Source: Mesoplasma grammopterae ATCC 49580
GTDB lineage: Bacteria > Bacillota_I > Bacilli_A > Mycoplasmatales > Mycoplasmataceae
Assembly (NCBI RefSeq): GCF_000701525.1
Contig: NZ_KL370789.1
Span: forward strand, 62,001 to 126,000
DNA length: 64,000 nt
Direction of reading: 5' to 3'
Shown: piece by piece, positions 1 through 64,000 of the stretch
Position numbering within the stretch: the stretch's first letter is position 1
Layout of the letters: each line of letters starts with the position of its first letter
Made by a program: the position numbers and the translations under genes
Notes under the pieces: generated by a model
Told to the model about the DNA's origin: nothing
Databases searched by the model: none
The model's input: the letters and a program-made list of their open reading frames with translations, nothing else

Positions 1-510
1 GAAATAAACAATATTCTAATTTCAAATAAACAACAAAAATTAGAATTAAATAAAGGGTTAAACATAATAAATTTTAAAATTGATTTAGGTAATATAAATA
101 AAACTAAAAATGATATAGAAGTTGATGTCTACATAAATAACAAGAACATTAACAGTTTAAAAACATCTGATTTACGTAAACAAATTTATTATTCAAAAAA
201 TTTTCAAATCAAATTTGGAACTATTTTTCAAAACATAACAACATCAAATAAAAATAGTATAAATATTTTTAATATTAAGGAAATTAATGAGCTTTTAAAT
301 AAATACTCAATCAAAATAACAAAGCTAGTAAAACCAGAAACTAATACTCAAATTGAAAAAGAAATAATTAAACTATTGAATGTGTTTTACATTAACAAAA
401 AAGTAATATTAATTAAAAATGATTTTCAAATATTAACTTTTGATGAAATAAAGTCAATTTTAACTATCTTTACTAAATTAAGTAATGATAAATTTTTGAT
501 TTTGTCTTAA
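1..510 (+). CDS. Unknown protein, 3' end only
   Basis: The open frame runs in from the left edge for 169 codons and ends with TAA; the start lies outside the window. The visible part is rich in Asn, Ile and Lys and has no membrane segment or motif I recognise. In many Firmicutes phoH or yqfF precedes ybeY, but nothing in this C-terminus lets me assign either. The protein end (KLSNDKFLILS) is followed by 31 bases and then ybeY, so it may be the first part of the same operon. Confidence 0.7.
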   Translation, partial: EINNILISNKQQKLELNKGLNIINFKIDLGNINKTKNDIEVDVYINNKNINSLKTSDLRKQIYYSKNFQIKFGTIFQNITTSNKNSINIFNIKEINELLNKYSIKITKLVKPETNTQIEKEIIKLLNVFYINKKVILIKNDFQILTFDEIKSILTIFTKLSNDKFLILS

Positions 511-541
511 AATTAATATATTAAAGTAAAAAGGAATAAGA

Positions 542-1051
542 ATGATAAGTATTGATTTTATAAATGAAACTGATTTAAAAGTAAAAGAATGAGAAGATTT
601 AGCAAAACAAATAATTAATTCAGTTTTTAAATATCTGAATTTAAAAAATAAAATAAATCTATCTATTACTTTTTTAGATAGTGAACCAGCTCAAAAAATA
701 AATCAAGAATATAGAAATCATTCTTATATACCTGATGTAACATCATTTCCAATAGAAATGTCACCACAAGAAATAAAAGCTTTAGGATATCAAGAAATAG
801 GAGATATCTTTATTTGTATTGAAGAAGCAGAAAGAAAAAGTATTAAATATCAACATTCTTTGAAAGAAGAAATGGGATTTTTATTTACTCATGGTTTTTT
901 ACACTTAATGGGTTATGATCATGAAACAAATGAAAAAGATGAAGAAGAAATGTTTTTCATTCAAGATGAAATACTTAAAATAAATAAAATAAATTACACA
1001 ATAAAATTTACTGAAGAAGATTATAAAGAAATAGAGGAAAAAGATGAATAA
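542..1051 (+). CDS. ybeY: Endoribonuclease YbeY (rRNA maturation)
   Basis: YbeY is a zinc-dependent endoribonuclease acting in 16S rRNA maturation and ribosome quality control. The 169-residue protein is the usual family length. It carries the signature HGFLHLMGYDH, in which His117, His121 and His127 form the metal site (H-x3-H-x5-H). One tryptophan near the N-terminus is encoded by TGA. The start at 542 follows an AAAGGAATAAGA ribosome binding stretch and gives the full N-terminal domain. The last 8 bases overlap era, so the two are translationally coupled; ybeY-era adjacency is typical of Firmicutes, although cdd and dgkA, often found between them, are absent here. Confidence 0.95.
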
Positions 1052-1949
1052 AATTAAATCAGGATTTATATCTATAGTTGGTAGACCAAACGTTGGTAAA
1101 TCAACTTTATTAAATAAAATAATAGGGCATAAAATTTCAATTGTTACAAATAAAGCTCAAACAACAAGAAATAATATAAGAGGTATTTTAACAGAAAAAG
1201 AATATCAATTGATATTTGTAGACACACCAGGAATACACACGTCAAAAAATCAAATTGATAGATTTATGAATTCTAGTGCTATGAGAAGTATGAAAGAAGT
1301 TGATGTTGTTGTATTTATGGCACCAGCTGATGAAACAATAGGAAAAAATGATTTATTTATATTAAATGAATTATCAAAAAAGAATGATATTAAAAAAATA
1401 CTTGTAATCTCAAAAGCTGACGTTGTTAGCAAAGAAAAATTATTTTTAAAAGCTACTGAATGAAATACATACGAACAAATTTTTGATGAAATTATTATTA
1501 CTTCGTCAACTGAAAATATTAATATTGATAAATTAATAGAAACAATTGTTGGTTTCTTGCCTGAAACAGGTCATTACTTTTATGATGAAGAATCTATTAC
1601 AGATCAACCTAATCGTTTTGCAATAAGAGAAATAATAAGAGAAAGCGTACTTTTAAAAGCTGGGCAAGAAGTTCCTCATTCAGTTGCTATACTTGTAGAT
1701 GAACTTGAAGAAACAGAAGATGAAATTAATATTGTTGCATCTATTATAGTTGAAAGAAAATCTCAAAAAGGAATCATTATCGGTCATCAAGGTAAAAAAA
1801 TAAGCGATATTAAATATAAATCAAGAAAACAAATAAGAGAACTTTTTGAAAAAGATGTTAATCTAGAATTATTTGTAAAAGTCCAAGAGAATTGAAGAAA
1901 CTCTGCAAGTTTAATTAAAAAGATGGGATACGACAAGGATAAATACTAA
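1044..1949 (+). CDS. era: GTPase Era
   Basis: Era binds the 3' end of 16S rRNA and acts in 30S subunit assembly. The 301-residue protein has the full architecture: G1 loop GRPNVGKST at residues 13-21, the TT of G2 near 40, G3 DTPG at 60-63, a G4 element SKAD at 123-126 (NKxD in most homologues, so Asn is replaced by Ser), and a C-terminal KH domain with GHQG near residue 247. Tryptophans are TGA codons. Its ATG lies inside the end of ybeY, and its TAA shares one base with the recO ATG, so three genes are tightly coupled. Confidence 0.96.
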
Positions 1950-2752
1950 TGAGTGAAGTAAAAATCAGAGGAATAGTTTTAGATTCTTTAAATTATGAAG
2001 AAAATGACAAAATTATTACAGTTTATTCTGATGAATTTGGGAAACTAAGTTTTATTGCTCTAGGTGCTAATAAAGCATCAAGCAAAAATAATTACTCACT
2101 TAATGTATTTTCTGAATCTGATTTTGAAATATTCAAATCAAGAAAAACACAATCAATTTCAAAATTAAAAACGGGAATATTAGTAAGAGATAATTTTAAA
2201 ATTGCAAAATCATATAATAATTATTTATTTGCAAGCATTATAAGTTCAGTTATTTTACAAGAAGAACTTTTTTATAACAAAGATTTTAAATTATTTGATA
2301 TGTTAAGAGAAGCTATAAGAAATATTAATGATGAGGTAAACCCTTTTTCAAATATGGTTTGATTTCTTTTTTACTCATTAAAAAATTTTGGAGGATACTG
2401 AGAATTAAATAAATGTTATCGTTGTAACAAAGCAAGTAAGATTTATAGAAAATTTGATCTTCAACATTATGGTTTAGTTTGCCCTAATTGTATTAATGAA
2501 AATGAAGAAGAACATGATTATGAATTTATTAAATATTTACAAAGAATGGATAATAATACTTTTTTCACTATTCAAAAATTCCCTATAAATGTTTCTTTTG
2601 AAATAATAATTTCTAAATTACTTTTAAGTTATTATCTTAATGAAATAGGAATATATTCATATCCTATGAATGAGATTTTAAAGAAAGAAGTTTATAAAGA
2701 TGACTCCTTTTGAGAGTACACTCATAAAGTGTTGACAAAAAATAGTATTTAA
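1949..2752 (+). CDS. recO: DNA repair protein RecO
   Basis: RecO loads RecA with RecR during recombinational repair. The 267-residue protein has the N-terminal OB-fold part (starting SEVKIRGIVLDSLNYEENDK) and, in the middle, a four-cysteine zinc motif, CYRCNK followed by LVCPNC. The start codon overlaps the era stop by one base. A hairpin followed by a U-rich stretch lies just downstream (2786-2802), so the ybeY-era-recO operon probably ends there. Tryptophans are read from TGA. Confidence 0.93.
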
Positions 2753-2765
2753 AGGTAAAATCATT

Positions 2766-2771
2766 TATAAT
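2766..2771 (+). promoter_or_regulatory. Putative -10 box upstream of glyS
   Basis: A perfect TATAAT 72 bases before the glyS ATG. No good -35 lies 16-18 bases upstream; a TTGACA at 2732-2737 is too far away (28 bases). If it is used, transcription starts near 2778, before the hairpin at 2786-2802. Confidence 0.45.
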
Positions 2772-2785
2772 TGAAATAGTTTTAT

Positions 2786-2812
2786 GTCAGCCAAATGCTG
2801 ACTTTTGTTATT
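2786..2812 (+). terminator. Hairpin with U tract between recO and glyS
   Basis: A perfect 6-bp stem GTCAGC/GCTGAC with a five-base loop, followed by TTTTGTTATTTT. It can terminate the recO operon. Because a TATAAT lies upstream, it could also sit in the glyS leader as an attenuator. No T-box elements are visible. Confidence 0.65.
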
Positions 2813-2842
2813 TTATATACAAGACTATTAAGGAGAAAAAAT

Positions 2843-4198
2843 ATGGAAAAATTAATTGCCCATTTAAAATCTCAAGGTTTTATTTTTCAAGGTTCAGAAA
2901 TTTATGGTGGATTAGCTAATTCTTGAGATTATGGACCATTGGGTGTAGAAGTTAAAAATAAATTAAAGCAAGCTTGATGAAATCATTTTGTTAGAAAAAA
3001 CCCTTACAATATCGGTTTAGATAGTTCAATCATTTTGAACTCAAGTGTTTGAAAAGCTAGTGGTCATATAGACGGGTTTAATGATCCATTAATTGATTGC
3101 AAAAAATGTAACAGTAGATGAAGAGCAGATAAATTAATTGAAGAATTTAATTCTGAAATTAATGCTGGAGTTATGACAGAAAATCAAATGGAAGAATTTA
3201 TTAAAGAACAAAACATAAAGTGTCCAAAATGTCAGGCATGTGATTTTACACAAATAAGAAAATTTGCACTAATGTTTAAAACTAATCAAGGAGTTCTTGA
3301 AGATGAATCTTCTTCTGTATATTTAAGACCTGAAACAGCGCAAGGTATTTTTATAAACTTTAAAAATGCTCAAAGATCATTGAGAAAAAAATTACCTTTT
3401 GGTATTGGTCAAATTGGTAAATCTTTCAGAAATGAAATTACACCAGGTAACTTTATTTTTAGAACACGTGAATTTGAACAAATGGAATTAGAATTCTTTT
3501 TTAATCCATCTGATGAAAAAGATTGATTCTCATACTGATTAAATGAAGTCGAAACATTCTTACAAGATAAAATTCAAATTAATAAAGAAAATTACAGAGT
3601 TAGAAGTCATGAAAAAGATGAATTAGCACATTACTCAACAGCAACTAGTGATATTGAATTTAAATTCCCATTTGGTTGAGGAGAATTATGAGGAGTTGCA
3701 CATAGAGGTAATTTTGACTTAAATGCTCATCAAGAAGCATCTAAGCAAGATTTAACTTATTTAGATCCAACTACTAATCAAAAAGTTTTACCGCATGTAA
3801 TTGAACCAAGTGTTGGTGTTGAAAGAATGATGTTAGCTATTTTATGACAAGCATATCATGAAGAAGATTTAGGCGAAGGAAATTCACGTATAGTTATGAA
3901 ATTGCCATATAACCTAGCTCCTTATCAAATTGCTGTTATGCCTTTACAAAAACAACAAAATGATCAAGCACTAGCTCTATATTCAAATCTTTTAAATAAT
4001 TTTGATGTTACATATGATGAAACAGGAAATGTTGGTAAAAGATATAGAAGACAAGATGCAATTGGAACACCATTCGTGATAACAGTTGACTTTGACACAC
4101 CAGAAACAAATTCAGTTACAGTAAGAGAAAGAGACTCAATGGAACAAGTTCGTATTAATTTAGATGAACTTGAAACATATTTAAAAGCAAAATTTTAA
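2843..4198 (+). CDS. glyS: Glycyl-tRNA synthetase (class II, single chain)
   Basis: Charges tRNA-Gly with glycine. At 451 residues it is the dimeric alpha2-type enzyme (GlyQS-like single polypeptide) used by Mollicutes and eukaryotes. Visible elements are an N-terminal segment [16 protein letters not shown], cysteine pairs ([17 protein letters not shown]) of a zinc-binding insert, class II motif 2 ([19 protein letters not shown]), motif 3 ([12 protein letters not shown]), and a C-terminal anticodon-binding domain starting near [11 protein letters not shown]. The start follows AAGGAG. It is the first gene of a run glyS-dnaG-rpoD-trmK-nif3-helicase. The matching tRNA-Gly(UCC) is at 23031-23104. 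Confidence 0.96.
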
Positions 4199-4226
4199 TT
4201 TTTAATTTTGAAAGGAAGTGATACTC

Positions 4227-6098
4227 ATGTTAATACCAAAAGAAGTTATTGACGATATTATTGAAAAATCAGACATAGTTTCAATTGTAAGCGAAAGAGT
4301 AGCACTTTCAAAAAAAGGTAGAAACTTTTGAGGTTTATGTCCCTTTCATCAAGACCAAAATGCTTCAATGTCTGTTTCACCAGAAAAAAAATTTTTCAAA
4401 TGTTTTTCTTGCCAAGTTTCTGGTACAGTTTTAGACTTTGTTAAAGACTTTGATAATATAAGTTTTCAAGAAGCTATAAAAAAATTAGCAGTTATATTAA
4501 ACTATGATTTGTCTAAATTTGAAAATGAAAATCCAGTTAAACAAAATAAAAATACAATTATTTATAAACTTAATGAAGAATCTTTAGCATTTTTTAAATT
4601 AAACTTAAGATCTAATGAAGCAAAGCCTGCTGTCAAATACCTTCATTCAAGAGACATAACAAATGAAGATATTGCATTTTTTGAAATAGGATTTTTACCA
4701 AAGCATAATAGTTTAGTTGAACACTTAATAAGCAAAGGATACAACATATCAGATATTGTTGAAGCTGGATTGGGGACTTATAACGAAGATCGCCAAAAAA
4801 TGTATGATATTTTTACTGATAGAATAATGTTTCCAATAAGAAATGAAAATAAAGAATTAATTGGTTTTAGTGGAAGAATTATTGAAACAAATTCTGAAAA
4901 ACCAAAATATTTAAATACAAAAGAAACGCCAGTATTTTCAAAAAGAAAAATAGCTTACAACTTTAGTGAGGCTATTAAATCAGCGCGAATTAAAAAAGAA
5001 TTAATTGTTTTAGAAGGATACATGGATGTTATCAGTTTGCATAAAAATGGAATAGATAACACAATAGCTTTAATGGGAACCGCTCTTTCACAATATCATG
5101 TTAATATTTTCAAAAATATTAAAGGAACTATAAAAATGTTTTTGGATGGTGATGAGCCTGGTATAAAGGGTAATATAGAGGCTTCCCAAACATTAATTTT
5201 AAATAATAAAAAGGTACTGGTAGTTAATAACCCTACAAATAACGATCCAGATGAATTAATAAAACAAGGTAAAAAAGCTGAAATTGAAAAAATGATTTCT
5301 GAAGCTTTAAATCCTTTGGAATACATTATTTCAAAACGTTGACCAAAAGTTAATTCAAAAGATTTTAATTCTGTTGAAGAATTTATGAAAGAAATATGTT
5401 CATTTGTATTAAAGTGTAACAACAATATACTTTATGAAACTTCAATTGAGGAACTTGAAAAAATAACTGGTCTTTCAAAAGAAGCAATTATTAATTTTTA
5501 TAAAAAAATATCAAATAAACAATTAAATAATATTTCTAACAGTATGGTTGAAGAAGTTAAAACAAGTTCTGAAAAACAAGAAGTTAATAATAAAAATACG
5601 AGTTTTAATATTTTGTCTTCATTAAAAGCTTATGAATTGGCAGAAAAAACTATTTTATTTGATTTAATAAAATCTAATAAAAACTTAGAACTGATAAAAG
5701 ATAAAATTAGAGAAGTAAAATTCCCACATAAAGAATTTGGAAGATTAATTTTAAAAATAATTAATTCTTACGAAGAAAACATGAATTACAACGAGACTGA
5801 AATAAAAGAAATAATTAATCAAAACTTTTCTCAAGAAACACTTGAAGAAATAAACTTGTATGAATCTGATCCATTAATGGTAAGAATAAAACCTGAAACA
5901 AATACAGCTAAGCTAATTGAAAATTCATTTGAAAAATTAAAAATGTATTCTAATGAGAAAAAAATAGCAGAAATTAATGAAATGTTAAATTCAAATAATT
6001 TGAGTAAAAACGATCGAGATAATTTAATGGACATTTTATCTGAAAGAATTAAAAAAAGAGAAGAATGACTAGGAAATTTTAACGATAAGAACAACTAA
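4227..6098 (+). CDS. dnaG: DNA primase DnaG
   Basis: Makes RNA primers at the replication fork. The 623-residue protein has an N-terminal CHC2 zinc finger with Cys38, His41, Cys59 and Cys62, the catalytic TOPRIM fold with Glu263 in EGYMDV and FLDGDEPG near residue 305, and a low-complexity C-terminal region that in other bacteria contacts the helicase. The ATG at 4227 follows GAAAGGAAGTG. Two TGA codons (at about 4330 and 5340) and one near the end are tryptophans; reading them as stops would cut the protein into pieces. The order glyS-dnaG-rpoD is the classical macromolecular-synthesis arrangement of Firmicutes. Confidence 0.95.
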
Positions 6099-6114
6099 TG
6101 AAAGAGGTAACTAT

Positions 6115-7530
6115 ATGAAAAAATATATGGATAAAAAAGAAATAGCAAAAATTAAAACAATTGAAGATTTTTATGAATCAACAGTAGAATTTGCAAAACA
6201 AAATAATAATGAAATAACATCTGAAGAAGTTCAAATGAGTTTTAGTAAAATCTTTGCAAATGCAACTGATAATGAATATGAAAAATTATTAGAAGATTTA
6301 CAAGCAAAAGGAATTCAATTCACAGATTTAGAAGATATTGATATTGATGAAGAAATTGATCTTGATGAAGAAGTTGAAGAAGACGCTGAAGTAAGCGACG
6401 ATGATGCTTATGCTGATGAATTAATCGGAGAAAGAAAAGGCCCAGGTAGAAGACCAAAAGATGCTGGTACAACTAAATACAGAGTTGGATCAATTTCAAA
6501 TGAGACTAAAATTCAAGATTTAATTAAAACATACTTTTCAACTATTGGACAAACTAAAATTTTAACTAAAGATCAAGAAATTGTTTATGCTAAATTAGCT
6601 AATTCAGAAGATCCAGAAGAAAGAAAAGAAGGAAGAGATATGTTAATCACTTCTAACTTAAAATTAGTTATTTCAGTTGCTAGAAAACATTTAAATAGAG
6701 GTTTAGATTTTGCAGATTTAATTGAAGAGGGAAATATTGGTTTAATTAAAGCTGTTGATAAATTTGATTATGAAAAAGGATTTAAGTTTTCAACATATGC
6801 AACATGATGAATTCGTCAAGCTATAACAAGAGCTATTGCTGATCAAGCTAGAACAATTAGAATACCAGTTCATATGGTTGAAACAATTAATAAACTTTCT
6901 AGAATTGAAAGACAATTAACTCAAGAACTAGGAAGAGAACCATCATCAAAAGAAGTTGCAGAAAGAATGGGTGGAGACATGACAGCTGAAAAAGTTGTTG
7001 AAATTAAAAAAATTGCTGTTGAACCTGTTAGTTTAGAAAAACCATTTGGTGATGAAGATGATACTCACTTTGGAGATTTTGTTGAAGACAAAGATATGAT
7101 TTCTCCAACAGACTTTACTGAAAAAGAAATTTTAAGAGAAGTTATAGACAAAGTATTTGAAGATATGCCAGCAAGAGAAGAAAAAGTTATCCGTATGAGA
7201 TACGGGATTGTTCCAACAAAAGTTAGAACATTAATTAGACTTGCTGAAGAATGTAATGATGAAACTGCTGGAGAATTAGCTAAAGCAATTAATAAACTAG
7301 ATATTCACTTAGAGACTCCTGTTGAAAAAATCAGAACAGTTGACAGTAAAATAATTCAAGACCATTTATTAAAATATGAAGCATCAAAAACTTTAGAAGA
7401 AGTTGGTAAAGAATTAAATGTTACAAGAGAAAGAATCAGACAAATTGAAGCTAAAACAATTAGAAAATTAAAACAACCTGCAAATGCTAATAAATCAGGT
7501 AAAGTTTTAAAAGAATTTTACAAAGGTTAA
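6115..7530 (+). CDS. rpoD: Principal RNA polymerase sigma factor RpoD, with an insertion in region 4
   Basis: The housekeeping sigma factor directs RNA polymerase to TATAAT-type promoters, which match the -10 boxes seen throughout the window. The 471-residue protein has an acidic segment (about residues 75-102, runs of Asp and Glu), region 2 around [21 protein letters not shown] and the WW of region 2.4, region 3, and region 4 ending in [16 protein letters not shown]. Between the start of region 4 (VIRMRYGI) and the conserved [15 protein letters not shown] there are roughly 57 extra residues (about 368-424) where most bacteria have about ten. Whether this insert is shared by all Entomoplasmatales I cannot tell. 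The start at 6115 follows GAAAGAGGTAAC. TGA encodes both Trp of the WW pair. Confidence 0.96.
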
Positions 7531-7531
7531 T

Positions 7532-8221
7532 ATGCTGACAAAAAGACTAAGAACTATTGCTGAATTAATTGATTCTTGCAATGTTGTCGCAGATATTGGT
7601 ACAGATCATGCATATTTACCAATAACTTTAGTTAAAGAAAAAAGAACTAAGTTTGCTTATGCTGTTGATGTTAATGATGAACCTTTAGGTTGAGCTAAAA
7701 AGAACATCAACATGTATAACTGCAATAATCAAATACAAACTATCTTAAGTGATGGTTTGGATTTTGTTTTAGAAGAACAAATTCAATTTATTGATGTTGT
7801 TACAATTTGCGGTTTAGGCAGTACAACCATTCTTGATATTGTAAAAAAAGATAATAATAAAATTGGTAAGTACATTATTTGTTCTAATACAGAAATTAGT
7901 AACATAAGAGAATGAGTTTTTGAAAAACAATATTCAATAAGCTTTGAAGATTTTATAATTGATAGCAAAAAAGGTTATTGAGTAATTGTTATTGAAAAAA
8001 ACAAAACTAACTTAATTACGAAAAGCGATATTTCTTTTGGAAACAAAAAATACTTTATAAATAATGATGAAGTTATAAAATACTATGATAATGAAATTAA
8101 AAAGTTTGAAAAAATATTAAGTAAAATTGATGTTGAAAAACACTATAATTCTCATGAAGAAATAACAAATAAGATTATAGAAATTAGAGGATACTTAAAT
8201 GAAATTAATAAAATTGATTAA
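7532..8221 (+). CDS. trmK: tRNA (adenine22-N1)-methyltransferase TrmK
   Basis: TrmK (YqfN) methylates N1 of A22 in the tRNA D-arm using SAM. The 229-residue protein has the SAM-binding motif VADIGTDHAYLPI near residues 18-30, an acidic loop AVDVNDEPL, and the family's ITICGLG-like motif here as VTICGLGSTTI. It starts one base after the rpoD stop and is followed by nif3 with overlap, the same order (rpoD/sigA-trmK-nif3) as in Bacillus. Tryptophans at LGWAKK and EWVFEK are TGA codons. Confidence 0.9.
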
Positions 8222-8975
8222 ATATTTAGAAAAAAAGTTTCCTGCTAACAAAGGTTATGAATGAGATAATGTAGGTATTCAAAAATTTAATAAAAAAGTG
8301 GTTAATTTTGATAAAGAAATTTCAAACGTTTTGATCACAATGGATTTAAATAATGAGTCATTAAAACAAATGAAAAGTAGTAAAATTGATTTTATTATTA
8401 CTAGACACCCTTTTATATTTAATGAATTAAATAAAGAGAAAGAGAATCCCTTTAAAAAAGAACTAATTAAATATTTAACAAAAGAAGATATATATGTTTT
8501 TTCAATTCATACAAATTATGATATTTGTGGATATAAAGCTTTTATTGATCAGTTAACAAAAGTATTTAAAATAAAGAGTGCAAAATTTCCATTATTTAAT
8601 AAAGAGTATTTAGAAGTTAATTTAAATAGTGACATATCAAGAGTTGATTTAATTCAAAACTTGAAGAATATTTTTCAAGTTGAAACAGTTCAAATAAATT
8701 CATATGAAAATTTTAAAGTATCTAAATTTTTAATAAATCAAGGAAGCGGAGCTAGTTCAATGATTTCTAAACAAATTCAAGATTGCATTTTCATAACTGG
8801 TGAAGCTAAGTGAAGTGATTGAATATATGCAAATGACAATAATGTAACTTTAATAACTGTTGGTCATTACATGGAAAACTATTTCATTAATGATATTGAA
8901 GAAAGATTGTCAAATAATTTTAAAGATTTAAAGATAAAGAAAGTAGATATAAAGGAACAATACTATGTCAAATAA
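8199..8975 (+). CDS. Nif3-like dinuclear metal centre protein (YqfO type)
   Basis: Nif3/YqfO family proteins form ring-shaped oligomers with a two-metal site; the biochemical role is still debated, and some databases call them GTP cyclohydrolase 1 type 2. This 258-residue copy begins MKLIKLIKYLEKKFPANKGYEWDNVGIQ. It carries ITRHPFIFN, where most members have HHP(L/I)xF, and SIHTNYD near residue 105, which supplies metal ligands; the first His of the usual HHP is Arg here. The start lies within the end of trmK and follows AGAGG. The end overlaps the helicase start by 11 bases. Confidence 0.88.
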
Positions 8976-10347
8976 TAACGAAAGAAAGTTTAGTGATTTT
9001 GGTTTCAAAAAATACATTAATGATACTTTAAAAGAAATAAATTTTGAAACACCAACTAGAATTCAAACTGAGATAATACCTTTAATCAAAAAACATCAAA
9101 ATGTTATTGCTCTTTCTCACACAGGGACAGGAAAAACTCATGCTTTTTTACTACCTATTTTAAATAATTTAAAATTTGATCAAGATAAGAAAAATGTACA
9201 AGCATTAATTATTGCACCAACAAGAGAATTGGCAAAACAAATTTTTGATAATGTTAAGCCTTTCACAAAAAATGAGCATCAATTAAAAGTAGATTTATTT
9301 ATTGGTGGAGAAGACATAAATAAACAAATTGAATCCTTAGGTAAAAGACAACCAACAATTGCTGTTGGTACACCAACAAGAATTAAAGAGTTATATGAAC
9401 AAAATCATCTTAAAGCTACAACATCAGATTACATTATTATTGATGAGTGTGACATGATATTTGATTTAGGTTTCATTGAAGATGTTGATTTTGTTGTTTC
9501 AAAAGCAAAACAAAATGTAAACTTATCTATGTTTAGTGCAACTATTCCCGAACAATTAAGACCTTTTGTTTCTAAGTATGCTAGAAATGCACATTTTATA
9601 GATGTAACTGAAAAAAATGTATCAAGCAAAAACATAAAACACGTTTTAATTGAAACAAAGAATAGAGAAACTGATTTAGTATTATCAAATCTTTTAAATT
9701 CAATTAATCCATATTTATGTCTTATATTTTCAAACCATAAAGAAGACATTCCTAAGTATGTTAAATTAATTCGTGAAATAACAGGTCAAAATGTTGGTGA
9801 ACTACATGGTGATTTACAACCAAGAACAAGAATGAATATGCTTAAAAAAATTAAAAACAATGAATTTAAGTTTGTTGTTGCAACAGACGTGGCTGCAAGG
9901 GGTGTTGACATAATTGGTGTCAGTCATGTTATTTCAATTGACTTACCAACAGATCTTTCATATTACATACACAGAAGTGGAAGAACTGGTAGAAGCAAGA
10001 TGACTGGTGAAAGTTATGTTTTATTTAATGTTAAGAATCAAGAAAAAATTGAAGCTCTAGAGAAAATTGGAATTGAGTTTGTTCGCTTAAGAATGGACAA
10101 TAATCAGCTAATTGAAATAAGAAATAAAAACAAGAAAAAAGCTAAGCATTATGAAGACTTAGATACTGATTCAAAAAAAGTTATTGCAAAGTATAGTAAT
10201 CAAAAAGTTAAACCTGGTTATAAGAAAAAAAGAAAAAGAGAACTTGATGAAATTACAAGAAAAAAACGTCGTGAACATATTAAAAAAAGTATTGATAAAA
10301 TCAAAAAAGAAAAGTATAGAAAACGTCGTGAAGAATTATTTGATTAA
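8965..10347 (+). CDS. DEAD-box RNA helicase (CshB-like)
   Basis: ATP-dependent RNA helicase, by position and family probably involved in ribosome assembly or RNA decay. The 460-residue protein has the Q motif (FETPTRIQ), Walker A SHTGTGKT near residue 54, PTRELAKQ, motif II as DECD rather than DEAD, SAT, and the C-terminal HRSGRTGR. The last 75 residues are a lysine/arginine-rich tail that probably binds RNA. The gene follows nif3 as cshB does in Bacillus, which is why I favour CshB over CshA. A hairpin downstream ends the operon. Confidence 0.92.
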   Translation: MSNNNERKFSDFGFKKYINDTLKEINFETPTRIQTEIIPLIKKHQNVIALSHTGTGKTHAFLLPILNNLKFDQDKKNVQALIIAPTRELAKQIFDNVKPFTKNEHQLKVDLFIGGEDINKQIESLGKRQPTIAVGTPTRIKELYEQNHLKATTSDYIIIDECDMIFDLGFIEDVDFVVSKAKQNVNLSMFSATIPEQLRPFVSKYARNAHFIDVTEKNVSSKNIKHVLIETKNRETDLVLSNLLNSINPYLCLIFSNHKEDIPKYVKLIREITGQNVGELHGDLQPRTRMNMLKKIKNNEFKFVVATDVAARGVDIIGVSHVISIDLPTDLSYYIHRSGRTGRSKMTGESYVLFNVKNQEKIEALEKIGIEFVRLRMDNNQLIEIRNKNKKKAKHYEDLDTDSKKVIAKYSNQKVKPGYKKKRKRELDEITRKKRREHIKKSIDKIKKEKYRKRREELFD

Positions 10348-10353
10348 TATTTA

Positions 10354-10384
10354 AAAAAGTGGATTATTCTGCTTTTTATTTTTA
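10354..10384 (+). terminator. Probable terminator after the DEAD-box helicase gene
   Basis: A 10-bp stem made of AAAAAGTGGA and TCTGCTTTTT with two G-U pairs and a 4-base loop, followed by a U-rich tail. It separates the helicase operon from the next membrane-protein gene. Confidence 0.55.
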
Positions 10385-10436
10385 TATTTTTTAGTATTAT
10401 TAAAAATAGAAATAATCAAATCAAAGGAAAGTAGAT

Positions 10437-11981
10437 ATGGCAAGAAAAAAAAGAATAAAAATTTATTCATCTAATGGTAAAAAAGCTTTACTACTTTCAC
10501 CCGAAGAAATAACAATAGTAAAAAATGATCCAAGCTATGAAAAAAACTATGAAACAGAATTCAATAAAGGTAAGCAAGCTTTCGAGGTTAGAAACTATTA
10601 TGCTATTGGATTTTGAAAAGATCTTTTATTTGTTTTAATAGGTGCATTCCTTTCAACTATTGCAATAGATTATTTTATATCTATAACTGGTAATGCTGGA
10701 TTATTCCCTGGTGGTTTAGGTGCCATAGCTCGTTTCCTATCTATAATAGGAGCTAATAATATAACAATTTCAGCAAGTACACTTTATTTTATAGTTTACT
10801 TTATTATGAATATTCCTTTAGTAATTTTTGGATTTATAAAAATAGGATGAAAGTTTTCAACTCTTACATTAATTTATTCAATTATTTCAATTTTCTTTGA
10901 TTTAATATTACAAAATATTCCATACATAAACCCTAATGAATTTAGTTTACTTATTGATTACAATTTAATTAGTTCTTTGCCGGGTGCTTGAGGAGCAATT
11001 ATTTGAATTTTTGCTTTTGCTATCTTTGGTGGGATGATTAACGGATTTAGTTATTCAATTACATATAAAGGAAATGCATCAACTGGTGGAAGTGACTGAG
11101 TTACTTATTATTATTCTAAAAAATTAAACAAAGATATTGGTTCATTAAATATAAAAATAAATATTTTCATATTATTTATTGTTATTTGTTTGAACACAAT
11201 TATTTTAAAAACACAACACATTGATCAGACAATTAAGCTAAGTGCTATTTACAATGAATATAATAGTTGAAATGAGTTGATAAATTCAGATTTAGGAAAA
11301 GCGCTAGATCCTATACTATCTGCTGAGGATAAAGTTTCAATAGACTTATATAATAGTTGACAAAATTTACAAACTGGAAATTGAAACAATGAAGATTGAT
11401 TTAATATTTCAAAATATATCTCATCATCATCTGAGTATGATTCATATTACACTTCATCATTAGTTTGAAAAATGAAATTCAAATGAATTATTGGGCCAAG
11501 TTTATTTGCATCTTTAACATTAATAATTACACAAGGATTAACTGTTAATAGACTTTATCCTAAAAATAAAATTTTGAACTTATTTATATCAACAAACAAA
11601 ATTAACGAAGTTCAACAATATTTATTTAGTGTTGGTTATACAAACAATATTTTTATTTGAAGAACTGTTGCTTCAAAGAAAAATGCTTGAAATGATCAAG
11701 AGCAAGATTTAATTATGATTTCTATGCCTTTACTATACTTTAATAAGATTGAAGACTATTTAATCAAAATAGATGAAGACATGATAATTAATATAATTGG
11801 AAGTAAAGCTGTTAAAGGTAAAAACTTTAGTTATACATTTGATAATGAATTACGTGAAAAAGCATTAACTGAAGAATTCATGAATAATGGTAAATTAATG
11901 AAAAAAATTGAAAGCAACACTATTATTAAGACACACAAAAAAATGAAAAAAAATGGTGTTAATATACAAAATGAGGTATAA
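10437..11981 (+). CDS. YitT/DUF2179 family membrane protein
   Basis: A polytopic membrane protein of 514 residues. It has a basic N-terminal cytoplasmic part, about five hydrophobic helices between residues 65 and 270, the family motif GNASTGGSDW near residue 220, a large hydrophilic loop, one more helix near residue 365, and a C-terminal globular region (about 385-514) in the place of the DUF2179 domain. Many TGA-encoded tryptophans confirm the reading. Function is unknown across the family. It is longer than the typical 280-residue YitT because of the N-terminal extension and the loop between the last helices. The ribosome binding site is AAAGGAAAG. Confidence 0.82.
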
Positions 11982-12006
11982 TCTTTTATAGATTATACTT
12001 TTTATT
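11976..12006 (+). terminator. Terminator overlapping the stop of the YitT-like gene
   Basis: An 8-bp perfect stem GTATAATC/GATTATAC with a 7-base loop and a trailing TTTTTATTTT. The upstream arm includes the TAA stop codon. The stem is A+T-rich, so its strength is moderate. Confidence 0.6.
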
Positions 12007-12043
12007 TTAAGTATTAACTTTTCAAGCAAGGAGGAGTAAATAA

Positions 12044-15000
12044 ATGAATAATAAAAAAACTTCATTTAAGAAAATAGCACAATCTCTTTGTCTTATTTTA
12101 ATTGTGTTTTCTTTAATAATTTCAATTATTTTCTCTTCATTGAGCATTGCTAATAAAACAAATTTAAATACTAGATATTCAGGTGGATATGATGCGCTTG
12201 TTGAAGTATATGATGAAAAACAAAATGCAACACAAGGAACTTCAACTCCAAATGGTGACGCTAGACTAGCTGCTGAATCTCTACAAACTAAATTATCTCC
12301 ATTTTCAGATAACACAATTGATGTTAAAGTTGTAGGGCAACATAGGGTTTCTATTAGAGCAACAAAAGAACAATACCAAAACAACCCTAGATTATTTATA
12401 AATGCAATCGAGCAAGACGGTGGATTGATGGCATTTACTCAAACAAATAATGTATATACAGATATTTTATTTGATGATACTGCAGTTAAAAAAATAACAG
12501 CTTCAGAAAATGGAATATATGATAGCAACAATGAAATTACTAATAAGTTAGCAATTTCAGAAATTTTTGGATCAGTTAAATATACTCCAGATAAATCTGA
12601 AAGTGGATCAGGTCAACAAAACTCACCATTTTTAACTTTTGAAGAAGGATCAAATGGTAGCTATTTAAAAAACTTAACAGCTGCAACAACTGCAACAGAA
12701 GGTGGAACTTCAACACCCGCAAATTTAACAGTTATATCATCATTTGAAACAATCTTAAACAATCTTAGAGAATATTTCTTACAAGCACCTAATGAAAAAT
12801 CAATTGATACTTACTTAGAAAACTACTATAGGGGTGTAATTCAACCGATTTTAAGTTTTTATACAAGTACAACTACTACTGCTCAGCAAAGAGCCGTCAT
12901 AGATGATTTTTTCTCTGTTTCATACATGACTTCAAATGGTCAAATGCAATCAACTTCTTTAATTTCAGGGAGCTTTAATAAATGATGAACAGATAGTGCG
13001 TCTAATGAAAAAATGTTATTCAATAATTCAAATAATGTTGAACTTATTGTAAATGATTTAAAAGCATTATTATATGGAACATTTGAGGGCAGAACTGCAC
13101 CAACAAACTATACTTATAATTTTGTAAATAATGTAAATAAATATGTTATTGATCCAAATTCAAAAACTGAAGACTTTAAAAAAGAACCAGAAAATGGTAA
13201 TCCTGCAGGTAAATATTCAGAAGATGTAACTTTAGGAACACAATCAATGAGAATTGATGAAGTAGCTAAAGTTATGAATGATGTTATGTTATCAAATGTA
13301 TTATTTGCTCAAAAATCATCAACTTCAACATTTTCTCAATATCTTGATGAATCAATTTTTGAAAAAAACTTTATCATGATAAATGATTCAGTGACTCAGA
13401 CTGGAGTTTCTTCTGCGTCAGAGACAATGTCAAGAGCAACATTTACACCTAGTGTTGTTTATAACGGTGCTACAAGCCAATTAAAAGTAAAAACTAGATC
13501 AGCAACAATTGCAAAAACAATTGAAGCCTCAATTTCACAAACAACTTCAGGATTTAGTTTTAAAGTTATAAAATTAACTGAATTTAATCCAGAAATAACT
13601 TTATACATGTTATTAGCATCTATTATATTCTTGCTAATATTAGCTATTGTTACAATGATATTCTTAGTTATTGCTTACAGATTATTAGGTATTTATACAT
13701 TAATAATTGCTGTAACATCAGTTTTCATAACATTGTTTACTCCCACTCTATTTGGAATAGCAATTGGTATAGAAATTTATACTTTAATTTTCATAATGTT
13801 AGGTCTTGTATTAGAATCATGTATTCTGACGATTGAAGCATTTAAAAAACACTTAAATAAAGAAAAAAGATCAATTACTGAATCATTTAAACTATCTTAT
13901 AAAGAAAACTTAGGTATAATACTTGATTCATTTATATTAATATTAATTCCAAATTTAATTATTTTTTGAATTGGAACAGGTTCATTAAAAAACTTTGCAA
14001 CTGTTGCAACAGTATCAACAGCAATTATATTATTTTTAGTAATTGTTGTATTTAGATTAATGATCTACTTAACAGTTAAAATTCAAATTTTTAAAAATCA
14101 CCCATTGTGATTGCCAATTGATACAAAAGATATCAAATCTGGTGTTGCAATTAGAGATAAAATCAATTTATCAAAATATGAATATCAATTAAATATATTA
14201 ACTAATAAAGAAAAAGTTAGTTCAAAAGAGTTATTAAAAATTAAGAGAATTAATGATTTAATTGAAGCTTTAAAAATTAAAATTGAAAATAAAGAAAAAG
14301 ATTATAATAAAAAATCAATTTATAAGAATAAAGAAAAAACTATCAAATTAAATCAAAAAATTGAATCTCTTGAAAAAACAGAGAAAAAAATTCGTTGATA
14401 TAAAAAAGATTGAATCTCATTCTTAAAAGTTAATAGAGACGTTGCAAAAGCAATTTCAACTAATGCTGAAGGTAAAGTAATTGAAGAAGTAAAAACAAAA
14501 AGAAATCAAAATTGAATCTTCAATATAAATAGAATTATTATAGTTTTACTATTAGTGTTTTCAGTAATTGGTGGTGTTGTAGCTGCTACTGTAGGTCCTA
14601 ACTATTCAAACTTGTTTGGTAAAGATAATACTTATATTGTTTATGGTGAATATTTATATGAATTACCAGGAAACAATTTTGATAATGTTGTTACTAAAAT
14701 AGCAGAAAATCAATCTGAGGAACAAGCAAATGAGTTTGAGCAAGTTGCTAAACAAAAAGCTTTTGATGACTGAAGATTAACAGACATTGAATCTGGTGCA
14801 GATAATATTGAGTTTGTTGCTTGATTAAGTGAGTATACAGTTCAATATGTATTTGACAATAATTTAGTTAAAGTATTCTATTCAGGTTACAAAGGAACAA
14901 CTTCTTTAAATTCTATTGAATCAGGAACTACATATGGTGATCAAACTGAGAATTCATCAGCTGAAAATTTAATGCCATATATTCAAATTGAATTATCAAA

Positions 15001-16057
15001 CCAAACAAACATTACTAGAACTAAAAGATTATTAAATAGTATTTTTACAGGTAGAACTCGTTTAGGAAGTAATTATACTAATGAATCAAGAGGTATTTTA
15101 GGAATGTATCAAATTCCATTTACCGCATATGGTCAAATTAATCAAATATTAATTTCATTCGCAATTTTAATTTTAATTTTAATTGTTTATATATTAATTA
15201 GATATAAATGAACTTACTATGTTGCCTTAGCACTAGCGCTTGTAGTTGTTGTTTTAATTACAACATCTCTAGTAATTATGTTCAGAGTACCAATAAGTAC
15301 AGAAATATTGGTAACAATGATTTCAATTGCAGCATTCACAATTATGTCTGTAATATTTATCCTTGGTAAAACAAAAACTTTAATATCTATAAAAAATAAA
15401 AATGAGTTAAGATTCGAATTTGATAAAGAAGCTAATGCTCAAGCAATTATTAAACACAAAGTCTTAGAAGCAATAAATAATAAAAAAGCTTTAAATAGAG
15501 CTAATAAAAAACGTATTAAAGATATTAGAAGAAAAATAGTTGATATTAAAATAGCTAAAAAATCAAAATTCTATACATGAGATGCATTTAAAGCTATATT
15601 TAAATCAAATAGAATACCTAAAATAGCAGAATTAAGAAAAGAAATTAAAGCAATTAGAAAAGAAAATAAAACTGATCTAAAACCTTTAAGAAAAGCAATT
15701 AAGGCTGCTAAAAAAGCTGGTAGAAAAGAAATATCATCAATATTAAAAGATAATCAATTTGCTAAAACATTATTTGTTGATTCATTAAGATTTGGAATGA
15801 ATAGATTAGTTTATATTTCAGGATTCTACTTATTATTTGCAATTATTTTAGCTGTTACAATACCTTCTCTAGCTGGAGTTGGAATTACATTATTAATTGG
15901 TGTATTTGTAGCAAACATCGTAATCTTAACAATGTCATTACCTTTATTGATATGATTAGAAAAACGAAGAATAGTTTCAAACTATGGTAGAAAAGAATTT
16001 ATCTCTCAAACTAGTGTTTCTCAAGAAGAACAAATAGTTAAAGATATTAACGATTAA
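12044..16057 (+). CDS. secDF: Protein translocase SecDF (fused SecD-SecF)
   Basis: SecDF uses the ion gradient to help pull proteins through SecYEG. The product is 1337 residues, much larger than the roughly 740 of Bacillus SecDF. An N-terminal membrane helix is followed by a long extracytoplasmic domain (the start ARYSGGYDALVEV-like segment corresponds to the SecD D1 motif), then a first membrane bundle near residues 515-680. A charged cytoplasmic linker of about 140 residues rich in Lys and Glu follows (about 690-830), then the SecF half with its own extracytoplasmic loop and helices. A second basic segment lies near residues 1115-1250. At least ten TGA codons are tryptophans. The RBS is AAGGAGGAG. 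secDF-apt-relA order matches Bacillus. Confidence 0.9.
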
Positions 16058-16074
16058 TTAAAAGGAGTAAATAT

Positions 16075-16587
16075 ATGGATTTAAAAAAACATATTTTAAA
16101 TGTTAAGGATTTCCCAATTGATGGAATTGACTTTAAAGATGTAACACCATTATTAAATGATGCTGATGCTTTTGCTTATGTAATTGATGAAATGGCAAAA
16201 TTTGTTATTGAATGTGGAGCTAATGTTGTAGTTGCTCCAGAAGCAAGAGGATTCTTATTTGCAAGTGCTGTAGCTTATAAATCACATACTAGATTTGTAT
16301 TAGTTAGAAAACCTGGTAAATTACCTCGTGAAGTTATTGATATTGAATATACTTTAGAGTATGGAACAAATCATCAACAAATGCACAAAGGTGATATTAA
16401 ACCAGATGATAAAGTAGTTATCATAGATGATGTACTTGCAACTGGTGGAACAATTGAAGCTATTGTTAAATTAGTTGAAATGCAAGATGGTAAAGTTGAG
16501 GGAGTTTCATTCTTAATTGATTTACCAGCATTACACGATGAAAATCTATTACAAGAATACAAAGTTCAAAAACTTGTTAAATATTAA
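16075..16587 (+). CDS. apt: Adenine phosphoribosyltransferase
   Basis: Salvages adenine to AMP with PRPP, an essential route in an organism without purine synthesis. The 170-residue length is typical. The PRPP-binding loop VVIIDDVLATGGTIEA lies near residues 114-129, and APEARGFLFA near 60-70 is the adenine-site region. It starts 17 bases after secDF behind AAAGGAG and is followed by a strong terminator. Confidence 0.97.
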   Translation: MDLKKHILNVKDFPIDGIDFKDVTPLLNDADAFAYVIDEMAKFVIECGANVVVAPEARGFLFASAVAYKSHTRFVLVRKPGKLPREVIDIEYTLEYGTNHQQMHKGDIKPDDKVVIIDDVLATGGTIEAIVKLVEMQDGKVEGVSFLIDLPALHDENLLQEYKVQKLVKY

Positions 16588-16591
16588 GATT

Positions 16592-16626
16592 AACACCTAT
16601 AATTAAAATAGGTGTTTTTTTATTTA
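16592..16626 (+). terminator. Terminator after apt
   Basis: A 9-bp perfect stem AACACCTAT/ATAGGTGTT with a 7-base loop and a run of T. It closes the secDF-apt transcript. Confidence 0.85.
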
Positions 16627-16644
16627 AAACAGAAAGGTATATTT

Positions 16645-17208
16645 ATGAAAAACAAACAAAGATGTGATTGATCATCAAATGCTATTTTAAATGAATATCA
16701 TGATAATGAGTGAGGAAAAATAACTCAAAATGATGATTACATATTTGAATTACTCATATTAGAAAATATGCAAGCGGGTTTAAATTGATTAACAATTTTA
16801 CTTAAAAGAGAAGAATTCAAAAAAGCATTTGATAATTTTGATTTAGAAAAGATTATTAACTATGATGAAAATAAAATAAATCAATTAATGAATAATAAAG
16901 GTATTATAAGAAATAAACTAAAAATTAAATCAGCAATTTCAAACGCGAAAGCTTTTAAAGAAATTCAAATACAATTTGGTTCTTTTTATAATTACATTTC
17001 AACTTTTACAAATAACAAACAAGTTATTAATAATTGAAATTCAATTAGTGAAGTACCAGCTGAATCAAATTTATCAAACACAATATCAGTAGATTTAAGA
17101 AAAAGAGGATTTAAATTTGTAGGACCTGTTATTGTTTATTCATTTTTACAAGCAATAGGAATAATTGATGATCATTTAAATAAATGTTTTTGTAAAAGTC
17201 AAAATTAA
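16645..17208 (+). CDS. tag: DNA-3-methyladenine glycosylase I (Tag)
   Basis: Removes 3-methyladenine from alkylated DNA. The 187-residue protein has the family's ordered motifs: RCDW at the N-terminus with Cys7, NEYHDNEWG, LLILENMQAGLNW, and the C-terminal DDHLNKC. Cys7, the His of YHD and the final H-x3-C form the zinc site of Tag. Five or more tryptophans are TGA, so the gene is invisible in the standard code. It sits between two terminators and appears to be an independent unit between apt and relA. Confidence 0.93.
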
Positions 17209-17222
17209 TTATATAAGAGTGT

Positions 17223-17251
17223 ATAGACTTATTTTAAGTCTATTTTTTTTT
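17223..17251 (+). terminator. Terminator after tag
   Basis: A 9-bp perfect stem ATAGACTTA/TAAGTCTAT with a 3-base loop, followed directly by nine T. The relA -10 box begins three bases after the T run. Confidence 0.85.
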
Positions 17252-17253
17252 GT

Positions 17254-17259
17254 TATAAT
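17254..17259 (+). promoter_or_regulatory. -10 box for relA
   Basis: A perfect TATAAT directly after the tag terminator, 30 bases before the preferred relA start. A transcript beginning near 17266 would leave only 6 bases before the alternative ATG at 17272, which favours the ATG at 17284. Confidence 0.6.
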
Positions 17260-17283
17260 TTTAAAAATAGAATGGGTGATTTC

Positions 17284-19581
17284 ATGGCTGGTATAATATT
17301 ACCTAGAAGAACTAGTAAAAGAGCTTCAACAAACTTAAATATTGTTGAGATAAAAGACTATATAACACTAGAAAATGAATTAAAAAAATATATTAAAGAT
17401 AGAAAAGCATTAATTAAAATTAAGGAAGCTTATTTGTTTGCTGAAAAAATGCATAGCGAACAAAAACGTAAAAATGGAGATCCCTATATTTATCACCCAC
17501 TTTCAACTGCATACTATTTAGCACAACTACAAATGGGACCAAAAACTATTAAAGCTGGTTTATTACATGATGTTGTTGAAGACACACCTGTAAAAATTGA
17601 AGAAATAGAAGAGAAATTTGGAAAAGAAATAGCATCACTTGTTGAATCTGTAACTAAAGTTAGTTATTTCGCCGAAGAAAATCGTGAACAAATAAAATCA
17701 GAATATTTAAGAAAATTGTATATTTCTATGGCAAAAGATATAAGGGTTATTATTATTAAAATTGCTGATAGATTACACAATATGTTAACAATTGAAAATT
17801 TACCAGAAGAAAAACAAAGAGTAGTTGCTAAAGAGACATTAACTATTTATGCAGCTATTGCTCACCGTATAGGAATGAAGAATGCTAAATCTAAATTAGA
17901 AGACATGGCATTTAAAGTTTTAAATCCAAATGATTTTACAGACATTGAAAATTTAATTGAAAAAGGTCGTGAATCTAGGGAAGTTAATATTGCTAAAACA
18001 ATTGATGATATTTCGTTTTTCTTAAGAAAAGAAAAACACATTAAAATAATTGATATTTTTGGAAGAGAAAAAACAATTTATTCAATTTACAGAAAAATGA
18101 ATGTCAATGGTAAACAATTTGAAGAATTACATGACCTTGTTGCAATTAGGATAATTGCAAAATCAACAGATGACTGTTACAAAATTTTAGGGTATTTACA
18201 CCAAAAATACTTACCATTATCAGGAAGATTTAAAGATTATATTGCAACACCTAAAAATAACGTTTATCAGTCATTGCATACTACTTTAAGTAATAATAAG
18301 GGAATGTTTTTTGAAGTTCAAATAAGAACTCAGCAAATGGATGATGTCGCTGAAGCTGGTGCTGCTGCTCACTGAAGATATAAAGAAGGTGAAGTTGTAG
18401 ATATTGCTAAGAGACAAAAACAAATTGACGAACAAATTGATATATTTAGCAGAATTTTGGATTTAACAGATCAAATAAATGAAGAAGAAAATTCAAAGGA
18501 AAAAGAATTAGAAAATCAATTGCAAAAAGATGTTTTTGGATCAATGATTTATGTTCTAACTCCAACCCAAAATGTAATTACCTTGCCTTATGGAGCAACT
18601 GTATTAGACTTTGCTTACAGAATACACACTGAAATAGGAGAAAAAACTACAGGAGCAAAAATTGATGGTATATTCTCTCCAATAAACACAGTTTTAGAAT
18701 CAGGACAAGTTGTTGAAATTAAAACATCTTCTAAACAACAACCAACACATGAATGATTAAAAATAGCTACTACATCAAATGCTAAAAATAGAATTAGAAA
18801 ATACTTAGGTAATAAACTAAAAGAAGATAATTCATTTGATGAAGATAGAAAAGAATTAGCAAGAAAAACAGAAAATTTAATTAACTCATATATTAATCAA
18901 AAAGAAATAAAATGAAAAAGAAAATCTCAAAGTGAAATTCTTGAAGCTGTTAAAAAAGCAGGTTATGCTAATCTTGAAGAGTTTTTAATTAGTGTTGGTA
19001 AAGGTGAAATCTCTATTGTAGAAGCTACTGATAAATTCTTCATTAATCATAATTTCTCAAAGGATGAAGAAGCTTTAAGAAGTATTAAATCAAAAACTAT
19101 AAATGATAGAAGTTTAAAAAATGATATTGTTATAGATGGAATAACAAATATTAAAACATCAATTGCAAGTTGTTGTTTACCAATTCCATATGAAGATGTT
19201 ATTGGTTATGTTGCTAAATCAGGAAATGGTATAAAAGTTCATTTAAAAGAATGTTATAACCTATATGCAACAGAAGAAACAAAACGTTTAGTTCAAGTAC
19301 AATGAAATTCAGCTGTTGCTGAAAATAGTTTATATACAACAAAACTTAAATATTTTGCTACAGATAGACCAAATCTTTTATATGACATATCAAGAGCATT
19401 ATCAAACTTAAAAGCAACAACAATAAATGTAAAACTTGGTGTTGATGATAAATCTTTACTTGTTAATGGTGAATTAACAATTAAAGTTAAAAGTTCAGCA
19501 CAATTAAATCAAATTATTTTAACAATTAAATCAATAGCAAACATCATAGATTGTGAAAGATCTGTAAAGAGTATTAAATAG
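17284..19581 (+). CDS. relA: Bifunctional (p)ppGpp synthetase/hydrolase RelA/SpoT
   Basis: Controls the stringent alarmone. The 765-residue protein has an N-terminal HD hydrolase domain with HDVVED at His95, the synthetase domain with GRFKDYIATPKNNVYQSLHT, a TGS domain near VLTPTQNVITLPYGATVLDFAYRIHT, and a C-terminal region with CCLPIPYEDVIGY (zinc-finger/CC) and an ACT-like end. I chose the ATG at 17284 because GGGTGAT (17275-17281) pairs with the 16S tail just before it; an in-frame ATG at 17272 has no such site. Tryptophans are TGA. Confidence 0.95.
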
Positions 19582-19600
19582 GTTTTAAACCTATTTTTTA
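19576..19600 (+). terminator. Terminator after relA
   Basis: A self-complementary AAATAGGTT/AACCTATTT hairpin with a short loop and a T-rich tail; the upstream arm overlaps the TAG stop codon. Confidence 0.75.
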
Positions 19601-19636
19601 TTTTTTCAAATTTTTTCCAATATTTTTTATTAATAA

Positions 19637-19642
19637 TATAAT
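19637..19642 (+). promoter_or_regulatory. -10 box for the sigma-like gene
   Basis: A perfect TATAAT 30 bases before the ATG at 19667, downstream of the relA terminator. No clear -35 is visible. Confidence 0.5.
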
Positions 19643-19666
19643 GACATTGAAAGGAACTAAAAATCG

Positions 19667-20254
19667 ATGAAAAAAAGAAAAAAAGTTAAGTTAACTTTAG
19701 AAGAAAAATATAAATTGTTTAACTCTAATAAAGCTAGAATTTATTTTGCTATTAAAAAAGCATATAGTAAATTTGATTCAATACCATTAGAGTTAGAAGA
19801 TTTTGAATTTTATGCATGAGAAGCATATTTGGATATTTTAGATAAATATTATGATAGAAATATGAGAAAAAGTTTTGAGAGTTGTTTAGTAGATGCTGTT
19901 TATTGAAAGGCAATGAATGTTTGTGCAAAATTTGTAACTAATAAGTATAAAATAATCAATCAAGGAATGAGAACAAGCAGTTTTATGAGCGATGAATATA
20001 AAGAAATGATAAATAATATTAGTGTTGAAGAAAACTCATATAATGAAATTGGTTGAACACAGTTATTTGAACAATACTTTGCAAAAAATACTGATAAAAT
20101 GCCAAAACAAGTTTTTACACTTTATATTTATGGAATGAGTTTTGTAGAAATTGCAAAAGAACTAAATATTTCATCAGCTAAAGTTAGAAATACTTTTTAC
20201 AAAGTTTTACCAGAAATTAGACAAGTGGTTTCCAATCAAGTATTTTTAGATTAA
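19667..20254 (+). CDS. Sigma-factor-like DNA-binding protein
   Basis: A 195-residue protein with two parts that resemble sigma-70 family regions. The first part, around LELEDFEFYAWEAYLDILDKYYDRN (about residues 41-66), is similar in pattern to region 2 (a DLxQEAxLxLxxAxxxYD-type helix). The C-terminal part, PKQVFTLYIYGMSFVEIAKE followed by LNISSAKVRNTFYKVL, is a region-4-type helix-turn-helix. The N-terminus is very basic (KKRKKVKL). It could be an alternative sigma factor of the SigH/ComX or mycoplasma sigma-20 kind, or a degenerate regulator. It has its own TATAAT and an AAAGGAAC ribosome binding site. The stop is 26 bases before the next gene. Confidence 0.6.
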
Positions 20255-20280
20255 AATATATTGTGAAGGGGCGTGATTGA

Positions 20281-20559
20281 ATGAGTTATTATTATAAACC
20301 AAGTATGGGCTATTCAGTGCACGCTTTACAAAGAGCTAAAGAAAGACTTAAATTACAGGATAAACAAGACTGAGAAGTTAAAGAAGCAATTAAAAATCAT
20401 ATTTTTAATTCAACAAAAACTTTTAAGATTAACGGAATGTTATATTTATCAGCGTCTAATACAAACATATTTTTTGTAATCAATGAAAGTAGTAACACAT
20501 TAGTTACAGTCACTCTTGTGTCAGCTGAAAAGCAACTAAGATTAATGGGTGGGTGATAA
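20281..20559 (+). CDS. Small DUF4258-like protein
   Basis: A 92-residue protein. The pattern HALQRAKERLKLQDK near the N-terminus, followed by a short beta-rich part (KTFKINGMLYLSA, NIFFVINESSNTLVTVTLVS), resembles DUF4258 proteins, a small fold related to RelE/BrnT-type toxins. I see no antitoxin-like partner next to it; the neighbours are the sigma-like gene and coaE. A GTGAAGGGGCGTGATT ribosome binding region precedes the ATG. The penultimate codon is TGA (Trp) followed by TAA. Family placement is by eye only. Confidence 0.55.
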
Positions 20560-20560
20560 T

Positions 20561-21121
20561 ATGATAATTGGAGTTTATGGGACAATAGGTGCTGGTAAAA
20601 CAACTATTTCAAATAAAATAAAAAAATTAAAATTTAAAGTAATAAATGCAGATAAAATTTCAAGGGATGTTTTGAATTCAAGAGATATAGAAAAACAAAT
20701 AAAAGATGCTTTTCCTAATGCTTTTATTGAAAATAACTTAAATAGAGCTAAATTAAGAAAAATTATTTCAGAGGATCAAAATAGTTTAAATAAATTAAAT
20801 TCAATTGTTTGACCTGAAATAAAAAACCAAATCTCGTTATTAATTCAAACAAATCCAGGAAATATTGTAATTGACGCAGCATTATTACCAGAACTAGGAC
20901 TTGAAGTTGATAAGTATATAAGAGTTAAAGCAAATCTTTTAACTACTCTTTTAAGAGTGAAAAAAAGAGATAAAAAACCTTTTAAAGAAACTTATTCAAT
21001 TTATAAACAACAAAAACAAAGAATTAAAAAATATGATTTAAATAACGAAGTTATAATTATTAACGATATATGAACAAAAAGCATAACTTATATGCAACTA
21101 CATAAAAAAATATTTAAATAA
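20561..21121 (+). CDS. coaE: Dephospho-CoA kinase
   Basis: Last step of coenzyme A synthesis. The 186-residue protein has the P-loop GTIGAGKTT at residues 7-15 and the DKISRDVL segment near residue 31 that fits the family's AD-x-hxR region. I chose the ATG at 20561: GGTGAT just upstream is a strong 16S match, while an in-frame GTG at 20549 lies inside the preceding gene. The gene starts 2 bases after the stop of the DUF4258-like gene. Tryptophans are TGA. Confidence 0.88.
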
Positions 21122-21145
21122 GATCGAGGTCTTATTTTTTATTTT
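21116..21145 (+). terminator. Terminator after coaE
   Basis: An 8-bp stem AAATAAGA/TCTTATTT with a 6-base loop, then a T-rich tail. The upstream arm contains the TAA stop codon. Confidence 0.65.
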
Positions 21146-21162
21146 TTTGCAATTAATTAAGA

Positions 21163-21168
21163 TAAAAT
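21163..21168 (+). promoter_or_regulatory. Possible -10 box close to truB
   Basis: TAAAAT ends 7 bases before the truB ATG. No Shine-Dalgarno sequence precedes that ATG. If this box is used, the truB message would have almost no leader. Confidence 0.35.
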
Positions 21169-21175
21169 AAATAGT

Positions 21176-22036
21176 ATGAATAAATCAGGAATAATAATTT
21201 TAAATAAACCAAAAGGTTTAACAACAAATCATTTAATTCAAAAACTTAAAAGAAAATTAAATGTAAAGAAAATAGGGCATGCAGGTACTTTAGATCCTTT
21301 AGCTACTGGTGTCGTTATATGTTTAATAAATAATGGAACAAAATTAAGTGATTATTTTTTAAATGAAAATAAAGCATATGAAGTTACTATGAAACTATTT
21401 CAAGCCACAGATACATATGATAGTGATGGAAACATAATAGAAGAACAGGAACCTTTCAAAATAGAAGAAAAACAAGTTAAAAATGTTATATCAAAGTTTA
21501 ATGGGCTTGCTTATGAACAAGAACCACCAATGTATTCAGCGATTAAAATTGATGGAAAAAAACTTTATGAATATGCTCGTGAAAATCAAGTTGTAAAAGT
21601 GAATAAAAGACTAATAAAAATTAATTCACTATCGTTAGATAAATATGAAAATAATGAAATATCAATGACTGTTTATTGTTCAAAAGGAACTTATATAAGA
21701 AGCCTTATTGTAGATATAGCAAAAGAACTAAAAACAATTGCTCATGTAACTAGTCTAAATAGAATAGAATCAGGAAATTTTACAATTAAAAATTCTGTTA
21801 ACATTGAAAATAGTGAAGAATCGAATTTGATTAAAATGTTTGACGCAATTAAAATGGCTGACTATGAAATAATTGAATTAGATGACACATTAAGTGTTGA
21901 ACATGGTAAAAAAATAGAAATCATAACTGAAAACAATATTGTTTTCATTTCAAATAAATCAAAAGAACTTATAGCTTGTTATGAGAGAGAAAATGGAAAT
22001 GTCTTCAAATGCAAGCGTGGAGGTTTAAATATTTAA
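21176..22036 (+). CDS. truB: tRNA pseudouridine-55 synthase
   Basis: Makes pseudouridine 55 in the T-loop of tRNAs. The 286-residue protein has the catalytic [13 protein letters not shown] motif near residues 36-48 (Asp42 region), the [20 protein letters not shown] segment and the [14 protein letters not shown] motif typical of the family. No ribosome binding site is visible before the ATG (GATAAAATAAATAGT), which suggests a leaderless or weakly initiated message. The stop codon shares one base with the ribF start. truB-ribF-rpsO is a conserved Firmicute order, but here it has been separated from infB. Confidence 0.95.
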
Positions 22037-22578
22037 TGAAAGTTATTAAAACTGATATAAATAGTATTAACCAAAATGAAAGAGAAACTTGTGTAACTAT
22101 AGGTATGTTTGATGCATTGCATAAATATCACAAAATGATTATAGAAAAAACACAAACAATTGCTCAAGAAAATAATTTGGAATCTATAATAGTAACTTTT
22201 GATCACAAACCAACAAAAGAAACTGAAACATTATTAAATGAAAATAAAAAAATAAACTATATTAATGAAAATTTTCAAATAGATAAAATGATAATTTTAC
22301 AAGTAAATAATGATTTGATTAATACTTCAAAAGAGCAATTTGTAAAAATACTTAAAAATAAATTGAGAGTAACCAAGTTAGTTGAAGGAAGTGACTTTAG
22401 ATTTGGATTTGAAAAAGGCGGAGATATTGAATATTTAAAATATAATTTTGGAGAAAAAAATGTTTTTATTTATAAAAGAGATGAAAACATATCAACATCT
22501 AAAATAAAAAAACTTGTAAAAGAAAATAAAATTGCTGAAATAGATGATGAATTAGAAGTTAACATAAATTTATTGTAA
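22036..22578 (+). CDS. FAD synthetase-like protein, N-terminal RibF domain only
   Basis: Normal RibF (about 300 residues) joins an N-terminal FMN adenylyltransferase to a C-terminal riboflavin kinase. This protein is only 180 residues and ends after the adenylyltransferase domain. GxFDxxHxxH is recognisable as GMFDALHKYHK near residue 30, where most have GxFDGVHLGH, and GSDFRFGFEKGGD near residue 120 matches the family. No kinase domain follows; the next bases are the rpsO leader. So either riboflavin kinase is encoded elsewhere, or the organism takes up FMN, or this is a non-catalytic remnant. Position between truB and rpsO supports the RibF origin. Confidence 0.8.
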   Translation: MKVIKTDINSINQNERETCVTIGMFDALHKYHKMIIEKTQTIAQENNLESIIVTFDHKPTKETETLLNENKKINYINENFQIDKMIILQVNNDLINTSKEQFVKILKNKLRVTKLVEGSDFRFGFEKGGDIEYLKYNFGEKNVFIYKRDENISTSKIKKLVKENKIAEIDDELEVNINLL

Positions 22579-22595
22579 TAAAGATTTAAAAAGTC

Positions 22596-22601
22596 TATAA
22601 T
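22596..22601 (+). promoter_or_regulatory. -10 box of rpsO
   Basis: A perfect TATAAT 95 bases before the rpsO ATG, implying a leader of about 88 bases that contains the hairpin at 22621-22655. Confidence 0.6.
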
Positions 22602-22620
22602 ATAAAAAGTGATTGTTCAC

Positions 22621-22655
22621 CAAAGATGTTATTCGCTCCCATGAATGCACCTTTG
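22621..22655 (+). promoter_or_regulatory. Structured rpsO leader hairpin, candidate S15 autoregulatory site
   Basis: Three stacked helices can form: CAAAG/CTTTG, TG/CA and ATTC/GAAT, separated by small internal bulges and closed by an 8-base loop. It lies between the TATAAT and the AAAGGGAG ribosome binding site of rpsO. Ribosomal protein S15 is known to control its own message through structured leaders in several bacteria; that this leader does so is inference. Confidence 0.5.
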
Positions 22656-22695
22656 ATGAAACGCTAAAAATCAAAAAAAGAAAGGGAGACAGATC

Positions 22696-22962
22696 ATGAT
22701 TTCAAAAACAAGAAAAACTGAAATTATTAAAGAATTTGGTGGAAGCGAAGCTAACACAGGATTAGCTGAAGTTCAAATTGCTTTATTAACAGAAGATATC
22801 GCTAACATGACTGAACATTTAAAAGAACATAAAAAAGATGTTCCTACAAGAAGAACTTTATTAAAAAAAGTTGCTCAAAGAAGACACTTATTAGATTTCT
22901 TAATTAAAAAAGATGTTAACAGATATAAAGAAATTATTGCTAAATTAGGTTTAAGAAAATAA
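22696..22962 (+). CDS. rpsO: 30S ribosomal protein S15
   Basis: Primary 16S-binding protein of the 30S platform. It is 88 residues, the standard length, beginning [16 protein letters not shown] and containing the family's H-x2[26 protein letters not shown] pattern. AAAGGGAGAC precedes the ATG. It has its own promoter and leader, separate from truB-ribF. Confidence 0.98.
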
Positions 22963-22984
22963 TTTCAAAAAAACTAAAAAATTA

Positions 22985-23013
22985 TTGACACATAGATTTA
23001 ATTCTTATATTAT
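22985..23013 (+). promoter_or_regulatory. Promoter of tRNA-Gly
   Basis: TTGACA (22985-22990), a 17-base spacer and TATTAT (23008-23013). The tRNA begins 18 bases later. This is one of the best full promoters in the window. Confidence 0.7.
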
Positions 23014-23030
23014 ATTTATGTGTCTAAAAT

Positions 23031-23104
23031 GCAGGTGTAGTTTAATGGTAGAACTTCAGCCTTCCAAGCTGACTGTGAGGGTTCGATTCCCTTCACCTGC
23101 TCCA
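23031..23104 (+). tRNA. tRNA-Gly (anticodon UCC)
   Basis: A 74-base cloverleaf with CCA encoded. The acceptor stem is GCAGGTG/CACCTGC, the anticodon stem TCAGC/GCTGA encloses the loop CTTCCAA with anticodon TCC at 23063-23065, and the T arm contains GGTTCGATTCC. UCC can read all four Gly codons if the wobble U is unmodified, as in other Mollicutes. It stands alone with its own promoter and terminator. Confidence 0.97.
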
Positions 23105-23116
23105 TTTAAAAAGTAG

Positions 23117-23141
23117 AACAACCGGAAGGTTGTTTTTTTTA
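23117..23141 (+). terminator. Terminator after tRNA-Gly
   Basis: A perfect 7-bp stem AACAACC/GGTTGTT with a GGAA tetraloop and a T tract. Confidence 0.88.
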
Positions 23142-23149
23142 TTTTTTGA

Positions 23150-23155
23150 TATAAT
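23150..23155 (+). promoter_or_regulatory. -10 box upstream of the membrane protein at 23181
   Basis: A perfect TATAAT 25 bases before the ATG, downstream of the tRNA-Gly terminator. Confidence 0.5.
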
Positions 23156-23180
23156 TAAAAATAGAAAAAAGGTGAATCAG

Positions 23181-23897
23181 ATGAGCGACATAAAAACCCT
23201 GGACTGAAATAAAACTAGAGAATTTGATCTTGAAAGAACAAATATTTGAATAAGTTTTATTTTTGAAATCTTAGTCGTAGTTTTACCTTATCTAGCGATT
23301 TGAATACTTATAGGCAGTTCATGGAATACTGATAAATTTCATAATTATTATAATGACTTACCTTTAAAAGATTTAATGCTTACAATAATTTGTATAACTT
23401 ATATATTAATAGCATTGGGAATTAATTTAATTACATATATTTTAAAATGACAAAAAGAAGATAGTTTCACTTTTACAACTGCAATTGCCTTGTGTTTAAC
23501 AGGATTAATAACTAATAGTATTTGAATAGACAAATTATCAATAGGTGGCTTTTCAATATTTTTAAAAGTTATATTTTTAGTATTATTTGCTTTAGTAGGT
23601 ATATTCATAGGAACTTTAGCAACAATGTTAATTAGAAATTTAAAATTTAAAATAGAAGAAGAAGATCAAATTTTATTACAAGCATATAAAAATGGTGAAG
23701 AAATACCTTCTATTAAAAAAATAAGATTAGATAGAGCTGAAAAATATAGAATTAAAAAAGAACAAGAAATTGAAGAACTAAATAAGTTTAAAGAAGAATT
23801 AAACGAAAAAATAGCAATTGAACTAAAAAATAAAAAGCATGAAAAATTAGATGAAAAAGAAAACAAAAAACGTAATAAAAAAAATAATAAAAAATAA
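23181..23897 (+). CDS. Unknown four-helix membrane protein with charged coiled-coil tail
   Basis: A 238-residue protein I do not recognise. Hydrophobic helices are visible near residues 26-50, 66-90, 106-122 and 130-156. The remaining 80 residues are highly charged (Glu/Lys heptad-like, ending in a Lys/Asn-rich tail) and probably form a cytoplasmic coiled coil. A GGTGAATCAG ribosome binding site precedes the ATG. It contains one TGG tryptophan (about 23320) besides several TGA ones, which is rare in this window. Confidence 0.7.
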
Positions 23898-23943
23898 CCT
23901 GTATTTAAGGGTTAAAAAACAAAGCAAAATTTGCTAAAATTAA

Positions 23944-23949
23944 TATAAT
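23944..23949 (+). promoter_or_regulatory. -10 box of the cdsA-rseP-polC operon
   Basis: A perfect TATAAT 24 bases before the cdsA ATG. A small AGCAAA/TTTGCT inverted repeat lies just upstream (about 23922-23934). Confidence 0.5.
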
Positions 23950-23972
23950 TATATTTTAAAGAAAGGTTTATT

Positions 23973-25028
23973 ATGACTAATAAAGTAGAATCAAATCAAA
24001 GTAAATTTTTAAATTTAAAAAATAATAATTTCTTTATAAGATTTTCATCAAGTGTAATTATAGTTGCTCTGATAATTTTATTTTTATCAACAGCAATATT
24101 AAGTGAAGAATTATGAGTTCATTTAAACGATAAGAATAAAGCAGAAACTGTTAGTCAAGCTCTTGGAATTGTTATGCTATGTATATCTGTTGCTATATTA
24201 ATGTTTTGTATATATGAATTATCTACATCATTAAAGATTAAAAATAAAGTTTTTATAATTATTATGGAATTATTAGCTTTAGGACTATTTTTAGCACCGA
24301 TAACTTCAATAAGAAATCTAAATGATCTATTCATTTATCAAGATTGAGTTTTAAAAGCTAAACTGGCCGAATGATATATGCAAATTATTTATTTAATTAT
24401 ATTTTTAAGCGTTTCATCAATAACAGGTTATTTATCAGGAGTTAATCTTAAAAAAATGGTTATGATCATTGGAACGTCATTAATTATAATATTTGGTATG
24501 AAAGGATTTACTTACATATCACTAACAAATGATTATAGTTCACAAGATTATTCAAGTATTAGATTTGGTTATGTAACAGCAATTTGAATTTGATTAATTG
24601 TTATATTAACAGATACATTTGCTTATATATTTGGTATAGCATTTGGTAAACACAAAATGGCTCCAAAGATTTCTCCTAAAAAAAGTTGAGAAGGTGCAAT
24701 CGGAGGATTTACAACAGCTTTTATAGTTTCAGTAACAATGGCAATATTATTTTTCTTCTTTGTTAATTCTCATTCTGTTTTTAAAGATTATATGAGTAAT
24801 ATTCAAAACAATTTAGGAACAGGATTAGTTATATTCTTGTATATTCTTTTAGCATCTTTAATTTCATTTATAGGTCAATTAGGAGATTTATTTTTCTCAC
24901 TAATTAAAAGAAAAAATGATATAAAAGATTTTTCAAATTTAATACCAGGCCATGGAGGAGTCTTAGATAGACTTGACTCATTCATGCTAGTATTCTTATT
25001 TATGTATTTATTTACATTAATCAATTAG
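23973..25028 (+). CDS. cdsA: Phosphatidate cytidylyltransferase CdsA
   Basis: Makes CDP-diacylglycerol for phospholipid synthesis. The 351-residue polytopic membrane protein ends with the CTP-transferase signature: SPKKSWEGAIGG near residue 231, then [17 protein letters not shown] and [13 protein letters not shown]. It is longer at the N-terminus than the usual 270-residue enzyme, with an extra hydrophilic start. The order cdsA-rseP-polC matches Bacillus. The RBS is AAAGGTT. Confidence 0.93.
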
Positions 25029-25041
25029 TTTAAGGAGTTAT

Positions 25042-26322
25042 ATGGGAAGTGTAATGATAGTAATTTTATCAATATTAATTTCAATCATTGTTGTATTAGT
25101 GCTAATTACACTTCATGAACTAGGACATTTCATTGTAGCAAAATTATCAAAAGCTTATGTCTTTGAATTTGCAATTGGTTTTGGTCCTAAATTGTTTGTT
25201 ATAAAAACAAAAGAAACTTGATATTCAGTTAGACTAATACCTTTGGGTGGTTATGTTTCTATAGCCAGCGATTTTGCTGAGCCACCAAAAGGCAGAGAAG
25301 AAGAATTTGAAAAAATACCTGACATAAGAAAAATTGATTATGCTATAAAATGAAAGAAAACTTTATTTATTTTATTTGGACCATTAATGAATTTATTTAT
25401 AGCCTATATTTTAATCTTTTCAGTAATGTTTGGAGTTGGATACAAACCAAGTGATCCAAATTTTTATGGTCAAAACTTTTCAACAACTTCTATTGCTTAT
25501 AAAATGATATATGAAAAAGAAAAAGAAGGTCAAACCCCACCAGTATCAGAAGAAAAATATATTTACAATGATTTGCAAATTGCAATTACTGGATGAAATG
25601 TAAAAATTGATGAAGAAAACACTTTTGAATTCACGACTACAAATTCTGCTAATTTAGCCCCTACATATTTACAAATTTCAAAAATGTTTAATGATGGTAA
25701 AACTACATTGTTGAAAACGATAAATAAGAACAATATTGAGTCAGGCAATGTTCAATATCAATTTAGTTATGTTAATTTAGATAATGATTATTCAGGAGCT
25801 GTTAAATCTGATGGTAAAACAAAGTTTACAGAGTTTAAAATTATAAGTGAAGAACAAACAATTGCTGAATGAAGAAAAACAGGTCAAATAAATGGTATAG
25901 CAATTGCACCACCAGATAGACATTTTAAAAATGGTGCTCAAAAATTTGGTTATACATTCGTTGAAACATGAAATCAATCATTTTCATTATTAGTAGGTAT
26001 TGGTAAATTCTTTACAGGTGATTTTAGTGCTATTTCTGGTCCTGTTGGTATTGCTAAATCATCAATTGGAACTACAAGTGCTGCAACTACATCAATGGCT
26101 GCCAGTCGTTTGTTTTATGTTTCATCTATATCAGCAAACTTATTTATGCTAAATATGCTTCCATTTCCACCATTAGATGGATATAAGTTTTGAGAAACAT
26201 TAGTAGAATGAGTAACCAGAAAAGAAGTCAGTCAAAAATCAAAAACAATAATTTATGCAGCTGGAGCAATTTTATTAGTAACTTTCATAGTAATAGTAAC
26301 AATTAAAGATTTTATAATTTAA
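25042..26322 (+). CDS. rseP: Site-2 membrane metalloprotease RseP/RasP
   Basis: Intramembrane zinc protease of the M50 family that cleaves membrane-anchored regulators and signal-peptide remnants. The 426-residue protein has HELGH at residues 25-29 in the first helix, a PDZ-containing extracytoplasmic middle, and the second catalytic motif LPFPPLDGYKFW (family N-x-x-P-x-x-x-L-D-G) near residue 375. It begins 13 bases after cdsA behind AAGGAG. Tryptophans are TGA. Confidence 0.92.
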
Positions 26323-26334
26323 AAAGGAGCTTAT

Positions 26335-29300
26335 ATGTCAGACAATAAGGTATTAGAATTATTTCAAAAATTGAAGATCAATTTAAATGAAGGCGAACTT
26401 TCATATTTTGAACATTCTGAAATTGAAAAAGCTACAATAAGCTCTTTAAAATCAAAACTTAGATTGTCATTAAAAATTAAAAACTTTTTACCTATAAGAG
26501 TATTAAGTGAAATTCATGAAAAATGTGTCGGATCAGAAGAAATAAAAATTAAACTAATTTTAAATGTTCAAAACCAAAGAATAGATAAAGAATTAATTTG
26601 TGAGTATATTGAATTTATTAAAAATTTTAAATCTCAAAATAAAACAATTATTTGAAACTTTATTGAAGCTGAAGGATTTGAATATGATGCAGATGAAAAT
26701 TTAATTAAATTTATTGTTGATTCTAATGAATTGAAAAATCAATTAACAATTGAAATGGAATATTGTTTAGCTAAATTAACACAATTTGGTTTTAAAGAAC
26801 TTAGTTATGATATTCAAGTTGAAGATAAAACAGAAGAATATATAAAACAATCTTTAATAATTGAACAACAAACTAAAGAACAATATAAACAATTTGCTCC
26901 TGAACCAACAGAAAAATCTCAAAATATGATTATTTCAAAACAAAATTCTCAGAAATGAAATCAATCTTTAGATAAACCAAGTTATGATTCATTTGAAGAC
27001 ATTGAAGAAGATGCTCAAAATATTGTTTTACATGGTAAAGTAATGAGCATTGAAATAAGAGATTCTAAAGCTAATAATCGTAAAATATATTCAATAGGTT
27101 TAACAGATAATAATTCATCAATCAAATCTATATATTTTGGTAAAGAAGATGAAAGAACTATTATGGATCCTTTAACTGAAGAAGAATTATCATCAGATAG
27201 AATTGAAGAAATTAAAAATAAGAGAATTGCTAAAGGCGATTGAATAGCTGTTAAAGGTAAAACATCTTATTCACAATTTGATAAAGAGCAAAATTTTATT
27301 ATTGATAGAATAGGTAAAATATCTCGATCTGAAGCTGCGGTTAAAGACGATTCAAACCAAAAACGAGTTGAATTACATTTACATACTAAAATGAGTGCTA
27401 TGGATGGTGTTTCATCAATTCAAGACTATTTACAAATGGTTGATAAATGAAATTGAAAAGCGATTGCAGTTACTGATCATATAAATGTTCAAACTTTCCC
27501 TGATGCTTATAACGAATTAAAAAAAATTAATAAAAATAAAGCTGAAGAAGATAAACTAAAATTAATTTATGGTCTTGAAATGAATATGATTCAAAAAGAA
27601 GATTATTGAATTGTTAAAAATCCTAAAGGTCAAAAAATAAGAGAATCAAAAATGGTTGTATTTGACTTAGAAACAACTGGTTTATCACCTGAGTTTCATG
27701 AAATCATTGAGTTTGGTGCTGTAGTTTTTGATCCTGCAACTGGGAAAACAACCAAACATGACTACTTATTTAAACCAAAACAACCTTTAAAACAATTTAC
27801 AATAGATCTTACAAATATAACTCCTGAGATGTTAGAAGATAAGAAAAATATTGACGATGATTTTGATAAGATTTATCAATTAATTAAAGATAGTATTTTA
27901 ATTGCTCATAATGCAAACTTTGACTTTAACTTTTTAAATATTTTATCTAAAAGATTAGGATATGGTGAATTACAAAATACTGTTATTGATACATTAACAC
28001 TTTCTAGATTAGTTAGACCTGCTTTAAAATCTCATAGATTAGGAGCAGTATGTAAAAAATTTGGTATTTTATACGATGAACATGTAGCTCACCGTGGAGA
28101 TTATGATGCAGATGTTTTAAATGATTTATTCTTTAAAATAATAGCTCAGTTAAAATTAACTACACCAATTATTTATGATGCTGATTTAATTAAATTAGAA
28201 CCTGAAAATGATAAAGATAATGTTAACTTATTAAGATCTCGTGGAGTTCACGTTAATGTATTAGCTAAAAATCAACAAGGGTTAAAAGACATATTTAAAT
28301 TGGTTTCAATTTCTCATACTGATAACTTTTTTAACTCTCCTAAAATATTTAAGGAAAAATTAAAAGAATTTAAAGAAAAAAATAATATTTTAATTGGAGC
28401 TGGTTGTGTAAACTCAGAAGTTTTTGAAATAGCTAGAATTGGAACAGATGAAAAACTAGATGAAATCATTTCATTTTACGACTATATAGAAATTCAACCA
28501 TTAAGTGTTTATAAAAACTTAATTAATGATAATCAGTTAGAAGAACATGAACTAATAGATGTTATTAAAAAAATCATTAGACTAGCTAAAAAATATAATG
28601 TAATGCTAGTAGCAACAAGTGATGCTCACTATACAAGACCTGAATTGAAAAAAATTCGTGATGTTTATATCAACGCCAAAGGACTTGGAGGAAGTAGACA
28701 CCCATTATTTAGTTTTAGAAATAAAAACAAATTAATTGACTATCCTGATCAATACTTAAGAACAACTAATGAAATGCTTAAAGAATTTGCTTGATTAAAT
28801 GAACCTGCTTTAGTGCAAGAAATGGTCATTACAAATACAAATAAAATAGCAGATATGATTGATTCAAATATTATTGTTATTAAAGATGGTTTATTCACAC
28901 CAAACATTGAAAACGTAGATACTTTATTAAAAGATAAATGTTATGAAACAGCACATGCAATGTATGGTGATGTTTTACCTGAAATAGTTGAATCACGTTT
29001 AGAAAAAGAATTAACATCAATTATTAAACATGGTTTTGCTGTTGTTTATTGAATTTCACATTTACTAGTTGAAAGATCTAACAATGATGGATACCTTGTT
29101 GGTTCAAGGGGAAGTGTTGGTTCTTCATTTGTAGCAACTGCTTCAAAGATTACTGAGGTTAATCCATTAAAAGCACATTATAGATGTTTAAACTGTAAAT
29201 ATTCAGATTTTAATACTCCAATTGAAATTAAATGTGGATATGATTTACCAGAACAAAATTGTCCAAAATGTAATGAAAAATTAATTGGTGATGGGCATGA

Positions 29301-30816
29301 CATTCCATTTGAAACATTCTTAGGATTTGATGGAGATAAAGTTCCAGATATTGATTTAAACTTTTCTGGAGAATATCAACCAATTGCTCATAACTTTACA
29401 AAAGAAATGTTTGGTGAAAACAATGTATTTAGAGCCGGGACAATTTCAACAGTTGCTGAAAAAACTGCTTTTGGATATGTAAAAGCATTTTATGAAGAAA
29501 CTGGTGTATTAGAAGAAGATATGCCAAGAAAAATTGAAATTGAAAGACAAGCTAAGTTAGTTGAAGGAGTAAAAAGAACAACAGGACAACACCCTGGAGG
29601 AATTATTATCTTACCTAAAGAATTTGAAATTGAAGATTTCTCTCCAGTTAACTTTCCAGCTGATGATGCATCAAGTTCTTGAAAAACAACTCACTTTGAT
29701 TTCCACTCAATTCATGATAACTTATTAAAAATGGATATTCTAGGGCACGTTGATCCAACTGCTTTAAGAATGCTTGGTGATTTAACTGGAGTTAATCCAA
29801 TTAATATTCCAACAAATGATCCAAAAGTATATTCATTATTTAGTAATCTATCTGCATTAAATATCAAACCAGAACAAATTAATGGAGAAAAAACTGGAGC
29901 TATTGGTTTACCTGAGTTTGGAACAGGATTTGTTAGATCAATGTTAAGAGAAACAAAACCTAAAACATTTGCTGACTTAGTGCAAATTTCAGGGTTATCA
30001 CATGGTACTGATGTTTGATTAGGAAATGCAAGAGACTTAATTAAAAATAATACAGCAAATATTTCAACTGTTATTGGTTGTCGTGATGATATTATGGTTT
30101 ATTTAATGGGTCAAGGAATTGATGCTACTACTTCATTTAAAATAATGGAATCAGTACGTAAAGGACAAGGTTTAAGAAAAGAATGAAAAGAAATTATGTT
30201 AGCGCATAATGTTCCTGAATGATATATTGAATCTTGTTTAAAAATTAAATATATGTTCCCTAAAGCTCATGCTACAGCGTATGTATTAATGGCTTATCGA
30301 ATTGCTTGATATAAAATTTATTATCCTGCAGAATACTATGCAACATTCTTAACTAATAGAGCAGATGCTTTTGATTTAAAAACATTCTTAGGTGGTTATA
30401 ATGGAGTTAAAGAAAAACTAGCAGAATTAGAATTAAGAAAAAATAAAAAAGATAAAATGACTACAAAAGAATTAGCTTTAATGCCAGTTCTAGAAATAGG
30501 ATTAGAAATGTTTAGTCGTGGAATTAAAATGGCTAACTTAAACTTTGAAAAATCTTTAGCTGATAAATATATTATTGAAAAAGATGAAACAACTGGGGAA
30601 GCTACATTATATCCTCCATTCTTAGTAATTGATTCACTTGGAGATGCTGTGGCTGATTCAATTATTAAAGCTAGAAGTGAAAGACCTTTAACTAGTGTTA
30701 AAGACTTAACAATGCGAACAACTATTACTCAAACACAAATGAAAATATTTGAACAATTAAATGTATTAGATACTTTAGCACAAGATGAACAATTAGAATT
30801 TGACTTTTTTAACTAA
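26335..30816 (+). CDS. polC: DNA polymerase III alpha subunit, PolC type
   Basis: The replicative polymerase of low-G+C Gram-positives. The product is 1493 residues. In order: N-terminal domain, OB fold near residue 228-300, PHP domain ([14 protein letters not shown] near residue 345), a DnaQ-like proofreading exonuclease inserted in it ([20 protein letters not shown] near 440), the second half of PHP ([13 protein letters not shown]), a four-cysteine zinc motif (CLNCKY, CPKCNE near 945-985), the polymerase core ([16 protein letters not shown]), and a C-terminal helix-hairpin-helix and duplex-binding part. About a dozen TGA codons are tryptophans. Confidence 0.97.
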
Positions 30817-30837
30817 AAGATAGATTGAGAGAAAAAA

Positions 30838-31467
30838 ATGAAAAATTTAGCAGAATTAATGACACAAAGAAGGAGTGCTCGAGATTTTGATGTTAATTAT
30901 GAAATACCTGAAGCTGATTTTAATGATATTATCCAAGCAATGAGAATGTCTCCATCTTCATATGGTATTTTAGGACAAAGATTATTAGTAATTAATCGTG
31001 GAGAAATGCGTGAGAAATTAGCACCATTCTTTTATAATCAATTAAACTATGTTAATGCATCAAAATTTATTATTGTATTGGGTGTAAATCATAAAGGATT
31101 GCAAGAAGTTACAAATCATTCGTTAGATTTAAGATTTGAAGGAAACCCTGAAGGAAGAAGTACTTATGGGGCTAATATTAATAAAAACTTATTTGGTGGT
31201 AATTTAAGTGATCAACAATTAGATAACTATTCAAGTCAACAAACTTATATCACAACTGGAATAGCAACAGCGGTGGCTGCTAGTTTAGATGTTGATACTT
31301 GTATGATTGGTGGATTTAATGCAAAAGGATTAGCTGAATTTTTAGTTCAAGAAGGTTTAATGCATGATTATGAAACTCCATTCATTACAATGGCTTTTGG
31401 TAAAAGCACAAAAATAAGTGGTGAAAAACTTAGATCTGAATTAAAAGATTTTGTAAAAGAAGTTTAA
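30838..31467 (+). CDS. Nitroreductase-family flavoprotein
   Basis: An FMN-dependent NAD(P)H oxidoreductase of 209 residues. The N-terminal RRSARDFD and MRMSPSSYGILGQ motifs bind FMN phosphate, and the second half has AAASLDVDTCMIGGFNAKGL. The substrate cannot be told from sequence. It follows polC by 21 bases (GATTGAGAG region as ribosome binding site) and ends in a strong terminator, so it may be read through from the polC operon. In Bacillus polC is followed directly by the rimP-nusA operon; this gene and the next one are additions. Confidence 0.9.
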   Translation: MKNLAELMTQRRSARDFDVNYEIPEADFNDIIQAMRMSPSSYGILGQRLLVINRGEMREKLAPFFYNQLNYVNASKFIIVLGVNHKGLQEVTNHSLDLRFEGNPEGRSTYGANINKNLFGGNLSDQQLDNYSSQQTYITTGIATAVAASLDVDTCMIGGFNAKGLAEFLVQEGLMHDYETPFITMAFGKSTKISGEKLRSELKDFVKEV

Positions 31468-31490
31468 GAATCGAAAGATTCTTTTTTTGT
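31466..31490 (+). terminator. Terminator after the nitroreductase gene
   Basis: A perfect 7-bp stem AAGAATC/GATTCTT with a GAAA tetraloop, followed by T5. The upstream arm overlaps the stop codon. Confidence 0.85.
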
Positions 31491-31523
31491 TTAGATTTAT
31501 AATTAAAATAAAAAGGAGGACGA

Positions 31524-33626
31524 ATGTGATATTTAAATAAAAAAAGAAAAATATTAAATTTCAAAGATATTGAACTAGATGAATCTTGTGAAATAGAAGT
31601 TATTGATTCTCTATATGAATTAAACTTGGAAGAAATAGAAAAAATCAATTCCAAAAAACCAATTTTAATATCCGGTGGTCCAGGTTCTGGTAAAAGTTTT
31701 TTAATAAATAAAATACTTAATGAAGCTGAAAAAAAATCATCCGATAATATAACATATATAAATTGTAAGCATTTCTTAGATTCAATAAATGAACAAAAAG
31801 AAGATTACTTTAAAGTATTTATGACTAAAGTTGTAGATAAAATAAAAGGTAAAAAACCCGCAATGCATGAGTACACCAATAACACTTTTTGAGTTATAAA
31901 TTTTTGATCAGTTATTGAATTATTTTTAGCAACATCAATAATAACTTTACTAACTTCTGAAATCAAACCTTTACCAATTTATTTTTGAATTTTATTTTCT
32001 TTAGCGTTTGGAATAATAACTTATTTTTGAATTAAATCTCTATTTAAAGTTAAACATTGAAATAATTATATAAAAAGATTAAAAAGGTCTTTTTTATTTT
32101 CTTCATTTTTTAAAAATAAAAAAGAAATAATTATTTTTGATGAGATAAATAGATTAGTAATACCATTTGGTCAAAGTTTGCAACATATAGAAAAAAAATT
32201 TATTAAAGAAATTTCTTCTTTATCAAGTGAAAAATTAACATTTATTTTTATCACTTCAGAAAAAATAATTGAAGAACCAGATGAAAATGAGAAAGATTTC
32301 ATTCATAAAAATTTTTCAAAAGTTTACAAATTAGAAAAGAATGAAAAAATTTTTGATGAAATACTCTTTCAAAATATTGATAGAAATTTCTTAAGTAAAA
32401 ATGATTATTTAATAATTAAAAAATTTTTTAATTTTATAAATTATAGAGACGCAAAATTATGTATAGATAGAATAAATAAAAATTTATTGTTGGCATCAGA
32501 ATTTAATTTTAATGACCAAGCAATAATTTTAATGTCAACTATAAAAACTATGAATTATTTTACTAAAGAATTAACTTACTTGAATACAATATTAAAAAGT
32601 GGAAAAGAATTTATAAATCAAGAAGATTTGCAATATTTGGCTGAAATCTTTTATGATGAATTATCTTATCGTTTTACAGAATGAGAAACTGTAAAAAGAG
32701 AATGAGACAATTATAAAGGAAATAAAAATAGTTATTCAATTTTCCAAAGCCATGATTTATTAATTAGTTTAATGAAACAATATGAAATTAGTAATGATGA
32801 TTCAATTAAAATAAGAATTATGAAAATTTATTCTTTTTTAAATTCTTCAGGTGAGATATTATTTAATAATTGACCAATGACATCGGATATATTGTCAGAA
32901 ATTGATTTCTCAGATGAAACAAAAGATGAACAGTTTTCACTTAAAAAGGGTTATTCGCATAAGTTATATTACAATATGCATAAAACTATTAAGTATTTTT
33001 CTGAAAATGATATTAACAAAATATGGTTTTTTGAAAAAAGTAATGATTCTTATTGGATCAAAATATGAATAGCATATAAAATTTTAAATAGTAAAGATAA
33101 AAATACTGAACTAAGAAATATATTAGTTTTTTGTGAAAAAGTTCAGCAAATGCATTTATATGAATATTGTATGTCAATATATTTTAGAATAAAATGAAAT
33201 TATTTATGCAATGACTTTAATTTTTTTGACTTAATTCGAAAAGATTCATACTTAAATTTTGGACCAACTGAATGAACAAAACATTATTTAAATAAAATCA
33301 AAAATTCTGAAATAATCTTAGATAATAATAAAGAAGAGCTACAATTTATAATTTTAATTTGCAATCAAAATATAAGAAGTTTTGATTTTCATAATTTAAA
33401 TTGAACAATTATATATTTTATTGAAGATGAAAAAGAAGTAATTAAGTTTTTAAAATATTTAAAAGAATATTTTTTAAACGTTAATACATTAAAAAAACAA
33501 TTAAATATTGATTTTGACGAAAGAATAAAGAATATTCAAAATTCAACTTACCCACCAATTGGTGAAAAAGAAAATGAAATAATGAAAATTCAAAAAAGAC
33601 GAAATTTAGTAGAAAAGTACTTATAA
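31524..33626 (+). CDS. Membrane-inserted P-loop NTPase, KAP-like
   Basis: A 700-residue protein. A Walker A motif GGPGSGKS is at residues 51-58 and a Walker B-like IIIFDEINRL has its Asp at 206. Between them, at about residues 122-175, lie two strongly hydrophobic segments (FWSVIELFLATSIITLLTS and IYFWILFSLAFGIITYFWI). A P-loop with a transmembrane insert between Walker A and B is the hallmark of KAP NTPases, although the usual DDLDR is DEINR here. The 490-residue C-terminus is helical with no motif I know. Some KAP proteins belong to phage defence or plasmid systems; the function here is unknown. It has an excellent AAAGGAGG site and two or more TGG tryptophans, unlike core genes, which suggests recent acquisition. 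Confidence 0.68.
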
Positions 33627-33639
33627 TTTATTTCTTTGC

Positions 33640-33645
33640 TATAAT
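33640..33645 (+). promoter_or_regulatory. -10 box of the nusA operon
   Basis: A perfect TATAAT 14 bases after the stop of the KAP-like gene and 70 bases before the rimP GTG. It lies upstream of the hairpin at 33665-33686, placing that hairpin inside the leader. Confidence 0.6.
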
Positions 33646-33664
33646 ATAAATAACAATATGAAAC

Positions 33665-33694
33665 AGCAAGACTTATCGGTCTTGCTTTCTTATT
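33665..33694 (+). terminator. Terminator-like hairpin in the nusA operon leader
   Basis: A perfect 8-bp stem AGCAAGAC/GTCTTGCT with a 6-base loop, followed by TTCTTATT. Since a TATAAT lies upstream and rimP follows, it may be an attenuator in the leader rather than the end of the KAP-like transcript; it could also do both. Confidence 0.6.
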
Positions 33695-33714
33695 GATTTG
33701 AAAGGAGATTTTAA

Positions 33715-34209
33715 GTGAAAAATTTTGCATCTATTAAAGATGAAATCCAAAAGATTGCTGAATCAATTTTAAAGGAATATAACTTACAAATATATGAAAT
33801 AAATAATTTCTCTGATTTTGAAAGTGATGTTTTGCAAATCTTAGTTGAAGATATAGCTGAACCAAACAAAGCTTTAGACTTTGATTCAATTATTTCAAGT
33901 AATGAAAAATTATCTGATGCTTTAGAAAACTTCCCAGGATTAAGTGAACCTTATATGCTAGAAGTAGCTAGTGCTGGAATTGAAAAACCAATCAGAAATA
34001 AAGATGAATTAGTCAAAGCTGTTAACAGTTATATTCATGTTAAATTAAATCAAGAAAAAAATGCAAGTAGTGAAATAGAAGGTATTTTATTAGATTTTGA
34101 TGTAAACAAAGATACATTTAGAATCACCTACTTTTTAAAAGGTCAAAAGAAAAAAGTTGACTTTAAATATGAACAAGTAAAGTTTGCAAGATATGCAGTT
34201 AAATTTTAA
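33715..34209 (+). CDS. rimP: Ribosome maturation factor RimP
   Basis: Needed for 30S subunit maturation. The 164-residue protein has the family's LEVASAGIEKPI motif (usual form EVSSPGxxRPL) near residues 82-93 and the two-domain pattern. The start is a GTG at 33715, placed by the strong AAAGGAGAT site 5 bases upstream. It opens the conserved operon rimP-nusA-ylxR-ylxQ-infB. Confidence 0.92.
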   Translation: MKNFASIKDEIQKIAESILKEYNLQIYEINNFSDFESDVLQILVEDIAEPNKALDFDSIISSNEKLSDALENFPGLSEPYMLEVASAGIEKPIRNKDELVKAVNSYIHVKLNQEKNASSEIEGILLDFDVNKDTFRITYFLKGQKKKVDFKYEQVKFARYAVKF

Positions 34210-34218
34210 GGAGAAAAT

Positions 34219-35634
34219 ATGGTAAACGGAGCACAAATATTAGAAGCATTAGCTTCATTAGAAAGTGAAAAAAGCATTAGCAAAGAAGTTGCTATTGAAG
34301 GAATTAAAGAAGGATTCCAAAAAGCTTATGAAAGATTTTTTGATACAGAAGCTGTAGTTAAAACTGAAATTAATGAACAAACAGGATCAATTAACTTGTT
34401 TCAAGAATTAATGGTAGTAGCTACAGATGATGAAATCGAAGATGATTGATTAGAAATTGTTTTAGAAGATGCTTTAAAAATCAATAAAGAAGCTAAAGTT
34501 GGAGATAAAGTATACAAACCAATTGATTTTGATGAAGAATTCTCAAGAGTAGCTGTTGGACAAGTAAGACAAATCTTCCAACAAAAAATTAGAGCTACTG
34601 AAAGAGCTATGATTTATGAAAAATTTATTCAATTAGAAGGTGAAATTGTTAGAGGTAAAATCGTTGGAATGAACGATCAAGGAACTTCATACATTTTAGA
34701 TATTGATGGAGTACATACTTCATTATGAAACCAAAAAACAATCAACAGAGAAGAGTTTGTTGTTAACGAATTAGTTGATGTTTTATTAGAAGAAGTTGCT
34801 AGAGAAAATAAATACTCACAATTAGTTGTTTCAAGAGTAGCACCTAAATTCTTAGCTAAATTAGTTGAAAAAGAAGTTAGTGAAGTTGCTCAAGGATTAG
34901 TTGAAGTAATGTCAGTTTCAAGAGAACCAGGTAAACGTGCAAAAATTGCTGTTTTATCTCATGATGAAGATGTAGAACCAATTGGAGCTATTGTTGGAGT
35001 TAAAGGTTCAAGAATCAATAACATTTCAAAAGAATTAAGAGGAGAAAAAATTGACGTTGTTAAATGAGATGATGAAATCATTCCATTTATTATTAACGCA
35101 ATGGCACCTGTTAAGGTTATTTCTGTAAATGAAGTTGAAGGTGAATTTGATATAGTAGTTCCTAATCAACAATTATCATTAGCTATTGGTAAAGGTGGAA
35201 TGGCTGCTAAATTAGTTGCTAACTTATTAAAACGTCGTATTAACATTTACAGTTTAGAAAATGCTATTACTGACAACATGGATGTTTTATGAAATGGAAA
35301 CATTACAGAAGAAGAAGTAAACAACCCAGACTTTATTAACGAAGTAAATAAACGTAAAATCAACTCTCAAACAGTTAAACCAGAATACCACAAAAATTCA
35401 TTCAGAAATGCACAAGCAAATAATGAAGAAGAATTAATGAGTTTCCAAGCTGAAGTTGAGGAAGAATACAACCAAGTTGAAGAATTAATTGAAGAAACAA
35501 ATGCAGTTGTTGAAGAAAATAAAGATTTAGAGTCAATTCAATCTGAACTAGAATCATTTAATGATATTTTAAATGATGAAGATGAAGAAGATTTTGAAGA
35601 AGACGAATACGAAGATTTATATGATCAAGAATAA
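34219..35634 (+). CDS. nusA: Transcription termination/antitermination factor NusA
   Basis: Binds RNA polymerase and nascent RNA. The 471-residue protein has the N-terminal RNAP-binding domain, an S1 domain (GEIVRGKIVGMNDQGTSYI near residue 140) and two KH domains (VGVKGSRINNI and AIGKGGMAAKLVANL). The last 70 residues form a very acidic tail (runs of Glu and Asp) instead of further repeats. It begins 9 bases after rimP with AAGGAG. Two TGA codons are tryptophans. Confidence 0.95.
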
Positions 35635-35884
35635 TCTAAGAAAAGATGTCGTTAGTAAAGAAATGTTAGATAAATCAGCATTAATTAGAGTTGTTTTAAA
35701 TAAAAACAATGAAATTTTTATTGATTTAACTTATAAAGCAGATGGACGTGGAGTTTATGTTAAGAATGACTTAAACTCAGTTAAAATCGCTAAACAAAAA
35801 AACCTTTTAAGCAGAGGATTAAAAACAAAAGTTGATTTAAGTATTTATGATAAATTAGAAAAGTTATTTAATGAACAAAACTAA
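35621..35884 (+). CDS. ylxR: YlxR family RNA-binding protein
   Basis: A small protein encoded between nusA and infB in most Firmicutes. At 87 residues it shows LRKDVVSKEMLDKSALIRVV and DGRGVYV, the family's RK-D-KEELIRIV and GRGxYV elements; the usual Cys of the RxC element is missing. I place the start at 35621 (inside the end of nusA), because the protein then begins just before the conserved LRKD; longer in-frame starts have no homology to the family and none has a clear ribosome binding site, so it is probably coupled to nusA translation. Confidence 0.82.
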   Translation: MIKNNLRKDVVSKEMLDKSALIRVVLNKNNEIFIDLTYKADGRGVYVKNDLNSVKIAKQKNLLSRGLKTKVDLSIYDKLEKLFNEQN

Positions 35885-36170
35885 ATTATTAAATGCTATT
35901 GGATTAGCTTATAACTCTGCTAAATTAGTTAAAGGTGAAAAATTATTAGATTCAATTAAAAGAAACAAAGTAAAATTTGTTATCTTATCAACAGATATGG
36001 GTGCTAGTCAAAAAAAGAAATTCAGTGATAAATGTAAATTTTATAATATTGAATTTATTGATGATGTATTAACTGTTGATGAAATTTCACAAGCGTGTGG
36101 ATCTACCACAATTGTAGCGATTGGTGTTAATGATATTAATATTATTAAATTAATTAAAAACAATTTATAG
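35871..36170 (+). CDS. ylxQ: L7Ae-family ribosomal-like protein YlxQ
   Basis: A 99-residue protein with the L7Ae fold pattern: AIGLAYNSAKLVKGEKLLDSI near the N-terminus, then VKFVILSTDMGASQKKK and a hydrophobic VAIGVND near the C-terminus. Members bind kink-turn RNA; the cellular role is not settled. It overlaps ylxR by 14 bases and precedes infB. Confidence 0.88.
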   Translation: MNKTKLLNAIGLAYNSAKLVKGEKLLDSIKRNKVKFVILSTDMGASQKKKFSDKCKFYNIEFIDDVLTVDEISQACGSTTIVAIGVNDINIIKLIKNNL

Positions 36171-36188
36171 AAGAAAGGGGATTTTTAC

Positions 36189-38078
36189 ATGGCTAAAAAT
36201 ATAAAAACAAATAAAAAACCACAACAAGTAAACAAAAAAGAAATGTCTAAACAACATGCTAAACAAATTAAGCAACAATTAAATGAAACAGTTGCAACTG
36301 GAATCATTGATGGGGTATTTGTTTATACTGAAGCTTTAAGGATTGCTGATTTTGCGAGCCAAATTGGAAAAAGTGTTGCTGAAATACTTAAGTATTTCTT
36401 TGCACAAGGACTAATGTTAAATCAAAATGTTGTGTTATCAGAAGAACAAATGGCTGAACTTGCTTTAGAGTTTGGTTTTGACTTTAGAAAAGAAGAATCT
36501 TTAACTAAAGAAAACTTTTTTGAAGCATTAGATGCTAGTGAAGAAGATAAACCAGAAGATTTAGAACATAGAGCACCAATTGTAACAATTATGGGTCACG
36601 TTGATCATGGTAAAACTACTTTATTAGACTCTATCAAAAATACGAATGTTGTTGGTGGAGAAGCTGGGGGAATTACTCAAGCAATTGGAGCTTACCAAGT
36701 TAAAAACAAAGATGGTAAAAAAATAACATTTATTGATACTCCAGGTCATGAAGCATTTTCCGAAATGCGTAGTCGTGGAGCTAATGTAACAGATATTGTT
36801 ATTTTAATAGTTGCTGCTGATGATGGAGTTATGCCTCAAACAGAAGAAGCAATTGATCATGCAAAATTAGCAAATGTACCAATTATTGTATTTATTAATA
36901 AATGTGATAAACCAGGAGCAGATCCTGAACGTGTTAAAGCTGAATTAATGAAATATGAAATAGTAGCTGAAGAATATGGTGGAGATATTCCATTTGTTCA
37001 AGGTAGTGCTAAACAAAAGATTGGTTTAGACCAATTAGAAGAAACTATTTTATTAATTGCTGAAATGCAAGATTATAAAGCAAATCCAAATAAGTTAGCT
37101 AAAGGAGTTGTTATTGAAGCTCACTTAGATAAGGCAAAAGGACCAGTTGCTTCTATTCTTGTTAAAGAAGGTACTTTAGATATTAGAGATATGATTATCG
37201 CTGGAACTACATATGGAAATATTAAACATATGGAAGATGAAACTAATAAAAAAGTATTAAAAGCAGGACCAAGTAAACCAGTTGTTGTTTATGGGTTAAA
37301 TGAAGTTCCAAGTGCTGGAGATAAATTTATTGTTATGAATGATGAAAAAATGGCTAGAACTATTGCTGAAGCACAAGCTGAAAAGAAATTAGCAGCTGAA
37401 CGTCAATCAAACCAAATCTTTAGTTTAGATTCAATTAAAAAACATATTGATGATGGTGAGTTAAAAGCAATTAACTTAATTGTTAAAGCTGACACTCAAG
37501 GTTCAGTTGAAGCACTTAAAGGAAGTTTAACTAAAATTGATATACCTGGTGTTAAATTAAACATTATTAGAGCATCTGTTGGAACTATTACATTAAGTGA
37601 TGTTACTTTAGCTTCAACTGTAACTGATGGAATTGTATTAATCTACGGATTTAATGTAAGACCTGATGCAGTTGTACGTAAAAAAGCTGAAGAAGAAGGA
37701 ATTGAAATTCGTTTACATAACATTATTTACAAAGTAATTGAAGAATTAGAAGATGCTGCTAAAGGAATGTTAGATCCAGAATATAAAGAAGTAGTTACTG
37801 GATCAGCTGAAATTAGAGCAACATTCAAACACTCTGACATTGGAACAATTGGTGGATTCCATATTACTGATGGAAGCATTGAGCGTAAATCAAAAGTTCG
37901 TATTATTAGAAATGGTATTGTTATTTATACTGGAGAATTAGCAACTTTAAAACATTTAAAAGATGATATTAAAGAAGCTAAAATTAATTCTGAAGGTGGA
38001 TTAACAATCAAAAACTTTAATGACATCAAAGAAGGCGATATTGTTGAAGGATATAAGGAAGAAGAAGTTAAGAAATAG
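36189..38078 (+). CDS. infB: Translation initiation factor IF-2
   Basis: GTPase that delivers initiator tRNA to the 30S subunit. The 629-residue protein is short compared with the Bacillus factor because the N-terminal extension is small. The G domain starts with APIVTIMGHVDHGKTTLLD near residue 130, followed by DTPGHEAF, NKCDKP and GSAK. An AAAGGGG site precedes the ATG. A second, broken copy of its last 490 bases lies at 40524-40996. Confidence 0.97.
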   Translation: MAKNIKTNKKPQQVNKKEMSKQHAKQIKQQLNETVATGIIDGVFVYTEALRIADFASQIGKSVAEILKYFFAQGLMLNQNVVLSEEQMAELALEFGFDFRKEESLTKENFFEALDASEEDKPEDLEHRAPIVTIMGHVDHGKTTLLDSIKNTNVVGGEAGGITQAIGAYQVKNKDGKKITFIDTPGHEAFSEMRSRGANVTDIVILIVAADDGVMPQTEEAIDHAKLANVPIIVFINKCDKPGADPERVKAELMKYEIVAEEYGGDIPFVQGSAKQKIGLDQLEETILLIAEMQDYKANPNKLAKGVVIEAHLDKAKGPVASILVKEGTLDIRDMIIAGTTYGNIKHMEDETNKKVLKAGPSKPVVVYGLNEVPSAGDKFIVMNDEKMARTIAEAQAEKKLAAERQSNQIFSLDSIKKHIDDGELKAINLIVKADTQGSVEALKGSLTKIDIPGVKLNIIRASVGTITLSDVTLASTVTDGIVLIYGFNVRPDAVVRKKAEEEGIEIRLHNIIYKVIEELEDAAKGMLDPEYKEVVTGSAEIRATFKHSDIGTIGGFHITDGSIERKSKVRIIRNGIVIYTGELATLKHLKDDIKEAKINSEGGLTIKNFNDIKEGDIVEGYKEEEVKK

Positions 38079-38086
38079 GGTAAATT

Positions 38087-38932
38087 ATGGAATATAAAGA
38101 CTTTAAAAATAAATTAGATAAAAAAATAAAAATTGATGAATTTTTTTGAACAAATTTCATTAAAGGTTTATTAAAAGATTCAAAAAGAATTTGTAGTGAT
38201 TATAGAGTTAGCCCTATAGAAGTTAAAATTTTGCAAAATATTACACAAAGTAATGAAATTAAATTTGGAGATTTTTTAGAAGACATAATAACTGAATATT
38301 TTAATGAATTGAATTTTGAAAATATATCAAAACATATAATTGAAAATGAAAATGTGAGCTTAAAATGCGATCAATTATTTTTTGTAAATTCTGACAAAAA
38401 TGATCTTATATTAATTGAACAAAAAGTCAGAGATGACCATGATAGTTCAAAAATTAGAGGTCAGTGAGATAATTTCTCTAGAAAAGTTGAAGTTTTAAAA
38501 AAAGAATATCCTTCTAAAAAAATAGTAGCTATAATATGATTTATTGATCCTCTTTTTAGAAGTAACAAAAAATTTTATATAGAGAAAATAAAAAATTATA
38601 CTTTTTCTGAAAATGTTTATTTAAAGTTATTTTATGAAAAGGAATTATTTGCTTTTTTAAATGATTATAATGAAAAATCTTTAGAAATTTTTGATGAAAT
38701 AAAAAATAATATTATTAAATATAAAAATGAATTGGATTCTAAAAATATAATTGTGCCTGATTTTGGGAAAGATGAAGAAATTTTTTCAGCTTTAAAAAAT
38801 TTAGATAAAAAGGAAATAAAAAAACTTTTGGGTAATTCTGAAAATATTCTAAAATTAAGAAAAACTGTTTTTAACGATGGAGAAAATATTGAAAAGATAA
38901 GAGAGTTTTATAAAATTAATTTTGAGGAGTAA
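38087..38932 (+). CDS. Predicted type II restriction endonuclease (HinfI-like partner)
   Basis: A 281-residue protein directly upstream of a HinfI-type methyltransferase (3 bases between them). It has a candidate PD-(D/E)xK nuclease site: Asp95 in KCDQLFF, then Glu111-x-Lys113 in LILIEQKVRDDHDSSKIRG. The segment EQKVRDDHDS with a following RGQ is, from memory, typical of HinfI-type endonucleases; the expected target is therefore GANTC. It starts 8 bases after the infB stop with only a weak ribosome binding site (GGGTAAA). The size fits R.HinfI (about 260 residues). Identification rests mainly on the partner. Confidence 0.7.
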
Positions 38933-38935
38933 AAA

Positions 38936-40024
38936 ATGGAAAAAAAAATTAACAAAATATTATTTGGTGATTCTATTCAAGAAATGAAAAAAATGCCAGA
39001 AAAGGTATTTGATTTTATTTTTGCAGACCCTCCTTATTTCATGCAATTAGATTATAATAAAAAACTTTTAAGAGCTAATGGTGAAGAATTCAAAGGCGTT
39101 GATGATGATTGAGATAAATTTGAATCAATGGAAAAATATGAGAAATGAACTAAAGAATGAGTTAAAGAAGTCAAAAGAGTAATGAAAGATGAAGGTCTTT
39201 TTTGTGTTATTTCTGGAATGCAATCAATTTATGAAATAGGGAATATTCTTAAAAAAGAAGGTTTTTGAATAGTAAATGATATTATTTGATTAAAGTCTAA
39301 CCCAACTCCAAATTTCAAAGGCACAAGACTTAATAACAGTCATGAAACAATGTTACTTGTACAAAAAAGTAATAAGAATAAATTTACTTTTAACTACAAA
39401 ACAGGGAAATTTTTAAATAATAATAAGCAAATGGGTTCAGTTTGAAATATACCTATTTCTTCAGGAAACGAAAGGTTGAAAGATGAATTTGGCAAAAAAG
39501 TTCATAGCACTCAAAAACCTGAACTTCTTTTATACAGATTAATTACTATATTTACAAAAAAAGGTGATTTGATTTTAGACCCTTTTGGTGGAACAATGAC
39601 AACTGCTGCTGTTGCAAAAAAAACTGGAAGAAATTTTGTAACTATTGAAAGAGAGAAAAAATATATAAAATATGGTGAAAAAAGACTAGATTTAATTGAA
39701 CCAGAAATAAGTGATGTCACACAAAATACTTTTGATTTAAAACCATTAAAAGTTTCATTTGAACAATTAATTAATGAAGCATATTTATTTTTAAATGAAA
39801 ATATGTATGATTCTAAAGGAACTAAATGCTTTTCTTTAAAGGATAAAAAAGGAAAAGTTAGTTATAAAAATGAAATTTGGTCTATACATGAGGCAATTGG
39901 CAATTTTAAAGGCAAAAAAAACAGAATTAATGCATTTGAAAATGTTTTTGTTTTAAGACAAGGAAAACTTAAATCACTATATGAAATTAGGGAAGAATTT
40001 AGAAAAAAATATAACAAAAATTAA
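38936..40024 (+). CDS. Adenine-N6 DNA methyltransferase, HinfI/CcrM type
   Basis: A 362-residue beta-class methyltransferase, the same length as M.HinfI (about 359). The catalytic DPPY is at residues 31-34 in FADPPYFMQ. The segments GVDDDWDKFE, NPTPNFKGTRLNNSHETML, FTFNYKTGK and HSTQKPELLLYR follow M.HinfI closely, and the SAM-binding motif is DPFGGTMTT at 215-223, where M.HinfI and most others have DPFxGTGTT. Expected target: adenine of GANTC. A run of nine A (38940-38948) at codons 2-5 could slip. One tryptophan is TGG (about 39878), unlike the core genes. The C-terminal part resembles the extra domain of M.HinfI. Confidence 0.9.
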
Positions 40025-40056
40025 AAAAGTAGTAATGTAAAACTTATTAGGTTATT

Positions 40057-40471
40057 ATGAATAAAGATATGCTAGTTTTATTAATAACTTAAAAATACAA
40101 GAGCAACTTAAAGTAGAGTTGCTCTTTATTTATGAACGCTTTTCAAATAAAACTATTAATTTATTAAAAAAGTTATCATTTGATATACAAAATATTGAAA
40201 CAGTATAAGCTAATTTAAAAATTTTAACCAATCAAGATATTATTGAAACAAAAATAAGTTTGAAGATTTTTCACATAAAAATATATTATCTTCTAATTCA
40301 AGCATTGACTTCTGATCTTATAAAATACTGTGAATTAATTTAATGTTTCAGATATAACCTTACAAAGCATTAGCAAAGAAGTATCATCCAGATAATAGTA
40401 AAGACCCAGGAGCAAAACAAATGATAAAATTCATAAATAAAAGCATATAATATATTAAAAGGAAAAAAATG
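40057..40471 (+). pseudogene. Decayed copy of the J-domain protein gene
   Basis: Nucleotide-level similarity to the intact gene at 43447-44103 is obvious: a shared stretch around 40081-40160 (TTAATAACTTAAAAATACAA, GAGCAACTTAAAGTAGAGTT, TATGAACGCTTTTC) and again at 40385-40470 (CATCCAGATAATA, AAAGACCCAG, AATATATTAAAAGGAAAA). The reading frame is broken by stops (for example TAA at about 40098) and two internal segments are deleted. It cannot encode a functional J-domain protein. Confidence 0.85.
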
Positions 40472-40513
40472 AAGACTAAAATAAGAAAATTAAAATTATT
40501 ATTTTTTTATTAA
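40469..40513 (+). pseudogene. Remnant of the start of the four-helix membrane protein gene
   Basis: The first 35 or so bases match the start of the gene at 44103 (ATGAAGACTAAAATAAGAAA against ATGAAGAGTAAAATAAGAAA, followed by ATTAAAATT). The similarity stops after about 12 codons and a TAA ends the frame. It follows the decayed J-domain gene in the same order as the intact pair. Confidence 0.75.
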
Positions 40514-40523
40514 GACTGAAAAT

Positions 40524-40996
40524 ATTACATTAAGTGATGTTACTTTAGTTTCAACTGTAACTGATGAAAATATATTAATTTAATGTAAGACCTGATGCAG
40601 TTGTACATAAAAAAAGCTAAAAAAGAAGGATTGAAATTCGTTTACATAACATTGTTTACTAAGTTATGTAGGAATTAGAAGATGCTGCTAAAGGAATGTT
40701 AGATCCAGAATAGAAAAAAGTAGTTACTGGAACAGCTGAAATTAAAGCAATATTTAAACAATCTGAAATTAGAACAATTGGTGGATTCTATATTGTTGAT
40801 GGAAGTATAAAGCGTAAATCTAAAACTCATATTATAAGAAAGGTATTGCCATTTATAATGGACAATTAGTAAATTTAAAAATTGATATTAAAGAAACTAA
40901 AATTTATTCAGAAGGTAAATTAATAATAAAAAATTTTAATGATACCAAAAAAGGAATTATTGATAAAGCATATATAGGAAAAAAAGAAATAAGTTT
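40524..40996 (+). pseudogene. Decayed copy of the 3' end of infB
   Basis: Matches infB from 37587 to its stop: shared stretches include ATTACATTAAGTGATGTTAC, GACCTGATGCAGTTGTAC, TTAGAAGATGCTGCTAAAGG and GGAATGTTAGATCCAGAAT. Internal stops and small insertions or deletions destroy the frame. It ends near TTTATAG at about 41009. It lies between the decayed J-domain gene and the second restriction-modification gene. Confidence 0.9.
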
Positions 40997-41026
40997 TAAT
41001 GCTTTATAGTGTTTTAACTTTAAAAA

Positions 41027-41032
41027 TATAAT
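41027..41032 (+). promoter_or_regulatory. -10 box upstream of the fused restriction-modification gene
   Basis: A perfect TATAAT 43 bases before the ATG at 41075. No convincing -35 is visible. Confidence 0.4.
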
Positions 41033-41074
41033 AAAATGTTAAAATAAAAATAGTATTGAAATATGGAGGCACTA

Positions 41075-43420
41075 ATGAATACAAAACTTTATTGTCCTAT
41101 TAGAGGATTATTAAACGTAGATGAAAAAGATAAAAGTGGTTTATCTTTTACTGAAGAGAGACAAAGAATTGAACTTGTTAAGTTTCTTTTAAATAAAAAA
41201 AAGTACCCTAAAGAGTTGTTTCAATTTGAATATATAATAAAAATAGGAACGTCTAATCAAAAATTAAGAGCAGATCTTGTTATATGAAAAGATGAAAAAA
41301 AAGAAAAAGTTGAAATAATAGCAGAAGTTAAAAAAAATGGAAAGCATAAGGAAAAGGCAGCTATTTTGCAATTAGAACCTGGTAAAAAGCTTTTAAATGC
41401 AAAATACGGAATTTATTTTGATGATGAAAACAATTATTTGCTTTACAATAACGATAAATACTCAATAACAAAATTACCTGATTATGGATTTGATTTTGAT
41501 TCAAAAAAAATAGCAATTAATGATTTAAGAGAAATTAATAATATAGATTCTCTTTATTCTAAGCTTGATCAACTAGCACATAATAAAGGTTTTTCAAAAG
41601 AAAAAAGATATGAAGGAATATTTCAAGTTATTTTAGCGAAATATTATGATGAAAAATATAATTCTAAAAATTTAAAATTTATTTCAAATAAAAACACTTT
41701 TAAAAATTTTACTGATTTGTACACTAAATCAATGCAATATTATAATATAAGTTCACAAATTGAATTGAATAGTCAAATTATTCTTTCAGAAGACGTAATA
41801 AATAAAATTGTAGAAGTACTTGAAGAGTATTCTTTTATGAAATCTGATATAGGAGTTATTCAAACATTTTTTATGAAATTTGGTGCTAATTTTTTAAAAA
41901 AAGATTTAGCACAATATTATACACCCATCCCTATAATAAAATTTATCGCTTCATTAATTGATGTTAAAAGTAATAATAGAATTATTGATCCAGCAGGTGG
42001 CAGCGGAGACTTTTTAGTTGGAATTTTAGAAAAATATAAAAATTCTGATACTTTTTCTTTAATTAAAGAAAATTTACATTATTGAGATTTAAGTGAAGAT
42101 GCTTTGAAAGTAGCTTTCATTAATATGGTATTGCATGGAGATGGAAGAACAAATATTGAACAATTAGATTCTATAGAAAGATTTGATTATAAAAATAACT
42201 CTTTCGATTATGTTATTACAAATCCGCCTTTTGGTTCAAAAACAAAATGAGATGGCTCAAATGAAATTATGAAACAATATAAAATTGTAGAAAATGAAAA
42301 AGCAAATAAGGAATTAGGAATTTTATTTATAGAAAGATCTATTAAATTACTTAAAGAAAATGGTATTTTAATAATTATTTTGCCTTCTGGTTATATGAAT
42401 AATAGTTCAATGAGTTTTATAAGAAATTATTGTTTAAAATATAGAATTATTGCTGATATTTCTCTTCCACCAGGAGCTTTTAAAGGTGCTGATACAGGAG
42501 TTAAAACTGATATTTTAATAATTAAAAAAGAAATTTTAGATAAAGATTATAAAATATTTGTAGAAGCTCCAAAAAAAATAGGTTTTGATTTTAAATCAAA
42601 TAAATTATCAATAATGTATAAAAGAGATGAAAAAACTGGATCATTTTTATATGATGATCAAAATGATAAAATAATTGATTCTGATTTGACAGAAATTGAA
42701 AATAAGTTTAAAAAATTTACGTATGATAATTCAATTAAAGGCTTCGAACAGAAAAATAATGATGTAGAGTATAGCACAGTATTAAAATCACAAATAGTTA
42801 ATGATGCTTTTTTAACCTTAAAACCTGAACTTTATCTTAATAATTATGTAAAATTAATTGAAGACATAAATCAAAAAGGTGCAGTTAGTTTAAAAGAATT
42901 AAAACAACAAAATAAATGTAAAATAGTTATAACTAATTCAAAAAGCATAGAATTAGTGGATGAAAAAGAATATACCTATATAAGTATTTCGGAATCTAAA
43001 AAAGGGTATTATTCACTTGAAAACAAAATGAGAAGCTGAGAAATTTCTCAAATTGATAGAGCTAAACAAAAAGCAGAAGAAAATGATATATTTATTAGTT
43101 ATTTATACGGTAGCAAAGATAAATTTTTTATAATGACTGAAAAAGATGCTGATAATATTGTAGTTACTAATGGAATGTATAAAATTAAAATTGATGATGA
43201 AAGGATAAGATTGTCATTTTATATTTTTTTATTTACTGAATATTTTTCAAAACAGTTTGAAGCATTTGCAACAGGCCATATCCAAACAAACATAAATATA
43301 GATAAAGTATGAGAATTTAAATTCAATATATTAAATGATGAAGAATTTGAGGCTGCTAAAAAAATGCTTAAGTCTCAAATTGAATGAAAAAACAATTATA
43401 ATGAATTTAATAACTTTTAG
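41075..43420 (+). CDS. Single-chain restriction-modification enzyme (type IIG-like, with HsdR_N nuclease, N6-adenine methyltransferase and specificity region)
   Basis: One 781-residue polypeptide with three parts. Residues 1-130: a nuclease domain of the HsdR_N kind, with Asp67 (LRADLVIW) and Glu84-x-Lys86 (IIAEVKK). Residues about 260-530: a gamma-class N6-adenine methyltransferase as in HsdM, with YYTPIPIIKFIASL, the SAM motif DPAGGSGDFLVGI near 304 and catalytic NPPF at 383-386. The rest (about 560-781) looks like a single target-recognition domain plus a helix (FEAFATGHIQTNINIDKVWEF is typical of HsdS-like ends). I chose ATG 41075 over 41063 because GGAGG lies at 41065-41069. The target sequence is unknown. 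Confidence 0.85.
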
Positions 43421-43446
43421 TTATTTTATTATAAAGAGGCTTTTAA

Positions 43447-44103
43447 ATGATAAAAGATAAGATTAATTTTATTAATAACTTAAAAATACAAGAGCAACTT
43501 AAAGTAGAGTTGCTTTTTCTTTATGAACGCTTTTCAAATAAAACTATTAATTTAATGAATAAGTTATCATTTGAAATACAAAATATCAAAAACAATATTA
43601 ATCAATTCACAGATACTGATTTTTCATCAAATTTATATAATGAATTTAAACTAAAAGTTTTAATGAATCAAGATATTATTGAAAACAAAATAGAATCAAT
43701 TGATGAAAGCTTCAAAGAAATTGATTTAAAAAAACTTGAACAGTTAATAAATGAAATCATTTACAAATTAAATGAAAATTACATTTTAACTATTAAAAAA
43801 TTAAAACAATTTATATTAGCAACATATGAAATTGATTTTGAATCAATTGAAATCAATTTTTCTGAAAACAAAAATAGGTTTGAAGACTTTTCACATAAAA
43901 ATATATTAGGCTCTAATTCAAACGTTGACTTCTGATCTTATGAAATACTAGGAATTAGTTTAAAAGCTTCAGATATACAAATAAAACAAGCTTATAAAAT
44001 ATTAGCTAAGAAGTACCATCCAGATAATAATAAAGACCCAGAAGCTGAAGAAATGATGAAACTAATAAATAAAGCATATAATATATTAAAAGGAAAAGAA
44101 TAA
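43447..44103 (+). CDS. J-domain protein (C-terminal DnaJ domain)
   Basis: A 218-residue protein whose last 65 residues are a J domain: [20 protein letters not shown], then His191-Pro-Asp193 in [13 protein letters not shown]. The J domain stimulates DnaK. The first 150 residues are predicted helical and are rich in Asn, Ile and Glu, with no known motif; they may bind the client. The stop overlaps the ATG of the next gene by one base. A decayed copy lies at 40057-40471. The J domain at the C-terminus differs from the usual N-terminal position in DnaJ. Confidence 0.85.
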
Positions 44104-44888
44104 TGAAGAGTAAAATAAGAAAATTAAAATTGTCAATTGGTTTTTTATTAGCATTGGAAGCCTTAATTATATTAGCAATGGTTGTACTTTCATTTAAGTG
44201 ATCATGGTTGATCTTTTTAACAGCTGGGGTTGGTTATATATTATTTATATGTCATAATTTAGTATTTGTAATTAGAAGAAAAGTTATTATAAAGAAATTT
44301 AATAATACAATTAAAGAAAATTTAATCTTTAAGTCATATATTGAAAAAAGAAATTATATACATAACTTTTTAATATTTTATACATCATTTTTTATATTAG
44401 TATTTGTAACTATTGCAACAATAATATTTTTATTTGTAACTGATACAGATAATAGTATTGCCCTAGATTTATTAAGTCTAATTTCAGCTGCTTTAGTAAT
44501 AGTTTCACCATTTTTAGGAGCATTCTATAAAAAGATAACAAATATAACGCAAACTGAAGGTGATATGAAAACTGATGCACTTAGAAAAGATATTAAATAT
44601 GTAATAACAGGTAATACAAGTTTAAATAAGGCAATTAATGATATAAACTTAAATACTAAAACAATTGAACTATTAAAAAATGAAAAAGATATTAATTCAC
44701 AAAAAATAGTAAAAAGATTAAATAATCGTATTAATAATATTAATGAACAAATTTCATTATTTGAAGTATATTTATTATTTGAGGCTTCTTTAAAAGAAAT
44801 TGAAGATAAAAATAAAATAAAACAATTTAAGAATAATATTTTAACTAAAAAGAACTTATCTGAAATAGTAGTTATTTTAAATAAATAA
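44103..44888 (+). CDS. Unknown four-helix membrane protein
   Basis: A 261-residue protein with hydrophobic segments near residues 11-30, 35-55, 83-106 and 115-137, followed by about 120 charged, probably cytoplasmic residues with helical pattern. No family is recognised. Translational coupling with the J-domain gene (ATGA-type overlap TAATG) suggests the two act together, possibly as a membrane-anchored chaperone site. One TGG tryptophan is present (about 44205). A decayed fragment of its start is at 40469-40513. Confidence 0.75.
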
Positions 44889-44992
44889 AAGCAAATTATA
44901 AAAACTGTATTTTTTCAAGCAACTATTTATATTTTTTTAAGTCACTACACCTTAGTTATTGATTTTCTAGTTAAAAATAAAAAAATTTTTTT

Positions 44993-45022
44993 AAAAAACA
45001 CCCAATACTGGGTGTTTTTTTT
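44993..45022 (+). terminator. Strong terminator before the repeat-protein locus
   Basis: A stem AAAAAACACCCA/TGGGTGTTTTTT with a 4-base loop and a T tract. It isolates the J-domain/membrane pair from the next locus. The 260-base gap 44889-45149 contains this terminator, the poly-A promoter and no gene. Confidence 0.88.
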
Positions 45023-45052
45023 GTTTTTATCAAACTTTAGTGTGATTTTATC

Positions 45053-45080
45053 TTGACAAAAAAAAAAAAAAAACCATAAT
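45053..45080 (+). promoter_or_regulatory. Promoter with a 16-A spacer, candidate phase-variable
   Basis: TTGACA at 45053-45058 and CATAAT at 45075-45080, separated by 16 bases that are almost all A: the unbroken A run covers 45058-45073. One more A would give a 17-base spacer. It lies upstream of the exported repeat-protein genes. A homopolymer between -35 and -10 is the architecture of slippage switches in mycoplasma surface genes such as vlp of M. hyorhinis. A leader of about 60 bases follows before the TTG start at 45150. Confidence 0.65.
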
Positions 45081-45149
45081 TAGATTATTCACAAAACTTA
45101 AGTTTTTACACTTTATCGTTTTGATTTTTAAAAGAAAGGTGGAGTCTCT

Positions 45150-46424
45150 TTGAAAAAAAATAAAAGAAAAATATTAGCATCTTTTATTATTCTTTTATTA
45201 ATAGTTGTATGATCTCTTTTTTTAGGAATTATGATTGTGAACGGTGGTGAAAATTCATCTTCAAAAAAAATAATTAGTTTTCAAGAAGTTAAAACTGATG
45301 TTGATAAATATACAAATGATAATACATTTTATGATTTTAAGAGTTACCAAGATGGCCTAAATGATTTAAATCTAGAAGGCGTTAATTTAACAGCATATCA
45401 AATATTATTAGAAAATAAACAATCTTCAGAATTAACTACATTAAGAGTAGAAGTTATTTTTAAATTAGAAGAAAACTATAAATGAAAAGAACTTATATCA
45501 GGTGATCAAAAAGTTGAATATCAAGTTGTTATTGATAAAAGACAGATAGTTAATAAGCAAGAGTTATTTGATTATGTACAAAACAGCCTAAATGAACAAG
45601 AATATTTATCTCAAGAAGAGTTGAATGTAAGATTTGAATATATAAAACAAGATTATGAAAAAAAATACCCTGATATTAAACTAGATTTAAGTACAAATAC
45701 AAATATTAATGGTGAAAATAAAACAAAATGAACAATTGATATTGAAGCATCTATTGATTTCAATCTATATAAATGAAATGATGGCGTTGAAGAAAAGTTT
45801 ATTATGAAAGAAATTAAAATTACAAAGGATATAAGTAAATTGGTTTATCAAGAAGAAATCAAAAAAGAATTAAACGAGATCATAGAAAAAATTAACACTA
45901 ACTCAATTAAAAACTATTCAATTAATGAAGTCATTCAAGAAGTCGATCAAAATTATTTTAAAAGTGCTAATGAAAAACTAAAAGGAACTTATATATTAAA
46001 CCAAACTGCAGAATATCAGCAACAAACTGAAGACGGTTTTAATATATACACATTAAAGATAAAAATAGGTTTAAATGATGGATATAAATGAGAACATGAC
46101 AGAAGTAAAGAAGTTAAGGAATTCAGTTTTCAAAACATTAAAATTAATACGAAAATAATTGATTTAAATCAAGTAATTGATGATTTAAAAGTATTAACAT
46201 CAATGAAATTTCAAAATACTAGTGAGTTAGAGGAAAAGATTGAAGAAATATCTAAATCAAGTAAAGGTTATAATTTAGATCTTATTAATAAAGATGAAAC
46301 AATGAAAGTAAACTTTATAGCAAATTTACAAATAAGTTTAAATGAAGATTATGTATGAAATGATCAAGAAAACACAAACGAGAATATAACTATTAAATTA
46401 GTTATTAATAAAATAGAAAAATAG
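45150..46424 (+). CDS. Exported/membrane-anchored repeat protein 1 of a tandem family
   Basis: A 424-residue protein with an N-terminal membrane anchor (LASFIILLLIVVWSLFLGIMI, about residues 9-29) and a long extracytoplasmic part. Four related units of about 90 residues follow, each ending in a hydrophobic strand and an aromatic-Trp pair such as NYKW, YKWND, GYKWEH or DYVWND. The start is TTG at 45150, in frame and behind AAAGGTGGAG; a downstream ATG at 45231 would remove the membrane anchor. All conserved tryptophans are TGA. No lipobox cysteine. The function is unknown; surface or secreted location is inferred. Confidence 0.7.
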
Positions 46425-46431
46425 GTAGAAA

Positions 46432-48033
46432 ATGAAAAAATTATTATCACTTTTGTCTGGTATAGGAATCGCTTCAAGTGGTTCTGTTTTAACAGCAAAC
46501 ACAATTAATATAAAACAAATCAATAATGAAAATGTTGAAATTATTGAAGATTTAAATGAAGGGCAAACAGGCCCAGAAATTAATGTTAATACAATCAAGG
46601 TTTCTGATGCAATCAGTAAAATTAAGCAAACGGCCGAAAAACAAACATATGTTTCAATTAATGAAGCAATTGAAGCAATTCAAAAAGAAACATTAGTTGG
46701 AACAGAAGTTAGCTTAGAAAAAAGCGAATATATTGTTAGAGAAGAAAATAAAATTAATGGACTTGTTCACTTAAATCTTGCATTAACTTTAAAAAAAGAT
46801 TATACATGAGATAACGAAAGTTTAGAGAGCACACTCTATGTTTCTACTATAGCAAAAATTGATGAAAGAATTAATGTAGATAAAAATGAGGTATTAGCTA
46901 AATTTAAAGAATTATGAAGTACAATTCCTGAGGGAGAAGGAAAAGTTGAACACAAGAAATACTTTAAATCAAAAAATGAAGCTTTATTAGAAATTTTACA
47001 AACAGAATTTGAATATGGTCAAGTAACTAATGCAATCATAAAATCAGCCTCAAATGATGAAGGAAAAGTTATTAATGATGATATTGAGTTTGAAGTAGAA
47101 GTTTTGTTAGATAAAAATCATAAATGATTAAATGAAGTTGAAGGAGAAAAAACTATGAATTTGAATACTTTCAATTTTTATTTAAAAATTGATGAACGAA
47201 AAGAGGCATCATTTAACGAATTAAATACTGATATTATTAATGAATTAGGGAAAAATAATATAAAGTTTTATTCAGAACAAGAAGCTTTAGATGCAATTGA
47301 GCAATATAAAACAGAAAGCAATATAGAATCAATTAAAGATGGTGGAGTTTCTTTAGTTGTAAAAGAAAACGATATATCTTCACAAATACATTCAATTTAT
47401 GATAAAGAATTTATTATTGAAGCAAAAATTGATGAAAAAATTTACAAATGATCTGATGAGACAATTCTAACAAAAGAAATTAATCTACTAACATTGATTG
47501 ATTCAAGAATTCAAGTTAAACAAAATTTAGTTGAAAATCAATTGAAAGACGCAGTCGAAAGTAAAGTTTTTGCATCACAAGGTGAATTAGTGCAAGCAAT
47601 ACTTGATACATCTCTTGAGGAAGGAGCAACTGTTTTAAATATTAAAATTAATGTTGTTGATGATGAAACAAATATTCAAGTTATTGTTGCTATAGATGGT
47701 GAATATAGATGAGACATCAAAGACGATAGTAATGAACCACTAACATTTGAAATTAAATCTAAGGTATATGATAATCGTGTAGACTTTTCAGAAGCAGCGA
47801 AATCATTGTCAAACACATTTAAAACAGAAAGTTTTGCTAATAAAGAAGAAATCGAAGCTTTTGTTGAACATCAAAAAGTAAATGGTATTGATATTGAATT
47901 TGTTGACGCTAATGGGAGTCAAGAAAAAGGATGAATTATCAACTTAATATTAACACCAAATAAAAATATGACTTGAAGCGATGGAACCAATTCATCTCAA
48001 AAATTAATGGTAACTGCTAAAGCTGCAAAATAA
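46432..48033 (+). CDS. Exported repeat protein 2
   Basis: A 533-residue protein with a signal peptide-like start MKKLLSLLSGIGIASSGSVL but no lipobox cysteine. At least five units follow that end in DYTWDN, NHKWLN, IYKWSDET, EYRWDI and NMTWSDGT. Many units begin with an ID-x-R element (KIDERINV, KIDERKEA, LIDSRIQV). The start is 7 bases after the stop of repeat protein 1, so the two are co-transcribed. A terminator follows. Similar to repeat proteins 1 and 3; unknown function. Confidence 0.8.
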
Positions 48034-48034
48034 T

Positions 48035-48057
48035 CTAAATGCAAATTTAGTTTTTTG
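48035..48057 (+). terminator. Terminator after repeat protein 2
   Basis: A 6-bp stem CTAAAT/ATTTAG with a GCAA loop and six T. The A+T-rich stem is weak and may allow read-through into repeat protein 3. Confidence 0.6.
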
Positions 48058-48128
48058 CACTGATTAGAAATAAATAAAATTTTAATTTCAACATACGAAA
48101 AATCAATAGAAAGTAAAGGTTAAAAATT

Positions 48129-50639
48129 ATGAAAAAATTATTATCGATTATGTCTATCCTTTTTGTGGGAACTACCGGTTCTATATATCCTCTTATTGTG
48201 CAAAATCAAGTAGAAAAACAAAATAGCATAAAGCAAATTAATATACTAAAATTAAGCAATGTTAGAGAAAATCTTGAAGATCAATTAAAAGATAAAACTT
48301 TTTCAAGTAGTAGTGAAGTTATAGACATAATAGCAAAAAATTCTATTGATGGTTTGCAGTATAAAGCTTCATTGAACAATACTCAAACAAATCACAAACA
48401 AAATTATGAAGTTTTTAATGTGGAAATTACAATTACTGATGAAAATAAATTTAAATGAGATAATAATAAATCAAATACGATATTATTAACAGTTACAGCT
48501 TTCATTGATTCGCGTCAAATTATTGACCATGATGCTATTCAAAAGTCACTAGACGAAAACTTTTCATTTAAAACTTACAATTCATCATTTGACTCTAAAT
48601 TTGAATTATTAACAAATAATGAAATTCAAGAAGGAGTTAATATTATTTATATTAATCCTGAAGAAAAAATTATTAATCCAAATAATAAAAAATTATATCA
48701 AATTGATTATCAAGTAAATGTAGACTTAGATTCAACAAAAAAATGAGCAGAAAATGATAATGGTACTAATTTTAGTGTTTCTTCTTATATTGACGAACGC
48801 AATTACATTGATTTTTCAGAAATTCAAAAACAAATAAATGACGTTGTTGAAAATAATTATTTTTTATCTACACAAGCAGTTAAAGAAGCAGTTAATGAAA
48901 TTAATATTAACTCAGCTGTAGAAATTAAAAACTTAACAGAAGTATTCCCTGATAATAAAATAGCTACTAAAGAAGTTGAATTTAGTTATGATTTAGTCTT
49001 GAAAGACAGCGAAAACTCAAAATGAAAAGATGGAACTATTAATAATATTCCTAATACTTTTAAGGCTAAAGTAGAAAATAGAAAAATCTTAGATTATGAA
49101 GCTGTTCAAACAGCAATAAGTAATACATTAAAAGATAATACTTATACTTCTGTAGAAGAAGCTGAAAAAACAATTAGAAATGTTCAAATACCTAGCGAAA
49201 TAAGCATTTCAAAAATTGAATCTTCTACTTCAACGATTTTTGGGTCAGTTGAATTCGTAATTGAATTAAAAATTAATGATACAGAAAATAATAAGTGAAA
49301 AGATGAAACAGTTACAAATAAAAAAATTAGTGTTTCAGCAAATATTGATGGAAGAAAGCAAATTGATTTTGAAACCGCAAGCTCACAAATTAATCAAACT
49401 GTTGCTGGAAAAATTTTTAAATCAATGACAAATGCTGAAGCAGCAATAGCTGAAGCTAACCTTGAAGAAGGAATTGAAATATCATCGATAATACCTAAAA
49501 GTACAACAATTTATGGAAATGTTGAATACACAGTAGAAATTAAAATAGATGACAAATTATTTAAATGAAGCGATGGAACAACTGAAGATAAAGCCTTGGA
49601 GGTTTTAGCAGAAATTGATGGAAGAACAATTGTAAAATTTGAAAGTGTGCAAACTTTAATTAATAAAGCTAATGATAATAAAACTTTTAAATCCGTTGAT
49701 GAGGCAATTAATACTATTGAAGAATTGAAAATGCCAAAAGAAGTTATTATTTCTTCTGTAACATCATCATCTGAAGTAAAAGTGGGTACAGCTGAAATCG
49801 AAATTGTTATAGACTTGAAGGATGCTAGTTTATCAAAATGAAGTGATGAAACAGTTACAGCTAAAACAATGAAAATTAATTCTAAAATTGATTCACGTAT
49901 TAAATTATCAACAGATTTAATAACAAAAGAATTAGGCTACTTTGCATTTAAACAAGAAACAAATGAAATAGATATATTAAATCAAATGTTAAAATTAAAT
50001 GCTTCATTAAAAATTGAAGAATTAAGTGTTTCAAATATTACTAACAGTTCAGCAACTATTAAGGTTAAAGAAGGATCTTATGAATACTTCTCAGAAACAA
50101 CAACTGTGAATTTTGAAAGAGACGTACGTATTGATATTAAAGAACATGTTAAAGTTAAAGATCTTGGAACATTTAACACAACAAAAAATAATTTAAATGC
50201 AACTATAAAAGATAAAATTAAAAGTTTAAATAAAGACATAAATATGTCAGAAATTGAACAAATAAGTTCAAATATAGTTATTGAGACAGGGCCAAGTAAA
50301 GTTGTTTGAAAGGTTAAAGATAATTCAAAGGTATATTTTGATCAATCAACAATTGAATTTACTTTTACAATTAAACGTCAGGCACTTAAAGACCCAAATA
50401 CAAGTTATACTCGTGCAAAACTTTATATTGAATATATGAGAGATCCTGATCTAGCAAAATCTCAATTAAAAGCATTCTATAGAAATTATGAGTGGGATGA
50501 TATTGAAATGGTTCAGTTTACTGAAACAAGTTATTCTAGCGAAAATATGCGAACTGAAGGATATTGATCAATTAAAGCAAAATCTGATTCATATTATTAC
50601 ACAGGTCAAGCTATAGTTTATGTTTATTCATCACAATAA
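48129..50639 (+). CDS. Exported repeat protein 3, the largest of the family
   Basis: An 836-residue protein with a signal peptide-like MKKLLSIMSILFVGTTGSIYP (no lipobox cysteine). Seven or more units follow; the best conserved ones, between about residues 380 and 590, contain ANIDGRKQIDF, LAEIDGRTIVKF and SKIDSRIKLS, then a helix with KxF(K)S-x2-EA-x2-I, and end in FKWSDGT, LSKWSDET or NKWKDET. The last 150 residues differ and contain a Tyr/Ser-rich end. One TGG tryptophan occurs (about 50493), while the unit tryptophans are TGA. The ribosome binding site is AAAGGTT. It may share the upstream promoter or use a box in 48060-48120. Confidence 0.8.
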
Positions 50640-50679
50640 AATTTATTCAATTTAATCTTTTTTATAATTTTCTAATTAA

Positions 50680-50716
50680 AAGGTATCTTACTTTTCAAAG
50701 TAAGATACCTTATTTT
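50680..50716 (+). terminator. Very long hairpin terminator after the repeat-protein locus
   Basis: A perfect 15-bp stem AAGGTATCTTACTTT/AAAGTAAGATACCTT with a 2-base turn (so the top pairs will open), followed by ATTTT. It is the longest perfect hairpin in the window. Confidence 0.8.
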
Positions 50717-50852
50717 AAATTAGTAGTATAAAATTATAATAATATTTCTGTTTTAAAGATATTATATGTAATATTTAATTCTTGCTATAATTATAAACAT
50801 ATCTAATAAAGTTCTTAGTTAATTTAAAACTTTTGCTAAGTATAACTTATTA

Positions 50853-50858
50853 TATAAT
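50853..50858 (+). promoter_or_regulatory. -10 box upstream of the gene at 50896
   Basis: A perfect TATAAT 37 bases before the chosen ATG. Another TATAAT lies at 50786-50791. The gap 50640-50895 contains the long terminator and these boxes, and no gene. Confidence 0.45.
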
Positions 50859-50895
50859 AGTTAATTTAATTAAAACAAAGAAAGGAAAAATGATC

Positions 50896-51615
50896 ATGAG
50901 CAACAAAATGAATGACAAAATTGAAATGTTAGAAGAAGAAGTTAAGTATAGAAACATAAAAATTCAAAAATATGTTATTAAAGACATTTTACAAAAAGTT
51001 GTTGAAGCTGGTTTTGACAAAACAAATCTTTATTTTGTTTCTCAAGAAGGTGAAGCAAGTCAAGCATATAAATTTATAATGGTTACTAAACAATGAGTTA
51101 GTTCAATTGTTAAAGATGTTGATTTACTTCCTTTAAAAGAAAAATATAAAGATAAGATAAAACAAAAACTAATTAAATTAGATAATCTAGAAATAGTTAA
51201 AGAAAAAAGAATCAAAATATATGAAATAGATCAAAAATATTTGGATTTACTAATTCAAAAATTAATAGCAAAAAATAAACTAATTCCTATTAGAAAACTT
51301 AAGAAAAAATTATTTATTTTAACTGATGACCGTAAAAACCAATATACAAATAATTTGAATATTTTAAATACAATTAATTTTAAAACACTAGAAGATCAAA
51401 AGAAGATGTACCAAAAACTGTGAGATAAAGAAGTTAAAGAATATTTAAATGAAAGAGAAGTAGCTTTAACTAGATTAAAAGATCCTAATAGATACAATTT
51501 TTTAAATGATTACTATAAAAAAGATCCTAAAAATCAGTTACTGAAAGATTTTAGACCAGATAAAGAAAAATATGATATTTTTAAATCAATTATTAAAGGT
51601 GAGATAAATGTTTAG
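50896..51615 (+). CDS. Unknown cytoplasmic protein upstream of rsmE
   Basis: A 239-residue, strongly charged protein without a membrane segment or a motif I recognise. The N-terminal 30 residues (NDKIEMLEEEVKYRNIKIQK) look like a coiled coil. Starts at 50890 and 50896 are both possible; the AAAGGA at about 50881-50886 fits ATG 50896 better by spacing. The end overlaps the rsmE start by 8 bases, so it may act in the same pathway (rRNA or tRNA processing), but this is only inference from position. Confidence 0.7.
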
Positions 51616-52321
51616 ATATTTTGTTGAAATTAAAAATAATAATAATTTTATTATTAATAATAGTGATGTGCATCATATAAAAAATGTTGTAAAACTTAAA
51701 AATAATGAAATTATTGAATGTGTTTATGAAAAACAAGTTTATCAAACTAAAATTATAGATTTAACTTTAGATCATACTGTAGTGGTTGAAATTATTAATA
51801 TAGAAGAAATAATAATAAGCAATATTAAAAAAGTTTTAATAGCTGGAGTTTTAAGAGAACAAAAATGAGATTATTTATTACAAAAATCAACAGAACTTGG
51901 GGTTGATGAAATCATTCCTGTTATTTTTAAAAGAAATGTAGTTAAAATTGACGATAAAAAGATTAATCAAAAATTACAAAGATGACAAGCAATTTGTGAC
52001 ACTGCAGCTAAACAAGCAAAAAGAACAACAATTCCTGTTGTTAATAATTTAATAACTAACTTAAAAGATTTAAAAAATAACTTATGTGATTTAAATCTTG
52101 TAGCATGAGAAGAAGAAAAAAATATTGGACTTAAAACTTATTTAACACAAGACTTTAACTCAATTAGTTTTATTATTGGTTGTGAAGGTGGAATTGATGT
52201 TAGTGAAATTAAAATTCTAGATGAAATAGGCTTTAAGAATGTTAGTCTAGGAACCAATATATTAAGAGCTGAAACAGCGCCAACATATGTATTAAGTAGC
52301 TTAATTTATGAAAATAAATAA
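51608..52321 (+). CDS. rsmE: 16S rRNA (uracil1498-N3)-methyltransferase RsmE
   Basis: Methylates U1498 of 16S rRNA. The 237-residue protein has the SPOUT-fold end motif GTNILRAETA near residue 220 (family G-x-RILRxETA), the IIGCEGGIDVSEI segment near 190, and the QKSTELGVDEIIPV motif near 95. The start overlaps the end of the unknown gene upstream. Tryptophans are TGA. Confidence 0.93.
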
Positions 52322-52352
52322 TCTTAGTATTTAAAATAAAGGTCAATAAGTA

Positions 52353-52358
52353 TATAAT
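52353..52358 (+). promoter_or_regulatory. -10 box of the candidate small RNA
   Basis: A perfect TATAAT, 32 bases after the rsmE stop and 7 bases before the first arm of the long hairpin. Transcription would start near 52364. Confidence 0.55.
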
Positions 52359-52363
52359 TATAA

Positions 52364-52441
52364 CGTGTCTGGCACCGCCTTTCCTTAATTATCAATTATA
52401 TTTTAGCCAGACACATCACCCTAACCGGTGATTTTTTTATT
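52364..52441 (+). ncRNA. Candidate small RNA or transcribed leader with two hairpins
   Basis: A predicted 77-base transcript starting just before a perfect 9-bp helix GTGTCTGGC/GCCAGACAC (52365-52373 with 52406-52414), which closes a 32-base loop. The loop begins ACCGCCTTTCCTTAA: its CTTTCCTT is the complement of AAGGAAAG, a Shine-Dalgarno-type sequence. ACCG of the loop (52374-52377) can also pair with CGGT (52426-52429) in the next hairpin. A second hairpin ATCACC/GGTGAT followed by seven T is a terminator. The G+C content is far above the surroundings. It could be an independent RNA or a leader of the helicase gene at 52501. I do not recognise a known family. Confidence 0.55.
52415..52441 (+). 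terminator. Terminator of the candidate small RNA
   Basis: ATCACC/GGTGAT with a 6-base loop and a T7 tract. It would stop transcripts 60 bases before the helicase gene. Confidence 0.75.
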
Positions 52442-52458
52442 TTTATTCTGCTTTTGGA

Positions 52459-52476
52459 AGTTTAAAATGTTAAACT
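52459..52476 (+). promoter_or_regulatory. Inverted repeat upstream of the PLD-helicase gene
   Basis: AGTTTAA and TTAAACT are separated by AATG, 24 bases before the ATG at 52501. It could be an operator; no regulator is known and chance is possible in A+T-rich DNA. Confidence 0.3.
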
Positions 52477-52500
52477 GTTAATAAATAAGATGGTGAAAAA

Positions 52501-55494
52501 ATGAAAGATAAATTATTGCAAGATTTGCTATTAAATATTAATACTATTGATAATGTTGAATTTAAAGAACAAGCTAAAAATAAGAGTGATAAATGACTTA
52601 TAAATCAATTTCAAAATGTTTTGGAAAAAAAATTAAGTTCTTTTAATTCATTTAATCAGAAGCTTGAATTTATTAATGGTTTATTATCTAATGAGGAAAA
52701 ATTTACAGAATTTACTAATAAAAATAAAACTAAAAATAACATAAATTGTAATCTAAGTCTTAATGAACTAGTTGTTTCGTTTAAAGATTTTATTGAAGAA
52801 GAATTTTTAAATGCTAATAAGGTACTAATTATTTCTCCTTTTATAAGTTCGTTTATGGTAAATAAACTAAGAAATTGACTAACAAACAATAAAAATTTAA
52901 AAGTTAAAATAATAACTACAACTTTTGATGGTTCATCAAGATTTCTTTCATTAGAAACATTAGTTTATTTAGAAAAAGATTTTAAGGAAAGAATAGAGAT
53001 TAGAATTGAGAATTCTTTTAAAAATAATGGCTCAAGAATTCATATGAAAGCATATTGTTTTTTAAGAGAAGGCGGATTTAGTAATTTATACATTGGATCA
53101 AACAATTTTACAAGAACTGGAATAATGATAGGAAATGAATATTCAATAAAAATTAGTGAATTTAGGGAAAAAGAAATATTTAATAACTTTATTTTAGAGT
53201 TCAATCAATTATGAAAACAAGAATTAATTGATATAAATAATTATGAAGTTGTAAATAAAATGATATTGTCACAAATTTTTATTGATGAAATAAATAGAGA
53301 AAAAGAAAAAGAACAAACTGAAATAATTAATAATTTATCAAATAAGAAAAATAAATTGGAATTGTTTAATTATCAAAAGGACGTTATTGAAGTTATTAAT
53401 CAAAGGGAAAAAAAGGGAATTAATAAACACTTAATAGTAATGGCTACAGGAACTGGAAAAACAATAACAATTGCTAAGTATTTTGAAGAATTATTTTATA
53501 AAACGTCTAAACCTTTAAAGATTTTATTTTTAGCCCACCAAAAGGAAATTTTAGAACAAGGAATATCAACTTTTGAAAAAGTTATTCCAGGTTTTAAAAA
53601 TCAAGTTTGTGAGTTTTATGATCAAAAAAGTAAAATAGAAGACTTAAAACTAAAAAATTATATTTTTGCCACTTTTCAAAGTTTACTTAAAAATTTAAAC
53701 TTCATACAAAATTATAATTTTGATTTAGTTATTTTAGATGAAGTACATCATATTGAAGCGAAAAGTTATCAAAAAGTTTTTGATTTAGTTTCTTCAAATA
53801 CAAAAACTCTGATTGGATTAACAGCGACCCCACAAAGAACAGAAGGAATAGATATTAATAAATATTTCAATTATGAGTATGCATATGAATTGAGTTTATA
53901 TAATGCATTGTCAAATGATTTGCTTGCTCCATTTGATTATTACTTTATTCAAGATAAAACAGTTGATTTAACTGGTATTGATTTAAATAAAATAGAAAAA
54001 TTAAGTGAAATATTAAGCTCTGAACAAAGAAATAAATTTGTTTTAGAAAACATTAAAAAAATGATAGGAATAAATAATCGTGATACTTCAACGGTTCTAT
54101 TTTGTTCGTCTATTGAGCATGCAAATAAATTAAAAAAATTCCTGTGTGAAAATAATTTAAGATGTGAAACATTAACTAGTGAAAATAATAGAATTGAACG
54201 AGAAAATATAATTAAAAAATTTAAAAATAAAGAAATAAATTATTTATGTGTAAGGGATATATTAAATGAAGGGGTTGATGTGCCTAACATTGATAGAATA
54301 GTATTTTTAAGACCAACAAATTCATTGCTTATCTACTTGCAACAATTGGGAAGAGGTTTAAGAAAAACACCAGATAAAAAATTACAAATTTATGATTTTG
54401 TAAATAATGTTGATTTGTATGTTAACAAGCAATATGATCCATTTTTATTGTATAAAGCATTTAGAAAAGAAACAAATATTAAAATTAGTGAATTAATAAA
54501 TAATAATTTTAAAATTGGTTCTTTTTTACCAGCAGGGTCAGAACTATACATAGATTATTTAACTCGAAATGATTTAATTGAAAAAATTAGAAAGTATGAA
54601 TCAAATAAAAAAATAGATAATATAATTCTTGAATATTCTAAAGAATTAAGCTATGAAAATTACAAAAAAATGTTTATTGAAAATCAAATAAGAAATAACT
54701 TTACTCCATTTAAAATTTATTCGAAAGGTAAAACATTTATAAAGAGTAATTTTGATTTTGCAAAAGTTTTATCAAGAATGTCAATTAATAATAATAAACA
54801 AATTATAAGTAGATGAACTAAAATAGTAAAAACAAAAGAAATAAATTTAAATAATTTGGAAGATAAATTATTTATGGCAAATTTTTGTAATAATAAAATA
54901 ACAATGAATAATAAAGAATTTGAAAAAAACCTTTTAAAATATTGAGAGTTCATAAAAACTAGAACAACTGTCTTTGAAGAATTACTTTATTTATTTCAAT
55001 TTAAAATTGAATCTGAAACACTAATTGATAATGATATAGAAAATTACGAGTTATTAAGCATTGAATATTTAAAAGATATGTATGTTACTTATGACCAAAT
55101 TTATGTTCTTCTAAATAATGGAATAGAAAAAAATGAATTTAAAAAGAATTCATCTGTTCAAGGCATATTTAAGGCTTCTGAATCAAAATATGTAATATCA
55201 GCATCTTCTTTAACTCAAGAAAAAGAGCATAAGCATGCTAATTATTTTTCTGACAAAAATAAAGAATTAATTTGAGAATCACCTGATTCATGAAAATATG
55301 AAGATAAGGAAAAGATTGATTTAATATTAAATAAGTATTATGTTTTTTATCAATCACAAGAAACTGTTGAATTATTTGATGAAACTATTAGAAAATACAT
55401 AGGTAATGTTAAGTCTATTGAACTAAGAGAATCAATAACTAATAATAAAGAGAATAAGAAAGAAAAAATTAGATATAAATTTAAAATTTCATAA
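52501..55494 (+). CDS. PLD-nuclease/SF2 helicase fusion protein (DUF3427-type)
   Basis: A 997-residue protein. Residues about 80-250 form a phospholipase-D-type nuclease domain with His181-x-Lys183 (RIHMKAYCF) and Asn201 in YIGSNNFTRTG. Residues about 280-620 form a superfamily 2 helicase: Walker A MATGTGKTI with Lys320, DEVHH at 413-417, LTATPQRTEG, and QQLGRGLRKTPDK near 615. The 370-residue C-terminus occupies the place of DUF3427. This architecture is often found in restriction and phage-defence loci. A cytosine methyltransferase gene follows in the same direction. The ribosome binding site is GATGGTGA. Tryptophans are TGA. Confidence 0.85.
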
Positions 55495-55509
55495 ACTAAA
55501 TTATTATTC

Positions 55510-55536
55510 TTGCAAAAAAAAAAAAAAAAGATAGAA
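55510..55536 (+). promoter_or_regulatory. Promoter with a 15-A spacer before the cytosine methyltransferase, candidate phase-variable
   Basis: A -35-like TTGCAA (55510-55515) and TAGAAT (55531-55536), one mismatch from TATAAT, are separated by 15 bases. The unbroken A run covers 55514-55528. Two extra A would give the 17-base optimum. It lies in the 68-base gap between the PLD-helicase stop and the methyltransferase ATG, so it would drive the methyltransferase and the genes behind it. Confidence 0.6.
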
Positions 55537-55562
55537 TCTTTCTTAGATGGGAAGATTTTTTT

Positions 55563-56933
55563 ATGCAAAAAATTAAAGTTTTCGAAACATTTTCGGGTAT
55601 AGGAGCTCAACATAAAGCTCTTGAAATTTTAAAAAGTAATCATATTCTTGATTATGAAGTAGTTGCCACAAGTGAATGAGATATTTGAGCTAATATATCT
55701 TATAATGCAATTCATTATAATAATCTTAATGTTGCTGTAAATTTAACAAATGATGAATTAGATTCTTTTTTATTAAAATTTACACATTCAAATGATTCTA
55801 AAAGTCCAATGTCCAGACAACAAGTTCTAAATTTGCCTCGCTTAGTTAAAGAGAACTTATATAGTTCTATTAAAAATTCCAATAATTTAGGAAGTATTAC
55901 TGAAATAAAAGCTGATGCCTTAATTAAAAGTATAGATAATTTTGATTTACTTACTTATTCTTTCCCATGTCAAGACTTATCAACTGCTGGAAGTTTTCAT
56001 GGAAATAATAAAGGAATGAAAAAAAATAGTGGCACAAGATCTGGATTATTATGAGAGATTGAAAGGATACTTAAAGAATTAAAGAAAATTAATCGATTAC
56101 CAAAATACTTATTATTGGAAAACGTTAATAATATGCTCTCTGAAAGACATAAAGATGACTATATAGATTGATTGAACTTTCTAAATACAATAGGTTACAA
56201 TACTCAAACTTATGCACTAGAAGCAAATGAATATGGAACTCCTCAAAACAGGAAAAGAATTTTTGCCTTTAGCGTTAGAAAAAATTTAACTAACGATTTT
56301 AAAGATACTTTTCGTGAGAGTAAAGGTCAAATAATTAAAGAAATTAATACTCCTATTGACGTAAGCAAAAAAATGAATATTAGAAAAGATATATTTGAAG
56401 TTCTTAAAGAAAACTATTCTATTAAAAAATACAAAGATGAGGCAATGAAAGCTACTCCTAATAAAACAAGAAGCAGAAAAAAGATGTTTGAAAATAATAA
56501 AATGCTTTCAACTAAGGTTGACACCAACATAAATAAACATAAAAATAAAACTTTTATAAAAGATGACAAAACTTATAGTAAATTTTCCTCAACAATTACA
56601 ACCAAGCAAGATAGAGATCCTAACGGAGGAGTTATAAACTTAAAAAAAACTGTTTTACAAGATAAATTTAATGACAAAATGAACATTCAAAAAGCTAACT
56701 TCAGACTTTTAACGCCAAGAGAATGTTTTTTATTAATGGGTTTTGAAGAAAAAGACTTTCAAAAAATTTTAGATATTTCAAATAAAATAAATCTTTCTCA
56801 TATGAAGAAAAATAAATATTTAGGTGAGGCAGTTTTATATAGACAAAGCGGCAATAGTATAGTTGTTAATGTTTTAGTCGCCATATTTAATAAAATTGCA
56901 GAAATCGAGGAGAAGCTCAAAAATGAAAACTAA
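55563..56933 (+). CDS. DNA cytosine-5 methyltransferase, M.SssI-like
   Basis: A 456-residue C5 methyltransferase. Motif I is VFETFSGIGAQHKALE, the catalytic Cys136 is in YSFPCQDLSTAG, motif VI LLLENVNNML, motif VIII TPQNRKRIF, and motif X YRQSGNSIVVNVL. The blocks FSGIGAQ-KALE, NFDLLTYSFPCQDLS, KGMKKNSGTRSGLLWEIER and LPKYLLLENV closely follow M.SssI of Spiroplasma, the CpG methyltransferase (386 residues). The variable region between motifs VIII and IX (about residues 240-375) is larger and different, so the target may not be CG. Expression may be switched by the A15 promoter. The ribosome binding site is weak (GGGAAG). Confidence 0.92.
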
Positions 56934-57564
56934 TGATTTTGAAAATGAAGTTAAAAAATTATATTTTAAAATTTCTGGATTAGAATTTGATTTAACAAAT
57001 CCTAAATGATGAAAAGTTAAAACAAGTGTTAAAAGCATGATAGAAACTTTATATAAAATTAAAGGTAATTTTAAAGAATTAAATTTTACTTATAATGCAG
57101 AAACTAATAAGTTTTTTGTTAACGGAGATTTACAAGGTATTGTTGATAGCACATTTAGACAATACTTTATTATCGGTTACATTTTAGGTGTTTTTGAAAT
57201 TGATAAAGACATTATTTTTGCTTCATCATTTCATGATTATGTTATTAAAAAAGAAAAATTTATGCTAACAAAAGAATTTTGTAACAAAGTTAATTATCAA
57301 ATGTTTTTGATAGATTTAAATTTATTAAAAAGAATTAAAGAAGTTATAATGTGAGCAAATCCTGATTCATTTATTTGAGAACCAACAGTAAAATTTGTTT
57401 TTACTTTATGTAGTTATGCTGTTGCTTTCAAAAATAATTCACTTGAACTAATGATAAATTTTTTAGATTTATATAAGCAAAAGAAAAATACAAAAATCAC
57501 AGGTGCAATTGATGAATATAATTATCAAAAAGAAATAGCAGTTAAGTTTGCTAATTTTATATAA
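56923..57564 (+). CDS. Unknown protein between the cytosine methyltransferase and the GmrSD-like gene
   Basis: A 213-residue soluble protein without a recognised motif. It overlaps the methyltransferase end by 11 bases, with GAGGAG 10 bases before its ATG, and the next gene begins 11 bases later, so the three genes form one operon. The sequence has a NPKWWKVK segment near residue 28 (both Trp by TGA) and an aromatic, hydrophobic core (RQYFIIGYILGVFEIDKDII). Given the position it may be a subunit or regulator of the defence system. Confidence 0.65.
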
Positions 57565-57575
57565 AGGAGTTAAAG

Positions 57576-60089
57576 ATGGAAGTCAATTTATTTAAAAAAT
57601 TTTATGATTACTTATCACCACAAGAAAGATTAGATTTAAAAATTATTGAAACAAAAATATCAAGTGAGCAAGATGAAATTGCCAATAATATTTCAATTGA
57701 AGTATCTAAGATATTAGAATCAAAAATGAATCGAATTTTAGAAGAGAATCAAATTTATCTATCTATATATGAAAAAACTTCAAAGGTAATTTTTGATAAA
57801 ATTTGCTATTTGTATTCAGAAGAAAAAAAGCTTGAATCAGGTTATAGAAAAAATACTCAAATACCTAAGATAATATTCTCAACTTTTTATTATATAAGAA
57901 ATTGAAGAAATGATGAGGGTCATCCAAGCGAGATAGGAATTAAAAGAAGTTTTGCGGATACAATTCACTTAGTTAAGTGTTTTGATTTAGTATTATCATT
58001 TTTAATTAATTTTTTTAATGATTCAGACTTTATGATAGATGATTTTGATGAAGATTTTCTTTTAAAAATTTTAAATCAACGCAAACATTTTATAGATGAA
58101 ATAATCGATGAAAATAAAAAAGCAGATGTAGGATCTATTAAACTTGGAAAAATAGATATAAGTTCGTTTGTACTTAATCCTGAAATAAATTTCTTTATAC
58201 CATCTTATCAAAGAAAATATAGATGAGATTCAGAGACTTGTAAAGAACTAGTAAATGGAATACTAAAAAAAGCAAACAGTATTGATGATGAATATTTTGG
58301 AACAATTGCTGTAACAATTGAAGAAAATACAAGAAATAATGATGTTAGAACAGTCAGATTAATAGATGGACAACAAAGAGTAACAACATCACTTATTATT
58401 TTTAGAGTAATTTTTGATTTATGAAAAGAAAAACAATTAAACTCTTATGAAGAAAATATTTTAGAAATGCCAAATGAATTACAAGAAACCTTTGTTAACG
58501 TAGGTTGTTCTAATAAATATAAAAATGTAACAGGAAATCAAGTTGAAAATAAATCAATAGATTTTATTTTAAATGAAAATTTATCTTATAATGAAAGAAA
58601 AACGAAAATAACAAATTTTGAAACAATCGGTAAATCACAAGTTGCTAAAAATTATTTTGCCATTCATGATATGTTGGTTTCATTGTCTCAAGATGAATTA
58701 AGTTCTTTCTATCAAAGATATGCATACAAATTTTTAATTTCATGTGTTGATTTTAATAAAACTCCTGCCGAAGAAATGGAAATATTTGAAACATTAAATT
58801 CAAAAGGCACTGAATTAGATTCTTTTGATATGATTAAAAACTTTTTATTTAATCTAGTAGATAAAGATATTTTTTTAGAAAAAGAAGAAGAAATTACAAA
58901 AATATTTAATGAATATATCAGCTTTGATGATTTAAAAATTGAAGAAGATAAAAAAAGAAAAGTTCAAGAAGCATTTTTATTTAGTTATTGTGAATATAAA
59001 TTATTAGAGTTTAAACAATCAGATAATAATTTAAGCAAAAATAAAAAGTCAATTTTAAAACATTTTAAAAAAATATATGAAACTAAAAATAATATTGATG
59101 TAGATGAATTTAAAAAAATAGTTTCAGAAATTGGAAAATATGTTCTTTTAGCTAAATCATTTGAGTCAAAAAATTATGAAAATAATACGTATGATTTATT
59201 ATTTCCATTAAGATATAACATTGCAAATATTGCACATAAGGATATTTCTTTATTTATAATCTTTTATATAATTGATGTTTTTGCAAAAAATAAATGAGAT
59301 TCTTATAGTAAAACAATAAATTATAAACATAAATTAGAATTAATGAAAAATACCTTATTTGAATTTGAAAAATGAATAATTTCATTATTGCAAGTCTCAG
59401 GAACTGGTCAATCATTAACGAAACCAATTTTAAGATTATTTAGATTTTTAAATTTCTTTGATACCTCTAATCGTGCTATACAAGAACAAATTCCAAACAT
59501 GATAAAAAAATGATTATCAATGGAAGAAGAAAATTCATTTACATTTCAAAGTAAAGAACAAAAAAAATTATTACTTGAAAATATTGATTTAAAAATTCCT
59601 ACAAGTGAACAGCTATATAATTCTTTAATAAGCAAAAAAGTTCAAGATAAAAATATAGCAATGGTTTTACTAAAAAGATTAGAAAGTAAATTAATTAATA
59701 ATTGAGAAATAAAACGAGACAAAAATTCATTAGAACATATTATGCCAAAAACAATTAAAAAAACAAAATGAATAGATTATTTAAAAGATAATAACTTACA
59801 ATTAAATGATAAAGAAATTTTTGATAAACATGCAGAATATATAGATAAGATAGGAAATTATTTAATACTTGACAAAAATAAGGAAAATTCTAAATTATCA
59901 AATGCTGAATTTAGTTTAAAAAGAATGGATTTTGAAAAATGAAATAATCCATTGTGTACATTGATTTTTAATTTTAGCAGTAACGCCAATTTGTTAACAA
60001 CAGAAAAATTTGGATTTAAAGAAATTGATGAAAGATCAAAAGCTATTTCAAAAATCATAGTTGAAGAAATTTATTTTAAAAACAATTAA
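57576..60089 (+). CDS. GmrSD-like protein (DUF262 + DUF1524)
   Basis: An 837-residue protein. After an N-terminal helical part of about 200 residues, a DUF262 domain shows PSYQRKYRW (209-217) and LIDGQQRVTT (DGQQR at 264-268), the nucleotide-binding ParB-like site of GmrS. Near the C-terminus is a DUF1524 HNH-type nuclease: LEHIMPKTIKK with His721, then IGNYLILDKNKENSKLSNAEF. GmrSD enzymes are type IV, modification-dependent restriction systems that cut DNA with modified cytosines. The N-terminal extension is not part of the standard enzyme. It lies 11 bases after the unknown gene, behind AAAGGAG. Confidence 0.87.
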
Positions 60090-60091
60090 CT

Positions 60092-60117
60092 GCTTAGTAT
60101 ATCTAAGCTTTTTTTGT
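60092..60117 (+). terminator. Terminator at the end of the defence island
   Basis: A 6-bp stem GCTTAG/CTAAGC with a 5-base loop and a T7 tract, just after the GmrSD-like stop. Confidence 0.78.
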
Positions 60118-60154
60118 TAAAATTAAATAAATATTATAAAGTTAAAGGGGTATA

Positions 60155-60778
60155 ATGAGCAAAAAAGTAACATTGATTTTAATAGCTGGAGGAACCGCTT
60201 CTGGTAAGACAACTGTGGCTGACAGAATTGCAAATGAAATACTTAAGGGTAAATCAGTTACCCATATTTCAATGGATAATTACTATAAAGATTTTGGTGA
60301 ATTGACTTTAGAAGAAAGAAGAAAAATAAATTTTGATCACCCAAATAGTGTTGATAGTGAATTACTTTTAAAAGATTTACAAGCTTTAAAAGATTATCAA
60401 CCAATTAAAGTGCCAGTTTATGATTTTAAATCTTCTTCAAGAACCAAAGAAACAATTACAGTTAAACCAAGTGATGTTGTAATACTTGATGGAATTTTTG
60501 CATTAGCAATTAAGGAAATAAGAAAACTTGGTGACATTAAAATTTTCATTAAAACATCTAATGATTTAAGATTTATTAGACGTTTACAAAGAGATATTAA
60601 TGAAAGAGGCAGAACTTTAGAAAGTGTTGTTGAGCAATACCTAAATGAGGTTAAACCAATGCATGACGCATTTATTGGGCCAAGTATTGAATACGCTGAT
60701 TTAATTATTCCTTATAAAGAAGGAAATGATGTTGCTGTTGATTTGGTAGCAACTAAAATATTGAGCTTAGTTAGCTAA
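60155..60778 (+). CDS. udk: Uridine kinase
   Basis: Phosphorylates uridine and cytidine in pyrimidine salvage. The 207-residue protein has the P-loop IAGGTASGKTT near residues 9-18, SMDNYYKDF near 44, NFDHPNSVDSELL near 67, and DGIFAL and RRLQRDINERGR, all typical of Udk. The ribosome binding site is AAAGGGG. It ends 5 bases before the stop of the convergent minus-strand gene. Confidence 0.95.
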   Translation: MSKKVTLILIAGGTASGKTTVADRIANEILKGKSVTHISMDNYYKDFGELTLEERRKINFDHPNSVDSELLLKDLQALKDYQPIKVPVYDFKSSSRTKETITVKPSDVVILDGIFALAIKEIRKLGDIKIFIKTSNDLRFIRRLQRDINERGRTLESVVEQYLNEVKPMHDAFIGPSIEYADLIIPYKEGNDVAVDLVATKILSLVS

Positions 60779-60783
60779 TATAA

Positions 60784-61671
60784 TTAAAAAAATCAAGGTA
60801 TTGTTCTTTTGATTTGTAAAAGTTCAAAATTATCATTAATTATAGCTAATGTTTTGAACACTATAATGTGTTCATTTTTTTCTTCTTCTACAAAAATATC
60901 CAGCTGAGTTTTGCTTTTTAAAACTCACAAAATTTTAGCTTCGCATTTAAATTCATATTCTTTTTGCCAAATATTAGTTATTTCAATATCTTTAATCTCA
61001 ATATTTTTCACATCAATATTGATCTCATAAAAAAGCTCAGGATAATTTAATTTAATTTCTTGTAATAGAATTTCATTATAAATAATCGGTTCAATACTAT
61101 CATTAATTTCTTTATTAAAAAAATTAATGTAATTATAATTAATCATTTCTAATTGTGAACAAGCTTCGCACTCATTACAATATCCTTTTTCACAAATAAT
61201 ATGTCCATTCTTTTCATTTAATTTCATGTCTAATTCATTTTTATTTTCAAAATTTATACAATTAAAATTTTCATAATTAATGAAAAGGTAGTTAGCCATT
61301 TCCAATAAATCTAAATCTTCTGTTAAAAAATAAAACAAGTTATTGTTTTCTGATTTGTTAATATAATAATTAATTTCCATTAGAATAATAAAATCTTTTA
61401 CTTTTATTTGTCTTTTCCCTGAATTTTCTTTTCTAAATAAAAAATCTATAAACTCACTTTTGCATATTTGCAATTTGAAGTTGTTCTTTATCTTTATATT
61501 TTTTTTCTTATTTTGCATTTTAAAAATTTGTTTAATAGCTTCAGAATTTATTTTTTCTTTTCTTACTGAATTCGGAATAACTATAATTGTTTCCTTTTTA
61601 TTAGAAATGTATTTTATAAAGGGAACAGATTTACAATTTATAACAGAAGAATCCAAAAAAAAATATTTCAT
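60784..61671 (-). CDS. PIN-domain-like protein with a cysteine cluster
   Basis: The only minus-strand gene in the window. Reading TGA as Trp it is 295 residues. The N-terminus KYFFLDSSVI (Asp7), a hydrophobic strand VIPNSVRKE, and FLTEDLDLLEMANYL (Asp119, Asp121) fit the acidic positions of a PIN-type ribonuclease. Residues 160-171 hold a four-cysteine cluster (C-x4-C-x2-C-x2-C), probably zinc-binding. The C-terminal third is beta-rich. GAGGTG lies 8 bases before the ATG, and a TATAAT (61698-61703 on this strand) upstream. A run of nine T covers codons 3-6 and could slip. The PIN call is by eye; it could be another metal-dependent fold. Confidence 0.6.
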
Positions 61672-61756
61672 CTAATTAACACCTCATTTTATAAATAATT
61701 ATACAAAATAAATAATGATGATTACTATAAATTAAACAAAAATATTTTGATTAATT

Positions 61757-63745
<1,989 letters not shown>

Positions 63746-63762
<17 letters not shown>

Positions 63763-64000
63763 TATAAAAACTGATCCTAAATTAATTTCTATAAAAACTT
63801 TAATTGATAATAAGGAAAATAAAATATTGACTTTGCCTCATTTTCAAAGAAATAAAGTTTGGACCAAAAAAATGAAGGATGATTTTAAAGAAACTTTAAA
63901 AAAAGATTTTCCATTTGGTTCAATTCTTATTCATAAAAAAGCTGATAGTGACAAACAAACTCTAATTGATGGGTATCAAAGACTTTCAACAATAGAAGAA
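63746..64000 (+). CDS. DUF262 (GmrS-like) protein, 5' part
   Basis: The first 85 codons of a protein that leaves the window. TLPHFQRNKVW (residues 29-39) and TLIDGYQRLST (72-82) are the two DUF262/ParB-like signatures also seen in the protein at 57576. A GAGGA site lies about 8 bases before the ATG. The start is inside parE, so it is translationally coupled to it. It uses TGG for its tryptophan, unlike parE. Whether an HNH domain follows cannot be seen. Confidence 0.75.

What the first reader, a model, noticed from the sequence alone, without database searches (positions are those of the whole stretch)
45053..45152. Poly-A promoter switch ahead of a tandem family of exported repeat proteins
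TTGACA and CATAAT are separated by 16 bases that are almost entirely A (unbroken run of 16 A, 45058-45073), upstream of three genes for exported repeat proteins. In Mycoplasma hyorhinis the vlp surface genes are switched by length changes of a poly-A tract next to the -10 box; the same layout here, before surface-type proteins, suggests a slippage switch. A 17-base spacer, one A longer, would be the more active form. Sequence observation is direct; switching is inference.
Basis: partly seen in the sequence, partly recalled or inferred. Interest (0 to 1): 0.82.

Follow-up and report, generated by a model that had tools for sequence, protein, structure and literature searches.

The report
Conserved poly-A promoter of surface-protein operon
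A run of 16 A's sits exactly between the two recognition boxes of a promoter for exported repeat proteins in a small wall-less bacterium, and the same run in the same place in two relatives makes it a likely on/off switch driven by copying slips.

Summary
45053-45080 reads TTGACA, a 16-base spacer of 15 A and one C, then CATAAT (unbroken run of 16 A). It lies between an upstream terminator and three co-directional genes for exported proteins built of ~90-residue repeats. Orthologous operons (33-38% identity) occur in 2 of 59 other family genomes, one in another genus. Both carry TTGAC-A16 in the same place; CTTGAC-A16 is the longest invariant block of an otherwise diverged leader. Spacers to the best -10 differ (16, 15, 18).

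The genome has no A/T run of 11-14 bases but 12 of 15-19: the tract belongs to a distinct long class. Most of that class are terminator tails; this one has no hairpin. In another family (G152), eight near-identical TTGAC-A(n) promoters of tandem lipoprotein genes carry 14, 15, 15, 16, 16, 17, 19 and 21 A, so this layout does change length.

A second such promoter in the window (55510) precedes a cytosine-5 DNA methyltransferase gene; 13 of 20 orthologs examined have it, spacers 15-19.

Best reading: a slippage-tuned promoter, working like Mycoplasma hyorhinis vlp switches but driving one operon of non-lipobox proteins. Switching was not observed; no reads or strains were available.

The parts
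44993..45020 (+). Intrinsic terminator of the upstream gene; separates the promoter from upstream transcription
   Evidence: 12-pair stem, 4 GC pairs, T-rich tail
45053..45058 (+). -35 box TTGACA (consensus)
   Evidence: read directly; conserved in G001 and G007
45058..45073 (+). Run of 16 A; 15 of them fill the promoter spacer
   Evidence: conserved as A16 in both orthologous loci
45075..45080 (+). -10 box CATAAT (5 of 6), spacer 16, no TGN extension
45086..45088 (+). Expected transcription start (inferred from position of the -10 box)
   Evidence: inference only; no transcript data
45135..45144 (+). Ribosome-binding site AAAGGTGGAG
   Evidence: read directly
45150..46424 (+). Gene A: 424-aa protein with N-terminal membrane anchor and repeat units, TTG start, code 4
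   Evidence: orthologs in G001 and G007
46432..48033 (+). Gene B: 533-aa exported repeat protein, no lipobox cysteine
   Evidence: orthologs
48129..50639 (+). Gene C: 836-aa exported protein with about six repeat units
   Evidence: orthologs
50680..50711 (+). Intrinsic terminator after gene C; end of the inferred operon
   Evidence: 14-pair stem
55510..55537 (+). Second poly-A promoter: TTGCAA (55510-55515), A16 (55514-55529), TAGAAT (55532-55537), spacer 16
   Evidence: same layout before 13 of 20 examined methyltransferase orthologs
55533..55559 (+). Inverted repeat between the -10 box and the start codon of the methyltransferase gene
   Evidence: RNA fold -9.4 kcal/mol, z -4.4
55563..56933 (+). 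DNA cytosine-5 methyltransferase gene under the second poly-A promoter
   Evidence: PF00145 E 7.7e-53; best solved relative 4dkj

Best explanation
A sigma-A promoter whose -35 to -10 spacer is a slippable run of 16 A. When the polymerase slips during replication the run gains or loses an A, the two boxes move one base pair apart or together and rotate relative to each other, and transcription of the three-gene operon rises or falls. Cells of one clone would therefore differ in whether they coat themselves with this set of repeat proteins. Shown: boxes, tract, operon layout, conservation at orthologous loci, and tract-length variation of this same layout in a related family. Inferred: that this tract slips in the population, that spacer 16 is a weak state and 17 the strong one, and that the proteins are surface-exposed.
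For: (1) Same TTGAC-A16 promoter before the orthologous operon in G001 and G007, where proteins are 33-38% identical and the leader is otherwise diverged; CTTGAC-A16 gives 22 invariant columns. It is the only TTGAC-A11 site of G001 and one of two in G007; the other in G007 precedes a gene for a repeat protein with Spiralin domains. (2) Snapshots differ in spacing to the best -10: 16, 15, 18. (3) The tract is in the long, discrete class, absent at 11-14. (4) In G152, 8 promoters with closely similar flanks carry 14, 15, 15, 16, 16, 17, 19 and 21 A; 18 of 20 pairs with at least 90% flank identity differ in tract length. (5) Of 122 TTGNN-A13+ sites in the family, 35 have a good -10 at spacing 15-19 against 16, 8, 11, 8 and 16 at shifted offsets; spacings are flat, 9/6/7/7/6 for 15-19, and 0 of 36 such -10 boxes have the TGN extension. 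In M. florum most promoters have -10 plus TGN and no conserved -35 (PMC7745072, passages), so these promoters should depend on the -35 and hence on spacing. (6) No hairpin next to the tract, so it is not a terminator tail.
Against: No read-level or strain-level variation could be examined. All three orthologous tracts are 16 A, as are most non-promoter tracts in the genome, so the constancy may reflect one favoured length rather than switching; an assembly reports only the commonest length. The G001 and G007 -10 boxes match only 4 of 6. The family-wide -10 excess (35 of 122) includes roughly 12 expected by chance. Slippage in G152 is between paralogs of another family, not at this locus.
Confidence: 0.74

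Rival explanations
1. A constitutive or supercoiling-sensitive promoter in which the A-tract is a fixed structural element (bent, stiff DNA) that helps RNA polymerase; its length is not meant to vary.
For: Tract length is 16 in all three orthologous loci and in 9 of 13 methyltransferase promoters.
Against: A fixed structural spacer should hold the optimal spacing; observed spacings to the -10 run from 15 to 19 in the methyltransferase promoters and the wider set. The near-identical G152 promoters differ in tract length.
Confidence: 0.15
2. The run is a by-product of slippage dynamics: any A run that passes about ten bases expands to about 16, and this one happens to lie in a promoter without being selected for switching.
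For: Runs of 15-19 with none of 11-14 occur genome-wide, 8 of 12 next to terminator hairpins; the same in G002, G003 and G004.
Against: By chance the tract would not be kept at the same promoter position in two other species while the rest of the leader diverged; TTGAC-A11 exceeds its reversed control 13 to 2. Even if true, the tract would still slip and still change the spacing.
Confidence: 0.08
3. The A run is the U-tract of an intrinsic terminator on the opposite strand.
For: This is what most long A/T runs in this genome are (8 of 12).
Against: No stable hairpin beside this tract on either strand (-0.9 and -1.8 kcal/mol), and no gene reads towards it from the right: all three genes run left to right.
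Confidence: 0.02

Closest known systems
Mycoplasma hyorhinis vlp genes
   Same: Homopolymeric A tract in the promoter region, indels there switch transcription ON and OFF; surface proteins with repeats (PMC10502178, passages).
   Different: There each gene has its own tract and encodes a lipoprotein; here one tract serves a three-gene operon whose proteins have no cysteine.
Mycoplasma mycoides vmm
   Same: Slippage inside the promoter spacer changes transcription of a surface protein (PMC10502178, passages).
   Different: Dinucleotide repeats, single lipoprotein gene.
Neisseria meningitidis nspA promoter
   Same: One A more or less upstream of the -10 box changes transcript level (PMC6389960, passages).
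   Different: Tract of 5-6 A, no -35 box, so a spacing mechanism is ruled out there.
Phase-variable CpG methyltransferase of Mycoplasma agalactiae
   Same: Cytosine-5 methyltransferase subject to homopolymer slippage (PMC9465063, passages); compare the second promoter in this window.
   Different: There the tract is poly(G) inside the coding region and acts by frameshift; here it is poly(A) in the promoter.

Membership tests
vlp-type promoter switch | Homopolymeric A tract between the promoter boxes | tested here: met
   conserved at orthologous loci
vlp-type promoter switch | Tract length changes in a clonal population | not testable with these tools
   one assembled genome per species, no reads; variation seen only between G152 paralogs
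vlp-type promoter switch | Tract length sets transcription | not testable with these tools
   no expression data
vlp gene family | Several single genes, each with its own tract | tested here: not met
   one homopolymer of 9 or more A or T in 44901-50700; A-B gap 7 nt, B-C gap 95 nt
vlp gene family | Lipoprotein signal with lipobox cysteine | tested here: not met
   no cysteine in any of the three window proteins
Spiralin-domain lipoproteins (PF05215) | Spiralin domain | tested here: not met
   no Pfam match for the three proteins; profile comparison of repeat units with six Spiralin-type units: hhalign probability 0.3 on its percent scale
Repeat domain of known fold | Clear match to a solved structure | tested here: inconclusive
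   model pLDDT 95; no Foldseek match at E<=0.001; best VIA Z 6.9, rmsd 3.0, 81 aligned, a level common for unrelated folds
CpG-type cytosine-5 methyltransferase (second locus) | Cytosine-5 methyltransferase domain | tested here: met
   PF00145 and TIGR00675 above their cut-offs
CpG-type cytosine-5 methyltransferase (second locus) | Methylates CG | not testable with these tools
   indirect only: nearest solved relative 4dkj, CG observed/expected 0.41 in the window

The most novel reading that the evidence does not exclude
Bacteria of this family share a promoter-switch system built on poly-A spacers of about 16 bases. It stochastically sets two things in each cell: the exported protein coat (this operon, Spiralin-type lipoproteins elsewhere) and DNA cytosine methylation (the methyltransferase at 55563 and its orthologs in four genera), together with some transporters. 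The sharply favoured tract length would be a stable slippage equilibrium that keeps many promoters poised one step either side of the best spacing.
Probability: 0.4. Interest if true: 0.82.

Novelty: new variant of a known kind. Interest (0 to 1): 0.64.

Why it matters
Promoter slippage switches are known from mycoplasmas of animals. Here the same design appears in a small-genome bacterium that looks like an insect- or plant-associated Mesoplasma (inferred; no call names it), where evasion of antibodies would not be the reason to switch. The design is conserved across genera at two unrelated kinds of gene, a surface-protein operon and a DNA methyltransferase, which points to a general, predictable way in which these regulator-poor bacteria diversify clones. 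If switching at the methyltransferase is real, methylation state would vary from cell to cell. Searches of the held library for Mesoplasma or Entomoplasma with phase variation, slippage or antigenic variation listed no report of it by title and start of abstract; that library lacks most subscription journals.

Tried and rejected
Rejected as a terminator tail: no hairpin beside the tract. Rejected as extra support: homologous operons in G014 and G021 have a T15/T16 run upstream, but it directly follows a hairpin-like sequence and reads as a terminator tail (by eye). Rejected: Spiralin homology of the repeats. The structure model of the repeat unit gave no clear fold match. TTG followed by any two bases and A13 is only weakly above its reversed control (123 against 89, my sum of the rows); only the TTGAC form is clearly enriched. 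Several A16 sites in that set are not promoters of host genes: about seven lie beside copies of an IS-like gene in G079 and about five in a repeated element of G036 (by eye). An earlier count said 14 methyltransferase orthologs; the correct count is 13 of 20. One search lists 123 places; 122 contexts were read.

Full report
What is there. The window lies in an 807-kb genome of eight contigs that reads TGA as Trp (inferred from the open frames). No call names the organism; by size, code and base composition it resembles Mesoplasma (inference). At 45053 the sequence reads TTGACA, then 15 A and a C, then CATAAT; the unbroken A run is 45058-45073, 16 bases. A terminator hairpin at 44993-45020 precedes it and another at 50680-50711 follows the third gene. 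Between lie three co-directional genes, A (45150-46424), B (46432-48033) and C (48129-50639). Gaps are 7 and 95 nt; in G001 and G007 the same genes almost touch, with one extra gene in G001, which supports an operon. Protein A has a strong N-terminal hydrophobic segment; B and C have weaker signal-like N-termini; none has a cysteine. All three are built from units of about 90 residues with one invariant Trp; 12 units were aligned. The unit is predicted at pLDDT 95 as a small alpha/beta domain without a clear match among solved structures. Pfam, PHROGs and NCBIfam have no confident match to the three proteins.

Is the tract more than chance? The window has two A runs of 16 and no A or T run between 10 and 15. 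Genome-wide the 76 placements of A11 are exactly those expected from 12 runs of lengths 15 (1), 16 (8), 17 (2) and 19 (1), so runs of 11-14 are absent. A geometric fit to lengths 4-8 of the window predicts about 24 runs of 11-14 and 0.5 of 15 or more. The full listings of G002, G003 and G004 show the same: 4, 11 and 7 runs, all 15-17 (the listings of G001, G005 and G006 were cut). Folding the 45 bases beside each of the 12 tracts shows 8 beside a hairpin on the T strand (terminator tails); the tract at 45058 has none. The tract at 55514 has a hairpin on the gene's strand but only a weak one on the T strand. Two others are undecided.

Conservation. Protein A has matches in 3 of 60 genomes searched, one of them the window's own; the others are G001 (same genus, 35% identity) and G007 (another genus, two pieces of 34 and 32%). 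A profile of protein B finds matches in 11 of the 60 family genomes. Full-length matches are the window's own, G001 and G007. G014 and G021 hold more distant expanded copies, and G006 two fragments with stops; the rest are short or repeat-only matches. Upstream of the operon in G001 and G007 stands TTGAC-A16. In the three-way alignment CTTGAC-A16 is an unbroken invariant block of 22 columns while the rest of the leader is diverged. G001 has one TTGAC-A11 site in its genome and it is this one; G007 has two, the other before a gene for a repeat protein with Spiralin domains. The best -10 boxes are CATAAT at spacing 16, TAGTAT at 15 and TAAGAT at 18. In the decayed G006 locus (14 kb read) no A or T run of 11 or more remains.

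The same layout elsewhere. TTGAC-A11 occurs 13 times in 60 family genomes against 2 for the reversed control, and in 12 of 158 order genomes. In G152, of another family, 11 sites stand in tandem, nearly all directly before genes for repeat-rich lipoproteins. Eight have closely similar flanks and carry 14, 15, 15, 16, 16, 17, 19 and 21 A; of 20 pairs with at least 90% flank identity, 18 differ in tract length. This is direct sequence evidence that a TTGAC-A(n) promoter changes in length while its flanks stay put. Two neighbouring lipoprotein genes in G103 carry A13 and A14.

The wider set. Of 122 TTGNN-A13+ contexts read in the family, 35 have a -10 of at least 5 of 6 at spacing 15-19; at five shifted offsets the counts are 16, 8, 11, 8 and 16. 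The 35 spacings are flat: 9, 6, 7, 7, 6 for 15 to 19. None of 36 such boxes has a TGN extension. In M. florum 422 mapped starts show -10 TAWAAT with a partial TGN extension and no clear -35 (PMC7745072, passages only). The poly-A promoters are thus the opposite type, with a good -35 and no extension, and should be sensitive to spacing (inference).

The second promoter in the window. At 55510 TTGCAA, A16 and TAGAAT (spacing 16) precede a cytosine-5 methyltransferase gene (55563-56933). A GmrSD-type endonuclease gene follows at 57576-60089. The methyltransferase has relatives in 27 of 60 family genomes. Of 20 loci fetched (the best-scoring ones), 13, in four genera, have TTG, a run of 16-18 A and an AT-rich -10 candidate right upstream. 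Six have no such tract and one has a T16. Tract lengths are 16 in nine, 17 in two and 18 in two. Spacings are 15 in five, 16 in three, 17 in two, 18 in two and 19 in one (and by hand for L083); three of these -10 boxes match only 3 or 4 of 6. An inverted repeat lies between -10 and start codon in most (13 leaders folded, z from -0.1 to -4.6). Since the expected start site falls inside it, I read it as a possible operator rather than an RNA hairpin (inference). The hairpin followed by T's could also end the upstream gene, so this locus is good but not unambiguous support.

Mechanism. Shown: promoter anatomy, operon layout, conservation of the tract at the promoter across genera, absence of intermediate run lengths, and length change of the same layout between paralogs in G152. 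Inferred: slippage at this tract in the population, a change in transcription with spacing, and that 17 is the strong form. [quoted passage not shown] In N. [quoted passage not shown]

Against this reading. All three orthologous tracts are 16 long. The same length is favoured at terminators, so it need not reflect promoter function. No reads or strains could be examined. The -10 boxes of G001 and G007 are poor.

Verdict. It works like a vlp switch; it is not a vlp family member by gene organisation or protein type.

Noticed in passing
55510-55563: Second poly-A promoter (TTGC-A16-GATAGAAT) before a cytosine-5 methyltransferase gene; the layout precedes 13 of 20 examined orthologs in four genera.
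   Followed up: yes
55533-55559: Inverted repeat between -10 and start codon of the methyltransferase gene; similar repeats with different sequence at most orthologs that have the poly-A tract, possibly an operator.
   Followed up: partly
whole genome G000; G002, G003, G004: A/T runs of 11-14 are absent while runs of 15-19 exist (34 runs in four genomes, mostly 16): an unexplained, sharply favoured length. In G000 all 12 runs are followed by G or C on the A strand.
   Followed up: partly
L222-L224 (G152): Tandem array of repeat-rich lipoprotein genes with 11 TTGAC-A(n) promoters of different tract length: a vlp-like system in another family, species not named here.
   Followed up: partly
57576-60089: GmrSD-type endonuclease gene two genes after the methyltransferase; the whole set may share the poly-A promoter.
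   Followed up: no
L161 (G072): Poly-A promoter (TTGC-A17, spacing 17, TACAAT) before a PAPS-reductase-domain gene resembling DndC of DNA phosphorothioation (name recalled, not tested).
   Followed up: no
L022 (G000 contig C1:48588-48606): A19 tract before a membrane-protein gene whose protein looks similar by eye to one behind a poly-A promoter in G072 (L166); no clear -35 here.
   Followed up: partly
window 1-64000: CG dinucleotide observed/expected 0.41 against GC 1.32, as expected if CG is or was methylated.
   Followed up: no
L118, L121, L171, L176, L074: A related large membrane protein stands behind a TTGA-type poly-A promoter in five genomes of genus g11 (by eye).
   Followed up: no
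41063-43420: N6 adenine methylase fused to an HSDR_N-type domain, near further restriction-modification-like genes (38936-40024, 52501-55494): a dense cluster of DNA-modification genes around the operon.
   Followed up: no

Follow-up and report, generated by a model that had tools for sequence, protein, structure and literature searches.

The locus examined here raises the question of whether a poly-A tract upstream of a cytosine DNA methyltransferase gene in Mesoplasma grammopterae ATCC 49580 serves as a slippage-prone control of its expression, or whether it belongs to a fixed promoter, a terminator or an operator. The tract lies within the window, that is, the whole stretch of 64,000 nucleotides that was analysed, and the features on which the argument depends are the following.

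45054 to 45081, plus strand: second poly-A promoter, TTGAC A16 CCATAAT, before the gene of a 424-aa protein (45150-46424)
52501 to 55494, plus strand: SauUSI-type nuclease P0002, 997 aa, with PLD, SF2 ATPase, coupler and predicted SRA-fold C-terminus
55510 to 55515, plus strand: -35-like TTGCAA, from the sequence and comparison with orthologue promoters
55514 to 55529, plus strand: run of 16 A making up most of the -35/-10 spacer, from the sequence; 16-18 in orthologues
55532 to 55537, plus strand: -10 box TAGAAT, from the sequence, orthologue comparison and the M. florum consensus
55533 to 55559, plus strand: inverted repeat (predicted hairpin) with arms at 55533-55543 and at 55549-55559 and a T7 (55556-55562) at its end, just before the ATG
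55545, plus strand: predicted transcription start, an A 7 nt past the -10, placed by the M. florum rule
55563 to 56933, plus strand: C5-cytosine DNA methyltransferase, 456 aa under code 4 (PF00145)
56923 to 57564, plus strand: 213-aa protein with no assigned family, its start overlapping the methyltransferase end
57576 to 60089, plus strand: DUF262 + GmrSD_C protein, 837 aa, SspE/GmrSD-like (PF03235, PF07510; PADLOC)
60092 to 60115, plus strand: intrinsic terminator at the end of the operon, from a terminator search

The elements of the methyltransferase promoter follow one another as TTGC, 16 A, GA and TAGAAT, such that the homopolymer sits between the predicted -35 and -10, as in promoters of the vlp type, and the spacer from TTGCAA to TAGAAT amounts to 16 nt (14 A plus GA). 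An earlier note on this DNA had recognized the layout but gave the run as 15 A, and its further suggestion that a 15-base spacer places this copy in a low state goes back to the same miscount; besides, the spacer ranges from 15 to 19 nt across 13 species, and the -35 box is not conserved in M. florum promoters (PMC7745072). In M. florum, the -10 consensus is TAWAAT and transcription starts 6-7 nt past it, mostly at A (PMC7745072). With the tract in place, a TGN extension does not fit, so that RNA polymerase probably needs the TTG of the -35 here, and the stretch 55510-55562 is best explained as the promoter and leader of an operon encoding the methyltransferase, the 213-aa protein and the DUF262 protein. 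The note had also spoken of two unlinked loci with one layout: the second tract does exist, its A16 lying at 45058, but the two lie 10 kb apart on one contig. The product of 45150-46424 is N-terminally anchored and has no Pfam match.

The methyltransferase reading frame is intact with TGA read as Trp, matches PF00145 with an E value of 7.7e-53 and carries intact PCQ and ENV motifs. Its description as SssI-like is accurate for the catalytic half only, with residues 3-250 matching the M.SssI/M.MpeI family (4dkj, E 4e-49); the target-recognition region, from about 250 to 375, aligns poorly with 4dkj, and overall the enzyme shares 33% identity with an SssI-like protein from the family. The DUF262 gene starts 11 nt past the 213-aa gene, and since these two and the methyltransferase gene form one unit, the promoter would drive all three. 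A modification enzyme beside a DUF262 protein is also found in Ssp/Dnd-type systems with SspE (DUF262 + DUF1524), whereas the M. grammopterae operon encodes C5 methylation, not phosphorothioation, and the similarity is weak.

The upstream gene, previously taken for a helicase, does encode an SF2 ATPase domain, but the whole protein is a SauUSI-type nuclease. Its best solved relative is SauUSI (7clg, E 4.7e-57), an ATP-driven restriction enzyme that depends on 5mC and has a target domain with an SRA fold (PMC7913695). That sequence match ends at residue 769, and the structure of the C-terminal 300 residues was predicted from 12 orthologues (pLDDT 84.5); the top structural match of the model is the SauUSI coupler plus SRA (7clg, VIA Z 10.9), followed by the SRA domains of AspBHI, LpnPI, ScoMcrA, SUVH5 and MspJI. 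P0002 thus combines all parts shared with this type IV enzyme (PLD, SF2 ATPase, coupler and, by prediction, SRA fold) in one chain and, on the strength of the model, would be expected to attack DNA that carries 5mC; its neighbor is an enzyme that makes 5mC. It differs from SauUSI as known in adjoining a C5-methyltransferase operon, its own target being read from prediction. An NgoAVII/CglI-type enzyme was considered on the basis of a Pfam RE_NgoFVII match, the SauUSI type being preferred, and the idea of P0002 as an ordinary restriction enzyme shielded by the methyltransferase is weakened by the predicted SRA-fold C-terminus. A second SauUSI-like gene, about 36-37% identical to P0002, lies at G000:C2:132073-134625 and has relatives in most family genomes.

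Could such a tract arise by chance? As the DNA has 22% GC, hexamer matches carry no weight alone, and promoter-like matches were not enriched around the locus (72 in 7.9 kb, where shuffles gave 66 +/- 7.6); the presence of two A16 runs within the 64-kb window is likewise unremarkable, 10 of 100 shuffles doing as well. In pattern searches over the whole 807 kb genome, a single A/T run was 10 long, lengths of 11-14 did not occur and twelve runs measured 15-19, so that the length distribution is bimodal and the runs of 15-19 form a separate class. Sorted by eye, these twelve comprise eight terminator-like U-tracts beside hairpins, three promoter-like runs (45058, 55514 and C1:48588) and one ambiguous case. 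Hairpin terminators with a pure T15-T17 tail account for most of the long A/T runs (e.g. L031, L032 and L036-L039). The strongest evidence against chance is the retention of the tract before the orthologous gene in other genera.

The alignment of the tract in relatives that the note had proposed bears this out: TTG, A16-18 and TAnnnT precede methyltransferase orthologues in 13 genomes of the family, M. grammopterae included, from four genus groups (L001, L002, L006, L007, L009, L010, L011 and L013-L018), the named relatives in the family being Mesoplasma and Williamsoniiplasma, while the names Spiroplasma and Mesoplasma for the other genus groups are inferred. Both TTG and TAnnnT are present in all 13, and the methyltransferases of these relatives share 53-75% protein identity with the M. 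grammopterae enzyme. Fourfold-degenerate sites are saturated between the tract-bearing orthologues (median identity 0.42), so a pure 16-nt run is not expected to persist by common descent alone, and selection probably keeps the tract before the methyltransferase. With one genome per species compared, the A-run is near constant, at 16 in nine of the 13 promoters (sd 0.75), while the -35/-10 spacer varies from 15 to 19 (sd 1.3); it is therefore the run that is conserved and not the spacing. A 14th locus, L022, reads TTGC-T15-ACAGGATAAT, keeping the otherwise invariant TTG with a T-run where the others have an A-run, possibly an independent homopolymer. At a dead methyltransferase locus (G011, L023), the tract is interrupted by T's (AAAAAAATAAAAAAAT...) and the TTG is lost.

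Seven full-length family loci have no tract (L003, which is M. florum-like, L004, L005, L008, L012, L019 and L020), and outside the family no run longer than 8 occurred within 200 nt upstream in 77 of 77 loci, the named-genome scan having supplied 80. In the methyltransferase tree, whose branch support is poor, tract-bearing loci do not form one clade, and a search of viral contigs and plasmids gave only distant homologues, unsuited to gauging tract variation. The tract accompanies the nuclease: 11 of the 12 loci with the nuclease upstream carry it, as against 3 of the 10 without (Fisher p 0.006, an optimistic value as the loci are related). Two loci without the nuclease (L006 and L010) also have both A-tract and hairpin; in G042 the nuclease is broken, with methyltransferase and tract intact, and the upstream region of P0002 itself has no long homopolymer. 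At L352, the methyltransferase promoter occurs as an orphan, its gene missing (G040:C1:412300-414500; TTGC A16 GATAGAAT ... TTTTTTTATTAGTAAA).

Between the A-run and the ATG, a hairpin is predicted in 13 of 13 orthologue leaders, with z-scores from -1.7 to -4.9 in the eight compared with shuffles; that of M. grammopterae has -9.4 kcal/mol and a z-score of -2.55, and a plain terminator scan of the locus surroundings did not report it. Its 5' arm overlaps the -10 and its 3' arm covers the ribosome-binding region, while the predicted start falls within the loop or borders it in all 13 leaders, so that the promoter's own RNA would lack most of the 5' arm; the RNA from the predicted start shows no special structure (z -0.43). 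Only read-through transcripts of the upstream gene would hence form the hairpin with its U-run. A stem followed by a U-run, as in an intrinsic terminator, is found at the M. grammopterae locus and in eight relatives, the U-run being missing in four of the 13 (L006, L011, L014 and L017). The hairpin is thus likely to act as a terminator of read-through RNA or a mask of its ribosome-binding site, an arrangement that would insulate the operon from upstream transcription. Its position between promoter and ATG argues against expression from the upstream gene, and if it blocks read-through RNA, the operon would rely on its own promoter. A likely reason for separate control is the danger that unplanned methylation would pose, given that the upstream nuclease is expected to cut DNA carrying 5mC.

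We slightly favor the interpretation that the poly-A spacer is a slippage-prone control of expression of the methyltransferase operon. A's gained or lost in replication would change the distance between -35 and -10, the slippage would go unrepaired without MutS, and the altered distance would change how strongly all genes of the operon are expressed, as in the vlp genes of M. hyorhinis. The genome background permits slippage as far as mismatch repair is concerned, MutS (MutS_V) being absent in 7 of 7 genomes of the genus, with the control positive in 11 of 14; this absence and the conservation across species both fit slippage-prone control. A phasevarion of the regulon type, as the note had envisaged, seems considerably less probable.

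The main competitor, which we regard as unlikely but deserving of weight, is a fixed promoter in which the poly(dA:dT) spacer is kept because it is rigid or binds a protein, without its length acting as a switch. The A-run stays at about 16 from one species to the next, and terminator T-runs and insertion-sequence A-runs are equally long, so that a length of 16 may reflect a mutational equilibrium and not a tuned switch. The insertion-sequence-like copies of G042 (L316-L345; a family of a probable Spiroplasma) carry TTGT-A16-GTCAA, most tract copies with exactly 16 A and diverged flanks, and this near-invariance counts against fast slippage. The lack of a conserved -35 in M. florum (PMC7745072) also favors the fixed promoter, for it weakens any mechanism that works through the spacer. 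Against it stand the recurrence of the poly-A class before contingency-type genes, the T-run in place of the A-run in L022, the slippage to be expected of such a run without MutS, and the vlp genes as a direct precedent for output depending on length.

Much less probable is that tract and inverted repeat mainly terminate transcription of the upstream nuclease gene, possibly from both sides, with the likeness to a promoter secondary. Most other A/T runs of 15-19 nt in the genome do flank hairpins, and the leader hairpin ends in T7, but here, on the coding strand, the run precedes the hairpin on its 5' side and the -10 separates the two, no convergent gene stands on the other side, the layout is kept with a different upstream gene in L006 and L010, and TTG and TAnnnT are retained in 13 of 13. 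Least probable of all is that the inverted repeat is a DNA operator for autorepression by the methyltransferase or a partner, the A-tract being incidental: autorepression is known for some C5-methyltransferases and in all 13 leaders the repeat reaches from the -10 into the ribosome-binding region, but its arm sequences differ between species while pairing, including G-U pairs, is kept, which fits RNA better than a constant protein-binding site, and a U-run follows the stem in most leaders.

Slippage-prone control of a promoter has precedents in mollicutes. The vlp promoters of M. hyorhinis switch by poly-A length (Citti and Wise 1995, as cited in PMC10502178), and the M. mycoides Vmm promoter switches via dinucleotide repeats in its spacer (Persson 2002, as cited in PMC10502178). 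The M. grammopterae locus shares with vlp a poly-A tract in the promoter region and with Vmm a repeat in the spacer; both of those products are surface proteins, the vlp genes encoding lipoproteins, and both switches have been demonstrated, whereas here a poly-A tract, whose switching we infer from sequence, heads a methyltransferase operon with a hairpin at its start and a nuclease upstream. Phase-variable methyltransferases with slippage-prone repeats are also known in mycoplasmas, namely M.MmyCI, with AG repeats (PMC3498834), and in M. agalactiae a mod gene and a type II enzyme (PMC9465063), but their repeats lie in the coding region and act by frameshift rather than in the promoter. The note had called promoter-homopolymer control notable for this group; poly-A promoter switching is already known from vlp, and what is new is its apparent target, a methyltransferase beside a 5mC-directed nuclease. 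A literature search of limited scope retrieved no report of a Spiroplasma or Mesoplasma methyltransferase under the control of a promoter homopolymer.

If the switching is real, a methyltransferase operon under promoter-homopolymer control has been kept over several genera of near-minimal bacteria, with a neighboring nuclease predicted to attack the same kind of modification that the operon makes. One might speculate, although we think it doubtful, that slippage lets cells choose between 5mC self-marking, together with the DUF262 effector, and tolerating the SauUSI-type nuclease that attacks this mark; with the same reserve, such a conflict would be one of phase-variable, built-in modification against modification-dependent restriction and not a conventional restriction-modification phasevarion. 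In these genetically simple mollicutes, it would be possible to test how 5mC self-marking can persist beside a 5mC-directed nuclease, and whether slippage provides the answer.

Elsewhere in the family, poly-A promoters head genes for lipoproteins, FtsX-like permeases, ABC ATPases, dndC and a second C5-methyltransferase, all of them typical contingency genes, and they make up a sizeable class in Spiroplasma and Mesoplasma that includes C5-methyltransferases and dndC. The dndC gene of L206 (G032:C1:458301-459801; TIGR03183 above cut-off) has a TTGC-A17-TC-TACAAT promoter, making phase-variable phosphorothioation possible. The second C5-methyltransferase of G029 (L204, G029:C1:932483-935183) has its own TTGT-A17-CAA-TAGAAT promoter and a similar leader, and a permease-like gene (MKKSIFLYLKQGIKG...; FtsX-like by eye, with no Pfam match) has an A15-A18 promoter in five genomes of one genus group (L212, L216, L219, L223 and L228).

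Upstream of the nuclease gene, an element of roughly 79 nt at 52362-52442 (GTGTCTGGCACCGCC...GCCAGACAC) is followed by a terminator hairpin and T-run and has TATAAT just upstream. An Rfam scan of the window returned one tRNA only, with no match for this element, which was not found in the rest of the family either. It is 97-100% identical in 7 of 7 genomes of the genus, has a fold z-score of -4.3 and looks like an undescribed small RNA.
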